This document shows positions 1 to 64,000 of a stretch of DNA of 64,000 nucleotides, in pieces. Source of the stretch: a virus; the IMG/VR virus record IMGVR_UViG_3300035145_003993, positions 1-64,000 of that record; one strand, 5' to 3'. The notes beneath the pieces are model-generated. The model was not told where the DNA came from and ran no database searches. It saw only the letters and a list, made by a program, of their open reading frames with translations. A program made the position numbers and the translations under genes. How positions within the stretch are numbered: the stretch's first letter is position 1; every line of letters begins with the position of its first letter.

Positions 1-304
1 AGAATCACATGCAGGTCAAGTAGTTGAGTGCATCCCATCAGATGATGTAGTTTGTGAAGAAACCGTCGAAGAAACTGTTGAAGAAACTGTTGAAGAAACT
101 GTTGAAGGAGTAGAAGATGCAGGTCTTCCTGAAGAAGTAGAAGCTGGTGTAGAGGAATCTACTGAAGAACCTATTGAAGAAGTAGAAGCTGGTGTAGAGG
201 AATCTACTGAAGAACCTATTGAAGAAGTAGAAGCTGGTGATAATCAATCAGATTCTGGAGATCCAGAAATTGATCCTGCTCCTCAAGCTGGCGAGCCTGG
301 TTAA
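1..304 (+). CDS. C-terminal end of a repetitive acidic protein (5' truncated)
   Basis: An open plus-strand frame enters from the left edge (first whole codon at base 2) and stops with TAA at 302-304, giving 100 visible codons. The visible part is very rich in Glu: four E-T-V-E units, then two exact copies plus a partial copy of a 15-residue unit (EEVEAGVEESTEEPI), then an Asp/Pro/Gly tail ending in QAGEPG. A strong intrinsic terminator follows, which supports this as the expressed strand. Low-complexity acidic tails are common in phage scaffold or internal head proteins, but nothing here identifies a family, so the function is unknown. It converges on and overlaps the minus-strand GIY-YIG gene by 89 bases. 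Confidence 0.75.
   Translation, partial: ESHAGQVVECIPSDDVVCEETVEETVEETVEETVEGVEDAGLPEEVEAGVEESTEEPIEEVEAGVEESTEEPIEEVEAGDNQSDSGDPEIDPAPQAGEPG
59..106 (+). repeat. Four tandem 12-base units in the acidic gene
   Basis: Bases 59-106 are four in-frame 12-base units, each encoding E-T-V-E. The first differs by two synonymous changes (ACC GTC instead of ACT GTT) and the other three are identical. The unit length is a multiple of three, so copy number can change without a frameshift. Confidence 0.85.
131..239 (+). repeat. 45-base tandem repeat, two exact copies plus a partial third
   Basis: Copies lie at 131-175 and 176-220 and are identical base for base. A third copy begins at 221 and keeps 19 bases. 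Each encodes EEVEAGVEESTEEPI. Exact identity of two copies suggests recent duplication or ongoing slippage. Confidence 0.9.
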
Positions 305-542
305 TATATTTTATTTTATTTTTGCGGTTTAACTGCTTAAATTTATATTCAATTTTTAAAGCGTTGGAGTGATCCAACGCTTTTTTTATATACACAAATC
401 GACATGGTCTTTTACTTCTCGTATATTTAGCTCCACCTTTAATAACACCATTATGCTGTTTTAATCTTCTTTCAAGATTTGTAGTTATACCGCAATAAAA
501 AGAATTGTCATTACAGATTAACACGTACATATACCATTTCAA
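216..542 (-). CDS. GIY-YIG nuclease domain protein (YhbQ/UPF0213-like)
   Basis: 108 residues. The N-terminus shows the GIY-YIG core: Y6-V7-L8 in the first strand, Y16-C17-G18 in the second, then the helix NLERRLKQHN with Arg25/26 and His30, the KYTRSKRP segment, and a Glu near residue 66 in NALKIEYKFKQL, followed by NRKNKIKYI. This is the compact stand-alone form of about 80-100 residues (YhbQ type), so the last 25 residues are an extra tail read across the end of the converging acidic gene. The start is TTG at 542, chosen because AGGAGG lies 7 bases upstream. Such domains cleave DNA in repair proteins and homing nucleases; a role here in DNA processing is inference. A plus-strand terminator hairpin sits within this gene. 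Confidence 0.8.
   Translation of the reverse strand: MKWYMYVLICNDNSFYCGITTNLERRLKQHNGVIKGGAKYTRSKRPCRFVYIKKALDHSNALKIEYKFKQLNRKNKIKYINQARQLEEQDQFLDLQNLIDYHQLLLLQ
358..387 (+). terminator. Rho-independent terminator after the acidic gene
   Basis: An 11-bp perfect stem (AAAGCGTTGGA at 358-368 paired with TCCAACGCTTT at 373-383), loop GTGA and a T run to 387. It stands 53 bases after the TAA of the plus-strand acidic gene. It also lies inside the coding sequence of the minus-strand GIY-YIG gene, where it encodes part of its C-terminal region. Confidence 0.9.
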
Positions 543-682
543 AAGTTGTCCTCCTACATTTTCTTCTCACTGAAGAAAGGGTGAAAATTCAGCAAGTCAA
601 ATGGCATTACTACACTTTTATATGTTGACACCCTTGTTCTTCACATATTATATAAAAGACATAGATAGGACCGACTAATTAA

Positions 683-1156
683 TTATACTATACTTAATAT
701 AACGTCTATAATACTTAAGTCGTAATTTTCATTTTCAACGTTAATATTACTGTCTTTTAGTGAGTGAAATACACTAAAGGCAAATTCTCTTCTATTTTTA
801 AATTGATCTATTCTTTTTGAATTTAAAATTTTATTAATTAATCTTTTTTCTTCAATAGAATTTGCTTTACAAAAGTCGTAAAGAGTTTCAATAACATTTT
901 TTTTATTGAAAACTGTATTGTTTGAAAATAAGTTTGCAGGTAAATGACGAAGAATTAAAAAAGGGTCTTCATCGTTATTTATTTGACATAAACACTTTTC
1001 TTTTTTGTGAAGAGAAATTGAATTGTTATCTGCAACTAAAGAAAATAATCCATCATCACTATTAGGCGACGCTATTTTCCATGTATTTTTATTTAAAGGA
1101 TCTTTCGTTATTTTATATCCTAAATGGTTTATTTGATTTATTAATTTTTCTATCAT
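683..1156 (-). CDS. Hypothetical protein, 157 residues
   Basis: Not recognised. A soluble-looking protein with an N-terminal amphipathic helix (MIEKLINQINHLGYKI), a beta-rich middle (TWKIASPNSDDGLFSLV) containing C-L-C, and a helical C-terminal half rich in Lys and Asn. It follows the VOC gene with an 8-base gap and is the last clear gene of the small minus-strand accessory group. About 140 bases downstream of it (543-682) hold no gene and no clear terminator. Confidence 0.6.
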   Translation of the reverse strand: MIEKLINQINHLGYKITKDPLNKNTWKIASPNSDDGLFSLVADNNSISLHKKEKCLCQINNDEDPFLILRHLPANLFSNNTVFNKKNVIETLYDFCKANSIEEKRLINKILNSKRIDQFKNRREFAFSVFHSLKDSNINVENENYDLSIIDVILSIV

Positions 1157-1164
1157 TATTAACT

Positions 1165-1695
1165 CTATTTAATTTTATAATATTTTTCTTTTGATATTGT
1201 AGGACTAAAAAATGTTAATCGATTTCCTTCGATATCTATGACTTCAAAAGAAGTGTCTCCCCAAGAATTGTCTTCAAGAGGACCTATTTGAATATTTTTT
1301 TTAGAAAACTTGTCATGTAATTTATGAACAGAACTAACTCTTAAAGACAAAGAAACATTGCCATAAAAGTTTTTGTTATACTTGTGAAAAGTTCCATTTT
1401 GGTTGTAAAGTTCAATAATGTTTCCTCCAATATCAAACATCGTTCCTTCACTTCCTTGACTTCTCCAATAGTGAACAACAGGAAACTCTAAAAACTTATT
1501 ATAAAACTTAACCATTTCTTCCATACTTTTGACATAAATATGAACTCTTACTTCTTTAGAATATGCATTCCAACTTTTTCCTAAATCTATATTTAATTCT
1601 TTTGCAGCATCAATAGCAGATTTAGAAGGTGCAGTTTTATTTTTGCTTGTCTTTTTAGAATTTTTATCATTTTGCTGATTGAAAAAACTTGTCAT
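1165..1695 (-). CDS. VOC-superfamily (glyoxalase/bleomycin-resistance-like) protein
   Basis: 176 residues: a Lys-rich low-complexity N-terminal extension (about 1-45), then a full VOC domain (about 48-168) with two beta-alpha-beta-beta-beta halves. VRVHIYV opens the first half, GGNIIELYN closes it, NVSLSLRVSS opens the second and WGDTSFEVIDIEGN closes it. Candidate metal ligands of the family are present at His52, Glu95 and Glu151. Family members include glyoxalase I, extradiol dioxygenases and fosfomycin/bleomycin resistance proteins, and the sequence does not tell which substrate applies. It is an accessory gene for a T4-like phage. Four bases separate it from the upstream zincin-like gene. 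Confidence 0.75.
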   Translation of the reverse strand: MTSFFNQQNDKNSKKTSKNKTAPSKSAIDAAKELNIDLGKSWNAYSKEVRVHIYVKSMEEMVKFYNKFLEFPVVHYWRSQGSEGTMFDIGGNIIELYNQNGTFHKYNKNFYGNVSLSLRVSSVHKLHDKFSKKNIQIGPLEDNSWGDTSFEVIDIEGNRLTFFSPTISKEKYYKIK

Positions 1696-1698
1696 TTA

Positions 1699-2091
1699 TT
1701 ATCTTCTTTCTCTTTTTTCCCCGCCTAAAGGATATTGTAACCACGCATAAGGTTTTCTATTATCAATATAATCTTCTAAATTATCACAGTTCCATGCTTC
1801 TTGTTCAAACCTAATAGATAAGTAAGACTCTCTAGAAAAGCCTTTTCTGCATATAATAGATGACCAAATATAATCAAATAAATATATAATTAAAAAACCA
1901 ATAAAAAATAATTCCTTGTATTGTAAATAATGAATTGTTTCGTGTCTTTTAGTTTTTTCTTCTAAAGTTCCTCGACAAAATATCCAAGGCCCTAAAGTTA
2001 TTGCCCAAATATCAATTGGAGCAAATTTACTTAAAATAACTGGAATTTTACTGTTTTCATAAAATTTTGGGTATTTCACTTTATTTTTCAC
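1699..2091 (-). CDS. Membrane-associated HExxH zincin-like protein
   Basis: 130 residues. H50-E-T-I-H54 is a textbook zinc-metalloprotease motif, directly followed by a hydrophobic segment at about 61-80 (LFFIGFLIIYLFDYIW) and then FEQEAW near residue 95, where a third ligand Glu could lie. The protein ends with a basic tail. Similar small zincin-like proteins with the HExIH-LQ pattern occur in phage and bacterial genomes without known substrates, and protease activity is inference. The start is GTG at 2091, overlapping the end of the small acidic gene upstream by 11 bases, so translational coupling is likely. Confidence 0.6.
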   Translation of the reverse strand: MKNKVKYPKFYENSKIPVILSKFAPIDIWAITLGPWIFCRGTLEEKTKRHETIHYLQYKELFFIGFLIIYLFDYIWSSIICRKGFSRESYLSIRFEQEAWNCDNLEDYIDNRKPYAWLQYPLGGEKRERR

Positions 2092-2287
2092 TTAAATCAT
2101 CAATATCTTCAGTTGGTTGTGGATTTTCACCTTCAAGGTCTTCATCTTTAGGAGGATTACCTTCAGGGGGCATTTCTTCTGGGTCAGTCATTGTTTTTCT
2201 AGATTCATCATTAAGTGAACTTTCTTCGTTACCTTCATTGATAAATCTTCTCCAAGCTTCCATAATTAGTTTTGTATCATTGTTCAT
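2081..2287 (-). CDS. Small acidic protein, gp67-like prohead core candidate
   Basis: 68 residues from ATG 2287. An in-frame TTG at 2299 would add MRFT, but ATG has TTGAG in front. The N-terminus is one amphipathic helix (TKLIMEAWRRFINEG) and the rest is a disordered Asp/Glu/Pro tail ending in DDLSEK. That layout, short helix plus acidic tail, resembles T4 gp67, and the helix resembles the short N-terminal peptides that target proteins to the T4 prohead core. Assignment is by shape only. It lies just past the terminator of the capsid gene, so it probably has its own promoter in the AT-rich 2300-2350 stretch. Confidence 0.4.
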   Translation of the reverse strand: MNNDTKLIMEAWRRFINEGNEESSLNDESRKTMTDPEEMPPEGNPPKDEDLEGENPQPTEDIDDLSEK

Positions 2288-2359
2288 AGTAAATCTCAAC
2301 TTAAATTATATTATAATTATACTCAATTCAATTAAAGTTATTTTTTATTAATCGAATAC

Positions 2360-2382
2360 AAAAAAACCAGCAAAAGCTGGCT
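2360..2382 (-). terminator. Rho-independent terminator after the capsid gene
   Basis: Read on the minus strand: AGCCAGC, loop TTTT, GCTGGTT, then a run of T (positions 2382 down to 2360). A 7-bp stem including one G-T wobble, with a U tract, about 50 bases beyond the gp23 stop codon. It would end the head-gene transcript. Confidence 0.85.
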
Positions 2383-2387
2383 TGATG

Positions 2388-2411
2388 TCATCTTATAATA
2401 TTTTAAGATGA
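2388..2411 (-). other. Second hairpin between capsid stop codon and terminator
   Basis: TCATCTTA at 2388-2395 and TAAGATGA at 2404-2411 form a perfect 8-bp stem with an 8-base loop and no T tract. It lies between the gp23 stop codon (2434) and the terminator. A stem at the 3' end of a very abundant mRNA could protect it from exonucleases; this role is inference. Confidence 0.6.
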
Positions 2412-2433
2412 TAATCTATCAAAAGAACTTATC

Positions 2434-4242
2434 TTAGATAATGTTCATATCAAGACATGTTACTGTACCGTAGAAATCAGCACGTACCATCTTCTTACCG
2501 TAACGAGTCATAACACCCTTACGTGGTGTGAAATCCTCTGGCTGGAAGATTGTAGGTGTAACGATCAATGGAACGTATGGAGCATAAACGAAACCAGTCT
2601 CTAGGTAAGAACCACCCTTATAACCAACAAGGATCTTGTTGCGTGGGAAGTATGGGTCTTTGTAAACTGTGAAACGATTACTTAGTGTACCAACTTTGTC
2701 TGCACCCATTGTGAAAGGAGCACCAACTTGACCATCACCATCAATGCTATAGCTTGGACGATAAAGAACAGAAGCTTCAAGGATTGTTGCAACATCAGGA
2801 GAAACTACGATGAAGTTAGCAGAACCACGAAGTGTCTTTCTGTGAATCTCATTAGCAACGTCAATAACAGTCTCAGTTAGAGTCTCATACCACTCACGAA
2901 CAGTACCAGTAAATGCTGGTCCAGGATTAAGTGTAGATGTACGCGCGATCTCAGCACCAGTACGCTTGTTAACAAACTTACCAGGTGAACGACTCCAGAA
3001 GAAGTTAGCACCTTGTGCACCATTTAGAAGATCTCCAAGAATCTCACGATCGATTTCAAGAGCGATTTGCTCAGAAAGAATCTGAGTAAGCTCAACCTCT
3101 GCATCCATTGAGTGGTATGCATTAAGGTCTTGTGCAAGCTCTGGACTCCAACGTGCTCTCAACTTGCGTGTTTGTGCTGTTACAGGGATTGACTCAATCT
3201 TAATATCAATCTCTGGAATTGCAGAAGGAGCATCAGTTGTTAGTAATGTCTGACCTTCCATTGCTGGATCAACATCTACACCACCAACACTATTTGCAAT
3301 ACCTTCAGCACCATCAGCTTCAACAAATTCAACAATGATACCATCAACATTACCACCATCAATTGTGAGTGCAGCAGTTGCAGGTACTGTAGCGTGAATC
3401 TGAACTAGGAAAAGAGCTCGATCTTGTACACCATTTGCATTAAGAGCACCAGCTTTGAAAGTTGCTAAAGTATCGCCAGTACCAACTTTAGTAACTTTTC
3501 TTACGTTGTGAGATAAACCACCTTGCAATTTTTGTGCCGCTGAAATTTGAACAGATTGAGCTGTTCCACCGTCATCCATAACTGCAGTTGCAGACTTAAT
3601 AAGAGAAAGATCAGCACCTGAAAGTTGAGTTGCATCTAACAATACAAATTGAAATGCTGATGTTGCTGCTGCGTCAATAACTTCTGAATCGTAATCGACT
3701 AGTGCAAGGTGAGTAGCATCAGTTGGATCAAATTTAGCAGTTGCTTGTACATTGCCATGTGCAACTGTTTCTGTTTTGTGCTCGCGAGAAAAACCGCTAC
3801 CTGCAAGATCATATTGACCACCAAGAGCATCAGCCCCACCTTGAATAGCCTTACCAGTAGGACCACCATAGATTGACTCAGTTGTTTGGTGAGGACCCTC
3901 TTGTGAACCGTATGTATAATCTAGATAAAATAGAAGACCACTTGGAAGACTCATTGGTTGAATTGAAACTAGTTCATTTGCAATAAGACCACCGAATACG
4001 CGACGAACGATTGGGAATGCAATGTTTGAGAAACCACCAACATCACCAGCATTCATTGTGCTGCTTTCGCGAAGAACTTGAGCAGCTTGATTCTCAAGAA
4101 GAGTAGCCATATTTTCGCGGTTTACATCATCCATACCACGAAGAAGACCAGTGCGAGACCATTTCTCAACGAGGCGCTTGTTTTGTTGGCCCACGTGGCG
4201 GTCTCTAATACCTTCAGTTAACTTTTGTAGTGTAAAACTCAT
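2434..4242 (-). CDS. gp23: Major capsid protein, T4 gp23-like
   Basis: 602 residues. The N-terminal region (EKWSRTGLLRGMDD, then TLLENQAAQVLRESS) and IVRRVFGGLIANELVSIQPM match the conserved T4 gp23 pattern around its cleavage region and first core strand. KLRARWSPELAQDLNAYHSM, the following helix ILSEQIALEIDREI, and the C-terminal ETGFVYAPYVPLIV and FTPRKGVMTRYG are all gp23 signatures. It is longer than T4 gp23 (521), the excess lying in a variable Ala/Gly/Thr-rich insertion at about 130-330. The N-terminus is expected to be removed by the gp21 protease. The start has AAAGGA 7 bases upstream. Base composition is visibly less AT-rich than most neighbours. Assembles as hexamers into the head shell. 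Confidence 0.95.
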   Translation of the reverse strand: MSFTLQKLTEGIRDRHVGQQNKRLVEKWSRTGLLRGMDDVNRENMATLLENQAAQVLRESSTMNAGDVGGFSNIAFPIVRRVFGGLIANELVSIQPMSLPSGLLFYLDYTYGSQEGPHQTTESIYGGPTGKAIQGGADALGGQYDLAGSGFSREHKTETVAHGNVQATAKFDPTDATHLALVDYDSEVIDAAATSAFQFVLLDATQLSGADLSLIKSATAVMDDGGTAQSVQISAAQKLQGGLSHNVRKVTKVGTGDTLATFKAGALNANGVQDRALFLVQIHATVPATAALTIDGGNVDGIIVEFVEADGAEGIANSVGGVDVDPAMEGQTLLTTDAPSAIPEIDIKIESIPVTAQTRKLRARWSPELAQDLNAYHSMDAEVELTQILSEQIALEIDREILGDLLNGAQGANFFWSRSPGKFVNKRTGAEIARTSTLNPGPAFTGTVREWYETLTETVIDVANEIHRKTLRGSANFIVVSPDVATILEASVLYRPSYSIDGDGQVGAPFTMGADKVGTLSNRFTVYKDPYFPRNKILVGYKGGSYLETGFVYAPYVPLIVTPTIFQPEDFTPRKGVMTRYGKKMVRADFYGTVTCLDMNII

Positions 4243-4282
4243 ATGTTTTATCCTTTATAATTCTTAAATAATTAAATTGTTT

Positions 4283-5800
4283 TTATTTTCTAATACCAGC
4301 AAGAGTTGCCCAACGATCAAGTGCTACAGATTCGTTAATTGGCTTTGCTTGACCACTACGAACTGAGTTTGAAGAAGAACTAGAAGATCTTCTTAGTGCA
4401 CCTTCAGATAGGTTACTATTACGGGATGCCTTACTACTTACAAGCGACTTTGAAAGACTTTCAAATAGAATCTTAGCCTCACCAATAGTCTTTGCTTCAT
4501 CAAGAGATTCAACAATGTTGCGTTGTTGCTTCATTGACAAATCACGATTTTGCATGAGTTTGTTAGCATAAAGTAACTTCGCGTTGAATAGGTTCATTTC
4601 TGAAAGATGAGTCTTCATTCCTTGAAGAGCCTCTTTGTATTGAGAAAGCTTGCTTTCTAGCATACGATTCGTGCGTACAACTTTTGCAGCTTTAGTTTTC
4701 ATCTCTTGAAGCTTGTCTACACCATCAACAAAAGCTTCACCTTCTTCAGAACCACCACCAAATTGTGAAGCTATATCTTTAGCTTCACCTTCACGAAGAG
4801 ATTTCATTCTACCAATCTCTCTTCTAAGCATATTTTCATCAATTTCTAAAACACGGTCAAAAGACTCAGCTATTTCTTCTGGGCCATCTTTAACTTCATC
4901 TTCATCTTCATCTAAGTGAGTTCCTTCATAAGCTTCTTTTTGCTCATGATCATCCTCAAACAAACCTTCAAGATTAAGTTCTTGTTGGCCAACATCTTCG
5001 TCTTCTTCTACAAGACCTGCCATGATAGCTAATTCTCTAACTGTCGTAAGATCTGTAACTTCGTCACCAGATTCTTCAGCTTCTTCAACTTCTTCAGCTT
5101 CTACTTCAGATTCTTCCTCATTTTCAGGTTTAGGATCTTCATCAGCAGCTAAAAGATCTGCGTCATCGTCTTCTTTTACTTCGTCAGCTTCGAAAAGATC
5201 AATCTCTAGGAGATCGTCAAAGCTTTCGTTAAGATACTTTTTGTTTGAGTGTCTACTAGACATATTCTCTAACTCCTTATTTAATTTATAAAATTCTTCT
5301 AAAAGTTCTTTGTTATTTCTAATTATACCGTTTTTGTTCAATTTTGCTATTTCATTAACTAAATTCTTATATAATACTATAATTCTAGGTTTATTTACGC
5401 TATATTTATCTGAACTTTCTGAAAGAATTATAGCTTTTTGTAAAGAGTTAATACTTTCTTTCAAATCAGATATTTTTTGTTTTGCAGCTTGAATTCTAGA
5501 ATTTTGACTAATTAATTTATTAAGAATTCTTCTAGATTCTTGATTAAGCTCAACAGGTTTTGAATCTTCTTGTTCAGTTTGTTCTTCTTTGACTTCATCT
5601 TGAGATTCTTCTTTAATAGATTCATATGAGCAATCATCTTGACTTGTTAATTCTTCATCTGATTCAAAAAGTTTTTTCTCTACCATAATTTTAATTTGTG
5701 GTGAAATAGACTCAATTATTTGTTGTTTTACTTTTTCTTCAGCAGATAACTTTATTTGTTCTGCTGCTTCAATTGCTTCGTTATATAATGTACTACTCAT
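4283..5800 (-). CDS. gp22: Prohead core scaffold protein, gp22-like, with N-terminal extension
   Basis: 505 residues, highly charged and helical, directly upstream of gp23 as in T4. Two parts differ. Residues 1-179 are Lys/Glu/Gln coiled coil with AT-only codons. Residues 180-505 contain a long acidic stretch (DDDADLLAADED and on), the motif TTVRELAIMAGLVEEDED (about 250-268), coiled coil (about 330-440), a Ser run and the C-terminal ALDRWATLAGIRK. Met180 (ATG at 5263) has a near-ideal AAGGAG 9 bases upstream, so the gp22 proper may start there. Whether the cell makes the full form, the short form or both cannot be decided here. The scaffold is expected to be degraded by gp21 during maturation. 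Identity rests on position and composition. Confidence 0.7.
   Translation of the reverse strand: MSSTLYNEAIEAAEQIKLSAEEKVKQQIIESISPQIKIMVEKKLFESDEELTSQDDCSYESIKEESQDEVKEEQTEQEDSKPVELNQESRRILNKLISQNSRIQAAKQKISDLKESINSLQKAIILSESSDKYSVNKPRIIVLYKNLVNEIAKLNKNGIIRNNKELLEEFYKLNKELENMSSRHSNKKYLNESFDDLLEIDLFEADEVKEDDDADLLAADEDPKPENEEESEVEAEEVEEAEESGDEVTDLTTVRELAIMAGLVEEDEDVGQQELNLEGLFEDDHEQKEAYEGTHLDEDEDEVKDGPEEIAESFDRVLEIDENMLRREIGRMKSLREGEAKDIASQFGGGSEEGEAFVDGVDKLQEMKTKAAKVVRTNRMLESKLSQYKEALQGMKTHLSEMNLFNAKLLYANKLMQNRDLSMKQQRNIVESLDEAKTIGEAKILFESLSKSLVSSKASRNSNLSEGALRRSSSSSSNSVRSGQAKPINESVALDRWATLAGIRK
5261..5278 (-). promoter_or_regulatory. Internal ribosome binding site and ATG inside the scaffold gene
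   Basis: Minus strand reads AAGGAG (5278-5273), 9 bases, ATG (5263-5261), in frame with the long reading frame (codon 180). This is a better Shine-Dalgarno site than the one at the annotated start. It coincides with a sharp change in base composition. Confidence 0.6.
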
Positions 5801-5812
5801 ATTTAAAACCTG

Positions 5813-5820
5813 TATTTATA
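5813..5820 (-). promoter_or_regulatory. Candidate T4-type late promoter TATAAATA
   Basis: Exact TATAAATA on the minus strand, 12 bases before the scaffold ATG (5800). T4 late promoters consist of this octamer around -10, read by gp55, and a gp55-like factor is encoded in this window. A caution is that the start point would leave only a few bases of leader, too few for a ribosome site at 5800. The DNA is AT-rich, so chance occurrence is possible. Confidence 0.4.
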
Positions 5821-5833
5821 TAATTTATATATT

Positions 5834-6709
5834 CTATAATTTTTTATTTTTGTTTAAAACATTATATTTATCATTAAAATTTTGATTTGTTGTTTGTAAC
5901 AATATATCAAAAGATGATAAATCTTCGTCATAAAAATCATCAATAAGTATTTCTGAGGATGAAGATTTAACAGTTTCTGCACCGTCAGTTGTACCTTTCA
6001 TTGGAACTTTAACATGTCCATGAGGAGTTTTAATATAAACATTGATTTCTTCTTGATCATGTCCTTTATAATTAAAACCATGTCTACCTTTAGGGAGATG
6101 GCCAACAGGAGCAGCATCTGCTGTATTTGTTGATACATTCATGTTTTTATAAATACTATCTTTTCCAGTAGATCTAACAACAATATTACCACTAATTTGG
6201 TTACCTCTTTCAGACAATATTAATTCTTCAATATATTCCTTAAGACTGTTTTCTAACAATTTGTTTCCTTTAACTTCGTAACCGGCTGATAATCCTATTA
6301 CACCTGCAATACTATTTCCTAAACCACCTAAACTTGAAATGTCTGTTCCTCTATGTGCTAAGGAATCTGTTGCTCTTCTTTGAAAAGATGTATGAGCTTT
6401 TGACTCAATATCTGCATCTAATTCATCATATGGATTGTCTGCTTCAGTTTCTATTAGACCTGCTAAAATTGCTAATTCTCTAACTGTTGTATTAGAAGTT
6501 ATTTGTATTATTTCTTGTTTGTCTTCTGGAATTTCATAATCATATTCTCCTTTTGGAGAACTTAATGCATCACCCATATTCCAGTTTCTACCAATACCAC
6601 TATTAGGATCACCACCTAAAGACCCTATACTTAAACCTGTCCTACTGTCATAATTAAATGATCCACCGAATGAGTTAGGATTTGAATTAGAAAAAGTAGG
6701 ACTAGTCAT
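5834..6709 (-). CDS. Putative internal head / core-associated protein
   Basis: 291 residues, not recognised as a named family. The N-terminus is Asn/Ser/Gly-rich, then IPEDKQEI, then NTTVRELAILAGLIETEAD (about 73-92), nearly the same as a segment in the downstream scaffold protein. A middle helix ENSLKEYIEELILSE and a region HLPKGRHGFNYKGHDQEEIN follow. AAGGA stands 6 bases before ATG 6709. It sits between other virion-type genes and the scaffold. The shared motif suggests that both proteins bind the same partner in the prohead. Confidence 0.55.
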   Translation of the reverse strand: MTSPTFSNSNPNSFGGSFNYDSRTGLSIGSLGGDPNSGIGRNWNMGDALSSPKGEYDYEIPEDKQEIIQITSNTTVRELAILAGLIETEADNPYDELDADIESKAHTSFQRRATDSLAHRGTDISSLGGLGNSIAGVIGLSAGYEVKGNKLLENSLKEYIEELILSERGNQISGNIVVRSTGKDSIYKNMNVSTNTADAAPVGHLPKGRHGFNYKGHDQEEINVYIKTPHGHVKVPMKGTTDGAETVKSSSSEILIDDFYDEDLSSFDILLQTTNQNFNDKYNVLNKNKKL

Positions 6710-6718
6710 TTAAATTCC

Positions 6719-7288
6719 TTAAGGTTGCTTATAGTCAATATTCGGATCTTCAGATGGACTCTTTGCTTCGCCTAAAATTGGTAAAGAAACAGATGTATCA
6801 TTACCAGAAGAATTATAGTGTCGACTAAAATATGTTCCTATTGTTGAGGCTGGACTTAAAGGTTCATTACGATCATCTCTCCAACCAAAACCTTTATTTT
6901 GTCTATCTTCAGGAATTGTAGCTTGATTTTCAGTAGGTGCTGATAGGTTGTTAATGTCAGGTGAAATTAGATTAGGGCCTTTTTTATTAGGTTGGTCTTT
7001 AGCGTTTTGTAAATCATCAAACATACTTTCAGAACCACTATGAGTAAAATCTAGATGAGGAACAAAATCAGGATTTCCTAATTCAGATCTTAAATCTAAT
7101 TCTTTCATTGTATCTGTTGAAGCTTCTAAAACTTCTTGACTTCTATCAGGAAAAACAGACTGACTAGTGTAAACGCCCATTTCGCTAATACTACCACCTT
7201 TATAGGCTTCTCTTTGTCTTTTTATTTGTTCATTAAATGACGTAGCATTAACGAAATCATTAGCTCCTGATTTTCTATATCCAGCCAT
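6719..7288 (-). CDS. Hypothetical head-region protein, 189 residues
   Basis: Not recognised. Hydrophilic, probably largely extended. Notable segments are PDFVPHLDFTHSGSES, GPNLISPDINNLSAP, IPEDRQNKGFGWRDDRNEP and TIGTYFSRHYNSS. The IPEDxQ string also occurs in the next gene (5834-6709). A clear AAAGGA ribosome site lies 7 bases before ATG 7288. Its place in the prohead block suggests a virion or assembly protein. Confidence 0.5.
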   Translation of the reverse strand: MAGYRKSGANDFVNATSFNEQIKRQREAYKGGSISEMGVYTSQSVFPDRSQEVLEASTDTMKELDLRSELGNPDFVPHLDFTHSGSESMFDDLQNAKDQPNKKGPNLISPDINNLSAPTENQATIPEDRQNKGFGWRDDRNEPLSPASTIGTYFSRHYNSSGNDTSVSLPILGEAKSPSEDPNIDYKQP

Positions 7289-7319
7289 AATAAAATCCTT
7301 TCAGAAATAAAATATGATA

Positions 7320-7607
7320 TTATATACCTTTAATTATTCTTCTTCTAAGTTCTTTTTTAACTTCTTGAAGTCTTTTTAGTTCTTCAATCATTTTTGATTC
7401 TTTAATTTTACAAGCTTGATAATAATTCATGCATTTCGAAAGAGAATCAGCAAGATCAGATGCTTCAACCTCTTTGACTTTTTTAATAACTTGTGATGGA
7501 TGTGAAGCTTTTAACTCTAAAGTTTCATTCATACGTTGTCTTTCTTCACTCACCATTTCTTTAATAAGTTCAGGTGTAACCTTAATAACTTTATCTGTAT
7601 TAGACAT
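7320..7607 (-). CDS. Small coiled-coil protein in head block
   Basis: 95 residues, mostly helical. The N-terminal half (VTPELIKEMVSEERQRMNET) and the C-terminal half (SKMIEELKRLQEVKKELRRR) have heptad-like spacing, with a short CMNYYQACK link. GGAG stands 8 bases before ATG 7607. No family recognised. The position fits a small prohead core or assembly factor, which is inference. Confidence 0.5.
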   Translation of the reverse strand: MSNTDKVIKVTPELIKEMVSEERQRMNETLELKASHPSQVIKKVKEVEASDLADSLSKCMNYYQACKIKESKMIEELKRLQEVKKELRRRIIKGI

Positions 7608-7691
7608 AATTTATCTCCATATAATACTAAATTTTATATTACATAATTATATCTATATGAGTAAAATTTAAATTGTTTTTAATTTAATATT

Positions 7692-8117
7692 TTATTTCTC
7701 AGAAAAAGCTAAGTTTGCCCATTTGTCTGCTGAACCTGAAAACATCTCCATAGGATCAGACTCGTTTACAACTTGACTATATGTATCAGATGGTTTTGCT
7801 GTAAATTGATTTGGTCTATCAGCACCATTTTGCTCTTGTAAAGTTGTTTTTGCAGTATCTTGAAGAATTGATGCCATTATTGGATCACTTGTTGTTTGAG
7901 ATATTATTTTATTTGTATTGTCTTCAAATTTTTCGTTTACTATTTTTTTAGATATTTGTGAAGACATTGTATCTTGTTTAAAATTATTTGCAGAATTTGT
8001 TGAAATAAGACTTTCATTTAATGAAGATGTATCTCCACCACTAAGACCTTCAGCTAACAGTTCTACTAAACACTCTTTTACAATGCTCTTAAGCATACTT
8101 CTACTTACTTTTGCCAT
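7692..8117 (-). CDS. Hypothetical head-region protein with N-terminal amphipathic helix
   Basis: 141 residues. The N-terminus SRSMLKSIVKECLVELLAEG is a strong amphipathic helix. The middle is Ser/Thr/Asn/Gln-rich and probably disordered. The C-terminus SADKWANLAFSEK recalls the scaffold C-terminus LDRWATLAGIRK (aromatic Trp, then A-x-L-A). Helix plus disordered body is a common plan for prohead core proteins. The function is unknown. Confidence 0.5.
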   Translation of the reverse strand: MAKVSRSMLKSIVKECLVELLAEGLSGGDTSSLNESLISTNSANNFKQDTMSSQISKKIVNEKFEDNTNKIISQTTSDPIMASILQDTAKTTLQEQNGADRPNQFTAKPSDTYSQVVNESDPMEMFSGSADKWANLAFSEK

Positions 8118-8122
8118 ATTAA

Positions 8123-8671
8123 TTAATCACCTAAAAATGTTTCTACAACTTCTGTAAATTCTGATCTGTCGATTGATGTTAATCCTACAATTATTTTTCC
8201 ATTTTGTTTTGTATCAAAATATAGATTTGTACATCTTATTTCAAGTTGACTAGAACTAGAAGTAAATGTTAAAAAATTATCTAAAAGAATATCAGTTCTT
8301 GAAAAGGCTACATCTATACCATCACCTGTTGGTAAAAATTGAATCCATCTAGATATTTTTGGTAGTTTTAAAGTTTTTACTTCAACCAAGGTAAAACCTG
8401 CTTTTAAATTGTTTGCCTTTTTTTCGCTATCTTGAATTACTCCATCACCGCTAGTATCAGTAAATATATCTGTATCTGGAACAACACCATGTGTATGAAC
8501 AAAACCATTATTTGTCTCTGAGTGTCCTACAACAGCAGAATTATCATTTTTTTTGACAAAAAATGTACTAACTAGATCTGATGAAAGATCTACGACATAC
8601 GGTATAGAACTAATTTGGTATTCTGGAGTAAAATTATGACCTACTGATCTTGGGATATGAGATATCGACAT
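8123..8671 (-). CDS. Virion-region protein, paralog B of a tandem pair
   Basis: 182 residues. It begins MSISHIPRSVGHNFTPEYQI and ends IDRSEFTEVVETFLGD, the same ends as the upstream gene product (8671-9084). The middle differs and carries extra segments including VKKNDNSAVVGHSETN and DTDIFTDTSGDGVIQDS. The shared TRWIQFLPT/TQWLQFKAD type strand and CTNLYFD/CVNLYFN strand indicate one beta-rich fold. Its ATG overlaps the TAA of the upstream copy (TAATG), so translation is probably coupled. Function unknown; a head decoration or neck role is possible given the position between protease and scaffold. Confidence 0.55.
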   Translation of the reverse strand: MSISHIPRSVGHNFTPEYQISSIPYVVDLSSDLVSTFFVKKNDNSAVVGHSETNNGFVHTHGVVPDTDIFTDTSGDGVIQDSEKKANNLKAGFTLVEVKTLKLPKISRWIQFLPTGDGIDVAFSRTDILLDNFLTFTSSSSQLEIRCTNLYFDTKQNGKIIVGLTSIDRSEFTEVVETFLGD

Positions 8672-9084
8672 TAAGGTTGTCCTTCCAAGAATGTTTCTAC
8701 TACAGAAGTAAATTCTGATCTGTCTATAGCTGTTAGACCTGCTAATATTTCTAACGTTTTCCCATCATCAACATCGTTAAAATATAAATTAACACATCTA
8801 ATATGTAAAGGATATGTCCTATTCGTATCTAAAGTCATCCCATTACTACCAGCTGCAGCGTCTTTAGCACTAAAATAAACGGAAAGAATAGCATCAGCTT
8901 TAAATTGAAGCCACTGTGTTATTTTAGGAAATTCAACAACATAAACTGTACTACCGTTTACAGTTAAAGGAGAATTATTGTCATAGGTATTAATCACACC
9001 ATCTCTTGTATAAGGAATAGCACTAATTTGATATTCAGGTAAAAAATTATGACCTACTGATCTTGGAATATGTGATATTGCCAT
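8671..9084 (-). CDS. Virion-region protein, paralog A of a tandem pair
   Basis: 137 residues from ATG 9084, which overlaps the stop of the protease gene (TAATG) and has GGAG 8 bases upstream. A longer GTG start at 9093 is less likely because the paralog starts at the matching Met. It begins MAISHIPRSVGHNFLPEYQI, contains ITQWLQFKADAILSVYFSA and IRCVNLYFND, and ends IDRSEFTSVVETFLEGQP. It is shorter than paralog B. The family is not recognised by name. Conserved ends and variable middles suggest duplication and divergence of one structural unit. Confidence 0.55.
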   Translation of the reverse strand: MAISHIPRSVGHNFLPEYQISAIPYTRDGVINTYDNNSPLTVNGSTVYVVEFPKITQWLQFKADAILSVYFSAKDAAAGSNGMTLDTNRTYPLHIRCVNLYFNDVDDGKTLEILAGLTAIDRSEFTSVVETFLEGQP

Positions 9085-9686
9085 TATTTCCACTCCATTA
9101 TGTCATTAAATATTCTATCTATTCTGTCTGTTTTGTTAAATACGTTATTTATAAACTGGGGAGAAACTTCTTTTCCTTCTTTCATCATAAACGCACCAGG
9201 AGTTGAAGGCTCACTTACAAAATCCCAACAAATAAGTTGAAAATCATCTTGTACAATTTGCATATCACCTTGAATTTTTGTACTTCCAACGCCTCTAGAA
9301 GAAATTCCTAATGTTACTCCACTTTCAACTAATGATTGTAATATTTTTCCACTAGGAGTATTAAGAATTTCAACTACACCATAGACAATATTACCTTCCA
9401 TATACGCTTGTTTAATATTATGTGAAGCATTTTTTAATTCAACAACAGAAGAATCTGGATGGTCTAGTTCACCTAAAGCTCTATTTTCTTTAATAAACTT
9501 TTGATAATTTCTTATTTCTCTTTCTAGAATATTCCTTGGATAAACTCTTCCATTCTGATTTAAAGTTTCAGCTTTTTGTAAAATACCTTTCATGATTAAA
9601 GGCTTACCTAGATCTTTTTGTTCTTTAATTAATTTAGGATCGTATTCAAAATTAACCCATTCTGTAATAAGTCTTTGAGCACCCAT
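9084..9686 (-). CDS. gp21: Prohead core protease, T4 gp21-like
   Basis: 200 residues. NQNGRVYPRNILEREI, then GELDHP with His76 and VTLGISSRGVGS with Ser129/130, match the gp21 family pattern of a serine protease that cleaves prohead core and capsid proteins after assembly. Length is close to T4 gp21 (212). The start ATG 9686 has GGAG 7 bases upstream. The gene lies downstream of the portal gene and upstream of scaffold and capsid, the T4 order 20-21-22-23 with extra genes inserted. The protease would process gp23 and degrade the scaffold. Confidence 0.9.
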   Translation of the reverse strand: MGAQRLITEWVNFEYDPKLIKEQKDLGKPLIMKGILQKAETLNQNGRVYPRNILEREIRNYQKFIKENRALGELDHPDSSVVELKNASHNIKQAYMEGNIVYGVVEILNTPSGKILQSLVESGVTLGISSRGVGSTKIQGDMQIVQDDFQLICWDFVSEPSTPGAFMMKEGKEVSPQFINNVFNKTDRIDRIFNDIMEWK

Positions 9687-9687
9687 T

Positions 9688-10518
9688 TTATTCTCCTGAT
9701 ATTTCTTCTTTTAATTTTCCGATTGTTAAAAATCTTTGAAGATTTTCTTTTGACATATCATTACAATCTAAATCTTTAATGTTATTAACAACAAAGCTAT
9801 ATTTTTCATTTAAAATTTGATTGTTACAATCACTAATATAATTTTCAAGAATATTAATACAAGATATTTTTATTGCATTATATTTATTTGAAAGAGAATC
9901 TTCATTGTCTTTTATAAAAAAAGATATCATTTCTCTTTGCGATTCATTTAATTTAGAGTTATATTTTTTCTCAAACATTTCATTCATAATCTTATATGTA
10001 AGAGAATCAACTTTTTTTGGAATAATATTTTCTTTTATTAATTCTTTTTTACTAGTTAAGCTTTCATGTAATTTAATTTCATATTCAGTTACTTTGTCAA
10101 AACTTGGATTTTTATTTCTCCATTCATTCAACAAAGTCTGAATTGTTGCATATGTTCTATAATTTTTAATTTTTCCTTCGAAAATATTGCCTTTTCCAAA
10201 AGTATAGTTTAAGTCTTTAATTAAAAAGGATTTTTCTTCTTCTAATTTTTTATTATCAAACATATGATTACAAGCTTTTTTAGCTTCATTAATAATTGAA
10301 GTAGCTAAAGTTTCTGAAACATTGGAAGTTTCAGAAAGAGCTTTAAAAAGTTTATATTCTTTAAATAATTGTGTATCTTGCTTAAAATTTTTCTTTATTA
10401 TATTAATTGCAAGTTCGGCGCTTTTTTTATCATCTTCCATTAGTCTTTCACAAACAAAGTTTATAATTTGTTCATATATTATACCAATGTTTCTTTTTTT
10501 ATTATGATTCTTCGCCAT
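9688..10518 (-). CDS. Hypothetical protein between portal and protease genes
   Basis: 276 residues from ATG 10518, chosen because AAGGA lies 8 bases before it. A frame open to 10548 would overlap the portal gene further without a ribosome site. The protein is Lys/Asn/Glu-rich and almost wholly helical, starting MAKNHNKKRNIGIIYEQIIN. It has no motif I can name. T4 has the prohead core genes 67 and 68 at this place, but those are much shorter. A core or portal-associated role is inference from position only. It overlaps the portal stop by 17 bases. Confidence 0.55.
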   Translation of the reverse strand: MAKNHNKKRNIGIIYEQIINFVCERLMEDDKKSAELAINIIKKNFKQDTQLFKEYKLFKALSETSNVSETLATSIINEAKKACNHMFDNKKLEEEKSFLIKDLNYTFGKGNIFEGKIKNYRTYATIQTLLNEWRNKNPSFDKVTEYEIKLHESLTSKKELIKENIIPKKVDSLTYKIMNEMFEKKYNSKLNESQREMISFFIKDNEDSLSNKYNAIKISCINILENYISDCNNQILNEKYSFVVNNIKDLDCNDMSKENLQRFLTIGKLKEEISGE

Positions 10519-12499
10519 TGTTATCTTCCTTGTTTTCAAACATATCATCGTCTATAATTATATCAAAATCTTTGTCATTATTTTCTTTTAATAACTTATT
10601 TTTACTTAAATTTAAAGAATTAGACATTTTTTCTAAATCTTTTGACATTCTATAAGAAAGTTGTCTATCTACAAAATCATTAATTAAAGGACTTTGTGGA
10701 AGAATATTATCTGATAGTGAAGATCTAAAAACATCTTCAGAATTTGCTATTTTTATAGGCTTATTTATTCCACTACCTGATGATAAACCTGGTAAAGTTG
10801 TTTGTGACTTTCCTTTTTTTGATCCTTTTCTTTTAAATTTCCCTCTAGTTTTAGAAACTTTAGAATCAGCTTGGACAGGGTTTTCTTTATCTGGATCAAA
10901 AATATCTTTAGAGTCAAATTCTATTAAGTCATCAAACTCAGATAGATCTTTTTCTGTCATTATATTATTACCTTTTATTTCTCCTGAAAATAGATCTGAA
11001 ACAGGAGATTCATCTTCAACATCTGGGGCAGATGCTCCAGATCCAATGTCACCAGAAGACTGATCTGAGTCATCACCAAATATATCATCTTCAGTTTCTG
11101 GTAATTGTAAACCTTCAAGCTCCATTTCTCGGATTTTATCTTTTTCTCTTCCCATTTCAATTCTTGTAATTTCATCATCATTTAAATCAAGAATATGTTT
11201 TCTAATCCATTCTCTATCAACAAAACCTTCAGGAGCTCCTCCTGCTATTTCAAATTTGGTTCTTATTAACTCCAGTTTTTGTTGTTGAGCAATACTTGAT
11301 GGATTACATAATTTTAATTCAAAGTCTAATATAGATTCATCTGTATATCCGTGTGAATATAAATGAATCATTGCAATTTTATTTAATTCTGAAACTATTG
11401 TTTTTTGTATTCTTTGAATTGTTCTACTAAATCTAACATCTTCTTGAGCTAATGTAGCTTTTGATCCAATATCTTCATCATATCCAAGATATGCTTTTGG
11501 AATTTTAAGAGCTGCAAAAAGTTTCTTTTGAATATATTCAACATCTTCAATAGCTGTTGTATTTGATCCACCAGCCAAAGTATCAATTCTAGTTCCACTT
11601 TCTCCACCTCTTACTGGAAGGAAATAATCTTCATCAACTGATAGTGGATTATATCTTAAATCAACTTGTCCAGTATTTTTATCTACAACAGCATTTCTTT
11701 TTAAAGAAGATTGAGCTTGTTCAAGATAATCGGAAATATTTTCTGGAGGAATATTACCAACATCAATATAAAAAACTCTTCTTTCTGGAGATCTAATTAC
11801 TCTATATACAAGCATTGCATCTTCAATAAGAATTAGCTGACGCCAGACTCTTCGAGCACCTTCTAAAACAGAAGATCCATATGGTAAAAAAGCATCACTT
11901 CCTAAAAGTCTAAAATGAGACACTTGCCAATTTTCTAAAACCCTATTTCCTTGAGTTACCCATCTAAATCTTACAGCCCCTGGATCATTTGGATCAAAAC
12001 CTTCTTCTCTTTCTATTTCTGATATTGGTATTGGAAAAACGTTAACGACACCAAATTCAGGATGAATATCATTAAAAAGAAAAAAGTCTCCATATTTACA
12101 TAAATTTCTAACCCACATAGAAAGATTAAAATCTATATTAAGCGTATCATAAAATAATTCATCTAATATTTTTTTAATCATTCTATTTTCAGAGTAAATA
12201 TTTAAAATATTACCTTCTACATCAGGTGAAGCACATTCTTCAGAGTATATATCTAAAGCAGAAGAAATCTCTGGAGTTCCTTCCATCTCTGAAAAATCAG
12301 AATATCTTGACATTCTATCATATGATCCATAGGCTCTTAAAGTACTATTGTAAACATCACTATGTGCTTTTTTAAATACTTCTAAAGAAGATTTAGAGTA
12401 AGACTCTTTATCTTGTATCTTTTTAATTCTTCTTTTAACTACAGGACCTGATCTAAAAAGGTCTGTTAATTTTTTAAATAAATTATTATTTTCTGCCAT
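10502..12499 (-). CDS. gp20: Portal vertex protein, T4 gp20-like
   Basis: 665 residues. The first about 480 carry the gp20 pattern: EMEGTPEISSALDIYSEECA, the strand-helix NLCKYGDFFLFND, VSHFRLLG, the stem segment AMLVYRVIRSPERRVFYIDV, then LRYNPLSVDEDYFLPVRGGE and AALKIPKAYLGYDED. The region after about 480 is acidic, low-complexity and longer than in T4 gp20 (524 residues), with a KRKGSKKGK basic patch. Twelve copies form the ring through which DNA enters. It starts 4 bases after the TerL stop. The extended tail may contact the scaffold core or terminase. Confidence 0.92.
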   Translation of the reverse strand: MAENNNLFKKLTDLFRSGPVVKRRIKKIQDKESYSKSSLEVFKKAHSDVYNSTLRAYGSYDRMSRYSDFSEMEGTPEISSALDIYSEECASPDVEGNILNIYSENRMIKKILDELFYDTLNIDFNLSMWVRNLCKYGDFFLFNDIHPEFGVVNVFPIPISEIEREEGFDPNDPGAVRFRWVTQGNRVLENWQVSHFRLLGSDAFLPYGSSVLEGARRVWRQLILIEDAMLVYRVIRSPERRVFYIDVGNIPPENISDYLEQAQSSLKRNAVVDKNTGQVDLRYNPLSVDEDYFLPVRGGESGTRIDTLAGGSNTTAIEDVEYIQKKLFAALKIPKAYLGYDEDIGSKATLAQEDVRFSRTIQRIQKTIVSELNKIAMIHLYSHGYTDESILDFELKLCNPSSIAQQQKLELIRTKFEIAGGAPEGFVDREWIRKHILDLNDDEITRIEMGREKDKIREMELEGLQLPETEDDIFGDDSDQSSGDIGSGASAPDVEDESPVSDLFSGEIKGNNIMTEKDLSEFDDLIEFDSKDIFDPDKENPVQADSKVSKTRGKFKRKGSKKGKSQTTLPGLSSGSGINKPIKIANSEDVFRSSLSDNILPQSPLINDFVDRQLSYRMSKDLEKMSNSLNLSKNKLLKENNDKDFDIIIDDDMFENKEDNNGEES

Positions 12500-12502
12500 G
12501 TT

Positions 12503-14137
12503 TTATTTTCCTACTAACCAACTAAGATCTCCAAAAGGATTATTTTTTGTTGGTTTATTATTTTTTTTACCACTAAAATTATTTTGTGGCATAAAAACAG
12601 GTACAAAAGGATTCACACTGTTTTGTTTATTATTATAAAAAGGAGAAACAGCAGTGTTACTAATATTTGTATTATTTACTTCCATTCCTTTTAAAATAGC
12701 ATCTGCTTGCTGCATTTGAGTAACATTATAAGTATTCGAATTACTATCTGCTAACCAGCATCCTATAGCTAAAGACATAATTAAGTCGTCATTATAACCT
12801 TTCATTGCAGTTATTTTTTTACCATTCCAGATAAAAGTTTTTAATTCTGAATATAGTCTTTGTGAATATGACTTAATTCTTCCGTTTCTTAAACTTTCTT
12901 CAAGGTTAGCTAATATTTTATCTCTACTCTCTTTAGAAGTAGTAAATCCAGCTTTAGCTATATTATTTGCATCTCCGTACAAATATTGATACTTTTCTTT
13001 TTCTTTTGAAAAGTATATATTTTTATAACCTAATTCTGCTAATTTAACTAGCATTGTATATCCATACGCATTATTTTCAGGACAAACCATAGCATTATAA
13101 AATCTTTTAGATATGTCATATACTAAAGATGCAAATTGATCAGGTGGTATTTTTCCTTTAAATTCGCAAGCAATTGACATATCTTTGTTATTAATAACAT
13201 GGAATGCTGAATAGTCTCCACTATCACCACGTGCAATATCGCATGACATAGTATAAGTAACAGATTCAATTGGATATTCCCAATACCAAACATTGTTTCC
13301 GGGCCCGCTTTTTTCAATCGGACTCTTTGTTAGAACTCTTAAATTTTCTAAAACGTCATTAGATAAAAAAGTATCACCTGAAGATGCGAAGTCACATAAA
13401 AGCTCTTGAGAAACCTGCTTTTTAGACATATTTTTAGTTTCTTTATCAAACCAATCATCGTCTCTTTCCGGGTGAACATCCCACATTAACTTAATAGGAT
13501 TAAATTTATTTTCTTTTCTTTCAGCCTTTGTATATATTTCATGATATTGTCCACCAACACCATTAGGTGTTGATAACAAAATAGCACGTCCACCTGTTGA
13601 TAGTGTAGGATAAAGACCCATCCATAATTCGTCAAAATTTCTTACAAAAGCAGCCTCGTCTACAATTAACAAAGAAAGAGCTTCAGAACGACCTGCATCT
13701 TCAGATGTAGGTACAGCTTTAATTTGTGATCCATTTGAGAATTCAACTTGTTGCTTGTTATTAGCAGTGATTACTGGAACTAATAACCATTTAGGCATTG
13801 ATTTTATATACGTTTTTACTTTTCTAATAAAGTTTTGTGCAACTGCTAATTTAGTAGCAATAATAAGAATGTTTTTTTCTTTATAAAAAACTGCTTGCCA
13901 AACAGCATAAGCAGCAACTAATGTTGACAATCCTAACTGACGAGATTTTAAAATAATGTTAAATCTATGATCATTAAAATCTTTTACACAATCATCTTGA
14001 AAAGGAAAAGTATTAAATCTAATTAATCCTTTTAAAGGGTGTTGGATTTTAAGGTATCTATTCATAAAATAAACTGGGTCTTTACCACATTTAATTATTT
14101 CTGAAATTTGACCATTTTTTGATTTAACATTAGCCAT
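12503..14137 (-). CDS. gp17: Terminase large subunit, T4 gp17-like
   Basis: 544 residues. ATPase domain: Walker A SRQLGLST (65-72), Walker B LSLLIVDEAAF (154-164, Asp160 and catalytic Glu161) and the coupling motif ILLSTPNGVGG. Nuclease domain of RNase H fold: SCDIARGDSGDYSAF (first Asp near 298), CPENNAYG, and GYNDDLIMS near 449 with the last acidic pair. It cuts concatemeric DNA and drives packaging through the portal. Length fits the family (T4 gp17 is 610). Unlike T4, genes 18 and 19 do not follow; the portal gene comes next. Confidence 0.95.
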   Translation of the reverse strand: MANVKSKNGQISEIIKCGKDPVYFMNRYLKIQHPLKGLIRFNTFPFQDDCVKDFNDHRFNIILKSRQLGLSTLVAAYAVWQAVFYKEKNILIIATKLAVAQNFIRKVKTYIKSMPKWLLVPVITANNKQQVEFSNGSQIKAVPTSEDAGRSEALSLLIVDEAAFVRNFDELWMGLYPTLSTGGRAILLSTPNGVGGQYHEIYTKAERKENKFNPIKLMWDVHPERDDDWFDKETKNMSKKQVSQELLCDFASSGDTFLSNDVLENLRVLTKSPIEKSGPGNNVWYWEYPIESVTYTMSCDIARGDSGDYSAFHVINNKDMSIACEFKGKIPPDQFASLVYDISKRFYNAMVCPENNAYGYTMLVKLAELGYKNIYFSKEKEKYQYLYGDANNIAKAGFTTSKESRDKILANLEESLRNGRIKSYSQRLYSELKTFIWNGKKITAMKGYNDDLIMSLAIGCWLADSNSNTYNVTQMQQADAILKGMEVNNTNISNTAVSPFYNNKQNSVNPFVPVFMPQNNFSGKKNNKPTKNNPFGDLSWLVGK

Positions 14138-14140
14138 TTT

Positions 14141-14509
14141 TTATTTTACCTCATACACATAAGTACAAGTAAATAAAAGTTTTCTAAATGGACTATAAGG
14201 ACTAACTGTCATGGTTTCAAATTTATCATTGTCAGATATTTTTTTCTCAACAAGATCTCTACCAGCGCATTCTTTAAATTCTTTTTTTATTGTCTTCAGT
14301 CTTGATTTGATCATTTCATCTGATTCTTTTCTTAATCTAGAAATTTGATTGTGGAGATCACTTTCTTTAGAAGAATTAAAAATCGTAATATAACTAACAT
14401 TAAGACATCCATTAACAATTTTTGCAATAGTTTTTCTAGATCCACTTTCTGATGTGTAGTTATATACATTGTCTATTGCAGACCCTAAATGTAGTAAATC
14501 TTGTTCCAT
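14141..14509 (-). CDS. Hypothetical protein upstream of TerL
   Basis: 122 residues, not recognised. An N-terminal mixed region (DNVYNYTSESGSRKTIAKIV), a central coiled coil (HNQISRLRKESDEMIKSRLK) and a C-terminal hydrophobic strand pair (FRKLLFTCTYVYEVK). It has AAGGA before ATG 14509 and ends 4 bases before TerL. In T4 the small terminase gene 16 holds this place, but this sequence does not show the gp16 pattern; a better candidate stands at 49356-49733. Confidence 0.5.
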   Translation of the reverse strand: MEQDLLHLGSAIDNVYNYTSESGSRKTIAKIVNGCLNVSYITIFNSSKESDLHNQISRLRKESDEMIKSRLKTIKKEFKECAGRDLVEKKISDNDKFETMTVSPYSPFRKLLFTCTYVYEVK

Positions 14510-14559
14510 TTTAAATTCCTTTTTATCTATTTATTTAATTAATTATTACTTACAATAAC

Positions 14560-14823
14560 TTATTTATTAGGACGCCACCCATTATTCCATTTTTCTTTAT
14601 TATGGTAATAATATAAATCATAACATATTTCACACAAATTACTTTTCTTAAGACATTCGACATCTTCTACAGTCGATATTAATTTTTTACAAAAACTGCA
14701 ATCTAGAGGTAAAGGTTGATCTCCTATAGGTCTAATAAATTTAACACCATTTAAAATAGTTTCTTCTTCGTTATTGTCTATTTTTTCCCATTTTTGATTA
14801 AGAACAGAAGACATAAGAGTCAT
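14560..14823 (-). CDS. Small zinc-ribbon-like protein
   Basis: 87 residues from ATG 14823, which has AAGGA 6 bases upstream; the frame is open to 14844 and another Met lies at 14814. Two Cys pairs, LDCSFCKK and LCEICYD, 18 residues apart, form a probable zinc-binding site, followed by YYHNKEKWNNGWRP. The N-terminus overlaps the end of the Mre11-Rad50 gene by 26 bases. Small proteins of this plan recur in marine T4-like phages without known function. Confidence 0.6.
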   Translation of the reverse strand: MTLMSSVLNQKWEKIDNNEEETILNGVKFIRPIGDQPLPLDCSFCKKLISTVEDVECLKKSNLCEICYDLYYYHNKEKWNNGWRPNK

Positions 14824-17800
14824 TTCCTTTCCTTGAAATTTCAATATTTTTATCTACTATATCTTTAATAGAATCAACATGTGATATAACTAAAATTGTT
14901 TTAAAGTATTTTTTAAGACTGGTTAACAATCTAGAACAAGCTTCAATATTTGAATCATCCAATGCACCAAAACCTTCGTCAATTATAAAGATATTTGATT
15001 TTGGTAATGATGATATATTAATTAAAGCGACTCTTATTGCAATAGAAGTAATCATTTTTTCCATTCCACTTGCACACTCTATTATTCTTTTTGAATCACC
15101 GTAGTCTATATAAACATTTAAGTTTGTCCCGTCATCTTCTAAATTGATTTTGAATGTAGCAACGCCTGAAAGGATTTTGTTAATTTCGTTATTAATAAGT
15201 GGTAAACTATTATTAATAAGCATAGTAGGGATTCCTTTTTTGGATATTGCGTAAGAAAACAAATCGAAAGTTTTCCATGAATTTATAAGACTATAATAAT
15301 CATTTTTTTCTTTATTTAAAATTTCAATTTGACTTTCTAAAACGAATATATCTTTATTGTTTTTAATAATAGAGTTATCATAATCATATATGTCAGAAGA
15401 TATGTCGTTTAACGTTCGTTTTAACTTTATTATCTCGTTATTTAAATCATCATTTGTGATATCTTTAATTTCATCTCTTATAATCTCTAACTTTTTTATT
15501 TTTTCTTTGTTTGATTCTAATTTTTCTTTTGTATAAGATATTTTTTCATTGTTTCTTTCAATATCAATATTAGTTTTATATTCTTTATTTAAAAGATCAT
15601 TAAATTTCTTTATTTTTTCTTCTAAATTTTCTTTTTCGATTGATTTAATTGCTGATGATATTTCAATCATGTCAATTTCAATTTTTCTTATTTCTTTATT
15701 TAAACTTTTAATATTATCTTTAGAACTATAAGCGTCTTTAATAAACTTACAACTAGAAAATGATTCATCACATGGAACTTCTTCTAGTATTTTTAAACTA
15801 TTATTGTTTCTTTTTAATTCTTCATTAATAAATAATTTATTTCTTTTAACATTATTAAGTTTAATTCTTAATTCATCTAATCTCGATTTATCTTCTTCTA
15901 AATTTTTAATAGAATAATTTTTCTTAAAATCAGAAATTTTTTCTAAAAAGTTTTTATTACTTTCTAACTTGTTTTCAAAATCTAAAATATTACTTTGATC
16001 TGAATCAAGTCTATTATTTAGATAATTTATTTCATTAGTAATTTTTTCTAGTGTATATCCTGATGGGTGTTGTTTATTTTGTTTTTCTAAATTAGAAATT
16101 TTTACTTTAATATTTACTTCTTTTTCTCTTAATTCAGAAAGATTAAACTTTATTTTTTCTGTAAGATTTTCTAATTCTAATATTTTATTTTTAGATTGTG
16201 TAATTAAATCTTTCCAATTTTTTTCTTCTAGATTTTTATGTTTATTTTTTAAAATAACATAATCTTCTCGAGATTTTTTATAAAGCTCTTCATATAGATC
16301 TAGTTTTAAAAATTTGGTTAAAACAGATTTTCTTGCACTAGATTTTTCTTTTATAAAAGTATTCATTTCACCTTGTGAAGCAAAAGAAGTATAAAGAAAG
16401 TCTTCTGACGTTCCGAATAAACTTCTAATAGTCTTTTCAGTTTCTCTTCTCTGTTCTTCAGTTTCATTTAATTCTTCACTATCTTGATAATTTTTTAAAA
16501 CTAAATTTGTTGTTGAAGATATTTTTCCATTTTTACTAGAATTTTTTACTGTTGATCTTTCAATTTCATATTTTGATTGTCCTAATGATATTATTGCTTT
16601 AGCTTTACAACTTCCTTTTCGTGTATTAATAATATTTTGATTTTTAATAGAACCTCTATCTGTAGAGTTGAATAGACAATACATTAATGTTCCAGGAATA
16701 GAAGATTTTCCTGCTCTGTTGTTTCCAAACAATCCAACAACACCTTCTAAATTATCAAAGTTTATTAAATTATTTTTTCCATAAGAAAAAGTATTATCAA
16801 AATTTAATTGATGTATTGACCAATTTGTATTATTACTCGAAGATATTTCATCGGGTATTTGATCTAAATAATTTTCAAATAAGTTATTAACCTTTATTGT
16901 TTCATCTTCATCAATTACTTCACCAAAAAATTCTTTGAGTAAAGATTTTCGATTTTTTTTATTTCTTATATTAAAAGACTTAGATTTTTCTTGACTTATA
17001 GAAGAAAGATCTATATTGTTTTTACCAGTATTTTGATAAACAATTTCTTTAGCCTTTTTTTCTTCTTTAAGATAATGATGTAATAAGCGAATTTCTACTT
17101 GTGTAATATTACTGTTAGATCTAATTCTAAATCTAGATTCTTTTTTGATTTTTTCTAAAAAAGGAAGCGTGTTTTCAACAGAACCTTTCCAGTCTACTGT
17201 AATAAAAGGATGTGGATTATCAATAGGTATAAATTTACTTTTATAATCGTTTGAATTATTTATTTCCCATAAAAGATAACCTTTTTTAATGTCTTCACCA
17301 TAGTTTTGTTGTATGGTTGATCCTGGATAAGCAACTTTTTTTTCTGGATCTAGATATTGAAATTTGTGTATATCGCCTAGAAATGTGAATTCATAATCTT
17401 CAAAAAAGTTTAAACTTACTTCTCCTTCTAATTCCCAATCAATATCAGTTTTTGATCCCCATACTGCACCGTGAAAACAAGCAATATTAATTTCGCCAGG
17501 AATTGGTTTTACGCTATTCCAGTTTTCTTCATCAAAGCAAGAAAAAACGCACCAATTAAATCCTTTAATTCCCGTTGGATAAGTTCCACTATCTTTGTAA
17601 AGGTAAATATTTCTATTATTTAGTGCATTTATTAATGGTGTAATTGCATCTTGCCTATCTTTATTTAGAATAAGTCCATCATGATTTCCGAGAATTATAT
17701 GTGTAGGAGCAATCTCTGATAAGCTATTAAACCACCAAATTAAATGATCAATTATTTCAGGAGATATTCCTTGTGTCTTAGAATGAACAATGTCACCACC

Positions 17801-17929
17801 AATAAAGATAATATCAGGTTTTTCTTCTTTTAAACTTTTAAAAAGTTTTTTAAAAACAGTTTTATATTCATCATGCCTTTTAAGGCCCCTCCAATGAATG
17901 TCTGATATGTGTGCGCATTTAAAAGTCAT
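14798..17929 (-). CDS. Single-chain Mre11-Rad50 (gp47-gp46-type) nuclease/ATPase fusion
   Basis: 1043 residues. Residues 1-about 360 form a Mre11/SbcD/gp47 phosphoesterase: HISDIHW (Asp10, His12), GGDIVHSK (Asp46), LGNHDG (Asn82, His83), CFHGAVW (His153) and LGDIHK (Asp186, His188). From about 367 follows Rad50/SbcC/gp46: Walker A GNNRAGKSS (near 400), two long coiled-coil arms, a hook region CDESFSSC near 719-726, an ABC signature variant CASGMEKMITS (near 950), Walker B IFIIDEGFGALDD (near 980) and the H-loop VISHVDS. In T4 these are two genes, while here one frame covers both with no stop or internal gene boundary visible. It would process DNA ends for recombination-dependent replication. 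The downstream Zn-ribbon gene overlaps its end. Confidence 0.93.
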   Translation of the reverse strand: MTFKCAHISDIHWRGLKRHDEYKTVFKKLFKSLKEEKPDIIFIGGDIVHSKTQGISPEIIDHLIWWFNSLSEIAPTHIILGNHDGLILNKDRQDAITPLINALNNRNIYLYKDSGTYPTGIKGFNWCVFSCFDEENWNSVKPIPGEINIACFHGAVWGSKTDIDWELEGEVSLNFFEDYEFTFLGDIHKFQYLDPEKKVAYPGSTIQQNYGEDIKKGYLLWEINNSNDYKSKFIPIDNPHPFITVDWKGSVENTLPFLEKIKKESRFRIRSNSNITQVEIRLLHHYLKEEKKAKEIVYQNTGKNNIDLSSISQEKSKSFNIRNKKNRKSLLKEFFGEVIDEDETIKVNNLFENYLDQIPDEISSSNNTNWSIHQLNFDNTFSYGKNNLINFDNLEGVVGLFGNNRAGKSSIPGTLMYCLFNSTDRGSIKNQNIINTRKGSCKAKAIISLGQSKYEIERSTVKNSSKNGKISSTTNLVLKNYQDSEELNETEEQRRETEKTIRSLFGTSEDFLYTSFASQGEMNTFIKEKSSARKSVLTKFLKLDLYEELYKKSREDYVILKNKHKNLEEKNWKDLITQSKNKILELENLTEKIKFNLSELREKEVNIKVKISNLEKQNKQHPSGYTLEKITNEINYLNNRLDSDQSNILDFENKLESNKNFLEKISDFKKNYSIKNLEEDKSRLDELRIKLNNVKRNKLFINEELKRNNNSLKILEEVPCDESFSSCKFIKDAYSSKDNIKSLNKEIRKIEIDMIEISSAIKSIEKENLEEKIKKFNDLLNKEYKTNIDIERNNEKISYTKEKLESNKEKIKKLEIIRDEIKDITNDDLNNEIIKLKRTLNDISSDIYDYDNSIIKNNKDIFVLESQIEILNKEKNDYYSLINSWKTFDLFSYAISKKGIPTMLINNSLPLINNEINKILSGVATFKINLEDDGTNLNVYIDYGDSKRIIECASGMEKMITSIAIRVALINISSLPKSNIFIIDEGFGALDDSNIEACSRLLTSLKKYFKTILVISHVDSIKDIVDKNIEISRKGNDSYVFCS

Positions 17930-17937
17930 ATTATTCC

Positions 17938-18921
17938 TTAAAGCATTGCTATTTTTGTTAATAGTAAATCGTTTTCTTTGTATTCTTTAGCACTTTCATA
18001 ACTTTCTTGAAACTGTAAGAAAGTCATATCACCAACATCTTCAGCAATCCTAGTATCTAGGATTTTTACTTCAATATCAAATTCTTTTAATAATTTAGCA
18101 ATTTTTAAAGTTTTAAAATAAACATCTTTGTCTAAAGCAAGATAAACTTTAGTTTTATTTTCTACTATTTTCTTAAAAAGTTTCATGTCGTATGTTAATG
18201 ATGACCCTAATAAACAAGTTGCATTATCATTGGTTTTTAATAAATCCAAAGGTCCTTCAACCAAAGTAAGAGGTTTTTTCCAATCTATATTTAATTCATT
18301 AAAAATAATATTTTTCTTAGATACCGATGCATTTTTATATTTAATCGGACTTGATGAATCAACATCTATTTTACGTGATGTATAAAAATTTATATTACCA
18401 TTTTCATCGAAAGAAGGAATTATTAAACTTCTTGAGTATTCTTGATTTAAAGAACAACCTAGTTTTAAAAACCACATTTTATGTTTATTAATTCCTCTTT
18501 TTATAACATATTTAAAAACGTCGCGAATATCTGGGTGTCTAGAATTAAATTTATTTGCTAATAACATAAAACCTTCAGGTAAAGTTACAATTTCTTCTTC
18601 TTCTTCACAAATAGGTTCACCAAATAAATTTATATTAAAATCATTATTCGATGATTTCTTTTTAAATAATTTTTTAGCTTCTTGAACTTTATTTTTATTT
18701 AATTTACTTACAATATAAGAAACGTCAGATCCTTTTTTATCACATAACCAACAGTGATAAAAATTCTTTTCAAGATGGATTGCTAATTTTAGTTTGCTTT
18801 TATTATCATGTCGACAAAATGGACACCAAATACTAATATTGAGTCCGTCTTTTGATAACTTAGAATAACTTGTTATATTTTCTATAAAGTATATTTTATT
18901 ATTTATGTTTGATTCTTTCAT
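17938..18921 (-). CDS. gp61: DnaG-type DNA primase, gp61-like
   Basis: 327 residues. An N-terminal zinc finger has CPFC (Cys33, Cys36) and CWLC (Cys57, Cys60) with a beta hairpin between. The Toprim core has LTLVEGPLDLLK (catalytic Glu near 221) and YLALDKDV (Asp pair near 262). Length is close to T4 gp61 (342). It makes RNA primers for the lagging strand, in T4 together with helicase gp41, which is not in this window. The gene overlaps the end of the RuvC-like gene by 23 bases and is followed after 8 bases by the Mre11-Rad50 gene. Confidence 0.88.
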   Translation of the reverse strand: MKESNINNKIYFIENITSYSKLSKDGLNISIWCPFCRHDNKSKLKLAIHLEKNFYHCWLCDKKGSDVSYIVSKLNKNKVQEAKKLFKKKSSNNDFNINLFGEPICEEEEEIVTLPEGFMLLANKFNSRHPDIRDVFKYVIKRGINKHKMWFLKLGCSLNQEYSRSLIIPSFDENGNINFYTSRKIDVDSSSPIKYKNASVSKKNIIFNELNIDWKKPLTLVEGPLDLLKTNDNATCLLGSSLTYDMKLFKKIVENKTKVYLALDKDVYFKTLKIAKLLKEFDIEVKILDTRIAEDVGDMTFLQFQESYESAKEYKENDLLLTKIAML

Positions 18922-19486
18922 TATAAAGTGCTGCCTTACAAATTACATAAGCGTCAGACATATCATAACAACAATCATCAAATTTTACACTTCCTTTATT
19001 AGGTCCTCGTGACAAAATCCTTTCAGGCCATTCAAAAATAAAATTATTTTTCTTAAAGTCTTCTTTTACCCAATCAAAAACTTGTTCTTTAGTATTCTTA
19101 TCTAGTTTTTTATTTAATTTAATTCCTAGGTTTTTTCTAGCACTATTAACATTTATATAGTCTGGAACAACTGAATATACTTCAGATGCAATGTAAGAAA
19201 CAATACCATTAAACCTATTTAGTTGTGACAAAGTCTTTGCTGAAGAAAATCCTTTACTGAATGATTGAAAACTTTCTTCTATACTTAGATTAATATCTTC
19301 TTCAAAGAAATATTTTTCTTTATAACTTGTAAAACTATCTTTAACTATTTTAGACTTATTAAAAATACATGATAGCTTCTTTAAATTAATATTCTCTAAA
19401 TTTATTAAATCTCCATTTAAATCTAATAAAGATACTCCAATTATTGAAGTAGATATATCTAAACCAATATATTTTACTCTGTTCAT
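18899..19486 (-). CDS. RuvC-like Holliday junction resolvase
   Basis: 195 residues with an RNase H-like fold. YIGLDISTSIIGVSLLD gives the first catalytic Asp (Asp10), LSIEESFQSFSKGFSSA the second acidic residue (Glu near 71), and DDCCYDMSDAYVICKA the C-terminal Asp pair. Phage RuvC-like enzymes resolve branched DNA before packaging; T4 uses the unrelated gp49, so this is a functional replacement by inference. The ATG overlaps the stop of the previous tail gene (TAATG). It starts the DNA-metabolism block. Confidence 0.8.
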   Translation of the reverse strand: MNRVKYIGLDISTSIIGVSLLDLNGDLINLENINLKKLSCIFNKSKIVKDSFTSYKEKYFFEEDINLSIEESFQSFSKGFSSAKTLSQLNRFNGIVSYIASEVYSVVPDYINVNSARKNLGIKLNKKLDKNTKEQVFDWVKEDFKKNNFIFEWPERILSRGPNKGSVKFDDCCYDMSDAYVICKAALYNERIKHK

Positions 19487-22400
19487 TAATAATCCATCTT
19501 TAATCTGAATAGCACATTATCAGTATCTTTCTTAGGATAAGGCTTAACAACTTTTGCCTTAGCTACAACATTAAGATTCTCATCATGTAAATTTATATCT
19601 GTAATATATACAAAATCTTCATCAGAGTTAAATGCAGATTCATTAAGCCTAAGGTCTTTAATATAAGATTCATTATAAGATTTGTTAGTTCTTCCTGCGT
19701 AAGCAGGTAAATTCAATTCTAAAACATTTAATCTTGAAGAACATTTAAAATCTAATTTATAACTACATTCACCAAAGTTTTCTAATGAAGGGTGAAGAAC
19801 AGTTATAATTCCTTCATTATACAAACAATGACCAACATAATTCCAGTCTGCATGTTTTGTATATGAATCTGCTCTATACATTGTTCCTTTACCATTATCT
19901 TTTAGATTTATTTTTTTTGAACCAAATGTTCCTCTTAAATCTGGATCATAAAAATTTACAGATTCTTTTTCTATTTTTTTACCAAATATTTGTGTTGAAA
20001 TGCAAAATATTTTACTAAATGTTTCAGATTTATCATTATTTAAATTGTAAAAAGGAAGTTCTTGCTTATAATAAGGAATAAAATTAGATGAAGAATCAGT
20101 TAAAGATAATTTCTTAGTTGATATATTAGGTAAATGACTTGCTACGCTATTAGAATAATCATCATTTATTTTCCTAGTTACAGGGTTAGATAAATCTTTT
20201 AAATAATTACTTCTGCTTACTTCTATAAATTGATTATCTTTAGTAATATTTGGATTTTTATACTTGATTAAAAACTTTTCACTATCCTGCGACCTAATAT
20301 CAAAATCTTCTCTGAAAAAATTATTCAGTGACAAATTCATAAAATTATCATAATTTTCTTTAAACTTTTTTGTAGATGATATATTAAAGTCATCTCTTTC
20401 GTCTAAAATTCTTAGTCTACCTATTTGGTTATAATACTGATTGAGATCAGGATTAGTTACATTTTGAAGAAGATTATTACTACTAAATATTTGTTCGTCA
20501 TCAAATAAACTGTTTAAAGAAATATAATTAAGATCAAGTTCATTATATTCATTATTATGAATCGTGTCTTCACTACCTACTTGATAATAATTTTTCAAAT
20601 TGTTTTTATTCTGGTTTTGTAAACCATTATCACAAGGTAAAATAAAATTATTTCTATATTCTAAATAATTGTCAAAATAAAAAGTATTTATTTCATTATT
20701 GATTATGAAATTAAAATCACCATTAGAAATAAAAGGTTTTAAGTAGTTAAAATAAATTTCATTTATACTTAATCCTTTTTGACAACCTAAATTAATAATG
20801 TCTAATTCATCATCGTAAAATAAAGAGTTAAAAAGTTTAAAAGTATTCTGGTCAGAATTTATATCATCATTAAATATAATATTAGGTGAAACTTTGTTAG
20901 AAAATTCAACTACAAAATTTTCAACATTAACTTCATGTCCTAAACATTTATTTGAAAAATAATGATTTACAGGACCTTTTAATAATAAATTACTTGTATT
21001 AACTTCTGAAATGTTAACAGGGTCTGAACTAGTTCCATTTAAATTGACAATACCAGATTTTTTTATATTATTATTATAATATAAAACAGGTAAACAAAAC
21101 TCAACATTTTCTTTTGAAAAATCTTTTAAGTTATTTTTACAGATAATATAATCAATATCTCTTATATGTCTATTGTAAATTCTAATATCATGTAATTCTG
21201 CAGACAAAGCATAACTAGTATTTTCATCCATATAATCATTACTTTGATCATTAACAGGAAATAAATTATTTTTAAATGAATAATTTAGATTTGAAAAACC
21301 TGTTTCAAGATGATTGTCTTCTAAATTATTACCAAATGATATATGTTTTTTTGTATAAGATCCGATTTGATCATCATCAACTTGAGAATTTATAGAAAAT
21401 AATTTTTGATATAAATTTTCCTGTGACAAAGAAATATCATTTTCGTTTGTCATAAAATTATCAAATTTATTTCCAACACAAATAAAACTGTTATTTGTTT
21501 CTTGATGATCAATAATTAAATTATTCGTATTATTAATAATTCTATTCCCAGATAAACTTACCTTTTTAGAATCAACAAAAAGCTCTAAAACAATTTCTTC
21601 AGAGGTATTAGATAGATTTCTTTTAATTAAAAAAGTAACGTTATGCCAATTATTATAATTTAAAATGTTGTCTTTGCTTAAATAAATTGCAGATTTTTCT
21701 CCTAAATAATTAGTAACAGAGTCTCTTTTTAACTCAAACTCAGGAAGAGAAGACAAATTGACTAGAAAATTTTGAATTATTTGTTTGTTATTAACATTAT
21801 CACCAAAAACAACTAATAATCTAAATGAATCTGTTAATCCAAATGAATCTGTTTGTGTTCCTTTTACAACATATATACCAATTACACCAGGAATGAAAAG
21901 AACACAACCAGGATTAAACTGATGATTTTCAATATTTTTATTATTTTGATTTATATAAAAAGAAATTGTAAGATCTTCATTACCATTTTTAAAAAAATTA
22001 TAAATATGTCCATCAGAACTATTAATATATGGATTAGGATAAGCTAAACAATTTCTATGAGTTTTATTCGTATTTTTCTGATTTGTTATATTAAAAAAAT
22101 TTAAACAATTATAATTTGAAAAACCCCAATGAGTATTAAGAGTTCTATATTTCATGTTTTCTCTATAAAAACGATATAGATTCTTAACTGATTTCTTTTT
22201 ATAATAATTTTTATCGTCGACTAAATATTTTTGTTTTACTTTCTCGACTCCAAATTTAAATTCATTTGTATCATCTTCAATTAAACCTCTACTACTTAAA
22301 GATACGTCTTTATTAAAAAACAGGCTATTTATATCTGATTTATTTTTAATAAAATTTAATTTCTCTAGTCTTCTACTAGATTTAAAATTTATAGATTTAT

Positions 22401-22677
22401 TATCTATTTCTACAAAGTTATTAAAACTAGAATCATACAATGAATCTAACAAAAAACTTCTTTTATATTTATCGACTGTTCCTGTATCACCTTTTTCAAT
22501 TGTATAATCATTTAAACTAGAAATTTTTGAATTTAATTGACCATAAACACCATGACTTTCTATTTCTAATGAATTCAAATCACTACAAAGAACTGACGCA
22601 GAAACGTATGTTTTTTGTGGCTGTAATTCGATTGTATTTCTTACAATCATTTTATCATCAATAAGATTTAAAGTCAT
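19486..22677 (-). CDS. Large virion structural protein with a LamG-like region
   Basis: 1063 residues, Asn/Ser-rich. Residues about 225-520 resemble a LamG/concanavalin-like jelly roll: DLTISFYIN, then WHNVTFLIKR, ELFVDSKKVSLSG, SFICVGNKF and ELHDIRIYNRHIRDID. The C-terminus (FVYITDINLHDENLNVVAKA and NVLFRLKMDY) matches in plan the C-terminus of the neighbouring 405-residue protein (TTVGLYDASNELLAVAK, ISVRLDY). Proteins ending this way are structural components in T4-like marine phages and Bacillus-type phages. It is the last gene of the tail block. Exact position in the tail is not known. Confidence 0.65.
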   Translation of the reverse strand: MTLNLIDDKMIVRNTIELQPQKTYVSASVLCSDLNSLEIESHGVYGQLNSKISSLNDYTIEKGDTGTVDKYKRSFLLDSLYDSSFNNFVEIDNKSINFKSSRRLEKLNFIKNKSDINSLFFNKDVSLSSRGLIEDDTNEFKFGVEKVKQKYLVDDKNYYKKKSVKNLYRFYRENMKYRTLNTHWGFSNYNCLNFFNITNQKNTNKTHRNCLAYPNPYINSSDGHIYNFFKNGNEDLTISFYINQNNKNIENHQFNPGCVLFIPGVIGIYVVKGTQTDSFGLTDSFRLLVVFGDNVNNKQIIQNFLVNLSSLPEFELKRDSVTNYLGEKSAIYLSKDNILNYNNWHNVTFLIKRNLSNTSEEIVLELFVDSKKVSLSGNRIINNTNNLIIDHQETNNSFICVGNKFDNFMTNENDISLSQENLYQKLFSINSQVDDDQIGSYTKKHISFGNNLEDNHLETGFSNLNYSFKNNLFPVNDQSNDYMDENTSYALSAELHDIRIYNRHIRDIDYIICKNNLKDFSKENVEFCLPVLYYNNNIKKSGIVNLNGTSSDPVNISEVNTSNLLLKGPVNHYFSNKCLGHEVNVENFVVEFSNKVSPNIIFNDDINSDQNTFKLFNSLFYDDELDIINLGCQKGLSINEIYFNYLKPFISNGDFNFIINNEINTFYFDNYLEYRNNFILPCDNGLQNQNKNNLKNYYQVGSEDTIHNNEYNELDLNYISLNSLFDDEQIFSSNNLLQNVTNPDLNQYYNQIGRLRILDERDDFNISSTKKFKENYDNFMNLSLNNFFREDFDIRSQDSEKFLIKYKNPNITKDNQFIEVSRSNYLKDLSNPVTRKINDDYSNSVASHLPNISTKKLSLTDSSSNFIPYYKQELPFYNLNNDKSETFSKIFCISTQIFGKKIEKESVNFYDPDLRGTFGSKKINLKDNGKGTMYRADSYTKHADWNYVGHCLYNEGIITVLHPSLENFGECSYKLDFKCSSRLNVLELNLPAYAGRTNKSYNESYIKDLRLNESAFNSDEDFVYITDINLHDENLNVVAKAKVVKPYPKKDTDNVLFRLKMDY

Positions 22678-22693
22678 AATATCTCTCTTTTAA

Positions 22694-23911
22694 TTAGTAA
22701 TCAAGTCTTACGCTAATAGATAAATCAACTTCTGGATTTTTTTCAATTGGTCTTGAAGTTTTTGCAACTGCTAGTAATTCATTTGAAGCATCGTATAATC
22801 CTACGGTAGTAACATAAGAAAAAGGATCGTCACCTCTATCTTGAATACTCATAATATTCCCATCAGAATCAATATATGTAGGATTTGTTGAAAAATTAGC
22901 ATCATTAGGACCTACACGACAAAAGTATATCATTGAATTAATACTTGTTTGATTAATATAACCTATTGCAGATCTATTATCTCTACCAAATCTAGTATCA
23001 GAAATATGATCAATTATATCATCAATTGATCCAGAAGTCCATAACCCTGGAATTAGTGAACTAGAAATAGGTGTAGTACTATTTGAAGTATTTACAGATG
23101 AAATATTACCATAAACAGTTTCATCATATGCAAATATCTTTTTAGCGTCTAAAACTACAATTCCTTTATTATAAAATATTAATCCTACCTTATTATTACT
23201 ATCATCAACAATAGATCCTATTTGACCAGACACAGTTGATACATTTAAGTTAGAACTAGCTCCTGCATCTGAATATAAATTAAATGTATCTGTTCTAGAT
23301 ATATTCTTATCAATATTAGGGTTACTAGCATCAGACCCAGCATCTAAATTTTTATGAATCTTAATAGAAAATTGTTCTTTTTCTAATCCATCTCTAACAA
23401 ATAATCTTTTAAAATTGATAAAAACAGCATCTTCAATCTTTTTAGTAGCATCATCTGTAGCTTCAAAAGGTGTATAAAAATAAGAGGTTGCATTTCCTAA
23501 TAAAGATTGTGCATATTGTTGATATATATAAATCTTTTCTCTCATCATTAATGTATCATTACTAAATACTAACTTTCCACTAGCATCAGTCGTCGGAGAA
23601 AGATCTGTAACAGTTGTACTTTCTAAATGAGATCCAATTGTAATATCTAACATTTCATTTGAAGTTTGAAAACTGTGATCTTGATCAAAAACTGTTTGAT
23701 AAAGTGAAGAAGTTACTGATCCTGAAGTTTCTAAACCACCAGAAACAAAAACTTCATATTTTTTTCTAGTATTTGTAGGTGTTGTAGTAGTTACACCCTC
23801 TGTCGTAGTATCATATTTACTTGCAATATCTACTTGAAGAATATCTACTAATTGTCTTATGTTAGATTTTTTACTAACTTTATCTGAATTTGATATTTCA
23901 AAATATGTCAT
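22694..23911 (-). CDS. Virion structural protein (YQTVFDQD family)
   Basis: 405 residues. KKYEVFVSGG, then SLYQTVFDQDHSFQTSNEML, LMMREKIYIYQQYAQSLLGN, DAVFINFKRLFVRDGL and C-terminal YVTTVGLYDASNELLAVAKT ending VRLDY. From memory, this pattern is that of a conserved tail structural protein of marine T4-like phages, where it is usually annotated only as structural. It lies between the LTExGR-type protein and a large protein that shares its C-terminal module. GGAAAATAAATA precedes ATG 23911. Confidence 0.75.
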   Translation of the reverse strand: MTYFEISNSDKVSKKSNIRQLVDILQVDIASKYDTTTEGVTTTTPTNTRKKYEVFVSGGLETSGSVTSSLYQTVFDQDHSFQTSNEMLDITIGSHLESTTVTDLSPTTDASGKLVFSNDTLMMREKIYIYQQYAQSLLGNATSYFYTPFEATDDATKKIEDAVFINFKRLFVRDGLEKEQFSIKIHKNLDAGSDASNPNIDKNISRTDTFNLYSDAGASSNLNVSTVSGQIGSIVDDSNNKVGLIFYNKGIVVLDAKKIFAYDETVYGNISSVNTSNSTTPISSSLIPGLWTSGSIDDIIDHISDTRFGRDNRSAIGYINQTSINSMIYFCRVGPNDANFSTNPTYIDSDGNIMSIQDRGDDPFSYVTTVGLYDASNELLAVAKTSRPIEKNPEVDLSISVRLDY

Positions 23912-23931
23912 TATTTATTTTCCTTTTTAAT

Positions 23932-24693
23932 TTATTGAACATCAGAACTTGTAATAGTTACAGGAACAATCAAAGATGATTTAGTAAAGTTTCCAATTAT
24001 TTCAACTTGAGTTTTAATTTCGTTTCTATCACTTCCACTATCAGAAGTTGCATAGTATTTATAAGAATCAGTAGTAACTTTACCAATTGCTGTAATGTAA
24101 ATTTTACCGAACTTTTGATTACTAAATTCTGCTTCACCAAGTTCTCCTTCTAAAGATGCATTAATTTCATAATATGCAATATCATCTTCAACTTTGTATG
24201 GAGTCACATCATTCAATTTTAATAACTTATCAAAGACTTTTACTGTAAACTTGTTATCAATTAAAGCACTTTCTGTAAGTGTAAAATCTGAATCTTGGTT
24301 AACAAAAGTTTTAAAACTAATTGGTGCGTTTTTATTTGAAGAAGCATTAGAATTAGAAGTAATTCGAATAGGTGTTTGTTGATAATCTCTCAATTTTAAA
24401 TAAGGAAAAGCATAAATACTATTAGTATTATTTGCTATAAATGTTCTAAGTGGATATTTCAAAGCCAGCATCTCATCAGTTACTGCTTCAAAAATGGGAG
24501 TATTTTTTTCTATTTTTTCTTTACCGATAATTAAACCGTATTTTTTTAGAATAGAATAATCTACTTCGTCATCTCCTAGTCTAAATTTACTTATATTAAA
24601 AGAATTATCATTTCTGGAAAGTAATTCTCTTCCACGTTCAGTTAAAACTGCATCTATAATTACATTGTTTGTTGCGTGATTTAAAAATCCCAT
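23932..24693 (-). CDS. Virion structural protein (LTExGR N-terminal family)
   Basis: 253 residues. It begins MGFLNHATNNVIIDAVLTER and continues GRELLS, FNISKFRLGDDEVDYS. That pattern (I-L-D-x-x-L-T-x-x-G-R followed by F-x-I-x-K-F-x-L-G-D-D-E-I-D-Y) is known from structural proteins of marine T4-like phages. The rest is beta-rich, ending VEIIGNFTKSSLIVPVTITS. A second, more divergent member is encoded at 34558-35574. AGGAG lies 8 bases before ATG 24693, and a TATAAATA box stands 28 bases upstream. Confidence 0.75.
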   Translation of the reverse strand: MGFLNHATNNVIIDAVLTERGRELLSRNDNSFNISKFRLGDDEVDYSILKKYGLIIGKEKIEKNTPIFEAVTDEMLALKYPLRTFIANNTNSIYAFPYLKLRDYQQTPIRITSNSNASSNKNAPISFKTFVNQDSDFTLTESALIDNKFTVKVFDKLLKLNDVTPYKVEDDIAYYEINASLEGELGEAEFSNQKFGKIYITAIGKVTTDSYKYYATSDSGSDRNEIKTQVEIIGNFTKSSLIVPVTITSSDVQ

Positions 24694-24721
24694 TTAATTT
24701 TCTCCTAAGTTATTCATATTT

Positions 24722-24729
24722 TATTTATA
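24722..24729 (-). promoter_or_regulatory. Candidate T4-type late promoter TATAAATA
   Basis: Exact minus-strand TATAAATA 28 bases before ATG 24693, leaving room for a leader of about 20 bases that contains the AGGAG ribosome site. This geometry fits T4 late genes, and it falls in one of the few gaps of the tail block. Confidence 0.55.
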
Positions 24730-24736
24730 ATCATCG

Positions 24737-26374
24737 TTAGTTATTAATAAAATTCTTTATAACAAATTGTTTTTCATATTTTTCAAGATCATTTAATCTA
24801 AATATAGTAAATTTAAATTTGTCGTCATTTGTGATAACATCAATTTTACTGTTGTCTCCTAAAGAAATTTCACCAAAGTCAGGTGTAACATAAAGTTTTA
24901 TGTTTTTAATATTTTTAGAAATAGGAAGATTATCAATCATTTTATCTTCATTATCAAAAAACTTGCTCTTATTTAACATAAACTCATTAGGCATATTTCT
25001 CCTAGCACCAATACTACATACTAAATCATAAATAATTTTATCTTCAAAAGGATCATATCCAACTGCAACTTGTTGTGAATAATTTGAAAAATATCCATGT
25101 GCGTCAATTGTTCTGATTGCATAAATACAAATTTTTCCTTGTTCATATAAATAATCTGTATATTCATAAGAAACTTTGTTAGGTGTTCTTATAATTAAGC
25201 TTTCTTCTGTTTCCTCTTCAGGTTCATATAGATCATCATCACTATGACCTTCAAGTTGAGCAATTACTCTAAAAGGTTCTTCTAAGTTGTTTCTTTTGAG
25301 AATTTGATAGCCTTTTGCATCATATTGATAGTCTGTTGGTTCATCCCATTCAATAAATATTTTTTTATTTTTCGTCATCCTAAACCTCAAATTATCAGGA
25401 GGTGGCGGAGCTTCTTCCTCTTTACATAGAATATCTTTTGTAATATAAGGATGATCACATATTAAATATTTATTTAAAATACATTTGTCAATATTATCCA
25501 ATTCAGAATAAAGATAAACATTATAAACAACATATCTGTAAGTCTGTCCATATCGAACAGCTTCATCTTCATAAGAAGATTTTAAATGAAGTTCGTCGTT
25601 ATTTTTGTTACTAGTTATAAATTTAGCACACAAAAAATTGTATTTGTTTCCATTCAATATGTATTTTTCAATTAATAATCCACATCTAATTCCGTTTATC
25701 TTTGATAAAAGCCTTGATCCAGATATTTCATTTACAGATTTTTCAAAAGGTTTACATTTATTAAAAATATTTCCTTGAGTACTATTTTTAATTTCTTCTA
25801 AATCTTCTTCTTTTTGATTTAAACTAAATATTAAATTATCATAATTTTGATCATAATCAACCAAGTCAGGTTCTGGAAAATCAGAAATACTATTTAATTG
25901 ATTTATATTAACGTCAAAATCTTCAGGTCTTAAATAAGACATTCTGTATGAATATGTAACTCTATCAGGTATAATAGATAATTTATCTTTATTATAAAAT
26001 GAAGATATTTTTAGTTTTTCTTCGTCGTTATCTAATCTATTAATAACATACTTTCTTTTAGGAGACAAAGTATCTAGTTTATTAAAAAATTCTAAATATT
26101 CACCTTTTAAAGAGTTAGTTTTAGATAAATTTTCTATATTTTCTATAAAGTTATCGCGATTATAATCTTTTTTATCATTTTCATTATGGTTTTCTAGACT
26201 TAATCTTATAAATCTTTTTTTATAATAAGAAAAGTCTGATATTGCTATCACATCATCGTTGATAGTAGTTTCATTTTTTTCGTAGTAATTGTAAATAAAA
26301 TCTGTATTTACTTTTAAATCATTACTCGAATTTTTGCTATTTAATGAAAATATATTATCTATAACTTTTAACAT
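24737..26374 (-). CDS. Tail protein with a fibronectin type III-like domain
   Basis: 545 residues. The N-terminal 320 residues are not recognised. After a PPPP linker, residues about 325-420 look like an FN3 domain: NLRFRMTKNKKIFIEWDEP, YDAKGYQILKRN, and SYEYTDYLYEQGKICIYAIR with DAHGYFSNYSQ. An acidic insertion (EPEEETEES) lies inside the domain. FN3-like folds are frequent in phage tail and baseplate proteins. The ATG overlaps nothing and follows the giant tail gene by 2 bases. Confidence 0.6.
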   Translation of the reverse strand: MLKVIDNIFSLNSKNSSNDLKVNTDFIYNYYEKNETTINDDVIAISDFSYYKKRFIRLSLENHNENDKKDYNRDNFIENIENLSKTNSLKGEYLEFFNKLDTLSPKRKYVINRLDNDEEKLKISSFYNKDKLSIIPDRVTYSYRMSYLRPEDFDVNINQLNSISDFPEPDLVDYDQNYDNLIFSLNQKEEDLEEIKNSTQGNIFNKCKPFEKSVNEISGSRLLSKINGIRCGLLIEKYILNGNKYNFLCAKFITSNKNNDELHLKSSYEDEAVRYGQTYRYVVYNVYLYSELDNIDKCILNKYLICDHPYITKDILCKEEEAPPPPDNLRFRMTKNKKIFIEWDEPTDYQYDAKGYQILKRNNLEEPFRVIAQLEGHSDDDLYEPEEETEESLIIRTPNKVSYEYTDYLYEQGKICIYAIRTIDAHGYFSNYSQQVAVGYDPFEDKIIYDLVCSIGARRNMPNEFMLNKSKFFDNEDKMIDNLPISKNIKNIKLYVTPDFGEISLGDNSKIDVITNDDKFKFTIFRLNDLEKYEKQFVIKNFINN

Positions 26375-26376
26375 GA

Positions 26377-29300
26377 TTACACTATTTCTGCTTCAATTAT
26401 ATAAGAAAAACTATCGTAAAAATCGCTGTCATATAAGCCATCAACATCAATAATTCTTTCTAAACCAATATCACTATTATTTGAATAATAAGACTTTAAA
26501 CTTTTCTTAATATCATCTCTTCCAATATAAATAGAAAAAATATCATAATATTTATTAAATACAAAATTTTCAATAACTTTTTCTTGATTAATAAATTGAC
26601 TAATCTGTTTGAAAAAATCGACAAAATAAGATTCATTATTGACAATATCTATTTTTCTAAAATTTTGATTTAAAATATCTATTATATTTTGTGCCTTTTC
26701 ATAAGACTCAGAAAAAGTTTCAACAAAATCTTTTTGTGACATACTTTCAAAATACGCTGTAACAAAATTATTTGACGAATCAGAATTATCTAAAAAAGAC
26801 TTGATATTATTTTCGTCGATATATTTTTGACTTCTATAATTTGTATATTTAATAGCATTTGAAAAAATTGCGTCTTTTACAATCTTTATTGAATTTTTAT
26901 CAACACCTTCAGATTCAATATTAATTAAATCTTCTTCACCTCTAAATAATCTTTCACTATTAACATTTATTAAAACATTATCTCTTATAAATGCAATAGC
27001 TTCTTCAAAACTTAAAATATTATATCTATTCCTAATATCATTTTGATCAACATCATAAACACCAACAAAATCATCTATAAATATTCCATCATAATCATTA
27101 GGGATTCTTTGTAATAATTCTAAATGAGAAGGGGTTATATCTGTTAACATAGGTGTATAAAATTTATACATTGGAGGAATAAAAATATTAGGATATTTGT
27201 GATTTGAAATATGTATTTTAAACTTTAATAATTTATTATTAGATAAAACATTTGCAAAATCAAAGTCTATCCCGAATCTCATAATATCATATCTTAAGTT
27301 TAAAATATTTAAAAGTCTTGATCCTTGTAATGCTAAAGAACTTTTGTTTTCTTCTTTCCTTATCATTGTACTGAAAAATGCACCTGGGATATTATTTGTT
27401 TTATTTATTAAACTATCAAAATGATCTTCAAAGTTTTGATTTAAGTCTGAATTTATTTGTTGAAATACTTTCTGGAATTCTGTATCTTGATAGAAAAAGT
27501 AATCATTCATTTTTTTTGAAATTGTATTTAATCTTATATCGTTTTCAATAGTTTGGTTCAAATTTAAAATACCTAAATCTTCTAAATTTGATAAACTATT
27601 TTTTATATCTACAAAAGGCTCAGTTTCAGAACTAAATTTTTCAAACTGAGTAAAGTAACTCATAATCGAATCAATTGACATAATTTCCATAATGTCAGAG
27701 TTATTTAATATCTTTTGAATATTTAAAATTTGAGAATAAAAATTAGTAAAGAAAACGTCATCGTTTTCAAATTCAGTAGGAATCTCTTTTTCAAATTCAT
27801 ATTTTTTACTATTAGAAACATTATTTAATTTATCAAATGAAAGTAAATTATAAACTTCCTTGTCCCAAAAACAACTCCAATTAAAATCATCATCTTTTAT
27901 TAATATTTTTGAAATATTTTTCCTAATTGAAGATTCAACAACTAAGTCAAATACTGAGCTATAGATATGACAAGAAGTTTTTAATAAATTAATAATAATT
28001 TTTATATCTTGAGAATTCTCATTAACAAATTTTAATGCGTCTTCAATATCTTCTATATTATCTAGCTTATTTTCAAAATCGTTGTCTAAAAACTTTAACA
28101 TGTCAATAATATTATTATTAATAAATTCTTTAAAGTAAGGTTGTTCTTCAAGATTACCTAAAGCATAATCTTTAAATGATACACCATAACGATGATAATT
28201 TAAAGTATTTTCTATATCGTTAATTGTTTTTTCTTGATTGTTATTAATATCGTCAAATGTATTTGTAACATTGTCAATTAAATATCTAAAATCTGTGTCT
28301 TGATTAAAATAACCATTTTTTGTAGATTTTGTATTTCTAAGAATATTAAAGATAGAAACTTCATTTTTATCAAAATTATATAGAGTTTTATTATCGAAAT
28401 CTTGTCCTAACGAAACTTCAGAATTCTCTAAATAAGCATCATAGTTATAAAAATTTGAATAGATATATTCATATAAACCTTCAACAGATTGTTCAGATCC
28501 TGTAGAAGAAAAATTATTTTTGTCTACAATGTAGAATCCTTTTTCATCTTCTAGATCATATGCAGAACAATAACCACCACCATATGTAACATTATAATCA
28601 TATTTACTTGTTACAAATGGAAAACAAAAAGTGCAAGAACTTCCAGGAAGAATTCCAAAGTCAAAGCAATGATTATTAATGAAAGCTTTAAATCTTTTTG
28701 GTAAGCCGTTTGAAAATGTTTCTTTTTCTTCATTACCAGGAAAAGCGATATTTGTTGGATTTATTTCAGTATTAGCTGATCTACCTTGGGTATCACTTGA
28801 ATTATTATCATATAAATGACTTGTTAACTTAATATCAGGAAAATCAACAACTCTTAACGTATAGCTTTTTTGTTTTTTCACATTTTTAGTAGAATAAACA
28901 TCTTGAATATAACTTAAAAAAGCTCCATCAGTCTTATCATTAATTCTATTAAAGTTATCTTCAACAGTAATATTTTTATGTTTTAATAACGCTGATATTG
29001 CTAAACACTTACCGATATCTGGATTATCTGAGTCTATTATTGCATCACTTAAAAGTTTATCGTATCCATTATAATAACCTGACCAGTTGTTTGAAATAGA
29101 TTTATTAAAAACATTATAATGTAAATTCCATAAAATAAAATTAAAATAAGAAGTTGATGTTTGAAATTGACTGTTTGTAAAATATTTAGAAGCAAAATCT
29201 TTTATATTTTGACTATTTATTTGAAAACTTTGTGGGTTATTTACTTCAATATTAGTTTCAATAGAATTTTTAACGTTATTATAATCTTTTGAGAAATTAA

Positions 29301-31881
29301 ACTTTGTGTATTTATCTTCACCTTGAGAAACAATGAAGTCACTATTTTCTAATGTATCTAAAGAATTTTTGAATAAATTAGAGTAAACTAAAGATACATA
29401 AGGCTCATTGTTTAAAACTTTATTAACATTTTTAGCTTTAAATTTGTATGATTTTAAATAATCCAAGAATGCATTTTCGTTTAAATAACTTAGTTTTTTA
29501 TTTTTTAAATTAAAAATATTTCTTCTTAAATTAAAAGCCAATTTTTCCCATTTATTATTTTTAACACCTTCTAATTTTAAATCATCTGTAATGTAAGAAA
29601 TATTATCTTTGTTGTTTTTTTGAGAATAAGTAATAATTCTATCATTTAAAAATTCATTTTCCTTTGTAAGACTATCATCTAAACTTATAAATTTATCTTT
29701 GATTTTGTTAATATCTAATTCATTCATAGTATTTTTAAATAAAACAAAACCTTTTGTTAATTCTAAATCGTTTTTATGATTTCTAAATTCATTTTCTATC
29801 AAAGATTCATAGTCTGTGTCATTTTGAAAAGTTTTAGTAGATTCTCCTTTAATATAATTTAGCACAAAATCTTTTAAATTTTCATTATATTCTAATTGAG
29901 TATTACCATCATTAAACATAGTCAAATGATTTTTTTTATTAAATAAACTTCTTGAGTCTTCTTCATAGTAATTTCTAAAAATATTAGTAAATAAATTAAT
30001 ATTTGTATCACTAATAAATTTTCTATTTTTTGTAGTATTGTTTAATCGATCAAATTGATACGAATTCGCAGAGTGATAATTTAAGAAAGACATCTTTTTA
30101 GAATTATATTTACTTATAGAAACACTATTTGTTTCAACATCATCTTGGTTTATTAATACCTTTTCGTTGTAATTATAGTTTTTATCTCTATAAACTGTAA
30201 AAGAAAATTTCGGACTAGAAAGAATTCTTTGCGCATTATTTGTTATATTAATATTTTCAAATAAATCTTTATTATCGTAAAAATCATGTTTTAAAAAATC
30301 AATATCAGACTCATATAAAACAAATTTTTTAAGATCACTAAGATCAAGTTTTGAATAATAAGCTAAATCAATATTAGTAAATAAAAATGAGTTAAAATAT
30401 TGATTTTTAAAAAATTTGTCACTAACTTCTACTTCCTCAGGATTAGCTTTTTTTGTTTTTTCATAATTATTTATAATATTAGTACTATAACTTTTTTTGT
30501 AATTATTATTAGTAGTTTCTGTAGATAGCAAAAATTTTCCGCAATTAAATAAATCATTTTCCAGAAACAAGCTAGTATTAAAAACATCAAAAGTGTTATC
30601 ATTTATAAACGATATTTTATTTTTTAAATCTTTTTTTAAATATGAAGTTGTTTGAAATGTGTTATCAAATCGAGACAGATTAAATACAACATCATCTTTT
30701 TGATAAATCTCATCGTTATTTAAATTATTAAAAATATTATTAGAATTGTTTTCAATTGATAAAATACTATTTATTTTTATTAATGGTATTTTATCAAAAT
30801 CTTTACTATCAATTATATCATATAAAATTTTATTGTTATTATTATTTGATAGTATTTTTTTAGACCAATATTCATAAGATATAGAGTCTTTGTAAAAACC
30901 GTTTAAAGAAACACTCGTATTTAAAATAATCTGAGATATAACTCTATCTGAATTTAGCAAAAATTTGTTGGTATCAATATTTTTTAAAAAGCTATCTTTA
31001 GAATTAGGTCTTGAGATCATCAGATCAAAAATTTTATCTAACTTTTCTCCAAAATATCCAAAAACTTCATTTCTTTCTCCTAAAATTAAATTTTCAATAC
31101 TATTGTTTGATATTTTATTATTTTGATGAGTATATTTGTGATTATATGCTATATTAAAATTAAAAATCGTATTAGCTAATTTTCCAAATGTATTTGATTG
31201 ATTATCATTTAAAAAAAACTTAGAAATTTTATTTCCAAAATTATATTTAATTTTTAATTGATCTTTTTGATTCAAAATAAAATCAATATCAGAATACATT
31301 CTTTTAAGAAGTTGATTATTTTCTTTTAAATCTTCTATGTAAACTTCTCTTAGTATTTCTCTATTTTCGCTATGTAGATAAAAGCTATTTGCATTGGAAT
31401 TTTGAATATTTTCTATATAGTCTTTTTTTAATCTATAAATAGTAGAAGGATGAAGACTAGACTCGTTTGTTTCGAAATCAATTAAATTTTTTACTTTTAT
31501 TAATTCGTGACTTAATACATTAGGAAATTTTATATTTCGAAATGAATCAGATGAGTTAGTCATTATTAATGATAAATTATTTTTTAAAAAGTCTGACGTT
31601 ATTCCTTGTTCTATAAAATCAAGATCTTCTGAAATGTTATTTTGAATAACTTCAGAAATACTTTCCTCCAATTCAGTTTTAAAATCCTCATTAGTGTTTG
31701 ATATAGTAGAAGAAATATTTTTCAATTCATTAGATAATATTGATAAGTTTGTTAATTTTTTATTGTTAATTATAACAGGATAACTTCCGATATCTATATT
31801 ATTATTTGTTGTAGTTGTACCACTATTTTGATTTGTTAGTGTGGAGAAAAAAGTTCCTATCGTCCCTATAGAAAAAGTCAT
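26377..31881 (-). CDS. Giant virion protein, 1834 residues, unknown family
   Basis: One of the longest genes in the window. The protein is Asn/Asp/Ser/Phe-rich with long helical stretches and no motif I can assign. The N-terminus (MTFSIGTIGTFFSTLTNQ) is followed by a Thr/Asn linker and SYPVIINNKKLTNLS. Around residue 1070-1105 a Cys cluster (HCFDFGILPGSSCTFCFPF, then GGGYCSAYD) could bind a metal. Its place deep in the tail/baseplate block, with gaps of 2 and 14 bases to its neighbours, marks it as a tail or baseplate component. A role as tape measure is not supported, since there is no long uniform helix pattern and no hydrophobic segment. Confidence 0.55.
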   Translation of the reverse strand: MTFSIGTIGTFFSTLTNQNSGTTTTNNNIDIGSYPVIINNKKLTNLSILSNELKNISSTISNTNEDFKTELEESISEVIQNNISEDLDFIEQGITSDFLKNNLSLIMTNSSDSFRNIKFPNVLSHELIKVKNLIDFETNESSLHPSTIYRLKKDYIENIQNSNANSFYLHSENREILREVYIEDLKENNQLLKRMYSDIDFILNQKDQLKIKYNFGNKISKFFLNDNQSNTFGKLANTIFNFNIAYNHKYTHQNNKISNNSIENLILGERNEVFGYFGEKLDKIFDLMISRPNSKDSFLKNIDTNKFLLNSDRVISQIILNTSVSLNGFYKDSISYEYWSKKILSNNNNNKILYDIIDSKDFDKIPLIKINSILSIENNSNNIFNNLNNDEIYQKDDVVFNLSRFDNTFQTTSYLKKDLKNKISFINDNTFDVFNTSLFLENDLFNCGKFLLSTETTNNNYKKSYSTNIINNYEKTKKANPEEVEVSDKFFKNQYFNSFLFTNIDLAYYSKLDLSDLKKFVLYESDIDFLKHDFYDNKDLFENINITNNAQRILSSPKFSFTVYRDKNYNYNEKVLINQDDVETNSVSISKYNSKKMSFLNYHSANSYQFDRLNNTTKNRKFISDTNINLFTNIFRNYYEEDSRSLFNKKNHLTMFNDGNTQLEYNENLKDFVLNYIKGESTKTFQNDTDYESLIENEFRNHKNDLELTKGFVLFKNTMNELDINKIKDKFISLDDSLTKENEFLNDRIITYSQKNNKDNISYITDDLKLEGVKNNKWEKLAFNLRRNIFNLKNKKLSYLNENAFLDYLKSYKFKAKNVNKVLNNEPYVSLVYSNLFKNSLDTLENSDFIVSQGEDKYTKFNFSKDYNNVKNSIETNIEVNNPQSFQINSQNIKDFASKYFTNSQFQTSTSYFNFILWNLHYNVFNKSISNNWSGYYNGYDKLLSDAIIDSDNPDIGKCLAISALLKHKNITVEDNFNRINDKTDGAFLSYIQDVYSTKNVKKQKSYTLRVVDFPDIKLTSHLYDNNSSDTQGRSANTEINPTNIAFPGNEEKETFSNGLPKRFKAFINNHCFDFGILPGSSCTFCFPFVTSKYDYNVTYGGGYCSAYDLEDEKGFYIVDKNNFSSTGSEQSVEGLYEYIYSNFYNYDAYLENSEVSLGQDFDNKTLYNFDKNEVSIFNILRNTKSTKNGYFNQDTDFRYLIDNVTNTFDDINNNQEKTINDIENTLNYHRYGVSFKDYALGNLEEQPYFKEFINNNIIDMLKFLDNDFENKLDNIEDIEDALKFVNENSQDIKIIINLLKTSCHIYSSVFDLVVESSIRKNISKILIKDDDFNWSCFWDKEVYNLLSFDKLNNVSNSKKYEFEKEIPTEFENDDVFFTNFYSQILNIQKILNNSDIMEIMSIDSIMSYFTQFEKFSSETEPFVDIKNSLSNLEDLGILNLNQTIENDIRLNTISKKMNDYFFYQDTEFQKVFQQINSDLNQNFEDHFDSLINKTNNIPGAFFSTMIRKEENKSSLALQGSRLLNILNLRYDIMRFGIDFDFANVLSNNKLLKFKIHISNHKYPNIFIPPMYKFYTPMLTDITPSHLELLQRIPNDYDGIFIDDFVGVYDVDQNDIRNRYNILSFEEAIAFIRDNVLINVNSERLFRGEEDLINIESEGVDKNSIKIVKDAIFSNAIKYTNYRSQKYIDENNIKSFLDNSDSSNNFVTAYFESMSQKDFVETFSESYEKAQNIIDILNQNFRKIDIVNNESYFVDFFKQISQFINQEKVIENFVFNKYYDIFSIYIGRDDIKKSLKSYYSNNSDIGLERIIDVDGLYDSDFYDSFSYIIEAEIV

Positions 31882-31895
31882 GCCTGTAACCTTTA

Positions 31896-34556
31896 TTATT
31901 TAAGTGAAAATACAATATCAGATATTCTAGTATTATTATCTAGTAAATATGTTTTATTTGAAAAGTTGTTTTCTAAACTATAATCTTTTTTTACATAATT
32001 GTTTATATTAATTGTAGAAACAACTTTTTTGTTATTATTGATAATAATACATAATCTTTCAAAAACATTCATAAAGTATAAACTGTTATTCTCTCCCCAT
32101 AAATTTATTGCTTTATCAAAATCATCATCTGATATTCTTGAGAATTTTTCTTCAAAAGGACAAATAATTGTTAAAATGTTATCTTTATAATTATAGTAAA
32201 GATTATCTAAAACAATACTAAATCCTTCATCCAATAAAATTTTGTTCTTGTATGATTTGTTATTATTAATTTTGTCTAATTTTATTTTAGAAGAATCAAA
32301 TTCTAAAGTTAATAACATTGAAATATTGAATGATAAATTAGTATAATTCTTTTCTTTAAAAAAATCTTCTAAATTTAAACTAGCTATTACAAAGTCTTTT
32401 TTCTTTTTAAATATTTTAATGAAATTACTCTGTTTTTTATATCTTAAATAAGAAATATAATTTAAATTATTTTTGTCATTTTCTAATGATAAATTAAAAA
32501 GTTGTTTTCTATAATTAAAAATATTTGACTCGCTTAAAATTTTTCTAGATAGTAACTCTTCATCAAGTTTAACATTAGGAATTTGTCTATTAATGTTATT
32601 TCTATTTAAAGAAAAAGAACTTAAGTTTTTACTTTCAGATATATCAATTATTTTTTTATATATTTGTCTATCACTTGAATCATTATTATATAAATCTTTT
32701 GAAACTAATTTATTAATTTTACTAAATTTTCCAGGAAAAGACTTATTTAAAAAAGAAGAAACTTTTTCTTTTTCATCTTCATCGTCTATTTTATTTAATT
32801 TACCTAATTTACTTAATGAATTATTTGGTAAAGTCATTGATCTACAACTTATTGATGCATTTGCTTCTTCAGGAGAATAATTAGAATTTAAATTAATAAA
32901 GATATTTCCATTTTCATCTTCAGAAATTAAATTAGATACTGCTTCATAAGTAATCTCTTCAATTTTTTCATTTTTTAAATTAGTATAATTCTTTTTAATT
33001 TCTATAACCGAATTTTTAGAAATTTCTTCAAATAAATAATCATTACTATCGACGTTATACCCGAAATTTGATAAATTTGTCTTTGTGTTATATACTAATT
33101 TCTGATTAAGTTTAAATTTTAATTGGTTTGCTGAACTTATAAAATTATTAAAATCAATTAATTTATCGAACATTCTAGAAAAATCTAACTCTTCAGAAAA
33201 ACTGTCATCTTGTCTGACTATTTCTTCTGAAGTTAGTATTTCAACAGGATATATTTGTAATTTGTCTAATTTAATGATAAATTCTGTTTCTGTATTTACG
33301 AGTCCTCCTCGAGCATATAAAGTAGAATCTAAATCTTGATTGAATAATGTATCAAAATTAAATTCATTGTTTTTTGATGTAGTTATAATATTATCTTCGT
33401 TAAAATTAGATGTAGTGTATAATTTATTTATATTTTTAATTGTTCCTTGATTTATTATTTCTATAGTAATTCCTTTTTTAGTAAAACTTGTGGGAATAAA
33501 TGATAAATCTGGATTAGAAAAACTAATTGATAAAGATCTAAAATTTTCAATTAAAAAATCAGAAGTTTTAGTTTTAGGATTAATTAATTCACCGTCCAAA
33601 GTTAAAACTTTAATTTTGTCATGAAAGGCTTCACTAATAAATCTATCCTTAAATTTATCGAAATAAGTTTCATATAATCCAATAACTCTACTTTTTGAAA
33701 TAGTCTTAGTTTTTAAAAATTCATTTTCATTGTAAGAAAAATTTAAATCTAAATTAACTTCATCACCTTCAGAACTTAAAAAATAATTATATAAATCAAA
33801 CAATAAATCAAATTTATAATTTTCAATTAATTTTTTAGGTAAAGACGAAGAACTAAAATCGTATATATTGTTATTGAAATTAATGCTAACATTGATTTTT
33901 GATTTATCAAATGAATCTATATCATTTAAAAGATCACTATAAATTATTTTTGGACCTTTTTGATAAACAGACTTTAAGTCTGTTGTAATATCATAATTTC
34001 TAAAATCAATATCTAATGTGTTTCTTAAAAGATTAAATATTTCGTCTTGAAAATCTACAACTTTATAATCTTCTAATTTTACATTGCTATTTTGTGTATA
34101 TGAATAGTTCTCTATTATGTTTTTATTTTTATCTAAAAAATATATTTTTATCGTGTGAGGAATTTCTGAATTTGTAGACTCTCCGGTTGACGGGTCTCTT
34201 TTAATAACTCCTATTACAGATTTTATTGTATTTAAACTTACACCAAAAGTTAATTCTTCATAGACACTTTCATCATTGTTTGTCGAAATTGGATTGTCTT
34301 CATATTCATATTGTTTTATTTTTAAATAATCATTATTAAATATTTTATTTAAATAAGACGAAGAATATCCTTCTTGTGTTGAATTTAAATTCAAAAGATC
34401 TGAATTTTTAACGACACAAATTTTTATAAATCTAGAATTTTTATTTAATAAATTGTTTTTATTTACAGTAATGTTAAAATACAAATTATCACTATCAGAG
34501 ACAATATCTCCTGATGATGGACTTATATCAAACGATTTAATAATATTATTACTCAT
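31896..34556 (-). CDS. Large virion protein, 886 residues, unknown family
   Basis: Not recognised. Beta-rich, starting SFDISPSSGDIVSDSDNLYF, which looks like the first strands of an Ig-like or FN3-like domain. SLSFNISMLLTLEFDSS and FSIVLDNLYYNYKDN lie near the C-terminus. A Lys/Asp-rich helical part (about 560-660) links the halves. It sits 2 bases from the LTExGR-type gene upstream and 15 bases from the giant gene downstream. A baseplate or tail-tip component is inferred from context only. Confidence 0.5.
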   Translation of the reverse strand: MSNNIIKSFDISPSSGDIVSDSDNLYFNITVNKNNLLNKNSRFIKICVVKNSDLLNLNSTQEGYSSSYLNKIFNNDYLKIKQYEYEDNPISTNNDESVYEELTFGVSLNTIKSVIGVIKRDPSTGESTNSEIPHTIKIYFLDKNKNIIENYSYTQNSNVKLEDYKVVDFQDEIFNLLRNTLDIDFRNYDITTDLKSVYQKGPKIIYSDLLNDIDSFDKSKINVSINFNNNIYDFSSSSLPKKLIENYKFDLLFDLYNYFLSSEGDEVNLDLNFSYNENEFLKTKTISKSRVIGLYETYFDKFKDRFISEAFHDKIKVLTLDGELINPKTKTSDFLIENFRSLSISFSNPDLSFIPTSFTKKGITIEIINQGTIKNINKLYTTSNFNEDNIITTSKNNEFNFDTLFNQDLDSTLYARGGLVNTETEFIIKLDKLQIYPVEILTSEEIVRQDDSFSEELDFSRMFDKLIDFNNFISSANQLKFKLNQKLVYNTKTNLSNFGYNVDSNDYLFEEISKNSVIEIKKNYTNLKNEKIEEITYEAVSNLISEDENGNIFINLNSNYSPEEANASISCRSMTLPNNSLSKLGKLNKIDDEDEKEKVSSFLNKSFPGKFSKINKLVSKDLYNNDSSDRQIYKKIIDISESKNLSSFSLNRNNINRQIPNVKLDEELLSRKILSESNIFNYRKQLFNLSLENDKNNLNYISYLRYKKQSNFIKIFKKKKDFVIASLNLEDFFKEKNYTNLSFNISMLLTLEFDSSKIKLDKINNNKSYKNKILLDEGFSIVLDNLYYNYKDNILTIICPFEEKFSRISDDDFDKAINLWGENNSLYFMNVFERLCIIINNNKKVVSTININNYVKKDYSLENNFSNKTYLLDNNTRISDIVFSLK

Positions 34557-34557
34557 T

Positions 34558-35574
34558 TTACTCTATAACCAATGTAAACATATTAACGAAGCTATAATCA
34601 TTATTAATACTATAATATAGTCTTCTATTTTCTTCAGAGATTCTATCTTTAATATTTCTAGTCAAAAATAATTTTCCTATAAGATATACTTGTTTAAAAT
34701 TAAATTCTTTTTTATCATAAAATTCTCCTAATTTAACAAAAGAAAGTTTTTCTAATGTTTCTAAATTAGTTTGATCATTTTTAATTTTATGTAATTCAAA
34801 TAAAAACACATCTTCATCAATCATCTTTTCTTCATTTAGAACATAATCTAATTTAAACATTTTATTATTTTTTTCAAGAGTTTTAATTAATTCTACAACA
34901 AAATCTTCTTTATTACTTATTGAAGGGATTAATTCATTAATACTTAATCTCTTAAAAAGAATTTCAATATTACTTTTATTTAATTTATTTAATTCTTCTT
35001 GTGTAAAATCTTTAGAAGAGTTTTCTACTGGTAAAAATTTGTTTCTTGTTTTATCTTCAAATCTTTTATCTTGATGAACATATTCTAAATTAGTTATGTT
35101 TGTTGATAAATGTTTAACAGTAGGATATGAAGAAGTTCTTGTATTTTCACCGAAATCAAATTCATCTTTTTCATCTTTAAAATCAAAAAAAATTTCTCTA
35201 TTATCATTTTCATTTACAAGATTTTTATTATCAATTAACTTTAAATCAACCAAATGATCAGATAATGTGCTGTTTGACTCTTTATTAACAAATAATATGT
35301 TATTATCCAATTGATCAAAAGATATAACAGAAGACAAATTATATTCAGGATTTATAATGTTTGAAACATTAACATCAACTTCAAAAGGAAGGTAGTTTGA
35401 TAAATCAGAAACTTTAAAACTTTTGTTAGAATTAGTATTTTCATTATATACAATATTACTATCTGAGAATGTGTAATATTTAAAACTTAATGATCCTGAT
35501 GATAGTTTATCTCTTCCAAATTCTGTAAGTTTATAGTCAATAAGACGTTTATCTTTTTCTAAAAATCCTGCCAT
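34558..35574 (-). CDS. Virion structural protein, second LTExGR-type member
   Basis: 338 residues. The N-terminus MAGFLEKDKRLIDYKLTEFG, then RDKLSSGSLSFKYYTFSDSN, repeats the pattern of the 253-residue protein at 23932-24693 (L-T-E-x-G-R, K/R-x-x-L-S, then F-K-Y-Y-x-F-x-D). The remainder is a Lys/Asp/Glu-rich region unlike that paralog. AGAGGA precedes ATG 35574. Two copies of this N-terminal module in one tail block suggest a shared docking site on the tail. Confidence 0.65.
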   Translation of the reverse strand: MAGFLEKDKRLIDYKLTEFGRDKLSSGSLSFKYYTFSDSNIVYNENTNSNKSFKVSDLSNYLPFEVDVNVSNIINPEYNLSSVISFDQLDNNILFVNKESNSTLSDHLVDLKLIDNKNLVNENDNREIFFDFKDEKDEFDFGENTRTSSYPTVKHLSTNITNLEYVHQDKRFEDKTRNKFLPVENSSKDFTQEELNKLNKSNIEILFKRLSINELIPSISNKEDFVVELIKTLEKNNKMFKLDYVLNEEKMIDEDVFLFELHKIKNDQTNLETLEKLSFVKLGEFYDKKEFNFKQVYLIGKLFLTRNIKDRISEENRRLYYSINNDYSFVNMFTLVIE

Positions 35575-35587
35575 TATTTCCTCTTAT

Positions 35588-38500
35588 CTAAACATCTTTA
35601 AATAATAACTCACTATTATTATAATAAGCATTTTTATGTATATTATAACTATTTATAAGATGACCTTCTTCGATAGAGAAATTTTCTATTAAGACACCTG
35701 AATTAATATCATCTTTATAGATTGTTTCATTATTACTTAATCCTTTCGAATTAAGACTAATTTTTACTTCAACAATATCTGAAGAAAGAGTTTCATTCAA
35801 AACTTCAGCAACTATATCAATTTTAAAATCTTTGTCTATACCACTATTAGATAGAGAACTATAATATATTTGAGGTGTAGAATCATTTATTTCATTTATT
35901 CCTCTCACAAATAAGTTTACAAATTCTCTCTTTTGTATTTGTAAATCACTTGGGTAAACAATTTCATAATCAAAATTTGAACTAGCTGATTTTTCAAAAC
36001 CCGAAACAATACTATTAGGAATATGGACAATTAAAGTTTCTTTTCCATTGTTATCAAAATAATAATCGGAAACTGACTCAAATCTAACATCATTATTATA
36101 TAAATCTTCTTTAGCAAGAAACATTATATTAACTTCGTTATATTTATTATCTTTAATAGAAACATTTAATATTGAAGTTCCTGAGCTTTTTCCATTACTT
36201 GAAGTCATAATATATTCTTTTAAGTAATTATTACCTTTAAAAGTATCAAGTTTAGAAAAGTCAAACTTAATTTTACCTGAAATTGTCGCAGGAGTTTTTT
36301 GTTTAAAAAATCCTAACATAAATCTTTTATTAACATTGAAATAATCACTGTCATCAAACTGATGAATTCTATTATGATTCATTCTATCAAAGAAAAATCC
36401 AAAATGATATTTATTATAAAAGTGTTTATACAATCTAAAATCTTCAGATTCTTTTTCTTTATAAATTTCCGAATTTATTTTTGACATTATTGTATCATGA
36501 AAAGTGAAAAGTGGAGAACTGTTACCACTTTCATAATATTTAATACCTGTATCTTTTATATATTTACCAACAGAAAGATTAGGGATTTCTGAAAAGTTTC
36601 CTAACCTTGTCTTATTATAGTTTGAATAAACATATTCGTCTTGTCTATAAGAATTATTTAAAGTAAAACCGTCTAAAGATGTATTTCTAGTTGCATCTTT
36701 AAACCAATAATCATAAAAATTATTTTCTAAATATCCTAAATTACTTCCATGATTATCATGTATTTCATTAAATGAATATCCAACTCTTTTCGAATTTCTA
36801 TAAGATTTTACTGTTTTGTTTTTTAAAATTTTTTCTTTATCGTCTTCTAAGTAATATCCAATTAAATGAAGCTTAAAAGGATATTCTTCACTCGAAGAAA
36901 TTTTAACTAAATCTTCACCAAATCTTAATTGATTACTTGGTATATTGTAATCTTCTTGAGTTGAAAATCCATTTGACAAAGAAACTCCAAGAATTAATTC
37001 ATCACTTGGTAATAAAATATAATTTCCTTCTTTATAATCATTTTCATTTATTAAAACATCTAGATTGTTTACTTGAATAGTTTCCTTAGATTCTAAATTG
37101 TTTAATAATTCTCCAGGTATAGATCTACATGAATTAGTGTCTAAATTAGTTTTATCACTTGATGTTTTTTCTGGTAAGATTTTAAAAGAAGACATTTTTG
37201 GCAAATTTTTATTTTGATAAAAATTCTTTATAGGTGCTTCGACTTTTATTTTTTCGTTTGTATAGATAATCTCTGAAACATTGTCTTCGTCTTGTTTTTG
37301 ACGCTGAGTCCAATCCATAACAATATCAGAAATATTTAAAAGTTTATTATAATTTAATTTATAACTATCAGGGTTTCCCCAATTTGAATAATTTGTAACT
37401 GTTATTGTAGTTATAATATCTCTTTGTTGAGTTTGATTCTCTATTTCATCAATCCCTTGAATTAAATTATTTTTTATAAAACTGCTTTCGTGAACTGAGT
37501 CTCCTAAGACGCTTCCATGTAAAGACATATCCTGAATATCACCTTCAGAATAAGTGTTATTATTTTGTTTATTATTCGTTGTGTAAACAGTATCGTTAGA
37601 ATAATCAACAGGTATATTATAATTTAATAAATTATTACTATTTCCTAAGTAATTTGTTTTAATTGAACTTTTTAGTGTTTCTTTGTTTAAAGAGTCCTTT
37701 TGATTTAATAGAAAGAAATTAACAAAATTAACACAAGGTAATTGAGCAATTTGATTAGTAGTATTCATTACTGACCAGTTACTCATCGTAAATTCTAAAC
37801 ATACTTTTTCAAGAACAAAAGGTTTATTTATATAATCTGAAGCCTTTATTTTATGTCTTTCTTGAGCTTTAAATTTGCTGTTAAATGGAAAACCAAAATT
37901 ATGTATAGGAATACTTCCAAATTTAGACTTAGTATCATCTAATAATGATTCGTAAACAGATATACCATTAAAACATATTGGAGATTTAGTTAAAAAGTTT
38001 TCTAAGCTACTTTTGTAATCTTCCGAAACGTTTCCTAAATAATCATAAGGTCCAAAATTATTTTTTATATACTTAGGATTGTAAAAATAAGCAGTATTAC
38101 CATTAAAAGAATAATATGAAGTATTATCTGGAAAAGTTATTTCTCTCGTATCACCTTTTTTACTAAAAGAAAGATACAAATCGCTATTATTACTTTTGTG
38201 TAAATCATAATCAATTGTTATTGTATGATATTTATCTCCACCTTTTATAGAAGATGTTTTTAAAAGGTCAACGTTTTCATCATATGAAGACTTTTTAGTT
38301 TCTAAATAATTTTCATTAAGCATTCTATCATGTATTGCTGGATTTAAAACAGATGTTACATGTTCAATTGTTTGTCCAAGACCAGGAATTGTATTTGGCG
38401 TCGACAATAATTTGTTTTGATTATTAAATAATGTTCCTGATTTAAAGTATTTTTCTTCAACTTGAAACGATGGAAGAACTTCTGAAGATTGTAAAAAGTT

Positions 38501-38725
38501 TATAGTTCTATTATCGTTATAAGGATTAAAATCAGTATTATCAAATTTACTTTTATGATTCCATTCATCGTAAAAAAAACTATGTGACAATTGATCATCA
38601 ATGTCTAATTTTTTGTTACTGTAAGTCATTACGCCAGATTTTTGACACAATGAAATAGGACCTTCCTGAAGAAAGACTTTTCCTTCAAATCCTTTAATAT
38701 TAGATTTAGATCTTACTTTTGGCAT
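35588..38725 (-). CDS. Large virion protein, 1045 residues, unknown family
   Basis: Not recognised. Begins MPKVRSKSNIKGFEGKVFLQ. It contains many aromatic and Asn-rich beta segments (YILLPSDELILGVSLSNGF, KLHLIGYYLEDDKEK, FGFFFDRMNHNRIHQFDDSD). No transmembrane segment or repeat is visible. The ATG overlaps the stop of the previous gene (TAATG). It is part of the uninterrupted baseplate/tail run, so a baseplate or peripheral tail role is likely. Confidence 0.5.
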   Translation of the reverse strand: MPKVRSKSNIKGFEGKVFLQEGPISLCQKSGVMTYSNKKLDIDDQLSHSFFYDEWNHKSKFDNTDFNPYNDNRTINFLQSSEVLPSFQVEEKYFKSGTLFNNQNKLLSTPNTIPGLGQTIEHVTSVLNPAIHDRMLNENYLETKKSSYDENVDLLKTSSIKGGDKYHTITIDYDLHKSNNSDLYLSFSKKGDTREITFPDNTSYYSFNGNTAYFYNPKYIKNNFGPYDYLGNVSEDYKSSLENFLTKSPICFNGISVYESLLDDTKSKFGSIPIHNFGFPFNSKFKAQERHKIKASDYINKPFVLEKVCLEFTMSNWSVMNTTNQIAQLPCVNFVNFFLLNQKDSLNKETLKSSIKTNYLGNSNNLLNYNIPVDYSNDTVYTTNNKQNNNTYSEGDIQDMSLHGSVLGDSVHESSFIKNNLIQGIDEIENQTQQRDIITTITVTNYSNWGNPDSYKLNYNKLLNISDIVMDWTQRQKQDEDNVSEIIYTNEKIKVEAPIKNFYQNKNLPKMSSFKILPEKTSSDKTNLDTNSCRSIPGELLNNLESKETIQVNNLDVLINENDYKEGNYILLPSDELILGVSLSNGFSTQEDYNIPSNQLRFGEDLVKISSSEEYPFKLHLIGYYLEDDKEKILKNKTVKSYRNSKRVGYSFNEIHDNHGSNLGYLENNFYDYWFKDATRNTSLDGFTLNNSYRQDEYVYSNYNKTRLGNFSEIPNLSVGKYIKDTGIKYYESGNSSPLFTFHDTIMSKINSEIYKEKESEDFRLYKHFYNKYHFGFFFDRMNHNRIHQFDDSDYFNVNKRFMLGFFKQKTPATISGKIKFDFSKLDTFKGNNYLKEYIMTSSNGKSSGTSILNVSIKDNKYNEVNIMFLAKEDLYNNDVRFESVSDYYFDNNGKETLIVHIPNSIVSGFEKSASSNFDYEIVYPSDLQIQKREFVNLFVRGINEINDSTPQIYYSSLSNSGIDKDFKIDIVAEVLNETLSSDIVEVKISLNSKGLSNNETIYKDDINSGVLIENFSIEEGHLINSYNIHKNAYYNNSELLFKDV

Positions 38726-39651
38726 TAATCTATACTTTCGTTAAACAAAAATGAATTTATTCCGCTACAATGTGAATAATCGTAATCTTTACCTCTAGAA
38801 GAGTACAAATTTGATTCTTTGATTGCTTTGTTTATATTTCTATTTTCTAGTATTTTATTATTTATATCATCACTTGTAAAAACATATAAGTTAGACTTAT
38901 TATTTAAAGTCTCGTCATTTTTTTTATGTGATCTGTCTCTAAAAGGAGAAGATTTTTCTTTGTCTCTAACAAAATATCTAACTTCTGATGTTATTATATT
39001 CTTTTTTTTGTATGTTACTGAATGTGTAATTAGATTCCCAATAGGATTAATATTTTGTAATATCCTATCAACAATGATTTTGTCTTTATTATGATATAAA
39101 AAACTAGAGATTATGTCATCTTCGTAGTGACTAGGAACACTATCAGATTTTGTAAATCTATCAGTAATTTTAAGATTCATACCAATAGCACAATTAGAAT
39201 TTCCTAACGAATTACTTTTAAAACCTTTTAAACTGTCAATATAAGATTCGTTCCTTTGAATTTTACTTACATTTGAAAAAACGTCCAACCTATTTGTCAT
39301 AGTAAAGAAATTATCATAATTAAAAGAAAAAGGATAATTTATAATATCTTCAATATTTTCAAAACCTGCCATTTTTCTTGTAGTTAAAAGAACTTTATCA
39401 ATAAACGAAGTTGAAAATCCGTATGGATCATTTATTCCTAATTTTATAGAAAAAGTTTTTGGTTGAACTTTAACAAATTTTCTATCTGTAGAATCAAAAA
39501 AAGGTTTTGTTTTTCTTTGTTCTAAATAAAGTTCTTCATATTTCTCTTCAGTTACATAAATATAATTTGTTTCAACAGCATCGTTTTTATTGAAAACAGA
39601 TCTAATATTAATACTATTATTTCTTCTTTCAAATCTAGAAAAATTAACCAT
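38725..39651 (-). CDS. Virion-region protein, 308 residues, unknown family
   Basis: Not recognised. Begins MVNFSRFERRNNSINIRSVF, contains LGINDPYGFSTSFIDKVLLT, and has a basic C-terminal half (SEVRYFVRDKEKSSPFRDRS). GGAG stands 6 bases before ATG 39651. It is small between two proteins above 1000 residues and is coupled to the downstream one by a one-base overlap, which suggests the two act together. Confidence 0.5.
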   Translation of the reverse strand: MVNFSRFERRNNSINIRSVFNKNDAVETNYIYVTEEKYEELYLEQRKTKPFFDSTDRKFVKVQPKTFSIKLGINDPYGFSTSFIDKVLLTTRKMAGFENIEDIINYPFSFNYDNFFTMTNRLDVFSNVSKIQRNESYIDSLKGFKSNSLGNSNCAIGMNLKITDRFTKSDSVPSHYEDDIISSFLYHNKDKIIVDRILQNINPIGNLITHSVTYKKKNIITSEVRYFVRDKEKSSPFRDRSHKKNDETLNNKSNLYVFTSDDINNKILENRNINKAIKESNLYSSRGKDYDYSHCSGINSFLFNESID

Positions 39652-39663
39652 TTTTTCTCCTAT

Positions 39664-42600
39664 TTATTTTTTCGGAAAAATTGAAGGAATAGAGTCGTTT
39701 GTTAAATCATCTATTCTATATTTTTTTAAATCTTTGTCGTAATGTTGGTACTGAAATTCTCTACCTGCAGAATATGGAAGTCTAGAATCAAAGTTTTTAT
39801 ATTGGTACTTGTTTCTTTCTAATATATGAGATTCATAAACAAAATTAAATCCTAAATAATTTACTCTTGAAGGTACAGCTTCATATAATAAATCTTCTAA
39901 AATATTATCAAAATATTTATAAACTTGATACAACATATTAAAATTTATTTCTTCTCTTTTTTTTATTCTTTTAAAATATTCATCTCTCAATTTAGAAAAT
40001 TCAGTATAATCATCTTCGTATAAATAACTAGAAATAGATAATTTTTCTGTAAAGTAATCATTAACAGAAATTAATTTAGAAATGTCTTGATTTAAAAAAT
40101 GAACAGAAGAAAAATCAATGTACAAACGCTGATCGTCTTGGTACATATACTCAGGATGTAATTGTGAAGATTCACCTAAATTTTGATTTTTATATTGATC
40201 TTTGAATACTTCATCTTCAAAAGAATTAATATAAACTTTATTTGAGTTACTAGGTGAGTCAATCTCATAATTTTGTTTAAATAAAACAAGATCATCAATC
40301 ATAAAAAAATCATTGTTGTTTATATTATTTTCTGTTAATTCTTGTCCTATTCTTAGAAAAAAGTCTAAATAGTCATTCTCATCATTTGAGTTATTTACAT
40401 AATTAAATAATGAAAATTTTGAATCATTTAAAGAAAGTTCAGAAATATTTTCACTTAAATCTATATTATAGTAAAGATTTTTAACTAAAAGATCATTTTC
40501 CTTTTCTCCAATAAAAAAGATATCTTTTGATTTATTTCTTAAGATATTGTTTTCTAAAAATTTATCATAAAATCTTATTTGACTAATTTTTCCTTGAAAA
40601 GAAGTTTCAATTTGATCAAGCGAATTATAGTCATATTCACCACAATTAAATTGGTAATAGTTTGTTATTTGATCATCATCAATATAATTACTAACAGTTT
40701 CTATAGTTATTTTTTTGTTAAATGTATAAGATAATTGACCAACAGGTAAAAGGTTTAACTGATATTGATATACATTTTTGTTTTCAATAAATCTTTTTCT
40801 AAGACAAAGGTAATAAGTTTGTCCATTAAATAAATTAATGTTGTTTAAAGTTTGAATCAATTCAGAATTATCATGATTAATAGATAAAGTTAAATTCCCA
40901 AAGTCTACTTCATTATTTTCTCTTTCGAATTTAATGTTTATATGTGGTTTATCAAATATAGAGTTATCACTAACAGTTTTTCTATCAATTCTAAAAAGTG
41001 ATTGTTCATTATCAAACATACTAGACTTAAGTTTATCGTAATTAAAATAAAACTCAAATGTCCAATTTTTCTCGAAAGAGTTTTCTCCTGTTTCTGAATT
41101 GTAAAAATTCGACTTTGTCAATATCTGTGATGATAAGTTTATTTTATTCGTCGGAAATTTATTATCATTATCAAACACAGTCGGCTTAAAAATTAATTCG
41201 TGTTTGTTAAAATCAATAAACTTAACATTTTGTCTACTTGAATAAAATTGATTATCTATATTTAATCTATTTTGACCTGATATTTCTTTTATTCTTACAT
41301 ATTTATTTGATTCAAGACCAAAAGAATTAAATACTGATTGTATGCTTCTTATTGTTCCTTTTGACATTAAATAATCTTTTGAATTCAACATAAATCTTTT
41401 CCAAAGAATATTTTGTATCTGTCTAATACTAAAAGTAGACATAACTTCATCGTAAGTTAAATTTTTATTTTCTAATTTTTCTTTAATAGGAAAAGAATAT
41501 AGTTCTCTAAATTTAAATCCTAATTGATTTAATGCAAGAGGTAGTATCATTCCATCAATTTTTTTATTTTTATTAATAGTGTCATAATTAAAATTTAAAA
41601 GTTCGGTAAAACTATCAATATACATTTTAATTTGATCAAAAAATCTTGCCCAAATAGATATTAATTTAATGATTTCTTGATTAACAGATCTATCAGTACC
41701 TAAAACTTTATCACTACTTAAAGTTTTACTATTTATATAAGTTTGATCGATATTATCGTAATCTGATCCTTCTAAAAATATATTTTTTGGCATTAATTTC
41801 CAAAATGAGTTAGGATTTACAAGATCATATTCTGTTGCATTATTAAGTAATTGTTGCTTATTATCATGTGAGTGTGAAGAAAATAAAATAGGGTTTATCT
41901 TAATATCTTCATATTTTAAAGGTGTAGAAATATTTTCTAATACATTATTTCTCTCAAAGTTTTGTATATTAGAAAAAGAATCATTACTAAATCTTTTTAT
42001 TTCTCCGTGTAATTTATTTCCTGAATAATCTAAAACAATATGATTATTTGAATATTCTCCAGAAGGTTCATTAAACCTATAATACAAAATTAAGTTTTCT
42101 TTTGAATTTTCATTTTCGTCTTTAAATTTTAAGATATCGCTATAACTTCTTTTTTTACCAATAAAAAATTTAAACTCGTCAATTATTCCTTCGAAATTGC
42201 TAAAATTTAAATTTCCTAAATCAGAGTTTATAGAAGTTAAATTTATGGAAGAAGAATTAGATCCACCAATAACAATGTCAGAAGTTATAAAACTTGGTGT
42301 TATAAAATTATAATCAAATTTAGGATTTCCTGATGTAACAATATTATTTTTAATTTCTTTACTGTTTATATAAAAATTTATTTTTTTATCTAATTCACCA
42401 TCACTATCTGTAATATTCTCTATTTCAAAAAAAATATGGCTAAATTTATTTAATTCGATAGGATACTCTAAACAATAAAAATTATTTTCATTTAAAAAAT
42501 AAAATTTAATTTTAGACGATGTTATTCCATTATTTACTATATGATCTAATGTTATTAGAAATCCCTGATTGCTACTATATTTTTGAAAAAGACACATCTT

Positions 42601-43167
42601 TTTACTCGAATTATTAGAATTCTTAGGATATAACCAAAAATCAAAAGAAAAAGTCAAATTCTTAGGATTGAAATTATTAGTAATATCACTTCCTAAATAA
42701 TCTTTTAGTAAATTACCTTTTTTATCCTTTAATACAACAGCATTTCCATTATCTAAACTTAAATAGTTTATTGATTTACTTACTTTGTTATCTAAGACAT
42801 ATTTCGTAAATCCGTCTAGTTTTTTTAAGTATTGACTTAATTGATTTTTTGTTCCATCATAAGGAAAATCATTGATTGCTTTGCTAAAAGAATAATTTAT
42901 TTTTTCAACAGCTGAATCGAAAAATACATGTTCTGCAAAATTTTCATAGTCAATACTTTCAATTTGTTGTGTACTTATAAATCCATCATAACCATCGATT
43001 CTTTCAAAGAAATCTGTTTCATTTGTTAGATACAAGTCTAAAAACTTTTTAAAGTCTGAATTTTCTAATAAATTTTTTGAAGTAACAAATTTACTATGAG
43101 ATCTTTTTTTATTTGTATTTTGTAAAGTATTGGTAAAATCAGATTTTAATGATATTAAATTAGACAT
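39664..43167 (-). CDS. Baseplate/tail protein with two LamG-like domains and a tail-protein-I-like segment
   Basis: 1167 residues. A first LamG/concanavalin-like domain lies at about 125-390 (NLTFSFDFWLYPKN, FSHIFFEIEN, INFYINSKEIK, FEGIIDEFKFFIGKKRSYSD). Then comes a helical segment at about 575-620 (IRQIQNILWKRFMLNSKDYL, MSKGTIRSIQSVFNSFG) whose K-S-K-G-T pattern recalls the conserved core of large baseplate proteins in marine T4-like phages and phage tail protein I. A second LamG-like domain spans about 680-910 (WTFEFYFNYDKL, QTYYLCLRKR, GKISQIRFYDKF). In T4 the wedge protein gp7 follows gp6 and gp25, and this gene could play that part. Its ATG overlaps the stop of the previous gene. Confidence 0.65.
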   Translation of the reverse strand: MSNLISLKSDFTNTLQNTNKKRSHSKFVTSKNLLENSDFKKFLDLYLTNETDFFERIDGYDGFISTQQIESIDYENFAEHVFFDSAVEKINYSFSKAINDFPYDGTKNQLSQYLKKLDGFTKYVLDNKVSKSINYLSLDNGNAVVLKDKKGNLLKDYLGSDITNNFNPKNLTFSFDFWLYPKNSNNSSKKMCLFQKYSSNQGFLITLDHIVNNGITSSKIKFYFLNENNFYCLEYPIELNKFSHIFFEIENITDSDGELDKKINFYINSKEIKNNIVTSGNPKFDYNFITPSFITSDIVIGGSNSSSINLTSINSDLGNLNFSNFEGIIDEFKFFIGKKRSYSDILKFKDENENSKENLILYYRFNEPSGEYSNNHIVLDYSGNKLHGEIKRFSNDSFSNIQNFERNNVLENISTPLKYEDIKINPILFSSHSHDNKQQLLNNATEYDLVNPNSFWKLMPKNIFLEGSDYDNIDQTYINSKTLSSDKVLGTDRSVNQEIIKLISIWARFFDQIKMYIDSFTELLNFNYDTINKNKKIDGMILPLALNQLGFKFRELYSFPIKEKLENKNLTYDEVMSTFSIRQIQNILWKRFMLNSKDYLMSKGTIRSIQSVFNSFGLESNKYVRIKEISGQNRLNIDNQFYSSRQNVKFIDFNKHELIFKPTVFDNDNKFPTNKINLSSQILTKSNFYNSETGENSFEKNWTFEFYFNYDKLKSSMFDNEQSLFRIDRKTVSDNSIFDKPHINIKFERENNEVDFGNLTLSINHDNSELIQTLNNINLFNGQTYYLCLRKRFIENKNVYQYQLNLLPVGQLSYTFNKKITIETVSNYIDDDQITNYYQFNCGEYDYNSLDQIETSFQGKISQIRFYDKFLENNILRNKSKDIFFIGEKENDLLVKNLYYNIDLSENISELSLNDSKFSLFNYVNNSNDENDYLDFFLRIGQELTENNINNNDFFMIDDLVLFKQNYEIDSPSNSNKVYINSFEDEVFKDQYKNQNLGESSQLHPEYMYQDDQRLYIDFSSVHFLNQDISKLISVNDYFTEKLSISSYLYEDDYTEFSKLRDEYFKRIKKREEINFNMLYQVYKYFDNILEDLLYEAVPSRVNYLGFNFVYESHILERNKYQYKNFDSRLPYSAGREFQYQHYDKDLKKYRIDDLTNDSIPSIFPKK

Positions 43168-45098
43168 TATACAAACCTTAGAATTGTATTATCATTTGAT
43201 ATTTTTTTCTTTAATCCTGTAAAAGGATCAGTATAACTAAAAGTAAAATTGACTCTTTTGTTTTTAAAATTTTCTGATGAGAATAAATTCATTATATAAT
43301 GTTTTCCATTAAATTTTAATTGTGTATATTGTAATTCATCCTTTATTAAAGAGACGCCAGAGTCTACGTCATGCATTTCATATGTAATTACACCTAAATC
43401 CTCGGAATATAATTGTATAGGTGTATTGACTGATTTATATTGTTTATTGATATCGATAAAACTAATCTTTAAATTAATTGTTGAATTATTAGCTTTAATT
43501 TCTTTTTGTAATAAGTCTATTGAGACTCTAATATTTCTATTGTTAAAAGAAATTTGATCTTGATCTGTTTCAGGTAAATAAAACTTTACTTTGTCTTTTT
43601 TTATAGAAGAAGTTACTGTACTATCTGCTATTGATTCATAATAATATTCTAATTCAACAGTAACGTACCCTAATCTATCCAATTCAGCAGAAAAAATAGA
43701 ATCTGAATTTATTTGTTCAATAACAGTATCAGGTACTACAAACTTTTTAATTCCTTCTAATTTTGATCCTTTATAATTAAATATATCAGTTCCACTTAGA
43801 TGACTAACTTCAGAATTTCCAACAGTAAAAGTATTATAAATATTGCTGCTTCCATCACCTATATAACTAAATTTTAATTTAACATGGTTTCCAGATGTAA
43901 ACGGTTTAGTTTTATTTCCTTTTACATTTAATAAATAAAATTCTTCTTCATTGTCAAAATATCTTTTTTTATCTAAAACAATATTTTCTATTTCATTATC
44001 ATCAATTTTTAAAATTAATTGTGGGATAAATTGTTTATTTTTTAAATTTCTACTACCAAATCTTTTAACAAAATAAGTTTTATCATCAAATAAAAATTCT
44101 AAAGGAAAGTGAATAACAAAATTTTCTTTATTAAAATTTGCTGTTCCTTTAAAAAATTCGTGAAAATAATTTGTTATATCAAATTCTAAATCTTCTTTTC
44201 CAGTTTCAAATTGAAAATCGTTAAAAGAAAATTCTGAACTGGTGAATAAATCATTTTTAGAAACAATACCTTCTATTGACCAATTTTTATTATTTTTACT
44301 ATCTAAAACACTAAAATTAGAATCACCAACATCAGAAAAATGAATAACGTCTTTTCCTAAGCCTTCATTAAAATCATTAGATAAAACATCTAAAGATAAA
44401 GAAAAATCTTTAGCTCTTGTAGAAGATTGTCCTACATCAATTAATTTTATACTTGCAGAAAATTTTGGGCTATCAATATCTTTAAAGACAGAATTAGCTA
44501 TTAAACTTGAATCAGGTAAGTGTTCTTTTTTTAAAGATGTCAAATCAAACTTTATTAATCCTGCGGAATGTTCAAATCTTGTAAAATTAGTTATAGAAAT
44601 ACTATTCTGACCTTCAGGAATAATAGGAGATGTATCACCAGAAACTCCAGGTTTGTTCTGTTTTAACAAGATTTTATCGTCATATAATTTATACGCTGTT
44701 ATGTCAAATGTTAATCCATTGTTAAAACTGTTAACATTATTTAATGCACTAAAAAATCTGTCCCTTTTCTGCTCAAGAGTATTTGCTCCACTTAAACCTA
44801 TTTTAACTTTTTTATTTTCACCATCAATTTCAACAGAGCCATCAACAGTTAATTCTAATGTTCTTATTACAAATGTAACACTGTTTCCTAAAGAATCTTT
44901 TAAAGTAAAAGTATTTCCATTAACAATGTTATTGTTTATAGTAAGTAAAGATCTAGAAAAAGTTTTACTATTCTCAGACGCAATTTTAAAAAAATCAATT
45001 GTTGAACTTTGACCAACATTCGAAAACATCCCATTATTACTTAACGTTTGTATATCTGTAACGTATGTGTCTTTTATTGGATTTTGTATAATAATCAT
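43167..45098 (-). CDS. Virion protein, possible DNRLRE-type jelly roll at the N-terminus
   Basis: 643 residues. The first half has the look of a DNRLRE/CBM-like domain: NPIKDTYVTDIQTLSNNGMF at the start, SAGLIKFDLTSLKKE in the middle, then NKNWSIEGIVSKND and a closing FIPQLILKIDD near 345. The second half is beta-rich (KLKFSYIGDGSSNIYN, YVTVELEYYYESIADS, VNFTFSYTDPFTG), probably Ig-like. The assignment is weak and based on pattern only. It lies directly after gp6 in the baseplate block. Confidence 0.5.
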   Translation of the reverse strand: MIIIQNPIKDTYVTDIQTLSNNGMFSNVGQSSTIDFFKIASENSKTFSRSLLTINNNIVNGNTFTLKDSLGNSVTFVIRTLELTVDGSVEIDGENKKVKIGLSGANTLEQKRDRFFSALNNVNSFNNGLTFDITAYKLYDDKILLKQNKPGVSGDTSPIIPEGQNSISITNFTRFEHSAGLIKFDLTSLKKEHLPDSSLIANSVFKDIDSPKFSASIKLIDVGQSSTRAKDFSLSLDVLSNDFNEGLGKDVIHFSDVGDSNFSVLDSKNNKNWSIEGIVSKNDLFTSSEFSFNDFQFETGKEDLEFDITNYFHEFFKGTANFNKENFVIHFPLEFLFDDKTYFVKRFGSRNLKNKQFIPQLILKIDDNEIENIVLDKKRYFDNEEEFYLLNVKGNKTKPFTSGNHVKLKFSYIGDGSSNIYNTFTVGNSEVSHLSGTDIFNYKGSKLEGIKKFVVPDTVIEQINSDSIFSAELDRLGYVTVELEYYYESIADSTVTSSIKKDKVKFYLPETDQDQISFNNRNIRVSIDLLQKEIKANNSTINLKISFIDINKQYKSVNTPIQLYSEDLGVITYEMHDVDSGVSLIKDELQYTQLKFNGKHYIMNLFSSENFKNKRVNFTFSYTDPFTGLKKKISNDNTILRFV

Positions 45099-45100
45099 TT

Positions 45101-46945
45101 TTAACCACTTACAACTTCTATATCACTTGGATATTTTAATTGAAATATTCCACCTTTAGGAGGAATCATAATACCATTATCATATCTATCAAAAACTGAA
45201 AATGAATTGTCATTATAAAATTTATTAGAATCTAATAAATTAATTCTATCAATAGTATCATTATTAATAGGTCTAATAATAGTTTTAAAATTTGATGAAA
45301 TTGTTAATACTCCAGGGGTGTCCAAAGCTATTTTAACAATTTTATTTACATTAATAGGTTCTCCAATTTGTAGTTTTTCGAATCTCATTAAAGTAAAAAT
45401 TTTACTTTGAACTTCTGTTATTACATCTTGTTGATCGTAATTGTTCGAAACTTTGATTTTTAAATAAATTGCAAAATTATATATTTCTGCATTAATAATA
45501 TTAAATGAATCTCCAATTAATCTATACTCGTTTAAATATTTTGAAATGTTGTATTTTAAAGCATCATTTGCATTTTCATAATGATTTTGGTTATTTTTAC
45601 AAATAATATATAGATCTTTAGCAGCTTTTGAATAAGGGTTGTCTAAAATCGAAGCTTTACTAATTCTACCAAAATCTGAAGGCATGCTATATAATCTTGC
45701 TAATAAATCTTCATGATTAACTATTCTAGATTGCATTTTCATTGAAGGTTTAATTTGATCTTTTAATTCTTCTAAAGACAAAGCGTTAGATCCGCCTACT
45801 GCATTTTCTTCATTTAATACAGATATACTATTTATAACTGTTATAGAATCAGCATCTTCTGAAGCTAGTCTTGGAAATGAATAAATAACGTTATCTATTG
45901 TATTAATACTTCTAGATTGAACATTATGATCATTTCCGCCACCAAATTTATATTTGACATTTAATATTTTACCAGCAGGAGAAACACCTAGACTTTTACT
46001 TCCAATAAGTTTTTTAGGATCTAAAGAAAAATTTGATATATAATCTCTTGATAATAAAGGCATCGATAACTCTTCAGGATTTGTTAGTATTCCATCTTCA
46101 TTAATGCTATTTTTATTATTTCCAAACCTAATCGTAGTTAAACCGTTTTCAAAGTCTCTTTCTAACGCATATCTAAAAGCTGCTGGTGATATTGATATAT
46201 AAGAAGTATTATCTAACATAACTTTTTCATATACAGTATCTTGTGATAAAAATTCAACTTCTTTATATTCATTTAAATCAGATGACCCATCTGATACTTT
46301 TATTATTTTTGTTATATTTTCATTACTAAAAGTATAAGACAAAAAATCTTCAGTTACATTGTCATCAAATGCAAAAGATTCATTTACAATTTCTCCTGAT
46401 GTACAGACTCCAGACTTTTTTATTAAATAAAAACTATCTTCTCCTGAAACGATTTCTCTTATTATTTCGTACTCAAATGAAAAATCAATATTTTCTTCTA
46501 ATATAAAAGTAATACCATCATCTGATTTTAATTGAGTTTCTCTCTTAATAATAGGAAGATAATCTCTGTTAGGTTTTGTATTATCATTTGTATCTTTTAA
46601 AACTAATAAATAAAAATCAACTAAAACGCTTGAAGGTGATGCAAATCCAACATTTACGTTAGCTTTTCTTAAGTGATTAGAAATACTAAATTCTGTAGAA
46701 GCATTTTCATAATCTAATTCATTTATTTGCTGATCTATGTAAAAAGTTAATGATTCTCCTACGATCGCAGCAAAATCTAACAACATTCCACCGAGAGAAG
46801 CTTCAGAAAAATCAGAAATCTTGTCAGGAAAATTACTTCTAGCATAATCCAAGAGTTCACTTTTAAACTCTTCCTTATTTTTATTAATAAGTCTTTTTCT
46901 GTTGAAGTAATTTTTTTCTTTATTTAAAATACTTACGTTTGACAA
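45101..46945 (-). CDS. gp6: Baseplate wedge protein, T4 gp6-like (baseplate J family)
   Basis: 614 residues. The N-terminal region EASLGGMLLDFAAIVGESLT, then FYIDQQINELDYENAST and ISNHLRKANVNVGF, is the characteristic gp6/J pattern for a protein clamping around the tail hub. FGNNKNSINEDGILTNPEEL and the C-terminal QSKIFTLMRFEKLQIGEPIN, with KIVKIALDTPGV, also fit. Length matches T4 gp6 (660). The start is TTG at 46945, decided by GAGG 7 bases upstream. With gp25 directly upstream this is the conserved core of the contractile baseplate wedge. Confidence 0.88.
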   Translation of the reverse strand: MSNVSILNKEKNYFNRKRLINKNKEEFKSELLDYARSNFPDKISDFSEASLGGMLLDFAAIVGESLTFYIDQQINELDYENASTEFSISNHLRKANVNVGFASPSSVLVDFYLLVLKDTNDNTKPNRDYLPIIKRETQLKSDDGITFILEENIDFSFEYEIIREIVSGEDSFYLIKKSGVCTSGEIVNESFAFDDNVTEDFLSYTFSNENITKIIKVSDGSSDLNEYKEVEFLSQDTVYEKVMLDNTSYISISPAAFRYALERDFENGLTTIRFGNNKNSINEDGILTNPEELSMPLLSRDYISNFSLDPKKLIGSKSLGVSPAGKILNVKYKFGGGNDHNVQSRSINTIDNVIYSFPRLASEDADSITVINSISVLNEENAVGGSNALSLEELKDQIKPSMKMQSRIVNHEDLLARLYSMPSDFGRISKASILDNPYSKAAKDLYIICKNNQNHYENANDALKYNISKYLNEYRLIGDSFNIINAEIYNFAIYLKIKVSNNYDQQDVITEVQSKIFTLMRFEKLQIGEPINVNKIVKIALDTPGVLTISSNFKTIIRPINNDTIDRINLLDSNKFYNDNSFSVFDRYDNGIMIPPKGGIFQLKYPSDIEVVSG

Positions 46946-46949
46946 TTTT

Positions 46950-47438
46950 TTACCTCGATGTTAATAATTTAATAATTAACGTATTATTTTCTAAGTCTTG
47001 TGTAACAGTATAATCTATACTTATTTCAAAATAAGATGGATTTTCAAATGTCTCAGGTATTTTTTTTGATGTGAAATTTGATAACGAAACAAAAGGCATA
47101 AACCTAGAAACAGAAGTTTGTATCTCATTCATAGCAATACCTTCAATGTCTTCAAGAGTTGTGTTATTATAAATATCAATAATATTAGTTCCAAATTCAG
47201 GCAAACAAAGATATTCACCTTTTCTAGTCAAAATTAGATTTTTTAAATTATTCTTTATTTGATCTTGGACTGTATACGTCATCTCAAATAAAGTTTCGTT
47301 ACTATTTTTTTTAGGAGACAAAGGTAATTTAAACCCAATAGGACTTTTATTGGATTTTACGATTTTATTTTTATAATTTTCTTTTTTAATAAAATCTTTT
47401 TTTAATTTTCCTGTATTTTTAAACTTTATTTTTGACAT
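46950..47438 (-). CDS. gp25: Baseplate wedge protein, T4 gp25/gpW-like
   Basis: 162 residues. Core domain about 52-155: TYTVQDQIKNNLKNLILTRK, GEYLCLPEFGTNIIDIYN, then a helix with IEGIAMNEIQTSVSRFMPFV and final strands SIDYTVTQDLENNTLIIKL. This is the gp25 fold that initiates sheath polymerisation on the baseplate. A basic N-terminal tail of about 45 residues precedes the domain, longer than in T4 gp25 (132 residues). It is followed after 4 bases by gp6. Confidence 0.88.
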   Translation of the reverse strand: MSKIKFKNTGKLKKDFIKKENYKNKIVKSNKSPIGFKLPLSPKKNSNETLFEMTYTVQDQIKNNLKNLILTRKGEYLCLPEFGTNIIDIYNNTTLEDIEGIAMNEIQTSVSRFMPFVSLSNFTSKKIPETFENPSYFEISIDYTVTQDLENNTLIIKLLTSR

Positions 47439-47489
47439 TTAAAAAACCTACTAAAACTATTAATTATAATTATATAGATTTATTATATG

Positions 47490-49343
47490 TCATGAAGTTT
47501 TAACAAACTTACTTAATAATTTATCTAAGTTTTTCTCAATAGTATCTAATCTTTTATATAAATTTTCTTCTTTGTTTGCTTTAAAATTCTTTATTTTATC
47601 TTCATACTTTTTAACATTAATTGAATTAACATTACTATTAAAATTACTTATATCAAGTTTTAAAATGTCACTAGAAGATTTTAAAAATGTAAGTGGAGCT
47701 ACAGATAAAGATGTAGAAAATGAAGTTGAAAAATTATTAATAGCATTCCCTATTTGTTTTAATGAGTCTATTATTAAATTATCTAAGTCTTTTGATTGCC
47801 TAAAAAGATCTTTTGTTAAATCTAAAGTTTCTTTCTGTACCATTAGTAATTCTTTTATAAACTCATTTAATTGTTCTCCGAGAACTAAGCTTTGCATATC
47901 TGAAGAATATCCTAAATATAGTTTAGAATTTTCTCTATTTGCATCACCAATTACAATTTGATTAGAATTTATATGAATGTTACCTGAATTTGTTAATGTT
48001 ATATAACTTGATGTTGTAGGAGAAATTAAAGATATTTTACCTTTACGATTACTATTATCATGTAAACTAAACGTTACATCATCTGATATTGATGTAATTG
48101 AAGATAATTTGTTTGAAAATATATATTTTTCAATATTTTCTTCTTGCGGGAGAAAAGTTGAAAATTTTCTTTTTTGATCATATAAATTACTATTTGTAGT
48201 TTTTGGATTTAATTTGTTTTGTGATTTTATAAAAGGAATACTAAAATTTATTTTTTTATTTAACAAATATCCTTCTAAATTCTGCTCAGATATAACAAAT
48301 GATGATTTATGACTTAATAATGAATTATCTTCAAAAAGATTTATATTTTTTATAATGTTCGAAGATAATATTTCTCTATTGAGAAATTGACTTTGATTTT
48401 TAATTCTTTCGTAAAAAACTCCATTAAAAACTTCAGGAGAGAGATTATTGTACAAATTTATATGGTGGCTTTCTCTATCGACATATTTCTCTAAAGTAAT
48501 TGAATCTAATATTTCTGTCTCTGAATTATTTTCGTTTTTTAATCTTTCATTATATCCTGATGTTAGTTCAATTTTACCTGAACTTTGATCTTCGGAGTCT
48601 AAGTTATTATTTTCTGATGTTAGATTTAATAATGTATTATGAGATCCTTGTAAAGTTATATCTTCAGGTTTAGTACGTATATTATTTGAAGTTTTCAATT
48701 TGTATTTGCTTAAAGTATCAAAATAATAATCTTTATTTAATATTCTTTGCGCAATATTAACATTAGACTGTATATTAGGATTATAAATAATATTTGCTGA
48801 ATCTGTAAAATATTCTGAAGATAGTGATAAAATATCTAATATACCTGGATCACTATTGTTAACAATGTTAGATATATTATCTAAATTACTAAAATTATTT
48901 TTATTATATTCTAAAAATTCTCTTTCACTGAAGCAATAAGAAACATCTTCTGTGTTTTTTAAACTATGAGCTCTTCCTAAGTAATAGCCATCTATATTAT
49001 AAGGAGATTTTGATAGTAAGTTATTGTCTTCTAAATTATGTTTATAAAACCAAACAACTTCGCCAAGCTTTACTGGAAAACTTATATGTGATGATATAAA
49101 CGGAATTGCAATTTGCGATTTATTATTATTTGAGTTTGAATTTTTATTAAAATTTAAGTCAAAACAGAATACAGTATTTTGTGGTAATGACATAATAAAA
49201 TTAATAAAAGAACTATCATTTATAAAATCTTCGCTTTCAAAAAAATATTCATAAATTTCTTTTTGTATTAAATCATTTATAATATTTGATGGTTTTCCTG
49301 CATTTTTATTAATAATATAAACTACTTTAGATTGAGAAAACAT
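47490..49343 (-). CDS. Baseplate hub/spike protein, gp5-like OB-fold and beta region
   Basis: 617 residues. IAIPFISSHISFPVKLGEVV, then WFYKHN, GYYLGRAHS and DVSYCFS, look like the N-terminal OB-fold of gp5-type hub proteins. Near 430-480, SLISPTTSSYITLTNSGNIH followed by INSNQIVIGDANRENSKLYL and GYSS looks like the start of a spike beta-helix (VgrG/gp5 C-terminal type). A coiled coil closes the protein (KRLDTIEKNLDKLLSKFV). No lysozyme domain is visible, unlike T4 gp5. It precedes gp25 and gp6, a logical hub-wedge order. The middle 150-400 is unassigned. Confidence 0.65.
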   Translation of the reverse strand: MFSQSKVVYIINKNAGKPSNIINDLIQKEIYEYFFESEDFINDSSFINFIMSLPQNTVFCFDLNFNKNSNSNNNKSQIAIPFISSHISFPVKLGEVVWFYKHNLEDNNLLSKSPYNIDGYYLGRAHSLKNTEDVSYCFSEREFLEYNKNNFSNLDNISNIVNNSDPGILDILSLSSEYFTDSANIIYNPNIQSNVNIAQRILNKDYYFDTLSKYKLKTSNNIRTKPEDITLQGSHNTLLNLTSENNNLDSEDQSSGKIELTSGYNERLKNENNSETEILDSITLEKYVDRESHHINLYNNLSPEVFNGVFYERIKNQSQFLNREILSSNIIKNINLFEDNSLLSHKSSFVISEQNLEGYLLNKKINFSIPFIKSQNKLNPKTTNSNLYDQKRKFSTFLPQEENIEKYIFSNKLSSITSISDDVTFSLHDNSNRKGKISLISPTTSSYITLTNSGNIHINSNQIVIGDANRENSKLYLGYSSDMQSLVLGEQLNEFIKELLMVQKETLDLTKDLFRQSKDLDNLIIDSLKQIGNAINNFSTSFSTSLSVAPLTFLKSSSDILKLDISNFNSNVNSINVKKYEDKIKNFKANKEENLYKRLDTIEKNLDKLLSKFVKTS

Positions 49344-49355
49344 TTAATTTCCTTT

Positions 49356-49733
49356 TTAATTGTTTATTTTATCAAATATATCTTCAACGGAAACTTCTGC
49401 AGATTTTTCTTCTTCTTTAGAAATAAGTTCAGCTAACTTTAAAATTTGATCGTTTGATTTGCTCATTCTCTCAATATATTTTGCCATGATAGAGCCAATA
49501 TTCATATGTTCTGTAGTTCCACCTGTCATAGAAATATATGCATCATTAAACAACATTTTTGATTTTTCTCTATCTTCGATAGAGTTTTCATATATTTCTT
49601 TCCAAAGCATCTTCTTTTTGTCTTCTAAAGAGTCAATATTTTCAAGAATATCTGAAAAGTTTTTAATTTTTGATTCTTTTTTTTCTACATCATCTAACTT
49701 TTTAGATATAGATTCGATTTTTTCTGTTTTCAT
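49356..49733 (-). CDS. Candidate small terminase, T4 gp16-like
   Basis: 125 residues, all helical. The core DREKSKMLFNDAYISM, then TTEHMNIGSIMAKYIERMSK and SNDQILKLAELI, follows the spacing of the T4 gp16 oligomerisation core as I remember it (an aromatic, then H-M, then M, then N-x-x-I-L-K-L). T4 gp16 is 164 residues; here the flanks are shorter and charged. It would recognise DNA and regulate TerL. The gene is far from TerL (12503-14137) and directly follows the late sigma factor. The alternative is an unrelated coiled-coil virion protein. Confidence 0.5.
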   Translation of the reverse strand: MKTEKIESISKKLDDVEKKESKIKNFSDILENIDSLEDKKKMLWKEIYENSIEDREKSKMLFNDAYISMTGGTTEHMNIGSIMAKYIERMSKSNDQILKLAELISKEEEKSAEVSVEDIFDKINN

Positions 49734-49744
49734 ATTTAATACCT

Positions 49745-50461
49745 TTAAAATAATTCAAAATCTTTACCAGGTCCAGCTATTTTTCGATAATGTTTTCTAA
49801 TAGTCGATAAAGAAGAACTTAATTCTGGACTATTAAGGCCAGATATTTCTCTTAAATAAACAAAAACAGCTCTTTTGTTTAAATAGTCTAAATCGTCGAC
49901 ATTATTAAATATTTGCCTTATAGCTTTTATACATCTAATATCTTTTTCACACTTTAACTTTTCTTCGATATAATTTAACATATCGTTAACAACATTAGGA
50001 AAATTTTCTTTTCTTTCTTTATCTTCTGGAGACATTTCTACCCAGTGCTCTGAAAGTCTTCTTTTGTCTGCAGATGACATCGAATCAGCATCACTTAAAG
50101 AAACGCTTCTATTTGCATGTTTAGCAAGTCTCCTCGTATTGATAGTTAACCAATTTTTTGCTACAACATTAAAATACGAAAATGCTTTTGTACCCTTGTC
50201 AGGATTCCATTTGTGAATTGTTTCATATAAAAAAGTAGAACAATCACTTTTCAAGTGATTAATATCTTCAATAGGAGACTTAAATTTATATACTGAAACT
50301 AGACTGTGCACAAGTTCATTAAAAGCTGGCATAATATGTTGCTCATAAATTTTATTTTTTTGTCTTTTATTTGATGTATTTTGATATAAAATGATTTTTT
50401 CTTGTGTTTCTAATGTAAAATACTGTCTCTTTTTTCTTTTCTTTTTCTTTTTTTCTTCCAC
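49745..50461 (-). CDS. gp55: Late sigma factor, T4 gp55-like (sigma-70 family)
   Basis: About 238 residues from GTG 50461, chosen because AAAGGA lies 6 bases upstream; a TTG at 50467 sits directly on that site. A very basic N-terminus is followed by a sigma region 2 core: LKSDCSTFLYETIHKWNPDK, then GTKAFSYFNVVAKNWLTINT and RRLAKHANRSVSL, where the F-x-P-x-x-G-x-x-A-F-x-Y pattern is typical of gp55. The C-terminus (SLSTIRKHYRKIAGPGKDFE) could hold the helix that binds the sliding-clamp side. It would direct host RNA polymerase to TATAAATA promoters, of which three candidates occur in the window. Confidence 0.88.
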   Translation of the reverse strand: MEEKKKKKRKKRQYFTLETQEKIILYQNTSNKRQKNKIYEQHIMPAFNELVHSLVSVYKFKSPIEDINHLKSDCSTFLYETIHKWNPDKGTKAFSYFNVVAKNWLTINTRRLAKHANRSVSLSDADSMSSADKRRLSEHWVEMSPEDKERKENFPNVVNDMLNYIEEKLKCEKDIRCIKAIRQIFNNVDDLDYLNKRAVFVYLREISGLNSPELSSSLSTIRKHYRKIAGPGKDFELF

Positions 50462-50463
50462 GA

Positions 50464-50778
50464 TCAATCCTTTAGCGAATTTTCTTCTTCTGAATCAATT
50501 TCTTTTATTTTATCTTTATTGAATGATGTTAAATTTGAAGAAATTTCTAATATAATATTTTTTATATCCTTTATTTCAAGTAAAAGTCTTCTTATTTCTG
50601 GGCTGTCAAAAAAAAGAGGTATTTCTAGTATATCACTTATTCTTTGATATTTGTTGTCTATTTTGTCTAAAGATTCTTCTAAAACTTCCTGCATTTTTAT
50701 TATTATTAAGGCAAACTTAATACAATAATAAATAAAAAATATATTTAAAATTATAGATATTAAAATTATATATAACAT
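50464..50778 (-). CDS. Small single-pass membrane protein next to gp55
   Basis: 104 residues. Residues about 2-26 are a hydrophobic helix (LYIILISIILNIFFIYYCIK), then a charged helix KMQEVLEESLDKIDNKY, FFDSPEIRRLLLEIKDIKN and a charged tail. No signal-peptide cleavage site is apparent, so it is probably anchored in the inner membrane or the virion. The S-P-E-I-R-R-L segment is of a kind I associate with small genes near gp55 in marine T4-like phages. Function unknown. One-base overlap with the upstream glycosyltransferase stop. Confidence 0.6.
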   Translation of the reverse strand: MLYIILISIILNIFFIYYCIKFALIIIKMQEVLEESLDKIDNKYQRISDILEIPLFFDSPEIRRLLLEIKDIKNIILEISSNLTSFNKDKIKEIDSEEENSLKD

Positions 50779-51974
50779 TATGATAAACTCTCAAAGAAGA
50801 TTTTATAATCATTTATTATAGTCTTAGCGTTATATCTTTGTTTAATTATATTTTTTCTTCTTTTAGATATTTCTAAGTAATAGTCTTCATTCTCAAAAAA
50901 AACTTTTAAATTATTTATCATACTTTCCTTACTAAACTCAGCCCATTTAGAATTAGAATTAAAATCTGTAAAGTTTTTGTCACTATTAAATGTCACTAAT
51001 TCGTAATCAATTTTTAAAAAATCGTTTTCTAAAAATTCTAAATAAGCTGAGTAATTAGTTGCTATAATAGGCAATCCACAAACAGCACTTTCAACTAGCG
51101 GAAGTCCCCATCCTTCTGCTCTTGTTCCAGAAACCATGCATGAAACAAATTCAGATTCATATAGCGATTTTAATTCTTCTATTTTAAAATTTCCAAATAA
51201 TAAAGTAATTTTATCAAAATATTTTTCTTTTAAAGATTCTTTAAGTTTATCTATTATTTTATTTTTATATATAACTGAAGATTTGCCTAGATTAACTTTT
51301 AAAATTATTCCAATTTTTTTATCTTTAATAAATTCAAGACATGTGTTTATTGTTTTAATGATGTTTTTTCTATCACATTCACTACTAACATTAGATATTT
51401 GTCCCATTATTAATATATTTTTTTTATATTTTAAATTTGTTAAAAATTTTTGATTAGTATTCTTTTTGTCGAAATCTTCGTAATACCATTCGTTTATTAC
51501 TTTTATTGGCGTTTGTATATTTTTATTATATTTTTTAATAGTATTTACGAATGATAATTTAGAAAACTCTGAAGGTACGATAACATAGTCCATAACATTA
51601 CAATAATCTATCCAAGATTCTTTGACTAAATCACATTCAAAGCCAGCTGTTACTCCAACATTAACTTTAGCTAATTTTTTCCATTCGCTTGGTATTAAAA
51701 CTTGATATGATTCGTCAAAAACTATGTTGTTTTTATTTTTTTTTGAACATAGAAATATTTCTTTGATTAATCCATTATCAAAATTTTGATTTAAAATCCA
51801 AGACGTTACTCCCCATAAAGTTGGATTAACAAACAAATTTATATTTTTTCTTTTTGAAAGTGCTTTAAAAACTTGTCTTGAATGAACTCCATATCCTGAG
51901 TTTGTAAACAAAGGTCCAGTAATAATAACATTTTTCATTTTAGGTTTACTATTTGAATATTTGTTGTTTGACAT
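50778..51974 (-). CDS. Glycosyltransferase, GT-B fold (GT4 family)
   Basis: 398 residues. An N-terminal Rossmann-like start VIITGPLFTNSGYGVHSRQV with Gly-rich loop, and a C-terminal domain with NILIMGQISNVSSECDRKNI and the GT4 donor-site motif GTRAEGWGLPLVESAVCGLP, in which the E-x-G-x-x-x-x-E pattern is complete. ATG 51974 has AAGGA 6 bases upstream; a later Met (51938) lacks one. It overlaps the end of the next upstream gene by 40 bases. The substrate cannot be read. In phages such enzymes modify DNA bases, virion proteins or host polysaccharides. Confidence 0.82.
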   Translation of the reverse strand: MSNNKYSNSKPKMKNVIITGPLFTNSGYGVHSRQVFKALSKRKNINLFVNPTLWGVTSWILNQNFDNGLIKEIFLCSKKNKNNIVFDESYQVLIPSEWKKLAKVNVGVTAGFECDLVKESWIDYCNVMDYVIVPSEFSKLSFVNTIKKYNKNIQTPIKVINEWYYEDFDKKNTNQKFLTNLKYKKNILIMGQISNVSSECDRKNIIKTINTCLEFIKDKKIGIILKVNLGKSSVIYKNKIIDKLKESLKEKYFDKITLLFGNFKIEELKSLYESEFVSCMVSGTRAEGWGLPLVESAVCGLPIIATNYSAYLEFLENDFLKIDYELVTFNSDKNFTDFNSNSKWAEFSKESMINNLKVFFENEDYYLEISKRRKNIIKQRYNAKTIINDYKIFFESLS

Positions 51975-53191
51975 TTAAATTCCTTAATCGAATTTTCTAA
52001 AGACATATCCCACAAATTAATCATTTTTTCATAATTAAATGCTTGATCAGAGTATTCTTTAACTTTTAACTTTAATTTATTTTTTTTATCATTTGAAAAT
52101 TTGTAAAACTTTTGTAAAGCATTTGCAACATTATCGCAACTAACATAATCTTCATATATATAATGTGATTCTTGATTTCCATTTATAGTTTGAAGATCAA
52201 TATCTAATCCTATACCATTTTCAGAATTATCTCTATAATCTATTACTTGTCTATAAAGTCCTCCTGTTTTTGAAGCTATTATTGGAGTTGATGTCATCAT
52301 TGATTGTAAAGTTGAAAGCCCAAACCCTTCATTATAACTTATATTTAAACATACATCTGAAATGTTGTGTAAAATATTAATTAAATCATTTGACAGTTTC
52401 TGTGTTGAAAAAGAAACAGTGTCTAGTATTTCGTAATGTTTAGCTATTTCTATAAGATTTAAGCCAGACTTATCATAAGGATCTGTATGCATTAATAATG
52501 TCACCTTATTTCTATTTTTTTTATCAAGCTTTTCAACAAAAATTTTCCAAGATTTTAATACATCACCAGGTCTTTTTCTTTTACAATTTCTGTTATTCCA
52601 AAAACAAACAAAATTATCTTTTCTATCATTTCCTAGAATATTAATTTTTTCTTTTAAAATATCATTTTTACTCAATGTATAAAATACACTTTTTGGAAAA
52701 GTATGGGGAATAAAATTAGTTTTATTTGGAAAAAGTTTTTTACACATTTTATAAGTCAAATACGAATGACAATTAATTGTATCAACAGACTCATAGATCC
52801 AACGATTATAATCAGGAATAGGCAAATTATCCCAAACATGCCACCATAATATAGGACATACTTGTCTAATTTCATCCTCAATTTCAAATAACCATTTAAA
52901 AAATCTTGCATCTGTAAATATTAATAATGCATCTGGTTTTTCATTTAAAATAATTGATCTTAATAAGTTTGCATCTCCATATCCGTCAATAGGTTTAATA
53001 TAAAAATCTTCGTTAATTTTAATAGTTTTATAATTTTGATGACTAAGAGCAGCTCCTAATTGAATAAAAGAATATTTCCCTGTTTTAGTTAAACCTTCAA
53101 TTAAAAATCTACTTTGGATTCCTACTCCACTTGGTGACATTGCGTGATCTGATATCATTAAAATTTTATTTTTGTTCATTGTTTCCTTCAT
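51935..53191 (-). CDS. Glycosyltransferase, GT-B fold (GT4 family), second copy
   Basis: 418 residues. Starts KILMISDHAMSPSGVGIQSR with the N-terminal Gly-rich loop. LLIFTDARFFKWLF, then CPILWWHVWDNLPIPDYNRW, VCFWNNRNCKRKRPGD and the C-terminal NISYNEGFGLSTLQSMMTST, with PIIASKTGGL (E-G-F-G-x-x-x-x-x form of the donor motif; the usual second Glu is replaced by Gln). It is only distantly similar to the downstream GT. ATG 53191 overlaps the stop of the nuclease gene (TAATG); a second Met at 53179 has AAGGA very close to it. Two adjacent GT4 genes suggest sequential sugar additions. Confidence 0.8.
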   Translation of the reverse strand: MKETMNKNKILMISDHAMSPSGVGIQSRFLIEGLTKTGKYSFIQLGAALSHQNYKTIKINEDFYIKPIDGYGDANLLRSIILNEKPDALLIFTDARFFKWLFEIEDEIRQVCPILWWHVWDNLPIPDYNRWIYESVDTINCHSYLTYKMCKKLFPNKTNFIPHTFPKSVFYTLSKNDILKEKINILGNDRKDNFVCFWNNRNCKRKRPGDVLKSWKIFVEKLDKKNRNKVTLLMHTDPYDKSGLNLIEIAKHYEILDTVSFSTQKLSNDLINILHNISDVCLNISYNEGFGLSTLQSMMTSTPIIASKTGGLYRQVIDYRDNSENGIGLDIDLQTINGNQESHYIYEDYVSCDNVANALQKFYKFSNDKKNKLKLKVKEYSDQAFNYEKMINLWDMSLENSIKEFKCQTTNIQIVNLK

Positions 53192-54024
53192 TATTTACAA
53201 TGATCTGTATTTTTAAATTCACAAAACATACAAGAATTTCTATTTTTTAAGAAAAATTGTTTCTCTACTGTTTTAATCATACTTCTAACTAATTTTTTAG
53301 ATTTTTCTAAATTTTTTGGTCCACTTGAAACTTTAATTAATTGACAAGATTTACCTACTTTTTTAACTTTTTTAAGTAAAATAAAACCACACTGAATATT
53401 TTTCATATCAATATTATTTTTCTTGCCCCAAAAATATTTATATAATATAACTTGAGCTTGAGTATTAAAATCTCTTTGTTTTTCTAAAGACCAACCTCTT
53501 CCATTCGAAGTTTTCCAATCAAGAATCCAATATTTAAATTTATCTTTATTCGGTACTTTAATTATACAATCAACGTAACCTTTAAATTTAGTTGAAATAT
53601 TTTCTATATCTTCGTATAAAGCTTCTTCAGCTGACACTATTTCCCAACCAGGAAAATTTTTATCTAAAAAATTAGGAATTGACATTAAACTAGTCTCTGC
53701 CCACTGTAGCCAGTCATTCAACTTGTTATGTTTATATTTCCAACCTTGTAATTCTGATCTTTGAGTCTGTAACTGAATAAAATCTTCTGAATCGAATCCA
53801 TGTTGTTCCCAAGCAGAAATAATTTTATTTTTTGTTTCTTCTATATTTAATATTCTAGTTTTTAAAAATTGTTCACATGCGTCGTGAATAATAGTTCCAT
53901 AATGTAAATGAGGACTTTCTTCAAAAACAGATAACTTATCAACATAGATAAGCTTATGCCTCCAACTACACTCTTTCCATTGTTTAATTTCTGAAAATGA
54001 AACATGTTCTTTTATGAGATTCAT
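53191..54024 (-). CDS. PD-(D/E)XK nuclease, Cas4/RecB-like with Fe-S cysteines
   Basis: 277 residues. SFSEIKQWKECSWRHKLIYV with Cys19, YGTIIHDACEQFL (His/Asp motif I), FKGYVDCIIKV (Asp near 152), YWILDWKTSNGRGW (catalytic D-x-K near 168-170), QAQVILYKYFW (motif QxxxY) and the C-terminal CMFCEFKNTDHC. Cys19 plus the three C-terminal Cys are the usual four ligands of an iron-sulfur cluster in Cas4/AddB-type nucleases. It probably acts as an exonuclease in DNA end processing. It is the first gene of a minus-strand operon with the glycosyltransferases and gp55. Confidence 0.85.
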   Translation of the reverse strand: MNLIKEHVSFSEIKQWKECSWRHKLIYVDKLSVFEESPHLHYGTIIHDACEQFLKTRILNIEETKNKIISAWEQHGFDSEDFIQLQTQRSELQGWKYKHNKLNDWLQWAETSLMSIPNFLDKNFPGWEIVSAEEALYEDIENISTKFKGYVDCIIKVPNKDKFKYWILDWKTSNGRGWSLEKQRDFNTQAQVILYKYFWGKKNNIDMKNIQCGFILLKKVKKVGKSCQLIKVSSGPKNLEKSKKLVRSMIKTVEKQFFLKNRNSCMFCEFKNTDHCK

Positions 54025-54115
54025 TATAAATTACTTTCTTTTATTTTTATTATAAAATTTATTTTTGTAATTTATAAAAAAGTGTCAAATTAAAGTGACT
54101 AAGAATAATTATATT

Positions 54116-54123
54116 TATTTATA
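54116..54123 (-). promoter_or_regulatory. Candidate late promoter TATAAATA in the divergent region
   Basis: Exact TATAAATA on the minus strand, 92 bases before the ATG at 54024. It lies in a 128-base AT-rich divergent gap. The plus-strand gene at 54153 has TATAATTTA just beside it (54121-54129), a weaker match that could serve it. Chance matches are likely in such AT-rich DNA. Confidence 0.4.
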
Positions 54124-54152
54124 ATTTAAATTAGATTTGAAAGGATTTAAAT

Positions 54153-56066
54153 ATGGCTACACATACTGATAATGTGATGTTATTTAACACTTCAAAAGGA
54201 ACGTTAGATAAGATTGGTGATACAGAAACTTTAGAAATTCATGGACTTGAACTAACTAGTTCTCTTTCTGTTCCAGAAAGTGGATTATCAATTGGGTCAA
54301 CAGCAGTTACAGCAACAGCTTCAGAATTAAATAAGTTAGATGGTGTAACAGCATCTACAACACAAATTAACTATGTAAATGTTACAACACTTGGTACAGC
54401 AGAAGCATCAAAAGCAATTACTGTAGATGGTTCTTCTCAGGTTGACGCTTCGTCAATTACATTTACAAACTTAGGAACTGTGACAACTGCAGATATCAAT
54501 GGTGGTACTATTGATGGTGTAGTAATTGGTGGATCTAGTGCTGCTTCTGGTACGTTTACTTCTTTAGATTGTACAGATGGAGCTTTTTCAATAAGTAATC
54601 TCGATATAGATGGTGGAACAGATATCGGTGCTGATCTTGTTGATAGTGACTTAATTATAATTGATGATGGTGCTGCAGGTGTTAATCGAAAATCAGCTTT
54701 ATCTCGACTTAAAACTTACATCCAAACATCATCTCTAAGCTTTACAGGATCAAACACTTTCGAAAATTCTTCTGGTCAAACTATTCAAGGTAGTGAGGCA
54801 GGAGCAGGAACTCTTTACTTGAAAGCTGACCAAGGTGATGATGCAGGTGACTCTTGGGAGATTTCAGTTGCAGACGGCGGTGTTCTTACATTTGGTAATG
54901 ATATCGCTGTTAAGGACACTTTTGTAACTCACGTTACTTTAACACCAAATGCAACAGCTTCGAGCTCAGCAGCTTTATTTGCAGGTAACGTTACAGTAAA
55001 CGGTAATTTAACTGTTAATGGTGACACTACAACGCTTAGTACTTCTACACTTACTGTTGAAGATATTAATATTGTTGTTGCGAATGGTGCTGCTGATAGT
55101 GCTGCTGCCGATGGAGCTGGTATAACAATCGATGGTGCAAATGCTACTTTAACTTGGGTTAATGCTAGCACACATCTTGCTTTCAACAAAGATGTAAACT
55201 TCTTAACTGACGGTATTAAAATTAATGGTACTGCTGTAACAGCAACTGCTGCTGAGTTAAATAAATTAGATGGTGTAACATCATCTACAGCAGAAATAAA
55301 TATACTTACAGGTCTGACAGCATCAACTTCAGAACTTAATTTATTAGATGCAACTGCAGGATCGACTTTAACACTCGCAGGAGGTGATGGTTTAATTATT
55401 AATGATGCTTCTGATGGGAATGCAACGAAAAAGGTTTTAGTCTCTGACCTTACTAGCTTTTTCGCTTCAAGTGGTACAACAACTGCTGATAATATTACAG
55501 CAGGCTCAGGTGCTGTAGAAATTACTACAACTTCAGGTGATATTGTTGTAGACGCACCTACTGGTCAAAGTGTTGATTTACAAGTTAATGGTGGTAATGT
55601 TGTAGAAGTAGCTGCTGATAGAGTGGACGTTTCTCAGCCTTTAATTGTAACAGCTGCAGGTTTGAGTTTAGCTCCTGCTGCTACACACCCGGCATTTGTT
55701 GCAGGTAACATCTTGGCTTTTGAAAGTGGCGCTTCTGGCGGTCTTGAATTAGCAGATTGTGATGATAGTGTTAATACATATCTTAATGCTCCATTTGGAG
55801 TTGCATTAGAAGCTTCTGCGCAAGATGATACAACAGAAATTATGGTTCATACTATTCATGGTGGTTTAGTTAATGTCAAAATTGCATCAAGCACAACTGC
55901 AAAGGGACAATGGATTTATTTAGACGGAACTGCAGGTCAAGCAACAACAACAGTTCCGACTGCAGGTATGGTTTGGAGACTAGGACTTTGTGCAGAACAT
56001 AATGGAACAGCAGTGACTGATGCAGATATTATTTGGATGCCTCAGTTTATTGCAGATTTAGGCTAA
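54153..56066 (+). CDS. Tail-fiber-like structural protein with SELNKLDG repeats
   Basis: 637 residues. N-terminus MATHTDNVMLFNTSKGTLDK. The body carries repeats of the form T-A-T-A-S/A-E-L-N-K-L-D-G-V-T (near 53 and 362) and T-A-S-T-S-E-L-N-L-L-D, separated by glycine- and threonine-rich segments such as DINGGTIDGVVIGGSSAASG and TVNGNLTVNGDTTTLST. The C-terminal about 150 residues look globular (GNILAFESGASGGLELADCD). Repeats of this kind occur in trimeric fibers or tail-associated proteins of marine T4-like phages and also in the fiber at 56859-61841. AAAGGA is 8 bases before the ATG. Its codons are less AT-biased than those of the tail block. Confidence 0.75.
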   Translation: MATHTDNVMLFNTSKGTLDKIGDTETLEIHGLELTSSLSVPESGLSIGSTAVTATASELNKLDGVTASTTQINYVNVTTLGTAEASKAITVDGSSQVDASSITFTNLGTVTTADINGGTIDGVVIGGSSAASGTFTSLDCTDGAFSISNLDIDGGTDIGADLVDSDLIIIDDGAAGVNRKSALSRLKTYIQTSSLSFTGSNTFENSSGQTIQGSEAGAGTLYLKADQGDDAGDSWEISVADGGVLTFGNDIAVKDTFVTHVTLTPNATASSSAALFAGNVTVNGNLTVNGDTTTLSTSTLTVEDINIVVANGAADSAAADGAGITIDGANATLTWVNASTHLAFNKDVNFLTDGIKINGTAVTATAAELNKLDGVTSSTAEINILTGLTASTSELNLLDATAGSTLTLAGGDGLIINDASDGNATKKVLVSDLTSFFASSGTTTADNITAGSGAVEITTTSGDIVVDAPTGQSVDLQVNGGNVVEVAADRVDVSQPLIVTAAGLSLAPAATHPAFVAGNILAFESGASGGLELADCDDSVNTYLNAPFGVALEASAQDDTTEIMVHTIHGGLVNVKIASSTTAKGQWIYLDGTAGQATTTVPTAGMVWRLGLCAEHNGTAVTDADIIWMPQFIADLG

Positions 56067-56151
56067 ATCACAAATAGGTAGTTTATTATCCAATTAGATT
56101 ATAATTATTAACATATAAAAAATAATAATATAATCTTATTGGAGTTACAAT

Positions 56152-56541
56152 ATGTCTAAGAATGAAAAGATATTAAGAATTGGTTTAGGTGAAGCAATTT
56201 CTAGGTTAATGAATTTAGAGTTGATGCGATCAAACAGACTTCATCCGATGCCTGACCAGGCAATTGCTGAAAGAGAAATGCTTTATTTAGCATTAAATGA
56301 GATCAAAATTGATTTAGGGTTTGATTGTGATGGTGATGGTTTACCAGATACTGTAGAGATTTTTGAAGAAAGTGCTAAATCCTCTTGTTGTAGGCTAGTG
56401 CAATCAGACGATAGTCTATTACCTACACGAAAAAAGATCAATCGTTCAAAAATCCAAAAGGGAAAAGTAACTCGTTCTTCAAAACCAAAAGAAGAAATTA
56501 AAAAAGAAAGAAAAAGCCGGTCTTCTAGTCGAAAAAAGTAA
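56152..56541 (+). CDS. Small protein with a DxDxDG calcium-binding-like loop and basic tail
   Basis: 129 residues. Helical N-terminus (ILRIGLGEAISRLMNLELMR), then FDCDGDGLPDTVEIFEESAK, where D-x-D-x-D-G-x-x-D-x-x-E matches the calcium loop of EF-hand, dockerin or thrombospondin-3-like repeats, then a Cys pair (SSCCRL) and a very basic C-terminus (about 95-129, rich in Lys, Arg, Ser). GGAG lies 8 bases before the ATG. The basic tail could bind DNA or an acidic partner. No family name recognised. Confidence 0.6.
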   Translation: MSKNEKILRIGLGEAISRLMNLELMRSNRLHPMPDQAIAEREMLYLALNEIKIDLGFDCDGDGLPDTVEIFEESAKSSCCRLVQSDDSLLPTRKKINRSKIQKGKVTRSSKPKEEIKKERKSRSSSRKK

Positions 56542-56561
56542 TATGAAAAGGAGTTATAGAT

Positions 56562-56831
56562 TTGTCTCTGTTTGAACTTTTATTTTGTTATGGTTTAACC
56601 TTTGGAATGATGAATAAAACTGCACCAATACAAAACAGATTAAATATTGATTTTGTTAAAGAAATGTTGTCTTGCTCATATTGCACAGGGTTTCATGCTG
56701 GGTGGATAAGTCTTTTGATTCTTCACCCCACCTTGTTTAATGATGTTCAAACAATTCTTTATTGGAGTTTTGTTTCGTCGTCTTTTAGTTATATAACTGA
56801 TACATTTGTTGCCTATCTAGAAGAACACTAG
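56562..56831 (+). CDS. Small membrane protein, DUF1360-like
   Basis: 89 residues from TTG 56562, chosen because AAGGAG lies 8 bases upstream. Hydrophobic helices at about 3-18 and 48-60, with the conserved-looking MLSCSYCTGFHAGW between them (Cys-x-x-Cys-x-G), and a C-terminal amphipathic segment. The C-x-x-C-T/L-G-x-x-x-G/A-x pattern recalls the DUF1360 family of small membrane proteins found in bacteria and phages. Function unknown. It is the last plus-strand gene before the convergent fiber gene. Confidence 0.55.
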   Translation: MSLFELLFCYGLTFGMMNKTAPIQNRLNIDFVKEMLSCSYCTGFHAGWISLLILHPTLFNDVQTILYWSFVSSSFSYITDTFVAYLEEH

Positions 56832-56838
56832 ACCTAAA

Positions 56839-56861
56839 TAGCAACATGTTTATGTTTGCTA
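56839..56861. terminator. Hairpin between convergent genes
   Basis: TAGCAACAT at 56839-56847 pairs with ATGTTTGCTA at 56852-56861 with one bulged T and a GTTT loop. It covers the junction between the plus-strand membrane protein stop (56831) and the minus-strand fiber stop (56859-56861). No T tract on either side, so termination is only a possibility. Confidence 0.35.
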
Positions 56862-59800
56862 GATCACAAACCAATTCGAACCGTCTGTAACGAGTGTAAC
56901 TGAAGAGTATTGACTTGAAATAACAAATGTTAATGACCCGTCAATAGTTTCAGATCCATTTGCATCAATTGTTACGTTAGCAGTGCCAAGTTGTTTAATA
57001 TTGTATTTGTAACCACTTCCTGCAGTTGCTGCTGCTGGTAATGTTATTGTTACTGCATTAGAACCATTACTAATCAAGTGAATTTCTTCGATACCTGAAG
57101 TTGTGGATATTGTTGTATTTGTTCCAGAAGAATCAGTTATAACAGTTGGAGCAGAAGCACCTCCACCACCAGCAGCTGCAGCCCAGTGTAAACCATTAGC
57201 TGAAGTGTATGTCAAGACATCATTATCAGAAGGGCTTTCTGCAGAAATATCTAAAGCGTTTAGTTCTGTAGCAGTTGAAGTTACTAGTGTTCCACCAAGC
57301 TTAAGACCTGAATCAGTACCATCATGGTCTTCTATATCTACTAGAGTTCCTCCAGCAGAACCTTCTATTGATAATGCAGTTACAGGAGAAGTACTTCCTG
57401 ATCTTACCATTAGCTCTAACGATCCGTAATTATTTGTGTGATTTAAAACTTTACCTGTTTGATGACACCAAAAAGCAGTGCCGCCATTACTTTCTGTTTC
57501 ACGCCATTCAATAGTTCCTAATGTATCTCCATCACCTACTAAATTTGAGTTTGCTTCTTTAACGCTAAAGGAAAGCTTACCCCCTGTTGAAGAAGTTGTG
57601 TCATTCTCGATTAAGAAGATTGGCTCTCCATTACTTGAGTTTTCTGCCATTGTCAATCGTAAGTACTGTGAAGTTAAACTTCCGCTGTAGTTTAGTAACA
57701 TGTCACCAAGCTCAATAGCAGTAGCTTCAAATGTACCTGATCCAATGTAAGTCTTAACATCAGAAAGAGCAACTTGCTTCATTAATCCTGCATCATTAAC
57801 AATAATTCTGTCAGTGTTTTGAAGTGTTGTTGCTTGTGCTACTGTACCACCATCAAGAAGATTAAGCTCTGCAGTTGTTGCAGTTAAACCATCTAGTTTG
57901 TTTATTTCAAGTCCAGAAGCAGTTACAAGAGTATTACCAAGAACTAAGCCTGTTGTAGAACCATTGTGATCAGGAATTCTAACTTTAAGACCATCTGTAT
58001 TATTTTTACCGGTAATTTCTAAACCTGTCGATGGATTCTGTCCAGATGCACTCACTAAAAATGTCATGTCAGAGCCTGTGTCTGTGGCTCCTCCTTTTCC
58101 GCTTGCGGATATAGTGCTTGAATGGTGACCAACTGATATAAATCTTACAGAACCAATAATATCTGACGAAGCGTCTAAAGATGTATTGTGTAACTGAAGT
58201 GATGGGCCCTGAAAATTCGTAGAAGAATTATTATGAACAATTGAAAATGCAGGTTCTTGAGCATTTTCACTAGTCATGTGAAGCTGTATTCCGTCATCTG
58301 GATCATGTTCTAAATAAACGTCTTGATCATTACCTAGGTAAATTCTAGAAGCGTCACCTAGATATAGATCTGACCATTCAAAATCTGCTGAACCTAGAGA
58401 TCTTGTATTTGAACTATCTGGTAAAACATTAGATGCAATACTGGTAAGATCTACACTGCTTCCAGAAGATGCAGCCCAATGTAAGCCATTAGCTGTAGTG
58501 TATGTCAAGACATCATTATCAGAAGGATTTTCAGCAGAAACATCTAACGCATTTAATTCAGTAGCAGTTGAAGTTACTAATGTTCCGCCAAGCTCAAGAC
58601 CTCGAGATGTTCCATTGTGTGTTGCTATATTTACTCTTCCTTCTTTTGAGCTATCTGAGTAAATCTTCATTACATTAAGCATAGACTCATTAGTTGCTAC
58701 ATCAAAAATAATGCTGCCATCTGATCCTACACTTCCATTTCGACTAGTCACTTCTGCCTTAAACGCAATCCGAGAATATAAAAAGTCATCAATATAACCA
58801 CTCATTTCTCCAAGCTCAGTTGCGCTGTTATTTGCATGAGTAAATCTGAGTCTAGAATTTCTTCCTGCAGAAGCTGCATTTGAATATAGTTCTAAAGTAG
58901 GAGAATTATCATCAGTAGATTCAAATGCATTAACTATTTTTAAAGTATTTGGATCGACGATAGAATCTCTTTGCAATCTTATCCCTTCAGCATTACCGTA
59001 GTCTCCAAAAGAAATCATTGTCAAAGTAGAATTGCTTGGGTTTAAAATTAAATTTGACATGTCTGTAGCTGTTAAAGAACCTCCAGAAAAAGAAACATCA
59101 GAAAGTTCATTAAGAGAAGAAGCACCCCCAGAAGATGCAGCCCAATGTAAGCCATTAGCTGCCGTGTAAGTTAATACATCACTATCTGAAGGATTTTCAG
59201 CTGAAACATCGAGTACGTTTAATTCAGTTGCCAAAGAAGTTAACAATGTTGAACCTAGAACAAGACCTTGACCTGATCCATCATGTGTAGGAATTTCTAC
59301 ATTTACGCCACCACTTGAACTACCTTCTACGATGAGTCCAATGCTCGACGTGTTATCAAATGATATTCCTGCTTGCGTAACACCAAATGTTAAGCGACCA
59401 GCTTCTGAACCATTGACAGGAGAAACAATTTCAGAACCAATTCTAGCATAATTATGACCTAAGCCCGCGTTATCTCTACCTACAGCAATTATAGATAGTA
59501 TTTTGTCGTTCACTGCAGGCGTTGTGCTAAAGTTGTCAAATCTTAAAGTCCCTGTTGAATTAGAATCTGAATTGCTGCTTCTTAGCGTCAAATGAGGTCT
59601 AGTACTTCCTCCAGCTGAATCCTGTAAAATGAGTCCGTCTAAAAGATCATGTCTTAATATAACATCTTGGTTATTACCAAAGTATATGTAAGCACTGTCG
59701 CCTAGATATAGATCTGACCATTCTGCTGCAGATGATCCTAGTGAATAAGTATTCGCAGAATCTGGGACTAAGTTGCTTGAAAAAGATGAAGCTGCTAAAC

Positions 59801-61841
59801 CACTGACAAAGTTTGCTCTTGTCATTTTCTTAAGATTACTAGAATCTTCAGAATCAGCAATTAATATAATATCGTTATCATTAATTGCTGTTTTTGCAGT
59901 TTGCCCTGTAATTGCCGTGCTTGTTAAGCTTAAAGATCCTGCACTTGAAATAGAAGCATCACCCGAGACTTTACCAAAAGTATATTCTGGAATTCTGCTC
60001 GCCAATAAACTGCTATTAACTCCAGTACCGCCATTATCAACAATAAGAAGATCACTGTCAGTAATTGCCTGGCTAAGCTCAGATGCACCGTCAATATCCA
60101 TTGAGCTAAGAGCAACCTTGTTTGCTGTTGTTAATTGATTTAGTTTAGAGTTTGCAATTGATCCAGCAAGCATTGCGCTAGTAACACCTGCTGCTTTAAT
60201 CTTAAGATTGTCATTTACATCAATCTCAATTGAAGAATTGTCAACATTTACATCAAGAACGTTACCATTTTGAGTTAAACCAGCACCTGCACCAGCTGAA
60301 CCAGTACTAGAGAATTGATAAACTGAAATTGCGTCAGTGCCTACAACAAAAGTTGAAGGATCTGCTACGACTTGAACCCATCCTGTTCCTTCATTTACAG
60401 TACCACTTGCGACAAAGATATAAGCGCCAGGAATTTCATCTGCTTCGTCACAGTATCCACATCTTGTAAGAATCCAATCGGTTGAAGCGTCACCAACTTG
60501 TGATACGTAATATCTACCATTTTCTTCAGCATTAGTTTGATCTTTTACAAGAATACCATCATATTGTGACCATGTAGTTACACCATCAATATCCAGCGTA
60601 GCACTTGCGCCTAGATTTAATGTGCCTCCAACGCCTAAAGTACCATTGTCATATGTTCCTGCTAGGTTTTGTGTTGTTGCTGCTAAAACTGAAGGTTTTG
60701 AAATGATGCCTTGTGCAACTTCATCAACATAAGCTTTGTTAGCTGCATCTGTTCCTGATGTTGGGTTTGCAAGATTTGTAATCTTATTAGAATTAAGATT
60801 TAAATCAACACTTTGTCCAGTTAAATCAACAGATGCAATTTCTGTATTGGAAGAGATCACCAGATTTCCTGCGTTAACACTTATTTCAACATCCGATGTA
60901 TTGTTTGCATCTAAGGTATTCTTATCAACGCGATCAATCAGAAGTCTTTTCGGTGCAGTCACTGCGTATGGATTAACCCTTGTATTAATTGTCAATCCAT
61001 TTTTGCTTGCCATCAAGATTTCACCATCAGTTTGTGTACCATCACCAGCTACTAAGTGCAAACCATGTGCTGATTGTGTTACAACATCCATTCCAAGATT
61101 ACCACCAGTTATAAAACGAGTATTCTTTGTTCCTGCATGCGATGCTTGATTGTATACGTCGTTTGTAAATATACCTGCATAACTTTGAATATCACCATTA
61201 GGGTCAGCATTGCCTGCATCATTAGCATGCGCAGCACCTTTAACTCTTAACGCTGTTGCATTATCTTTGTGTCCTATTATTACACCACTTGCAGTCAAAT
61301 CTTGACCTACCAAAACAGTTGATGAAGCATTACCAATCAATATCTCAGCACTACTTGCAACTTCTGCAGCAATTCTTAATTGTCCTGTTTGATTGTCAAT
61401 TAGTGAATTTGTTCCGTCATGATGAATTTGCAAATCTTCGCTAGAACCAACACTTAACTTAAAAGTATCAGGCAAAATAGTCAAACCATTCTCATCTGAT
61501 GTTAAAACTTTGCTCGCCTCAGCTGTTCCTAATAAAGTCAAATCATTATAATTTAACTCGCTTGCAAGAGCTGTTACGCCAAGAGACAATATTGTGTCTT
61601 CTGGCGTTTTATTAATCCAAGCGGAAGAAGTATTGTCATATACTAAGAAATTATTGTTACTGATATTGTTTATTGTGACATCAGAAATGTACTTTAATTG
61701 CCCTAAATTAAAAATTCTGTCTATATTGAATTCATTACCATAAATGTTCCCACCTATTCTAGTAAGATCAGGCAAGTCACCGTTACTATAATCAAAATTT
61801 TCTGGATATTCATCTAAAGCGTAAATATTTATATTACTCAT
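56859..61841 (-). CDS. Giant modular tail fiber protein, 1660 residues
   Basis: Modular from the N-terminus: a short head (MSNINIYALDEYPENFDYSN), TALASELNYNDLTLLGTAEA, segments like LQIHHDGTNSLIDNQTGQLR, NKAYVDEVAQGIISKPSVLA with a domain to about residue 510, then repeats. Three copies of TSTATELNALDVSAENPSDN with YT-ANGLHWAA, and two copies of SLGS-x-E-WSDLYLGD followed by IYFGN-QDV, alternate with variable beta segments. The C-terminus (VTITLPAAATAGSGYKYNIK, SSVTLVTDGSNWFVI) is a compact beta domain often found at the ends of such fibers. It probably forms trimers contacting the host surface. The ribosome site is weak. GC content looks higher than in the tail block. Confidence 0.8.
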   Translation of the reverse strand: MSNINIYALDEYPENFDYSNGDLPDLTRIGGNIYGNEFNIDRIFNLGQLKYISDVTINNISNNNFLVYDNTSSAWINKTPEDTILSLGVTALASELNYNDLTLLGTAEASKVLTSDENGLTILPDTFKLSVGSSEDLQIHHDGTNSLIDNQTGQLRIAAEVASSAEILIGNASSTVLVGQDLTASGVIIGHKDNATALRVKGAAHANDAGNADPNGDIQSYAGIFTNDVYNQASHAGTKNTRFITGGNLGMDVVTQSAHGLHLVAGDGTQTDGEILMASKNGLTINTRVNPYAVTAPKRLLIDRVDKNTLDANNTSDVEISVNAGNLVISSNTEIASVDLTGQSVDLNLNSNKITNLANPTSGTDAANKAYVDEVAQGIISKPSVLAATTQNLAGTYDNGTLGVGGTLNLGASATLDIDGVTTWSQYDGILVKDQTNAEENGRYYVSQVGDASTDWILTRCGYCDEADEIPGAYIFVASGTVNEGTGWVQVVADPSTFVVGTDAISVYQFSSTGSAGAGAGLTQNGNVLDVNVDNSSIEIDVNDNLKIKAAGVTSAMLAGSIANSKLNQLTTANKVALSSMDIDGASELSQAITDSDLLIVDNGGTGVNSSLLASRIPEYTFGKVSGDASISSAGSLSLTSTAITGQTAKTAINDNDIILIADSEDSSNLKKMTRANFVSGLAASSFSSNLVPDSANTYSLGSSAAEWSDLYLGDSAYIYFGNNQDVILRHDLLDGLILQDSAGGSTRPHLTLRSSNSDSNSTGTLRFDNFSTTPAVNDKILSIIAVGRDNAGLGHNYARIGSEIVSPVNGSEAGRLTFGVTQAGISFDNTSSIGLIVEGSSSGGVNVEIPTHDGSGQGLVLGSTLLTSLATELNVLDVSAENPSDSDVLTYTAANGLHWAASSGGASSLNELSDVSFSGGSLTATDMSNLILNPSNSTLTMISFGDYGNAEGIRLQRDSIVDPNTLKIVNAFESTDDNSPTLELYSNAASAGRNSRLRFTHANNSATELGEMSGYIDDFLYSRIAFKAEVTSRNGSVGSDGSIIFDVATNESMLNVMKIYSDSSKEGRVNIATHNGTSRGLELGGTLVTSTATELNALDVSAENPSDNDVLTYTTANGLHWAASSGSSVDLTSIASNVLPDSSNTRSLGSADFEWSDLYLGDASRIYLGNDQDVYLEHDPDDGIQLHMTSENAQEPAFSIVHNNSSTNFQGPSLQLHNTSLDASSDIIGSVRFISVGHHSSTISASGKGGATDTGSDMTFLVSASGQNPSTGLEITGKNNTDGLKVRIPDHNGSTTGLVLGNTLVTASGLEINKLDGLTATTAELNLLDGGTVAQATTLQNTDRIIVNDAGLMKQVALSDVKTYIGSGTFEATAIELGDMLLNYSGSLTSQYLRLTMAENSSNGEPIFLIENDTTSSTGGKLSFSVKEANSNLVGDGDTLGTIEWRETESNGGTAFWCHQTGKVLNHTNNYGSLELMVRSGSTSPVTALSIEGSAGGTLVDIEDHDGTDSGLKLGGTLVTSTATELNALDISAESPSDNDVLTYTSANGLHWAAAAGGGGASAPTVITDSSGTNTTISTTSGIEEIHLISNGSNAVTITLPAAATAGSGYKYNIKQLGTANVTIDANGSETIDGSLTFVISSQYSSVTLVTDGSNWFVI
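57178..57308 (-). repeat. 131-base direct repeat in the fiber gene, copy 1
   Basis: One of three diverged in-frame copies (see 58471-58601 and 59137-59267), encoding L-V-T-S-T-A-T-E-L-N-A-L-D to G-L-H-W-A-A. Same length in all copies and clearly alignable by eye at the nucleotide level. Confidence 0.85.
58471..58601 (-). repeat. 131-base direct repeat in the fiber gene, copy 2
   Basis: Second copy, the closest to copy 1. It shares long identical runs such as GTATGTCAAGACATCATTA read on the plus strand. Confidence 0.85.
59137..59267 (-). repeat. 131-base direct repeat in the fiber gene, copy 3
   Basis: Third copy, more diverged towards its fiber N-terminal side (S-T-L-L-T-S-L-A-T-E-L-N-V-L-D). 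Confidence 0.8.
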
Positions 61842-61889
61842 TTTTACTTTTCATTACTCTTTCATTGTTAATTAATTTAATTATATAGG

Positions 61890-64000
61890 TTATAGCGCAA
61901 CCCAAACATAAGCCTCTGGAACAGGTATTGTGTGGTCATAAAAAAACGCATGATTATAAAGTTTATGCAAAGACGATGATGAGCCGCTGTAAGGTACTTT
62001 AAAGAATTGCCTAATGTTGTATACTTTCTTAAGATAAAATTTCAGTGTAATGCTACTTGGGGGATTATTTATGTTCGAACTGACTTCATCGTTATAAAAA
62101 TAAGCGTTTAAATCTTGCGCGTTATATATACCACCATCACCACTCGTATTATTGTTATAATAGATACCAGTTGAAGAAGAATACAAAATTCCACCTTCAT
62201 TGAATGGTAAAAGACCATAATCTCGGCCATCAACGTGTCTCTCTGAATTTAAAGAATGAGGATTTACGTATGTAGGTATTCTTCCTGCTGGAAGTGTATT
62301 TAATTGAACACTATTTTGAGTAGCTGTATACGGGTTAAGTCTACACATACTATTAATATCATTAGGATTAGGCTTAAAAGAAACAGTAAACACTTTATAG
62401 TTGGTCCTGAAAACTCCTTGTGCATCTAAAGTATTAAAATTAACTTTTAATGTTAACGGTGTATTTGGACCGTATAAGCTATACCATAATTCTGATTCAG
62501 GCAAACAAACATGAGAATTTCCATATCTATTAGGAAGAAAACCAGATAAATTATTTCCTGTTAAAGGGTCCCGGTCTCTGCCTATTTTGTTTGGATCATC
62601 CCAATGATCATTTATTTTTTTTCCATTTCTCCACTCTATTTCTCCAAGATAATTTTCATCTCGGATTAAGTCTATTCCTCCATCATATTTTAATCCATAC
62701 AACATTGTGTTTTGATCATAATTTGATTTTGAATAATTCTTTGCATAACCAGAGTAGTTGCACTGCAGGGTAACAAAATTTACATTAACGACATTATTTA
62801 TATTACTCGGGAATATAGAAACTGATTGTGGCTTATTACCATTATCAAATGTATCGTCAACATTATTCATATAAACATCGTAACTTGTAGGCTCGCTACT
62901 TAAAGTCTGTGAAGAATTTTCTAAAACAAATGCTCTAACAGCTTGCGCTGTAACTAGATTATTATGTTTGTTGTCAGCAGCAATTTCTTCATCTAAACTT
63001 TGCAACACGTTAACTTCTGTTACAGAATTATTCGGGTCGTCATTATCAGCATTTGCATCGTTTGTAACACTACCTAAGACTTTGTAGTTATTCATTGTCT
63101 TAAGTTTGTCATTTGTAATTGTATCATTGGCGATATTACCGCCAACAATTGATGTTGCTGCGATTGAACCGGTTGCTGTGCCTTGAGCATCAACACCACC
63201 AGTAACTGCTCCATTTTCTATGTTTAAAGTCTGTACTTTACCAGCTTCAGCTGTGTTTGCTTCTGTATATCTTAAAACATCACCTGTTGCTCCAGTCGGA
63301 AGAGAAAATGCTGCTTCTTGCCCTTCAACATTGTAAGGTGAAGAAATAATCCAACCAGAGAATTCTGATCCTCGGCCGCTTACAGGATTACTCCAGATCT
63401 TTTTCCAAGTAATATCAATGTAAGGAATATCAGAAGTATTAAATTGAATGACTTTTTGATTAACTAGGAATTCTGATGTATTTGAACTGTTTGTGGTGCC
63501 AATTAATTTTTTGTAGATACTACCTTGTGAATTAATTGTTACTTTTTTAATTGTGCCACTAGCTAGAAAATAAATTCTAGTAGAATCGTTGTGTGACAAG
63601 TTATCCCAAGCATTAATTTGATTATTTATCGGCAAATTCAGAGTAACTTGTTGTTCTGAATTTGTAAATACGTAATAATCTTTGAATTTGAAAAATCTTT
63701 CCTCTAATGCAATTACTTGGCCCCAATTATAAGTATTATTTGTATTAACTGGTCTAACAAGTTGAGTGTAGCTATGAAGTCTTTTTTTCTTTTCGTCTTT
63801 TGCTCTCCACGAGCCATTATGGTAAACAAATATTAACTTACTAGTTTCTTGCAAGTCAGTCCAAGAATATGTGCATGTTTTAGAGGTAGAAAGTACTATA
63901 TTAACTTTTGCAGAACCTAAATTACTATCATTAACATTATTAACATGTGTAACTGGAATAATTTCTATTGTTTTAAGTTCATCAGCCGTATTTGGTAGAG
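61890..64000 (-). CDS. Large fiber-like protein, 5' end outside the window
   Basis: At least 702 residues. The frame has no stop up to the window edge, so the TTG at 63854 is not the true start; the extra upstream part includes NVNDSNLGSAKVNIVLSTSK. Visible: TDLQETSKLIFVYHNGSWRA, a beta-rich body, then a collagen-like or fiber linker (GATGDVLRYTEANTAEAGKV, GNIANDTITNDKL), and a C-terminal globular part (ITLKFYLKKVYNIRQFFKVP) ending PVPEAYVWVAL. N-x-x-I-x-N-D-x-I-T-N-D-K-L strings are typical of tail fibers. It precedes the giant fiber gene with a gap of 48 bases. Probably another adsorption protein. Confidence 0.65.
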   Translation of the reverse strand, partial: LPNTADELKTIEIIPVTHVNNVNDSNLGSAKVNIVLSTSKTCTYSWTDLQETSKLIFVYHNGSWRAKDEKKKRLHSYTQLVRPVNTNNTYNWGQVIALEERFFKFKDYYVFTNSEQQVTLNLPINNQINAWDNLSHNDSTRIYFLASGTIKKVTINSQGSIYKKLIGTTNSSNTSEFLVNQKVIQFNTSDIPYIDITWKKIWSNPVSGRGSEFSGWIISSPYNVEGQEAAFSLPTGATGDVLRYTEANTAEAGKVQTLNIENGAVTGGVDAQGTATGSIAATSIVGGNIANDTITNDKLKTMNNYKVLGSVTNDANADNDDPNNSVTEVNVLQSLDEEIAADNKHNNLVTAQAVRAFVLENSSQTLSSEPTSYDVYMNNVDDTFDNGNKPQSVSIFPSNINNVVNVNFVTLQCNYSGYAKNYSKSNYDQNTMLYGLKYDGGIDLIRDENYLGEIEWRNGKKINDHWDDPNKIGRDRDPLTGNNLSGFLPNRYGNSHVCLPESELWYSLYGPNTPLTLKVNFNTLDAQGVFRTNYKVFTVSFKPNPNDINSMCRLNPYTATQNSVQLNTLPAGRIPTYVNPHSLNSERHVDGRDYGLLPFNEGGILYSSSTGIYYNNNTSGDGGIYNAQDLNAYFYNDEVSSNINNPPSSITLKFYLKKVYNIRQFFKVPYSGSSSSLHKLYNHAFFYDHTIPVPEAYVWVAL

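Follow-up and report, generated by a model that had tools for sequence, protein, structure and literature searches.

The window analysed here, a stretch of 64,000 nucleotides (positions 1 to 64,000 of the IMG/VR virus record IMGVR_UViG_3300035145_003993), holds a long reading frame in which a first-pass annotation had recognized an Mre11-type nuclease together with a Rad50-type ATPase. The locus raises the question of whether the two enzymes are genuinely made as one polypeptide and, if so, what such a protein would do for the phage that carries it.

Mre11 and Rad50 share a single reading frame

The minus strand of positions 14798-17929 forms one uninterrupted open reading frame of 1043 codons with a single stop, preceded by an AGGA ribosome site 5 nt 5' of the ATG, while the plus strand of the same span is rich in stops. 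Residues 4-189 of the product match Metallophos (PF00149) with 51 bits (cut-off, 21.5), AAA_23 (PF13476) scores above its cut-off at 16166-16807 (minus strand), and the SbcC-like profile phrog_77 covers residues 279-1040 with an E value of 1.6e-50. In a sequence search, the same chain matched both solved Rad50 and solved Mre11/SbcD chains. Both domain assignments are confirmed, far beyond chance. Within the 211-kb record, which is linear and not proven complete, no other Mre11-type gene and no convincing second Rad50-type gene were found; the fusion is the only Metallophos match and the only AAA_23 match above cut-off. A weak second P-loop match was observed in a 266-aa frame (G000:C1:130924-131403), with RecA and AAA_23 below cut-off (E = 9.8e-4 for AAA_23).

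A frame of this kind could in principle be produced by an assembly error or a frameshift joining two adjacent genes. This explanation is refuted, and an artefact can be dismissed for practical purposes, because the same full-length frame occurs in more than 100 related contigs from many assemblies, among them the genome sequences of phages Mel-JY01 and pT24. Against a 98%-identical copy (L002), dN/dS is ~0.04 over the whole gene. The two copies are separated by 119 synonymous and 25 non-synonymous changes; dN/dS is ~0.1 at the Mre11/Rad50 junction, and dN is low in the Mre11 core. The gene is under purifying selection. A first scan for relatives returned 45 loci and a second at least 585 confirmed stretches. 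Among the loci read, 110 are full-length single-frame fusions (98 distinct, the window copy included), and nearly all the remaining loci are cut off by contig ends. The homologous proteins have ~1040-1200 residues, with nearly invariant catalytic and ATPase residues. The arrangement is therefore neither an assembly artefact nor rare, and the covalent joining of Mre11 and Rad50 proposed from the sequence is confirmed as genuine by the profiles, PDB matches, structure model and 110 homologues.

Domain architecture of the fusion protein

An AlphaFold2 model of the monomer was built from 33 homologues (mean pLDDT, 79.9; pTM, 0.48), and domain borders were read from its secondary structure. When the model was searched with Foldseek, the best PDB match was Rad50 (7zr1), followed at lower ranks by an SbcD nuclease with its cap (7dog) and a chain of the E. 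coli SbcCD complex (7yzo_A), so that the Rad50 and the SbcD nuclease-plus-cap folds were both recovered. All features described below lie on the minus strand. The Mre11 nuclease core, supported by the model and the PDB matches, spans residues 3-246 (17192-17923) and carries the DxH, GDxxH, GNHD, HG, and GDIH motifs. It is followed in the model by an alpha-beta-alpha-beta capping domain (residues 251-300; 17030-17179), consistent with the 7dog match, by a flexible stretch (residues 301-323), and by a predicted Rad50-binding helix-loop-helix (residues 324-355; 16865-16960) placed as in the Thermotoga maritima complex described in PMC3175470. The model thus bore out the earlier expectation that a cap and Rad50-binding helices would lie between nuclease and ATPase, but the region then taken as linker (about 260-365) consists mostly of these elements and the flexible stretch. 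According to the model and the alignment, the real inter-domain linker comprises only the 13 residues 356-368 (16826-16864), and its length is nearly constant, at 11-16 residues, across 110 homologues.

The first ATPase lobe of Rad50 (residues 369-560; 16250-16825) contains the Walker A motif GNNRAGKSS (402-410) and the Q-loop residue Q519. In the model, it leads into an ascending coiled coil (residues 561-717; 15779-16249), which is separated by the hook from a descending one (residues 731-895; 15245-15739), and the chain ends with the second lobe (residues 896-1043; 14801-15244), which holds the signature SGMEK (954-958), the Walker B motif IIDE (982-985), a D-loop, and H1017. The bipartite ABC ATPase motif set (GNNRAGKSS, Q519, SGMEK, IIDE, ALDD, and H1017) is present and near-invariant; the signature reads SGMEK, not SGGE/Q, in nearly all homologues. 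Judged by these motifs, the Rad50 half is complete, as had been claimed, and it is short-armed.

Could the two halves nevertheless act separately in vivo, either through internal initiation or through proteolysis in residues 301-323 or 356-368? The model assigns low confidence to residues 303-317 and 363-365, which are probably disordered and could be cleavable. However, the frame is unbroken across the linker region in all 110 homologues, and the only breaks found among relatives lie inside the Mre11 core. Codons 1 to 416 hold no in-frame ATG after the start, and the sole alternative start between codons 180 and 416 is a TTG at codon 400, within the first Rad50 beta-strands. Separate production of Rad50 from an internal start was rejected because no usable start precedes its P-loop, and the strong internal start that would have spoken against a fused product is thus missing from this stretch of the gene. 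Separately acting halves are, overall, very improbable.

An aspartate in the metal site and an unusual hook

The first-pass annotation had stated that all the usual Mre11 metal ligands are visible, and this holds for seven of the eight ligand and catalytic residues, which are identical to those of Mre11/SbcD (D10, H12, D46, N82, H83, H153, and H188). The exception is the first His of the GHxH motif, corresponding to the metal ligand His206 of Pyrococcus furiosus Mre11, which is replaced by Asp186 in the GDIH motif (17372-17374). Aspartate occupies this position in 110 of 110 aligned sequences, and the same change is described for Mimivirus R555 (Asp242; PMC3175470), whereas the histidine is kept in T4 gp47 (GHFH) and E. 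coli SbcD (GHIH). Activity or metal preference may, on this basis, differ from that of cellular Mre11. Taken further, the universal replacement, its recurrence in R555, and the retention of His in gp47 and SbcD could indicate that the protein serves chiefly to tether DNA or as an ATPase that holds ends, its own nuclease being weakened or altered, and that it bridges DNA ends or feeds them to another nuclease. We regard this as rather unlikely: the remaining ligands, and His83 as the catalytic residue, hardly vary among the 110 homologues, and dN is low in the nuclease core. Because Asp can bind Mn too, the change need not mean that activity is lost.

A second departure from the familiar pattern is seen at the tip of the Rad50 arms. 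In the alignment and the model, the hook (residues 718-730; 15740-15778) carries two conserved cysteines at the apex between the coils, spaced as C720-x6-C727 in place of CxxC. In a sample that is skewed toward close relatives by the way it was collected, this spacing (PCGDxFPxCKFI) was found in 102 of the 110 sequences and is contained in 3 more (105/110); CxxC occurs in 4 (L047, L048, L124, and L126) and C-x3-C in 1. No description of a C-x6-C Rad50 hook was found in the papers searched, whose coverage is incomplete, and hook spacing is not discussed in the 2011 study of fused proteins by Yoshida, Claverie and Ogata (PMC3175470). Together with the metal-ligand change, the unusual hook poses small questions about how tolerant the Mre11-Rad50 complex is.

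Relationship to known fused and split systems

That the fusion itself would be new, as the first-pass annotation implied, does not stand: Yoshida et al. described this class in Mimivirus R555, Bacillus phage 0305phi8-36, a Deferribacter megaplasmid, a Clostridium kluyveri plasmid, and metagenomic homologues that are abundant in aquatic viral metagenomes beside phage-type primases (PMC3175470). Those fusions share with ours the domain order (Mre11 N-terminal, Rad50 C-terminal), the cap, the helix-loop-helix, and the short linker; R555, compared here by its description in that paper, also shares the change of His206 to Asp. Their metagenomic members lay on short scaffolds, whereas the present gene stands in a 211-kb phage record with TerL, portal, and RuvC genes, linking the metagenomic "R555-like" genes of 2011 to large T4-like phages in which a RuvC-primase-TerL cassette is conserved. 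A 2021 survey of jumbo phages treated SbcC/SbcD as nearly universal. The fusion is therefore largely ordinary; only for the spacing of the hook and for the fractured relatives described below was no account found in the literature searched.

Single-frame Mre11-Rad50 proteins with a CxxC hook are also encoded by Microcystis phage Mel-JY01 (annotated "AAA domain containing protein," with an adjoining primase), by a 735-kb uncultured phage, and by Tenacibaculum phage pT24 (1310 aa; L152:4492-8424; annotated "metallo-phosphoesterase"). Overall identity to the window protein is 24-29% for Mel-JY01 and the 735-kb phage; pT24, with its named bacterial host, is a possible experimental handle. T4 gp47/gp46 are the same two enzymes, with similarly short coiled coils, and T4-type structural genes are common to both phages, but gp47 and gp46 have separate genes, two small ones lying in between, and have GHFH rather than GDIH and a CPTC hook (in gp46). 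E. coli SbcD/SbcC share the fold and motifs (7yzo and 7yzp) but are separate subunits with GHIH, a CPLC hook (in SbcC), and longer coiled coils. A 24-row tree placed all 20 sequences that are fused or fractured on one side, opposite 4 split references (100/99), and T4 gp47/gp46 showed no specific relationship to the fusion. With few split rows and long branches, the tree provisionally fits a single ancient fusion event in these phages.

Genomic context and proposed role

The fusion gene lies in a compact order of minus-strand genes: a RuvC-like Holliday junction resolvase (18899-19486), a DnaG-type primase immediately upstream of the fusion (17938-18921), the fusion, a 94-aa protein, a 122-aa protein, the T4-like terminase large subunit (TerL; 12503-14137), and the portal protein (10502-12499). 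The 94-aa product (14560-14844) is a small zinc-ribbon-like protein with two CxxC pairs, has no Pfam or PHROG match, and overlaps the end of the fusion gene if a TTG start is used. Of the 102 loci in which the position could be tested, 92 have the primase directly upstream of the fusion; the 94-aa protein lies directly downstream in 83 loci, and TerL was found in 120 of 130 loci. The full record has 211,364 bases and encodes RecA elsewhere. TerL is ~40% identical to its best match, that of Flavobacterium phage immuto, which has T4-like head proteins. A split Mre11/Rad50 pair after the primase of phage immuto was considered and rejected, as the translated genes are not these. The phage carrying the fusion is a large T4-related marine tailed phage.

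We infer the nuclease activity, dimer geometry, and pathway role of the protein from its families and its gene neighbourhood. Most probably, it is a single-chain SbcCD/gp46-47 machine that resects or opens the ends of phage DNA to serve packaging and recombination driven by RecA. The N-terminal nuclease would dock through the helix-loop-helix on the coiled-coil root of its own Rad50, in cis, given the short linker. Dimerization of two chains would follow, with contacts at the Mre11 core, between the ATP-bound Rad50 heads, and at the cysteine hook, and would yield the usual M2R2 clamp. It had been suggested that the fusion fixes a 1:1 stoichiometry and could make the protein dimerize head to head through the hook. 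The first point stands, but the second is unsupported, since separate Mre11 and Rad50 already form M2R2 via the Mre11 dimer, the ATP-bound heads, and the hook. ATP cycling by the clamp would open phage DNA ends that are blocked, hairpinned, or broken, trimming them to 3' tails, which the phage RecA and the neighbouring RuvC and primase could use for recombination-dependent replication; branched DNA would be cleared before the adjacent terminase starts packaging.

According to their annotation, T4 gp46/47 are needed for host-DNA degradation as well as recombination, and the main role of the fusion could likewise be host-DNA degradation or counter-defence instead of phage DNA end processing. The two roles are not exclusive, but the primase/RuvC/terminase cassette points to replication and packaging, and we consider host-DNA degradation or counter-defence unlikely to be the main role. 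Naturally made as one chain, with short arms and the two enzymes in a fixed 1:1 ratio, the end-processing machine proposed here could suit structural work.

Fractured relatives

In two distant relatives, L040 (IMG/VR) and L049 (the 484-kb phage LR756508), mre11-rad50 is split directly behind GDIH[KR], within the Mre11 core (L040:1259-5423; L049:1501-5726), and the fragments flank a Cys-rich endonuclease-like ORF. In L049, a stop and a start overlap, and the interposed ORF has a TnsA-like nuclease domain; that of L040 has no Pfam match. The first fragment ends in both cases in a similar tail with ELxxYLxxGW. The break in L040 is derived, because L040 is sister to the intact gene L022 in the tree. 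The interposed ORF is a putative homing-endonuclease gene. Two other causes of the split were rejected: (i) a group I intron, as there was no Rfam match and little room is left for a ribozyme where essentially only the ~30-residue tail and the endonuclease-like ORF separate the fragments, and (ii) an intein, as no splice residues were recognisable. Two exact-pattern scans for further fractured copies found only the contig of L040 itself, and a search with the endonuclease ORF of L040 matched, besides that ORF, a single distant relative located elsewhere.

We found no literature description of fractured mre11-rad50 genes. A parallel is offered by NrdA of phage Aeh1, split by mobE (PMC2988022), where an endonuclease gene within an essential phage gene likewise leaves two polypeptides needing reassembly; the parallel concerns the split relatives only, in which the gene broken is mre11-rad50 and the break falls inside the Mre11 core. 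It is tempting, though doubtful, to see these phages as a clade with a distinct single-chain Mre11-Rad50, in which the enlarged C-x6-C hook and the Asp metal site would make for another kind of apical joint and a shift in catalytic tuning, and whose gene would be a homing-endonuclease target, cut in the nuclease core yet serving in relatives as a trans-reassembled enzyme.

Two further observations were made. On a 286-kb Bacteroidales MAG contig, RuvC-like and primase-like genes are followed by a ~280-aa Mre11-like ORF with GHIH (L146:6001-6834), after which no Rad50 part was recognised; this is possibly a remnant or a recoded phage. The contig of L079 carries, a few kilobases downstream of an intact fusion gene, an ORF related to the L040 endonuclease ORF (L135:4001-4843).
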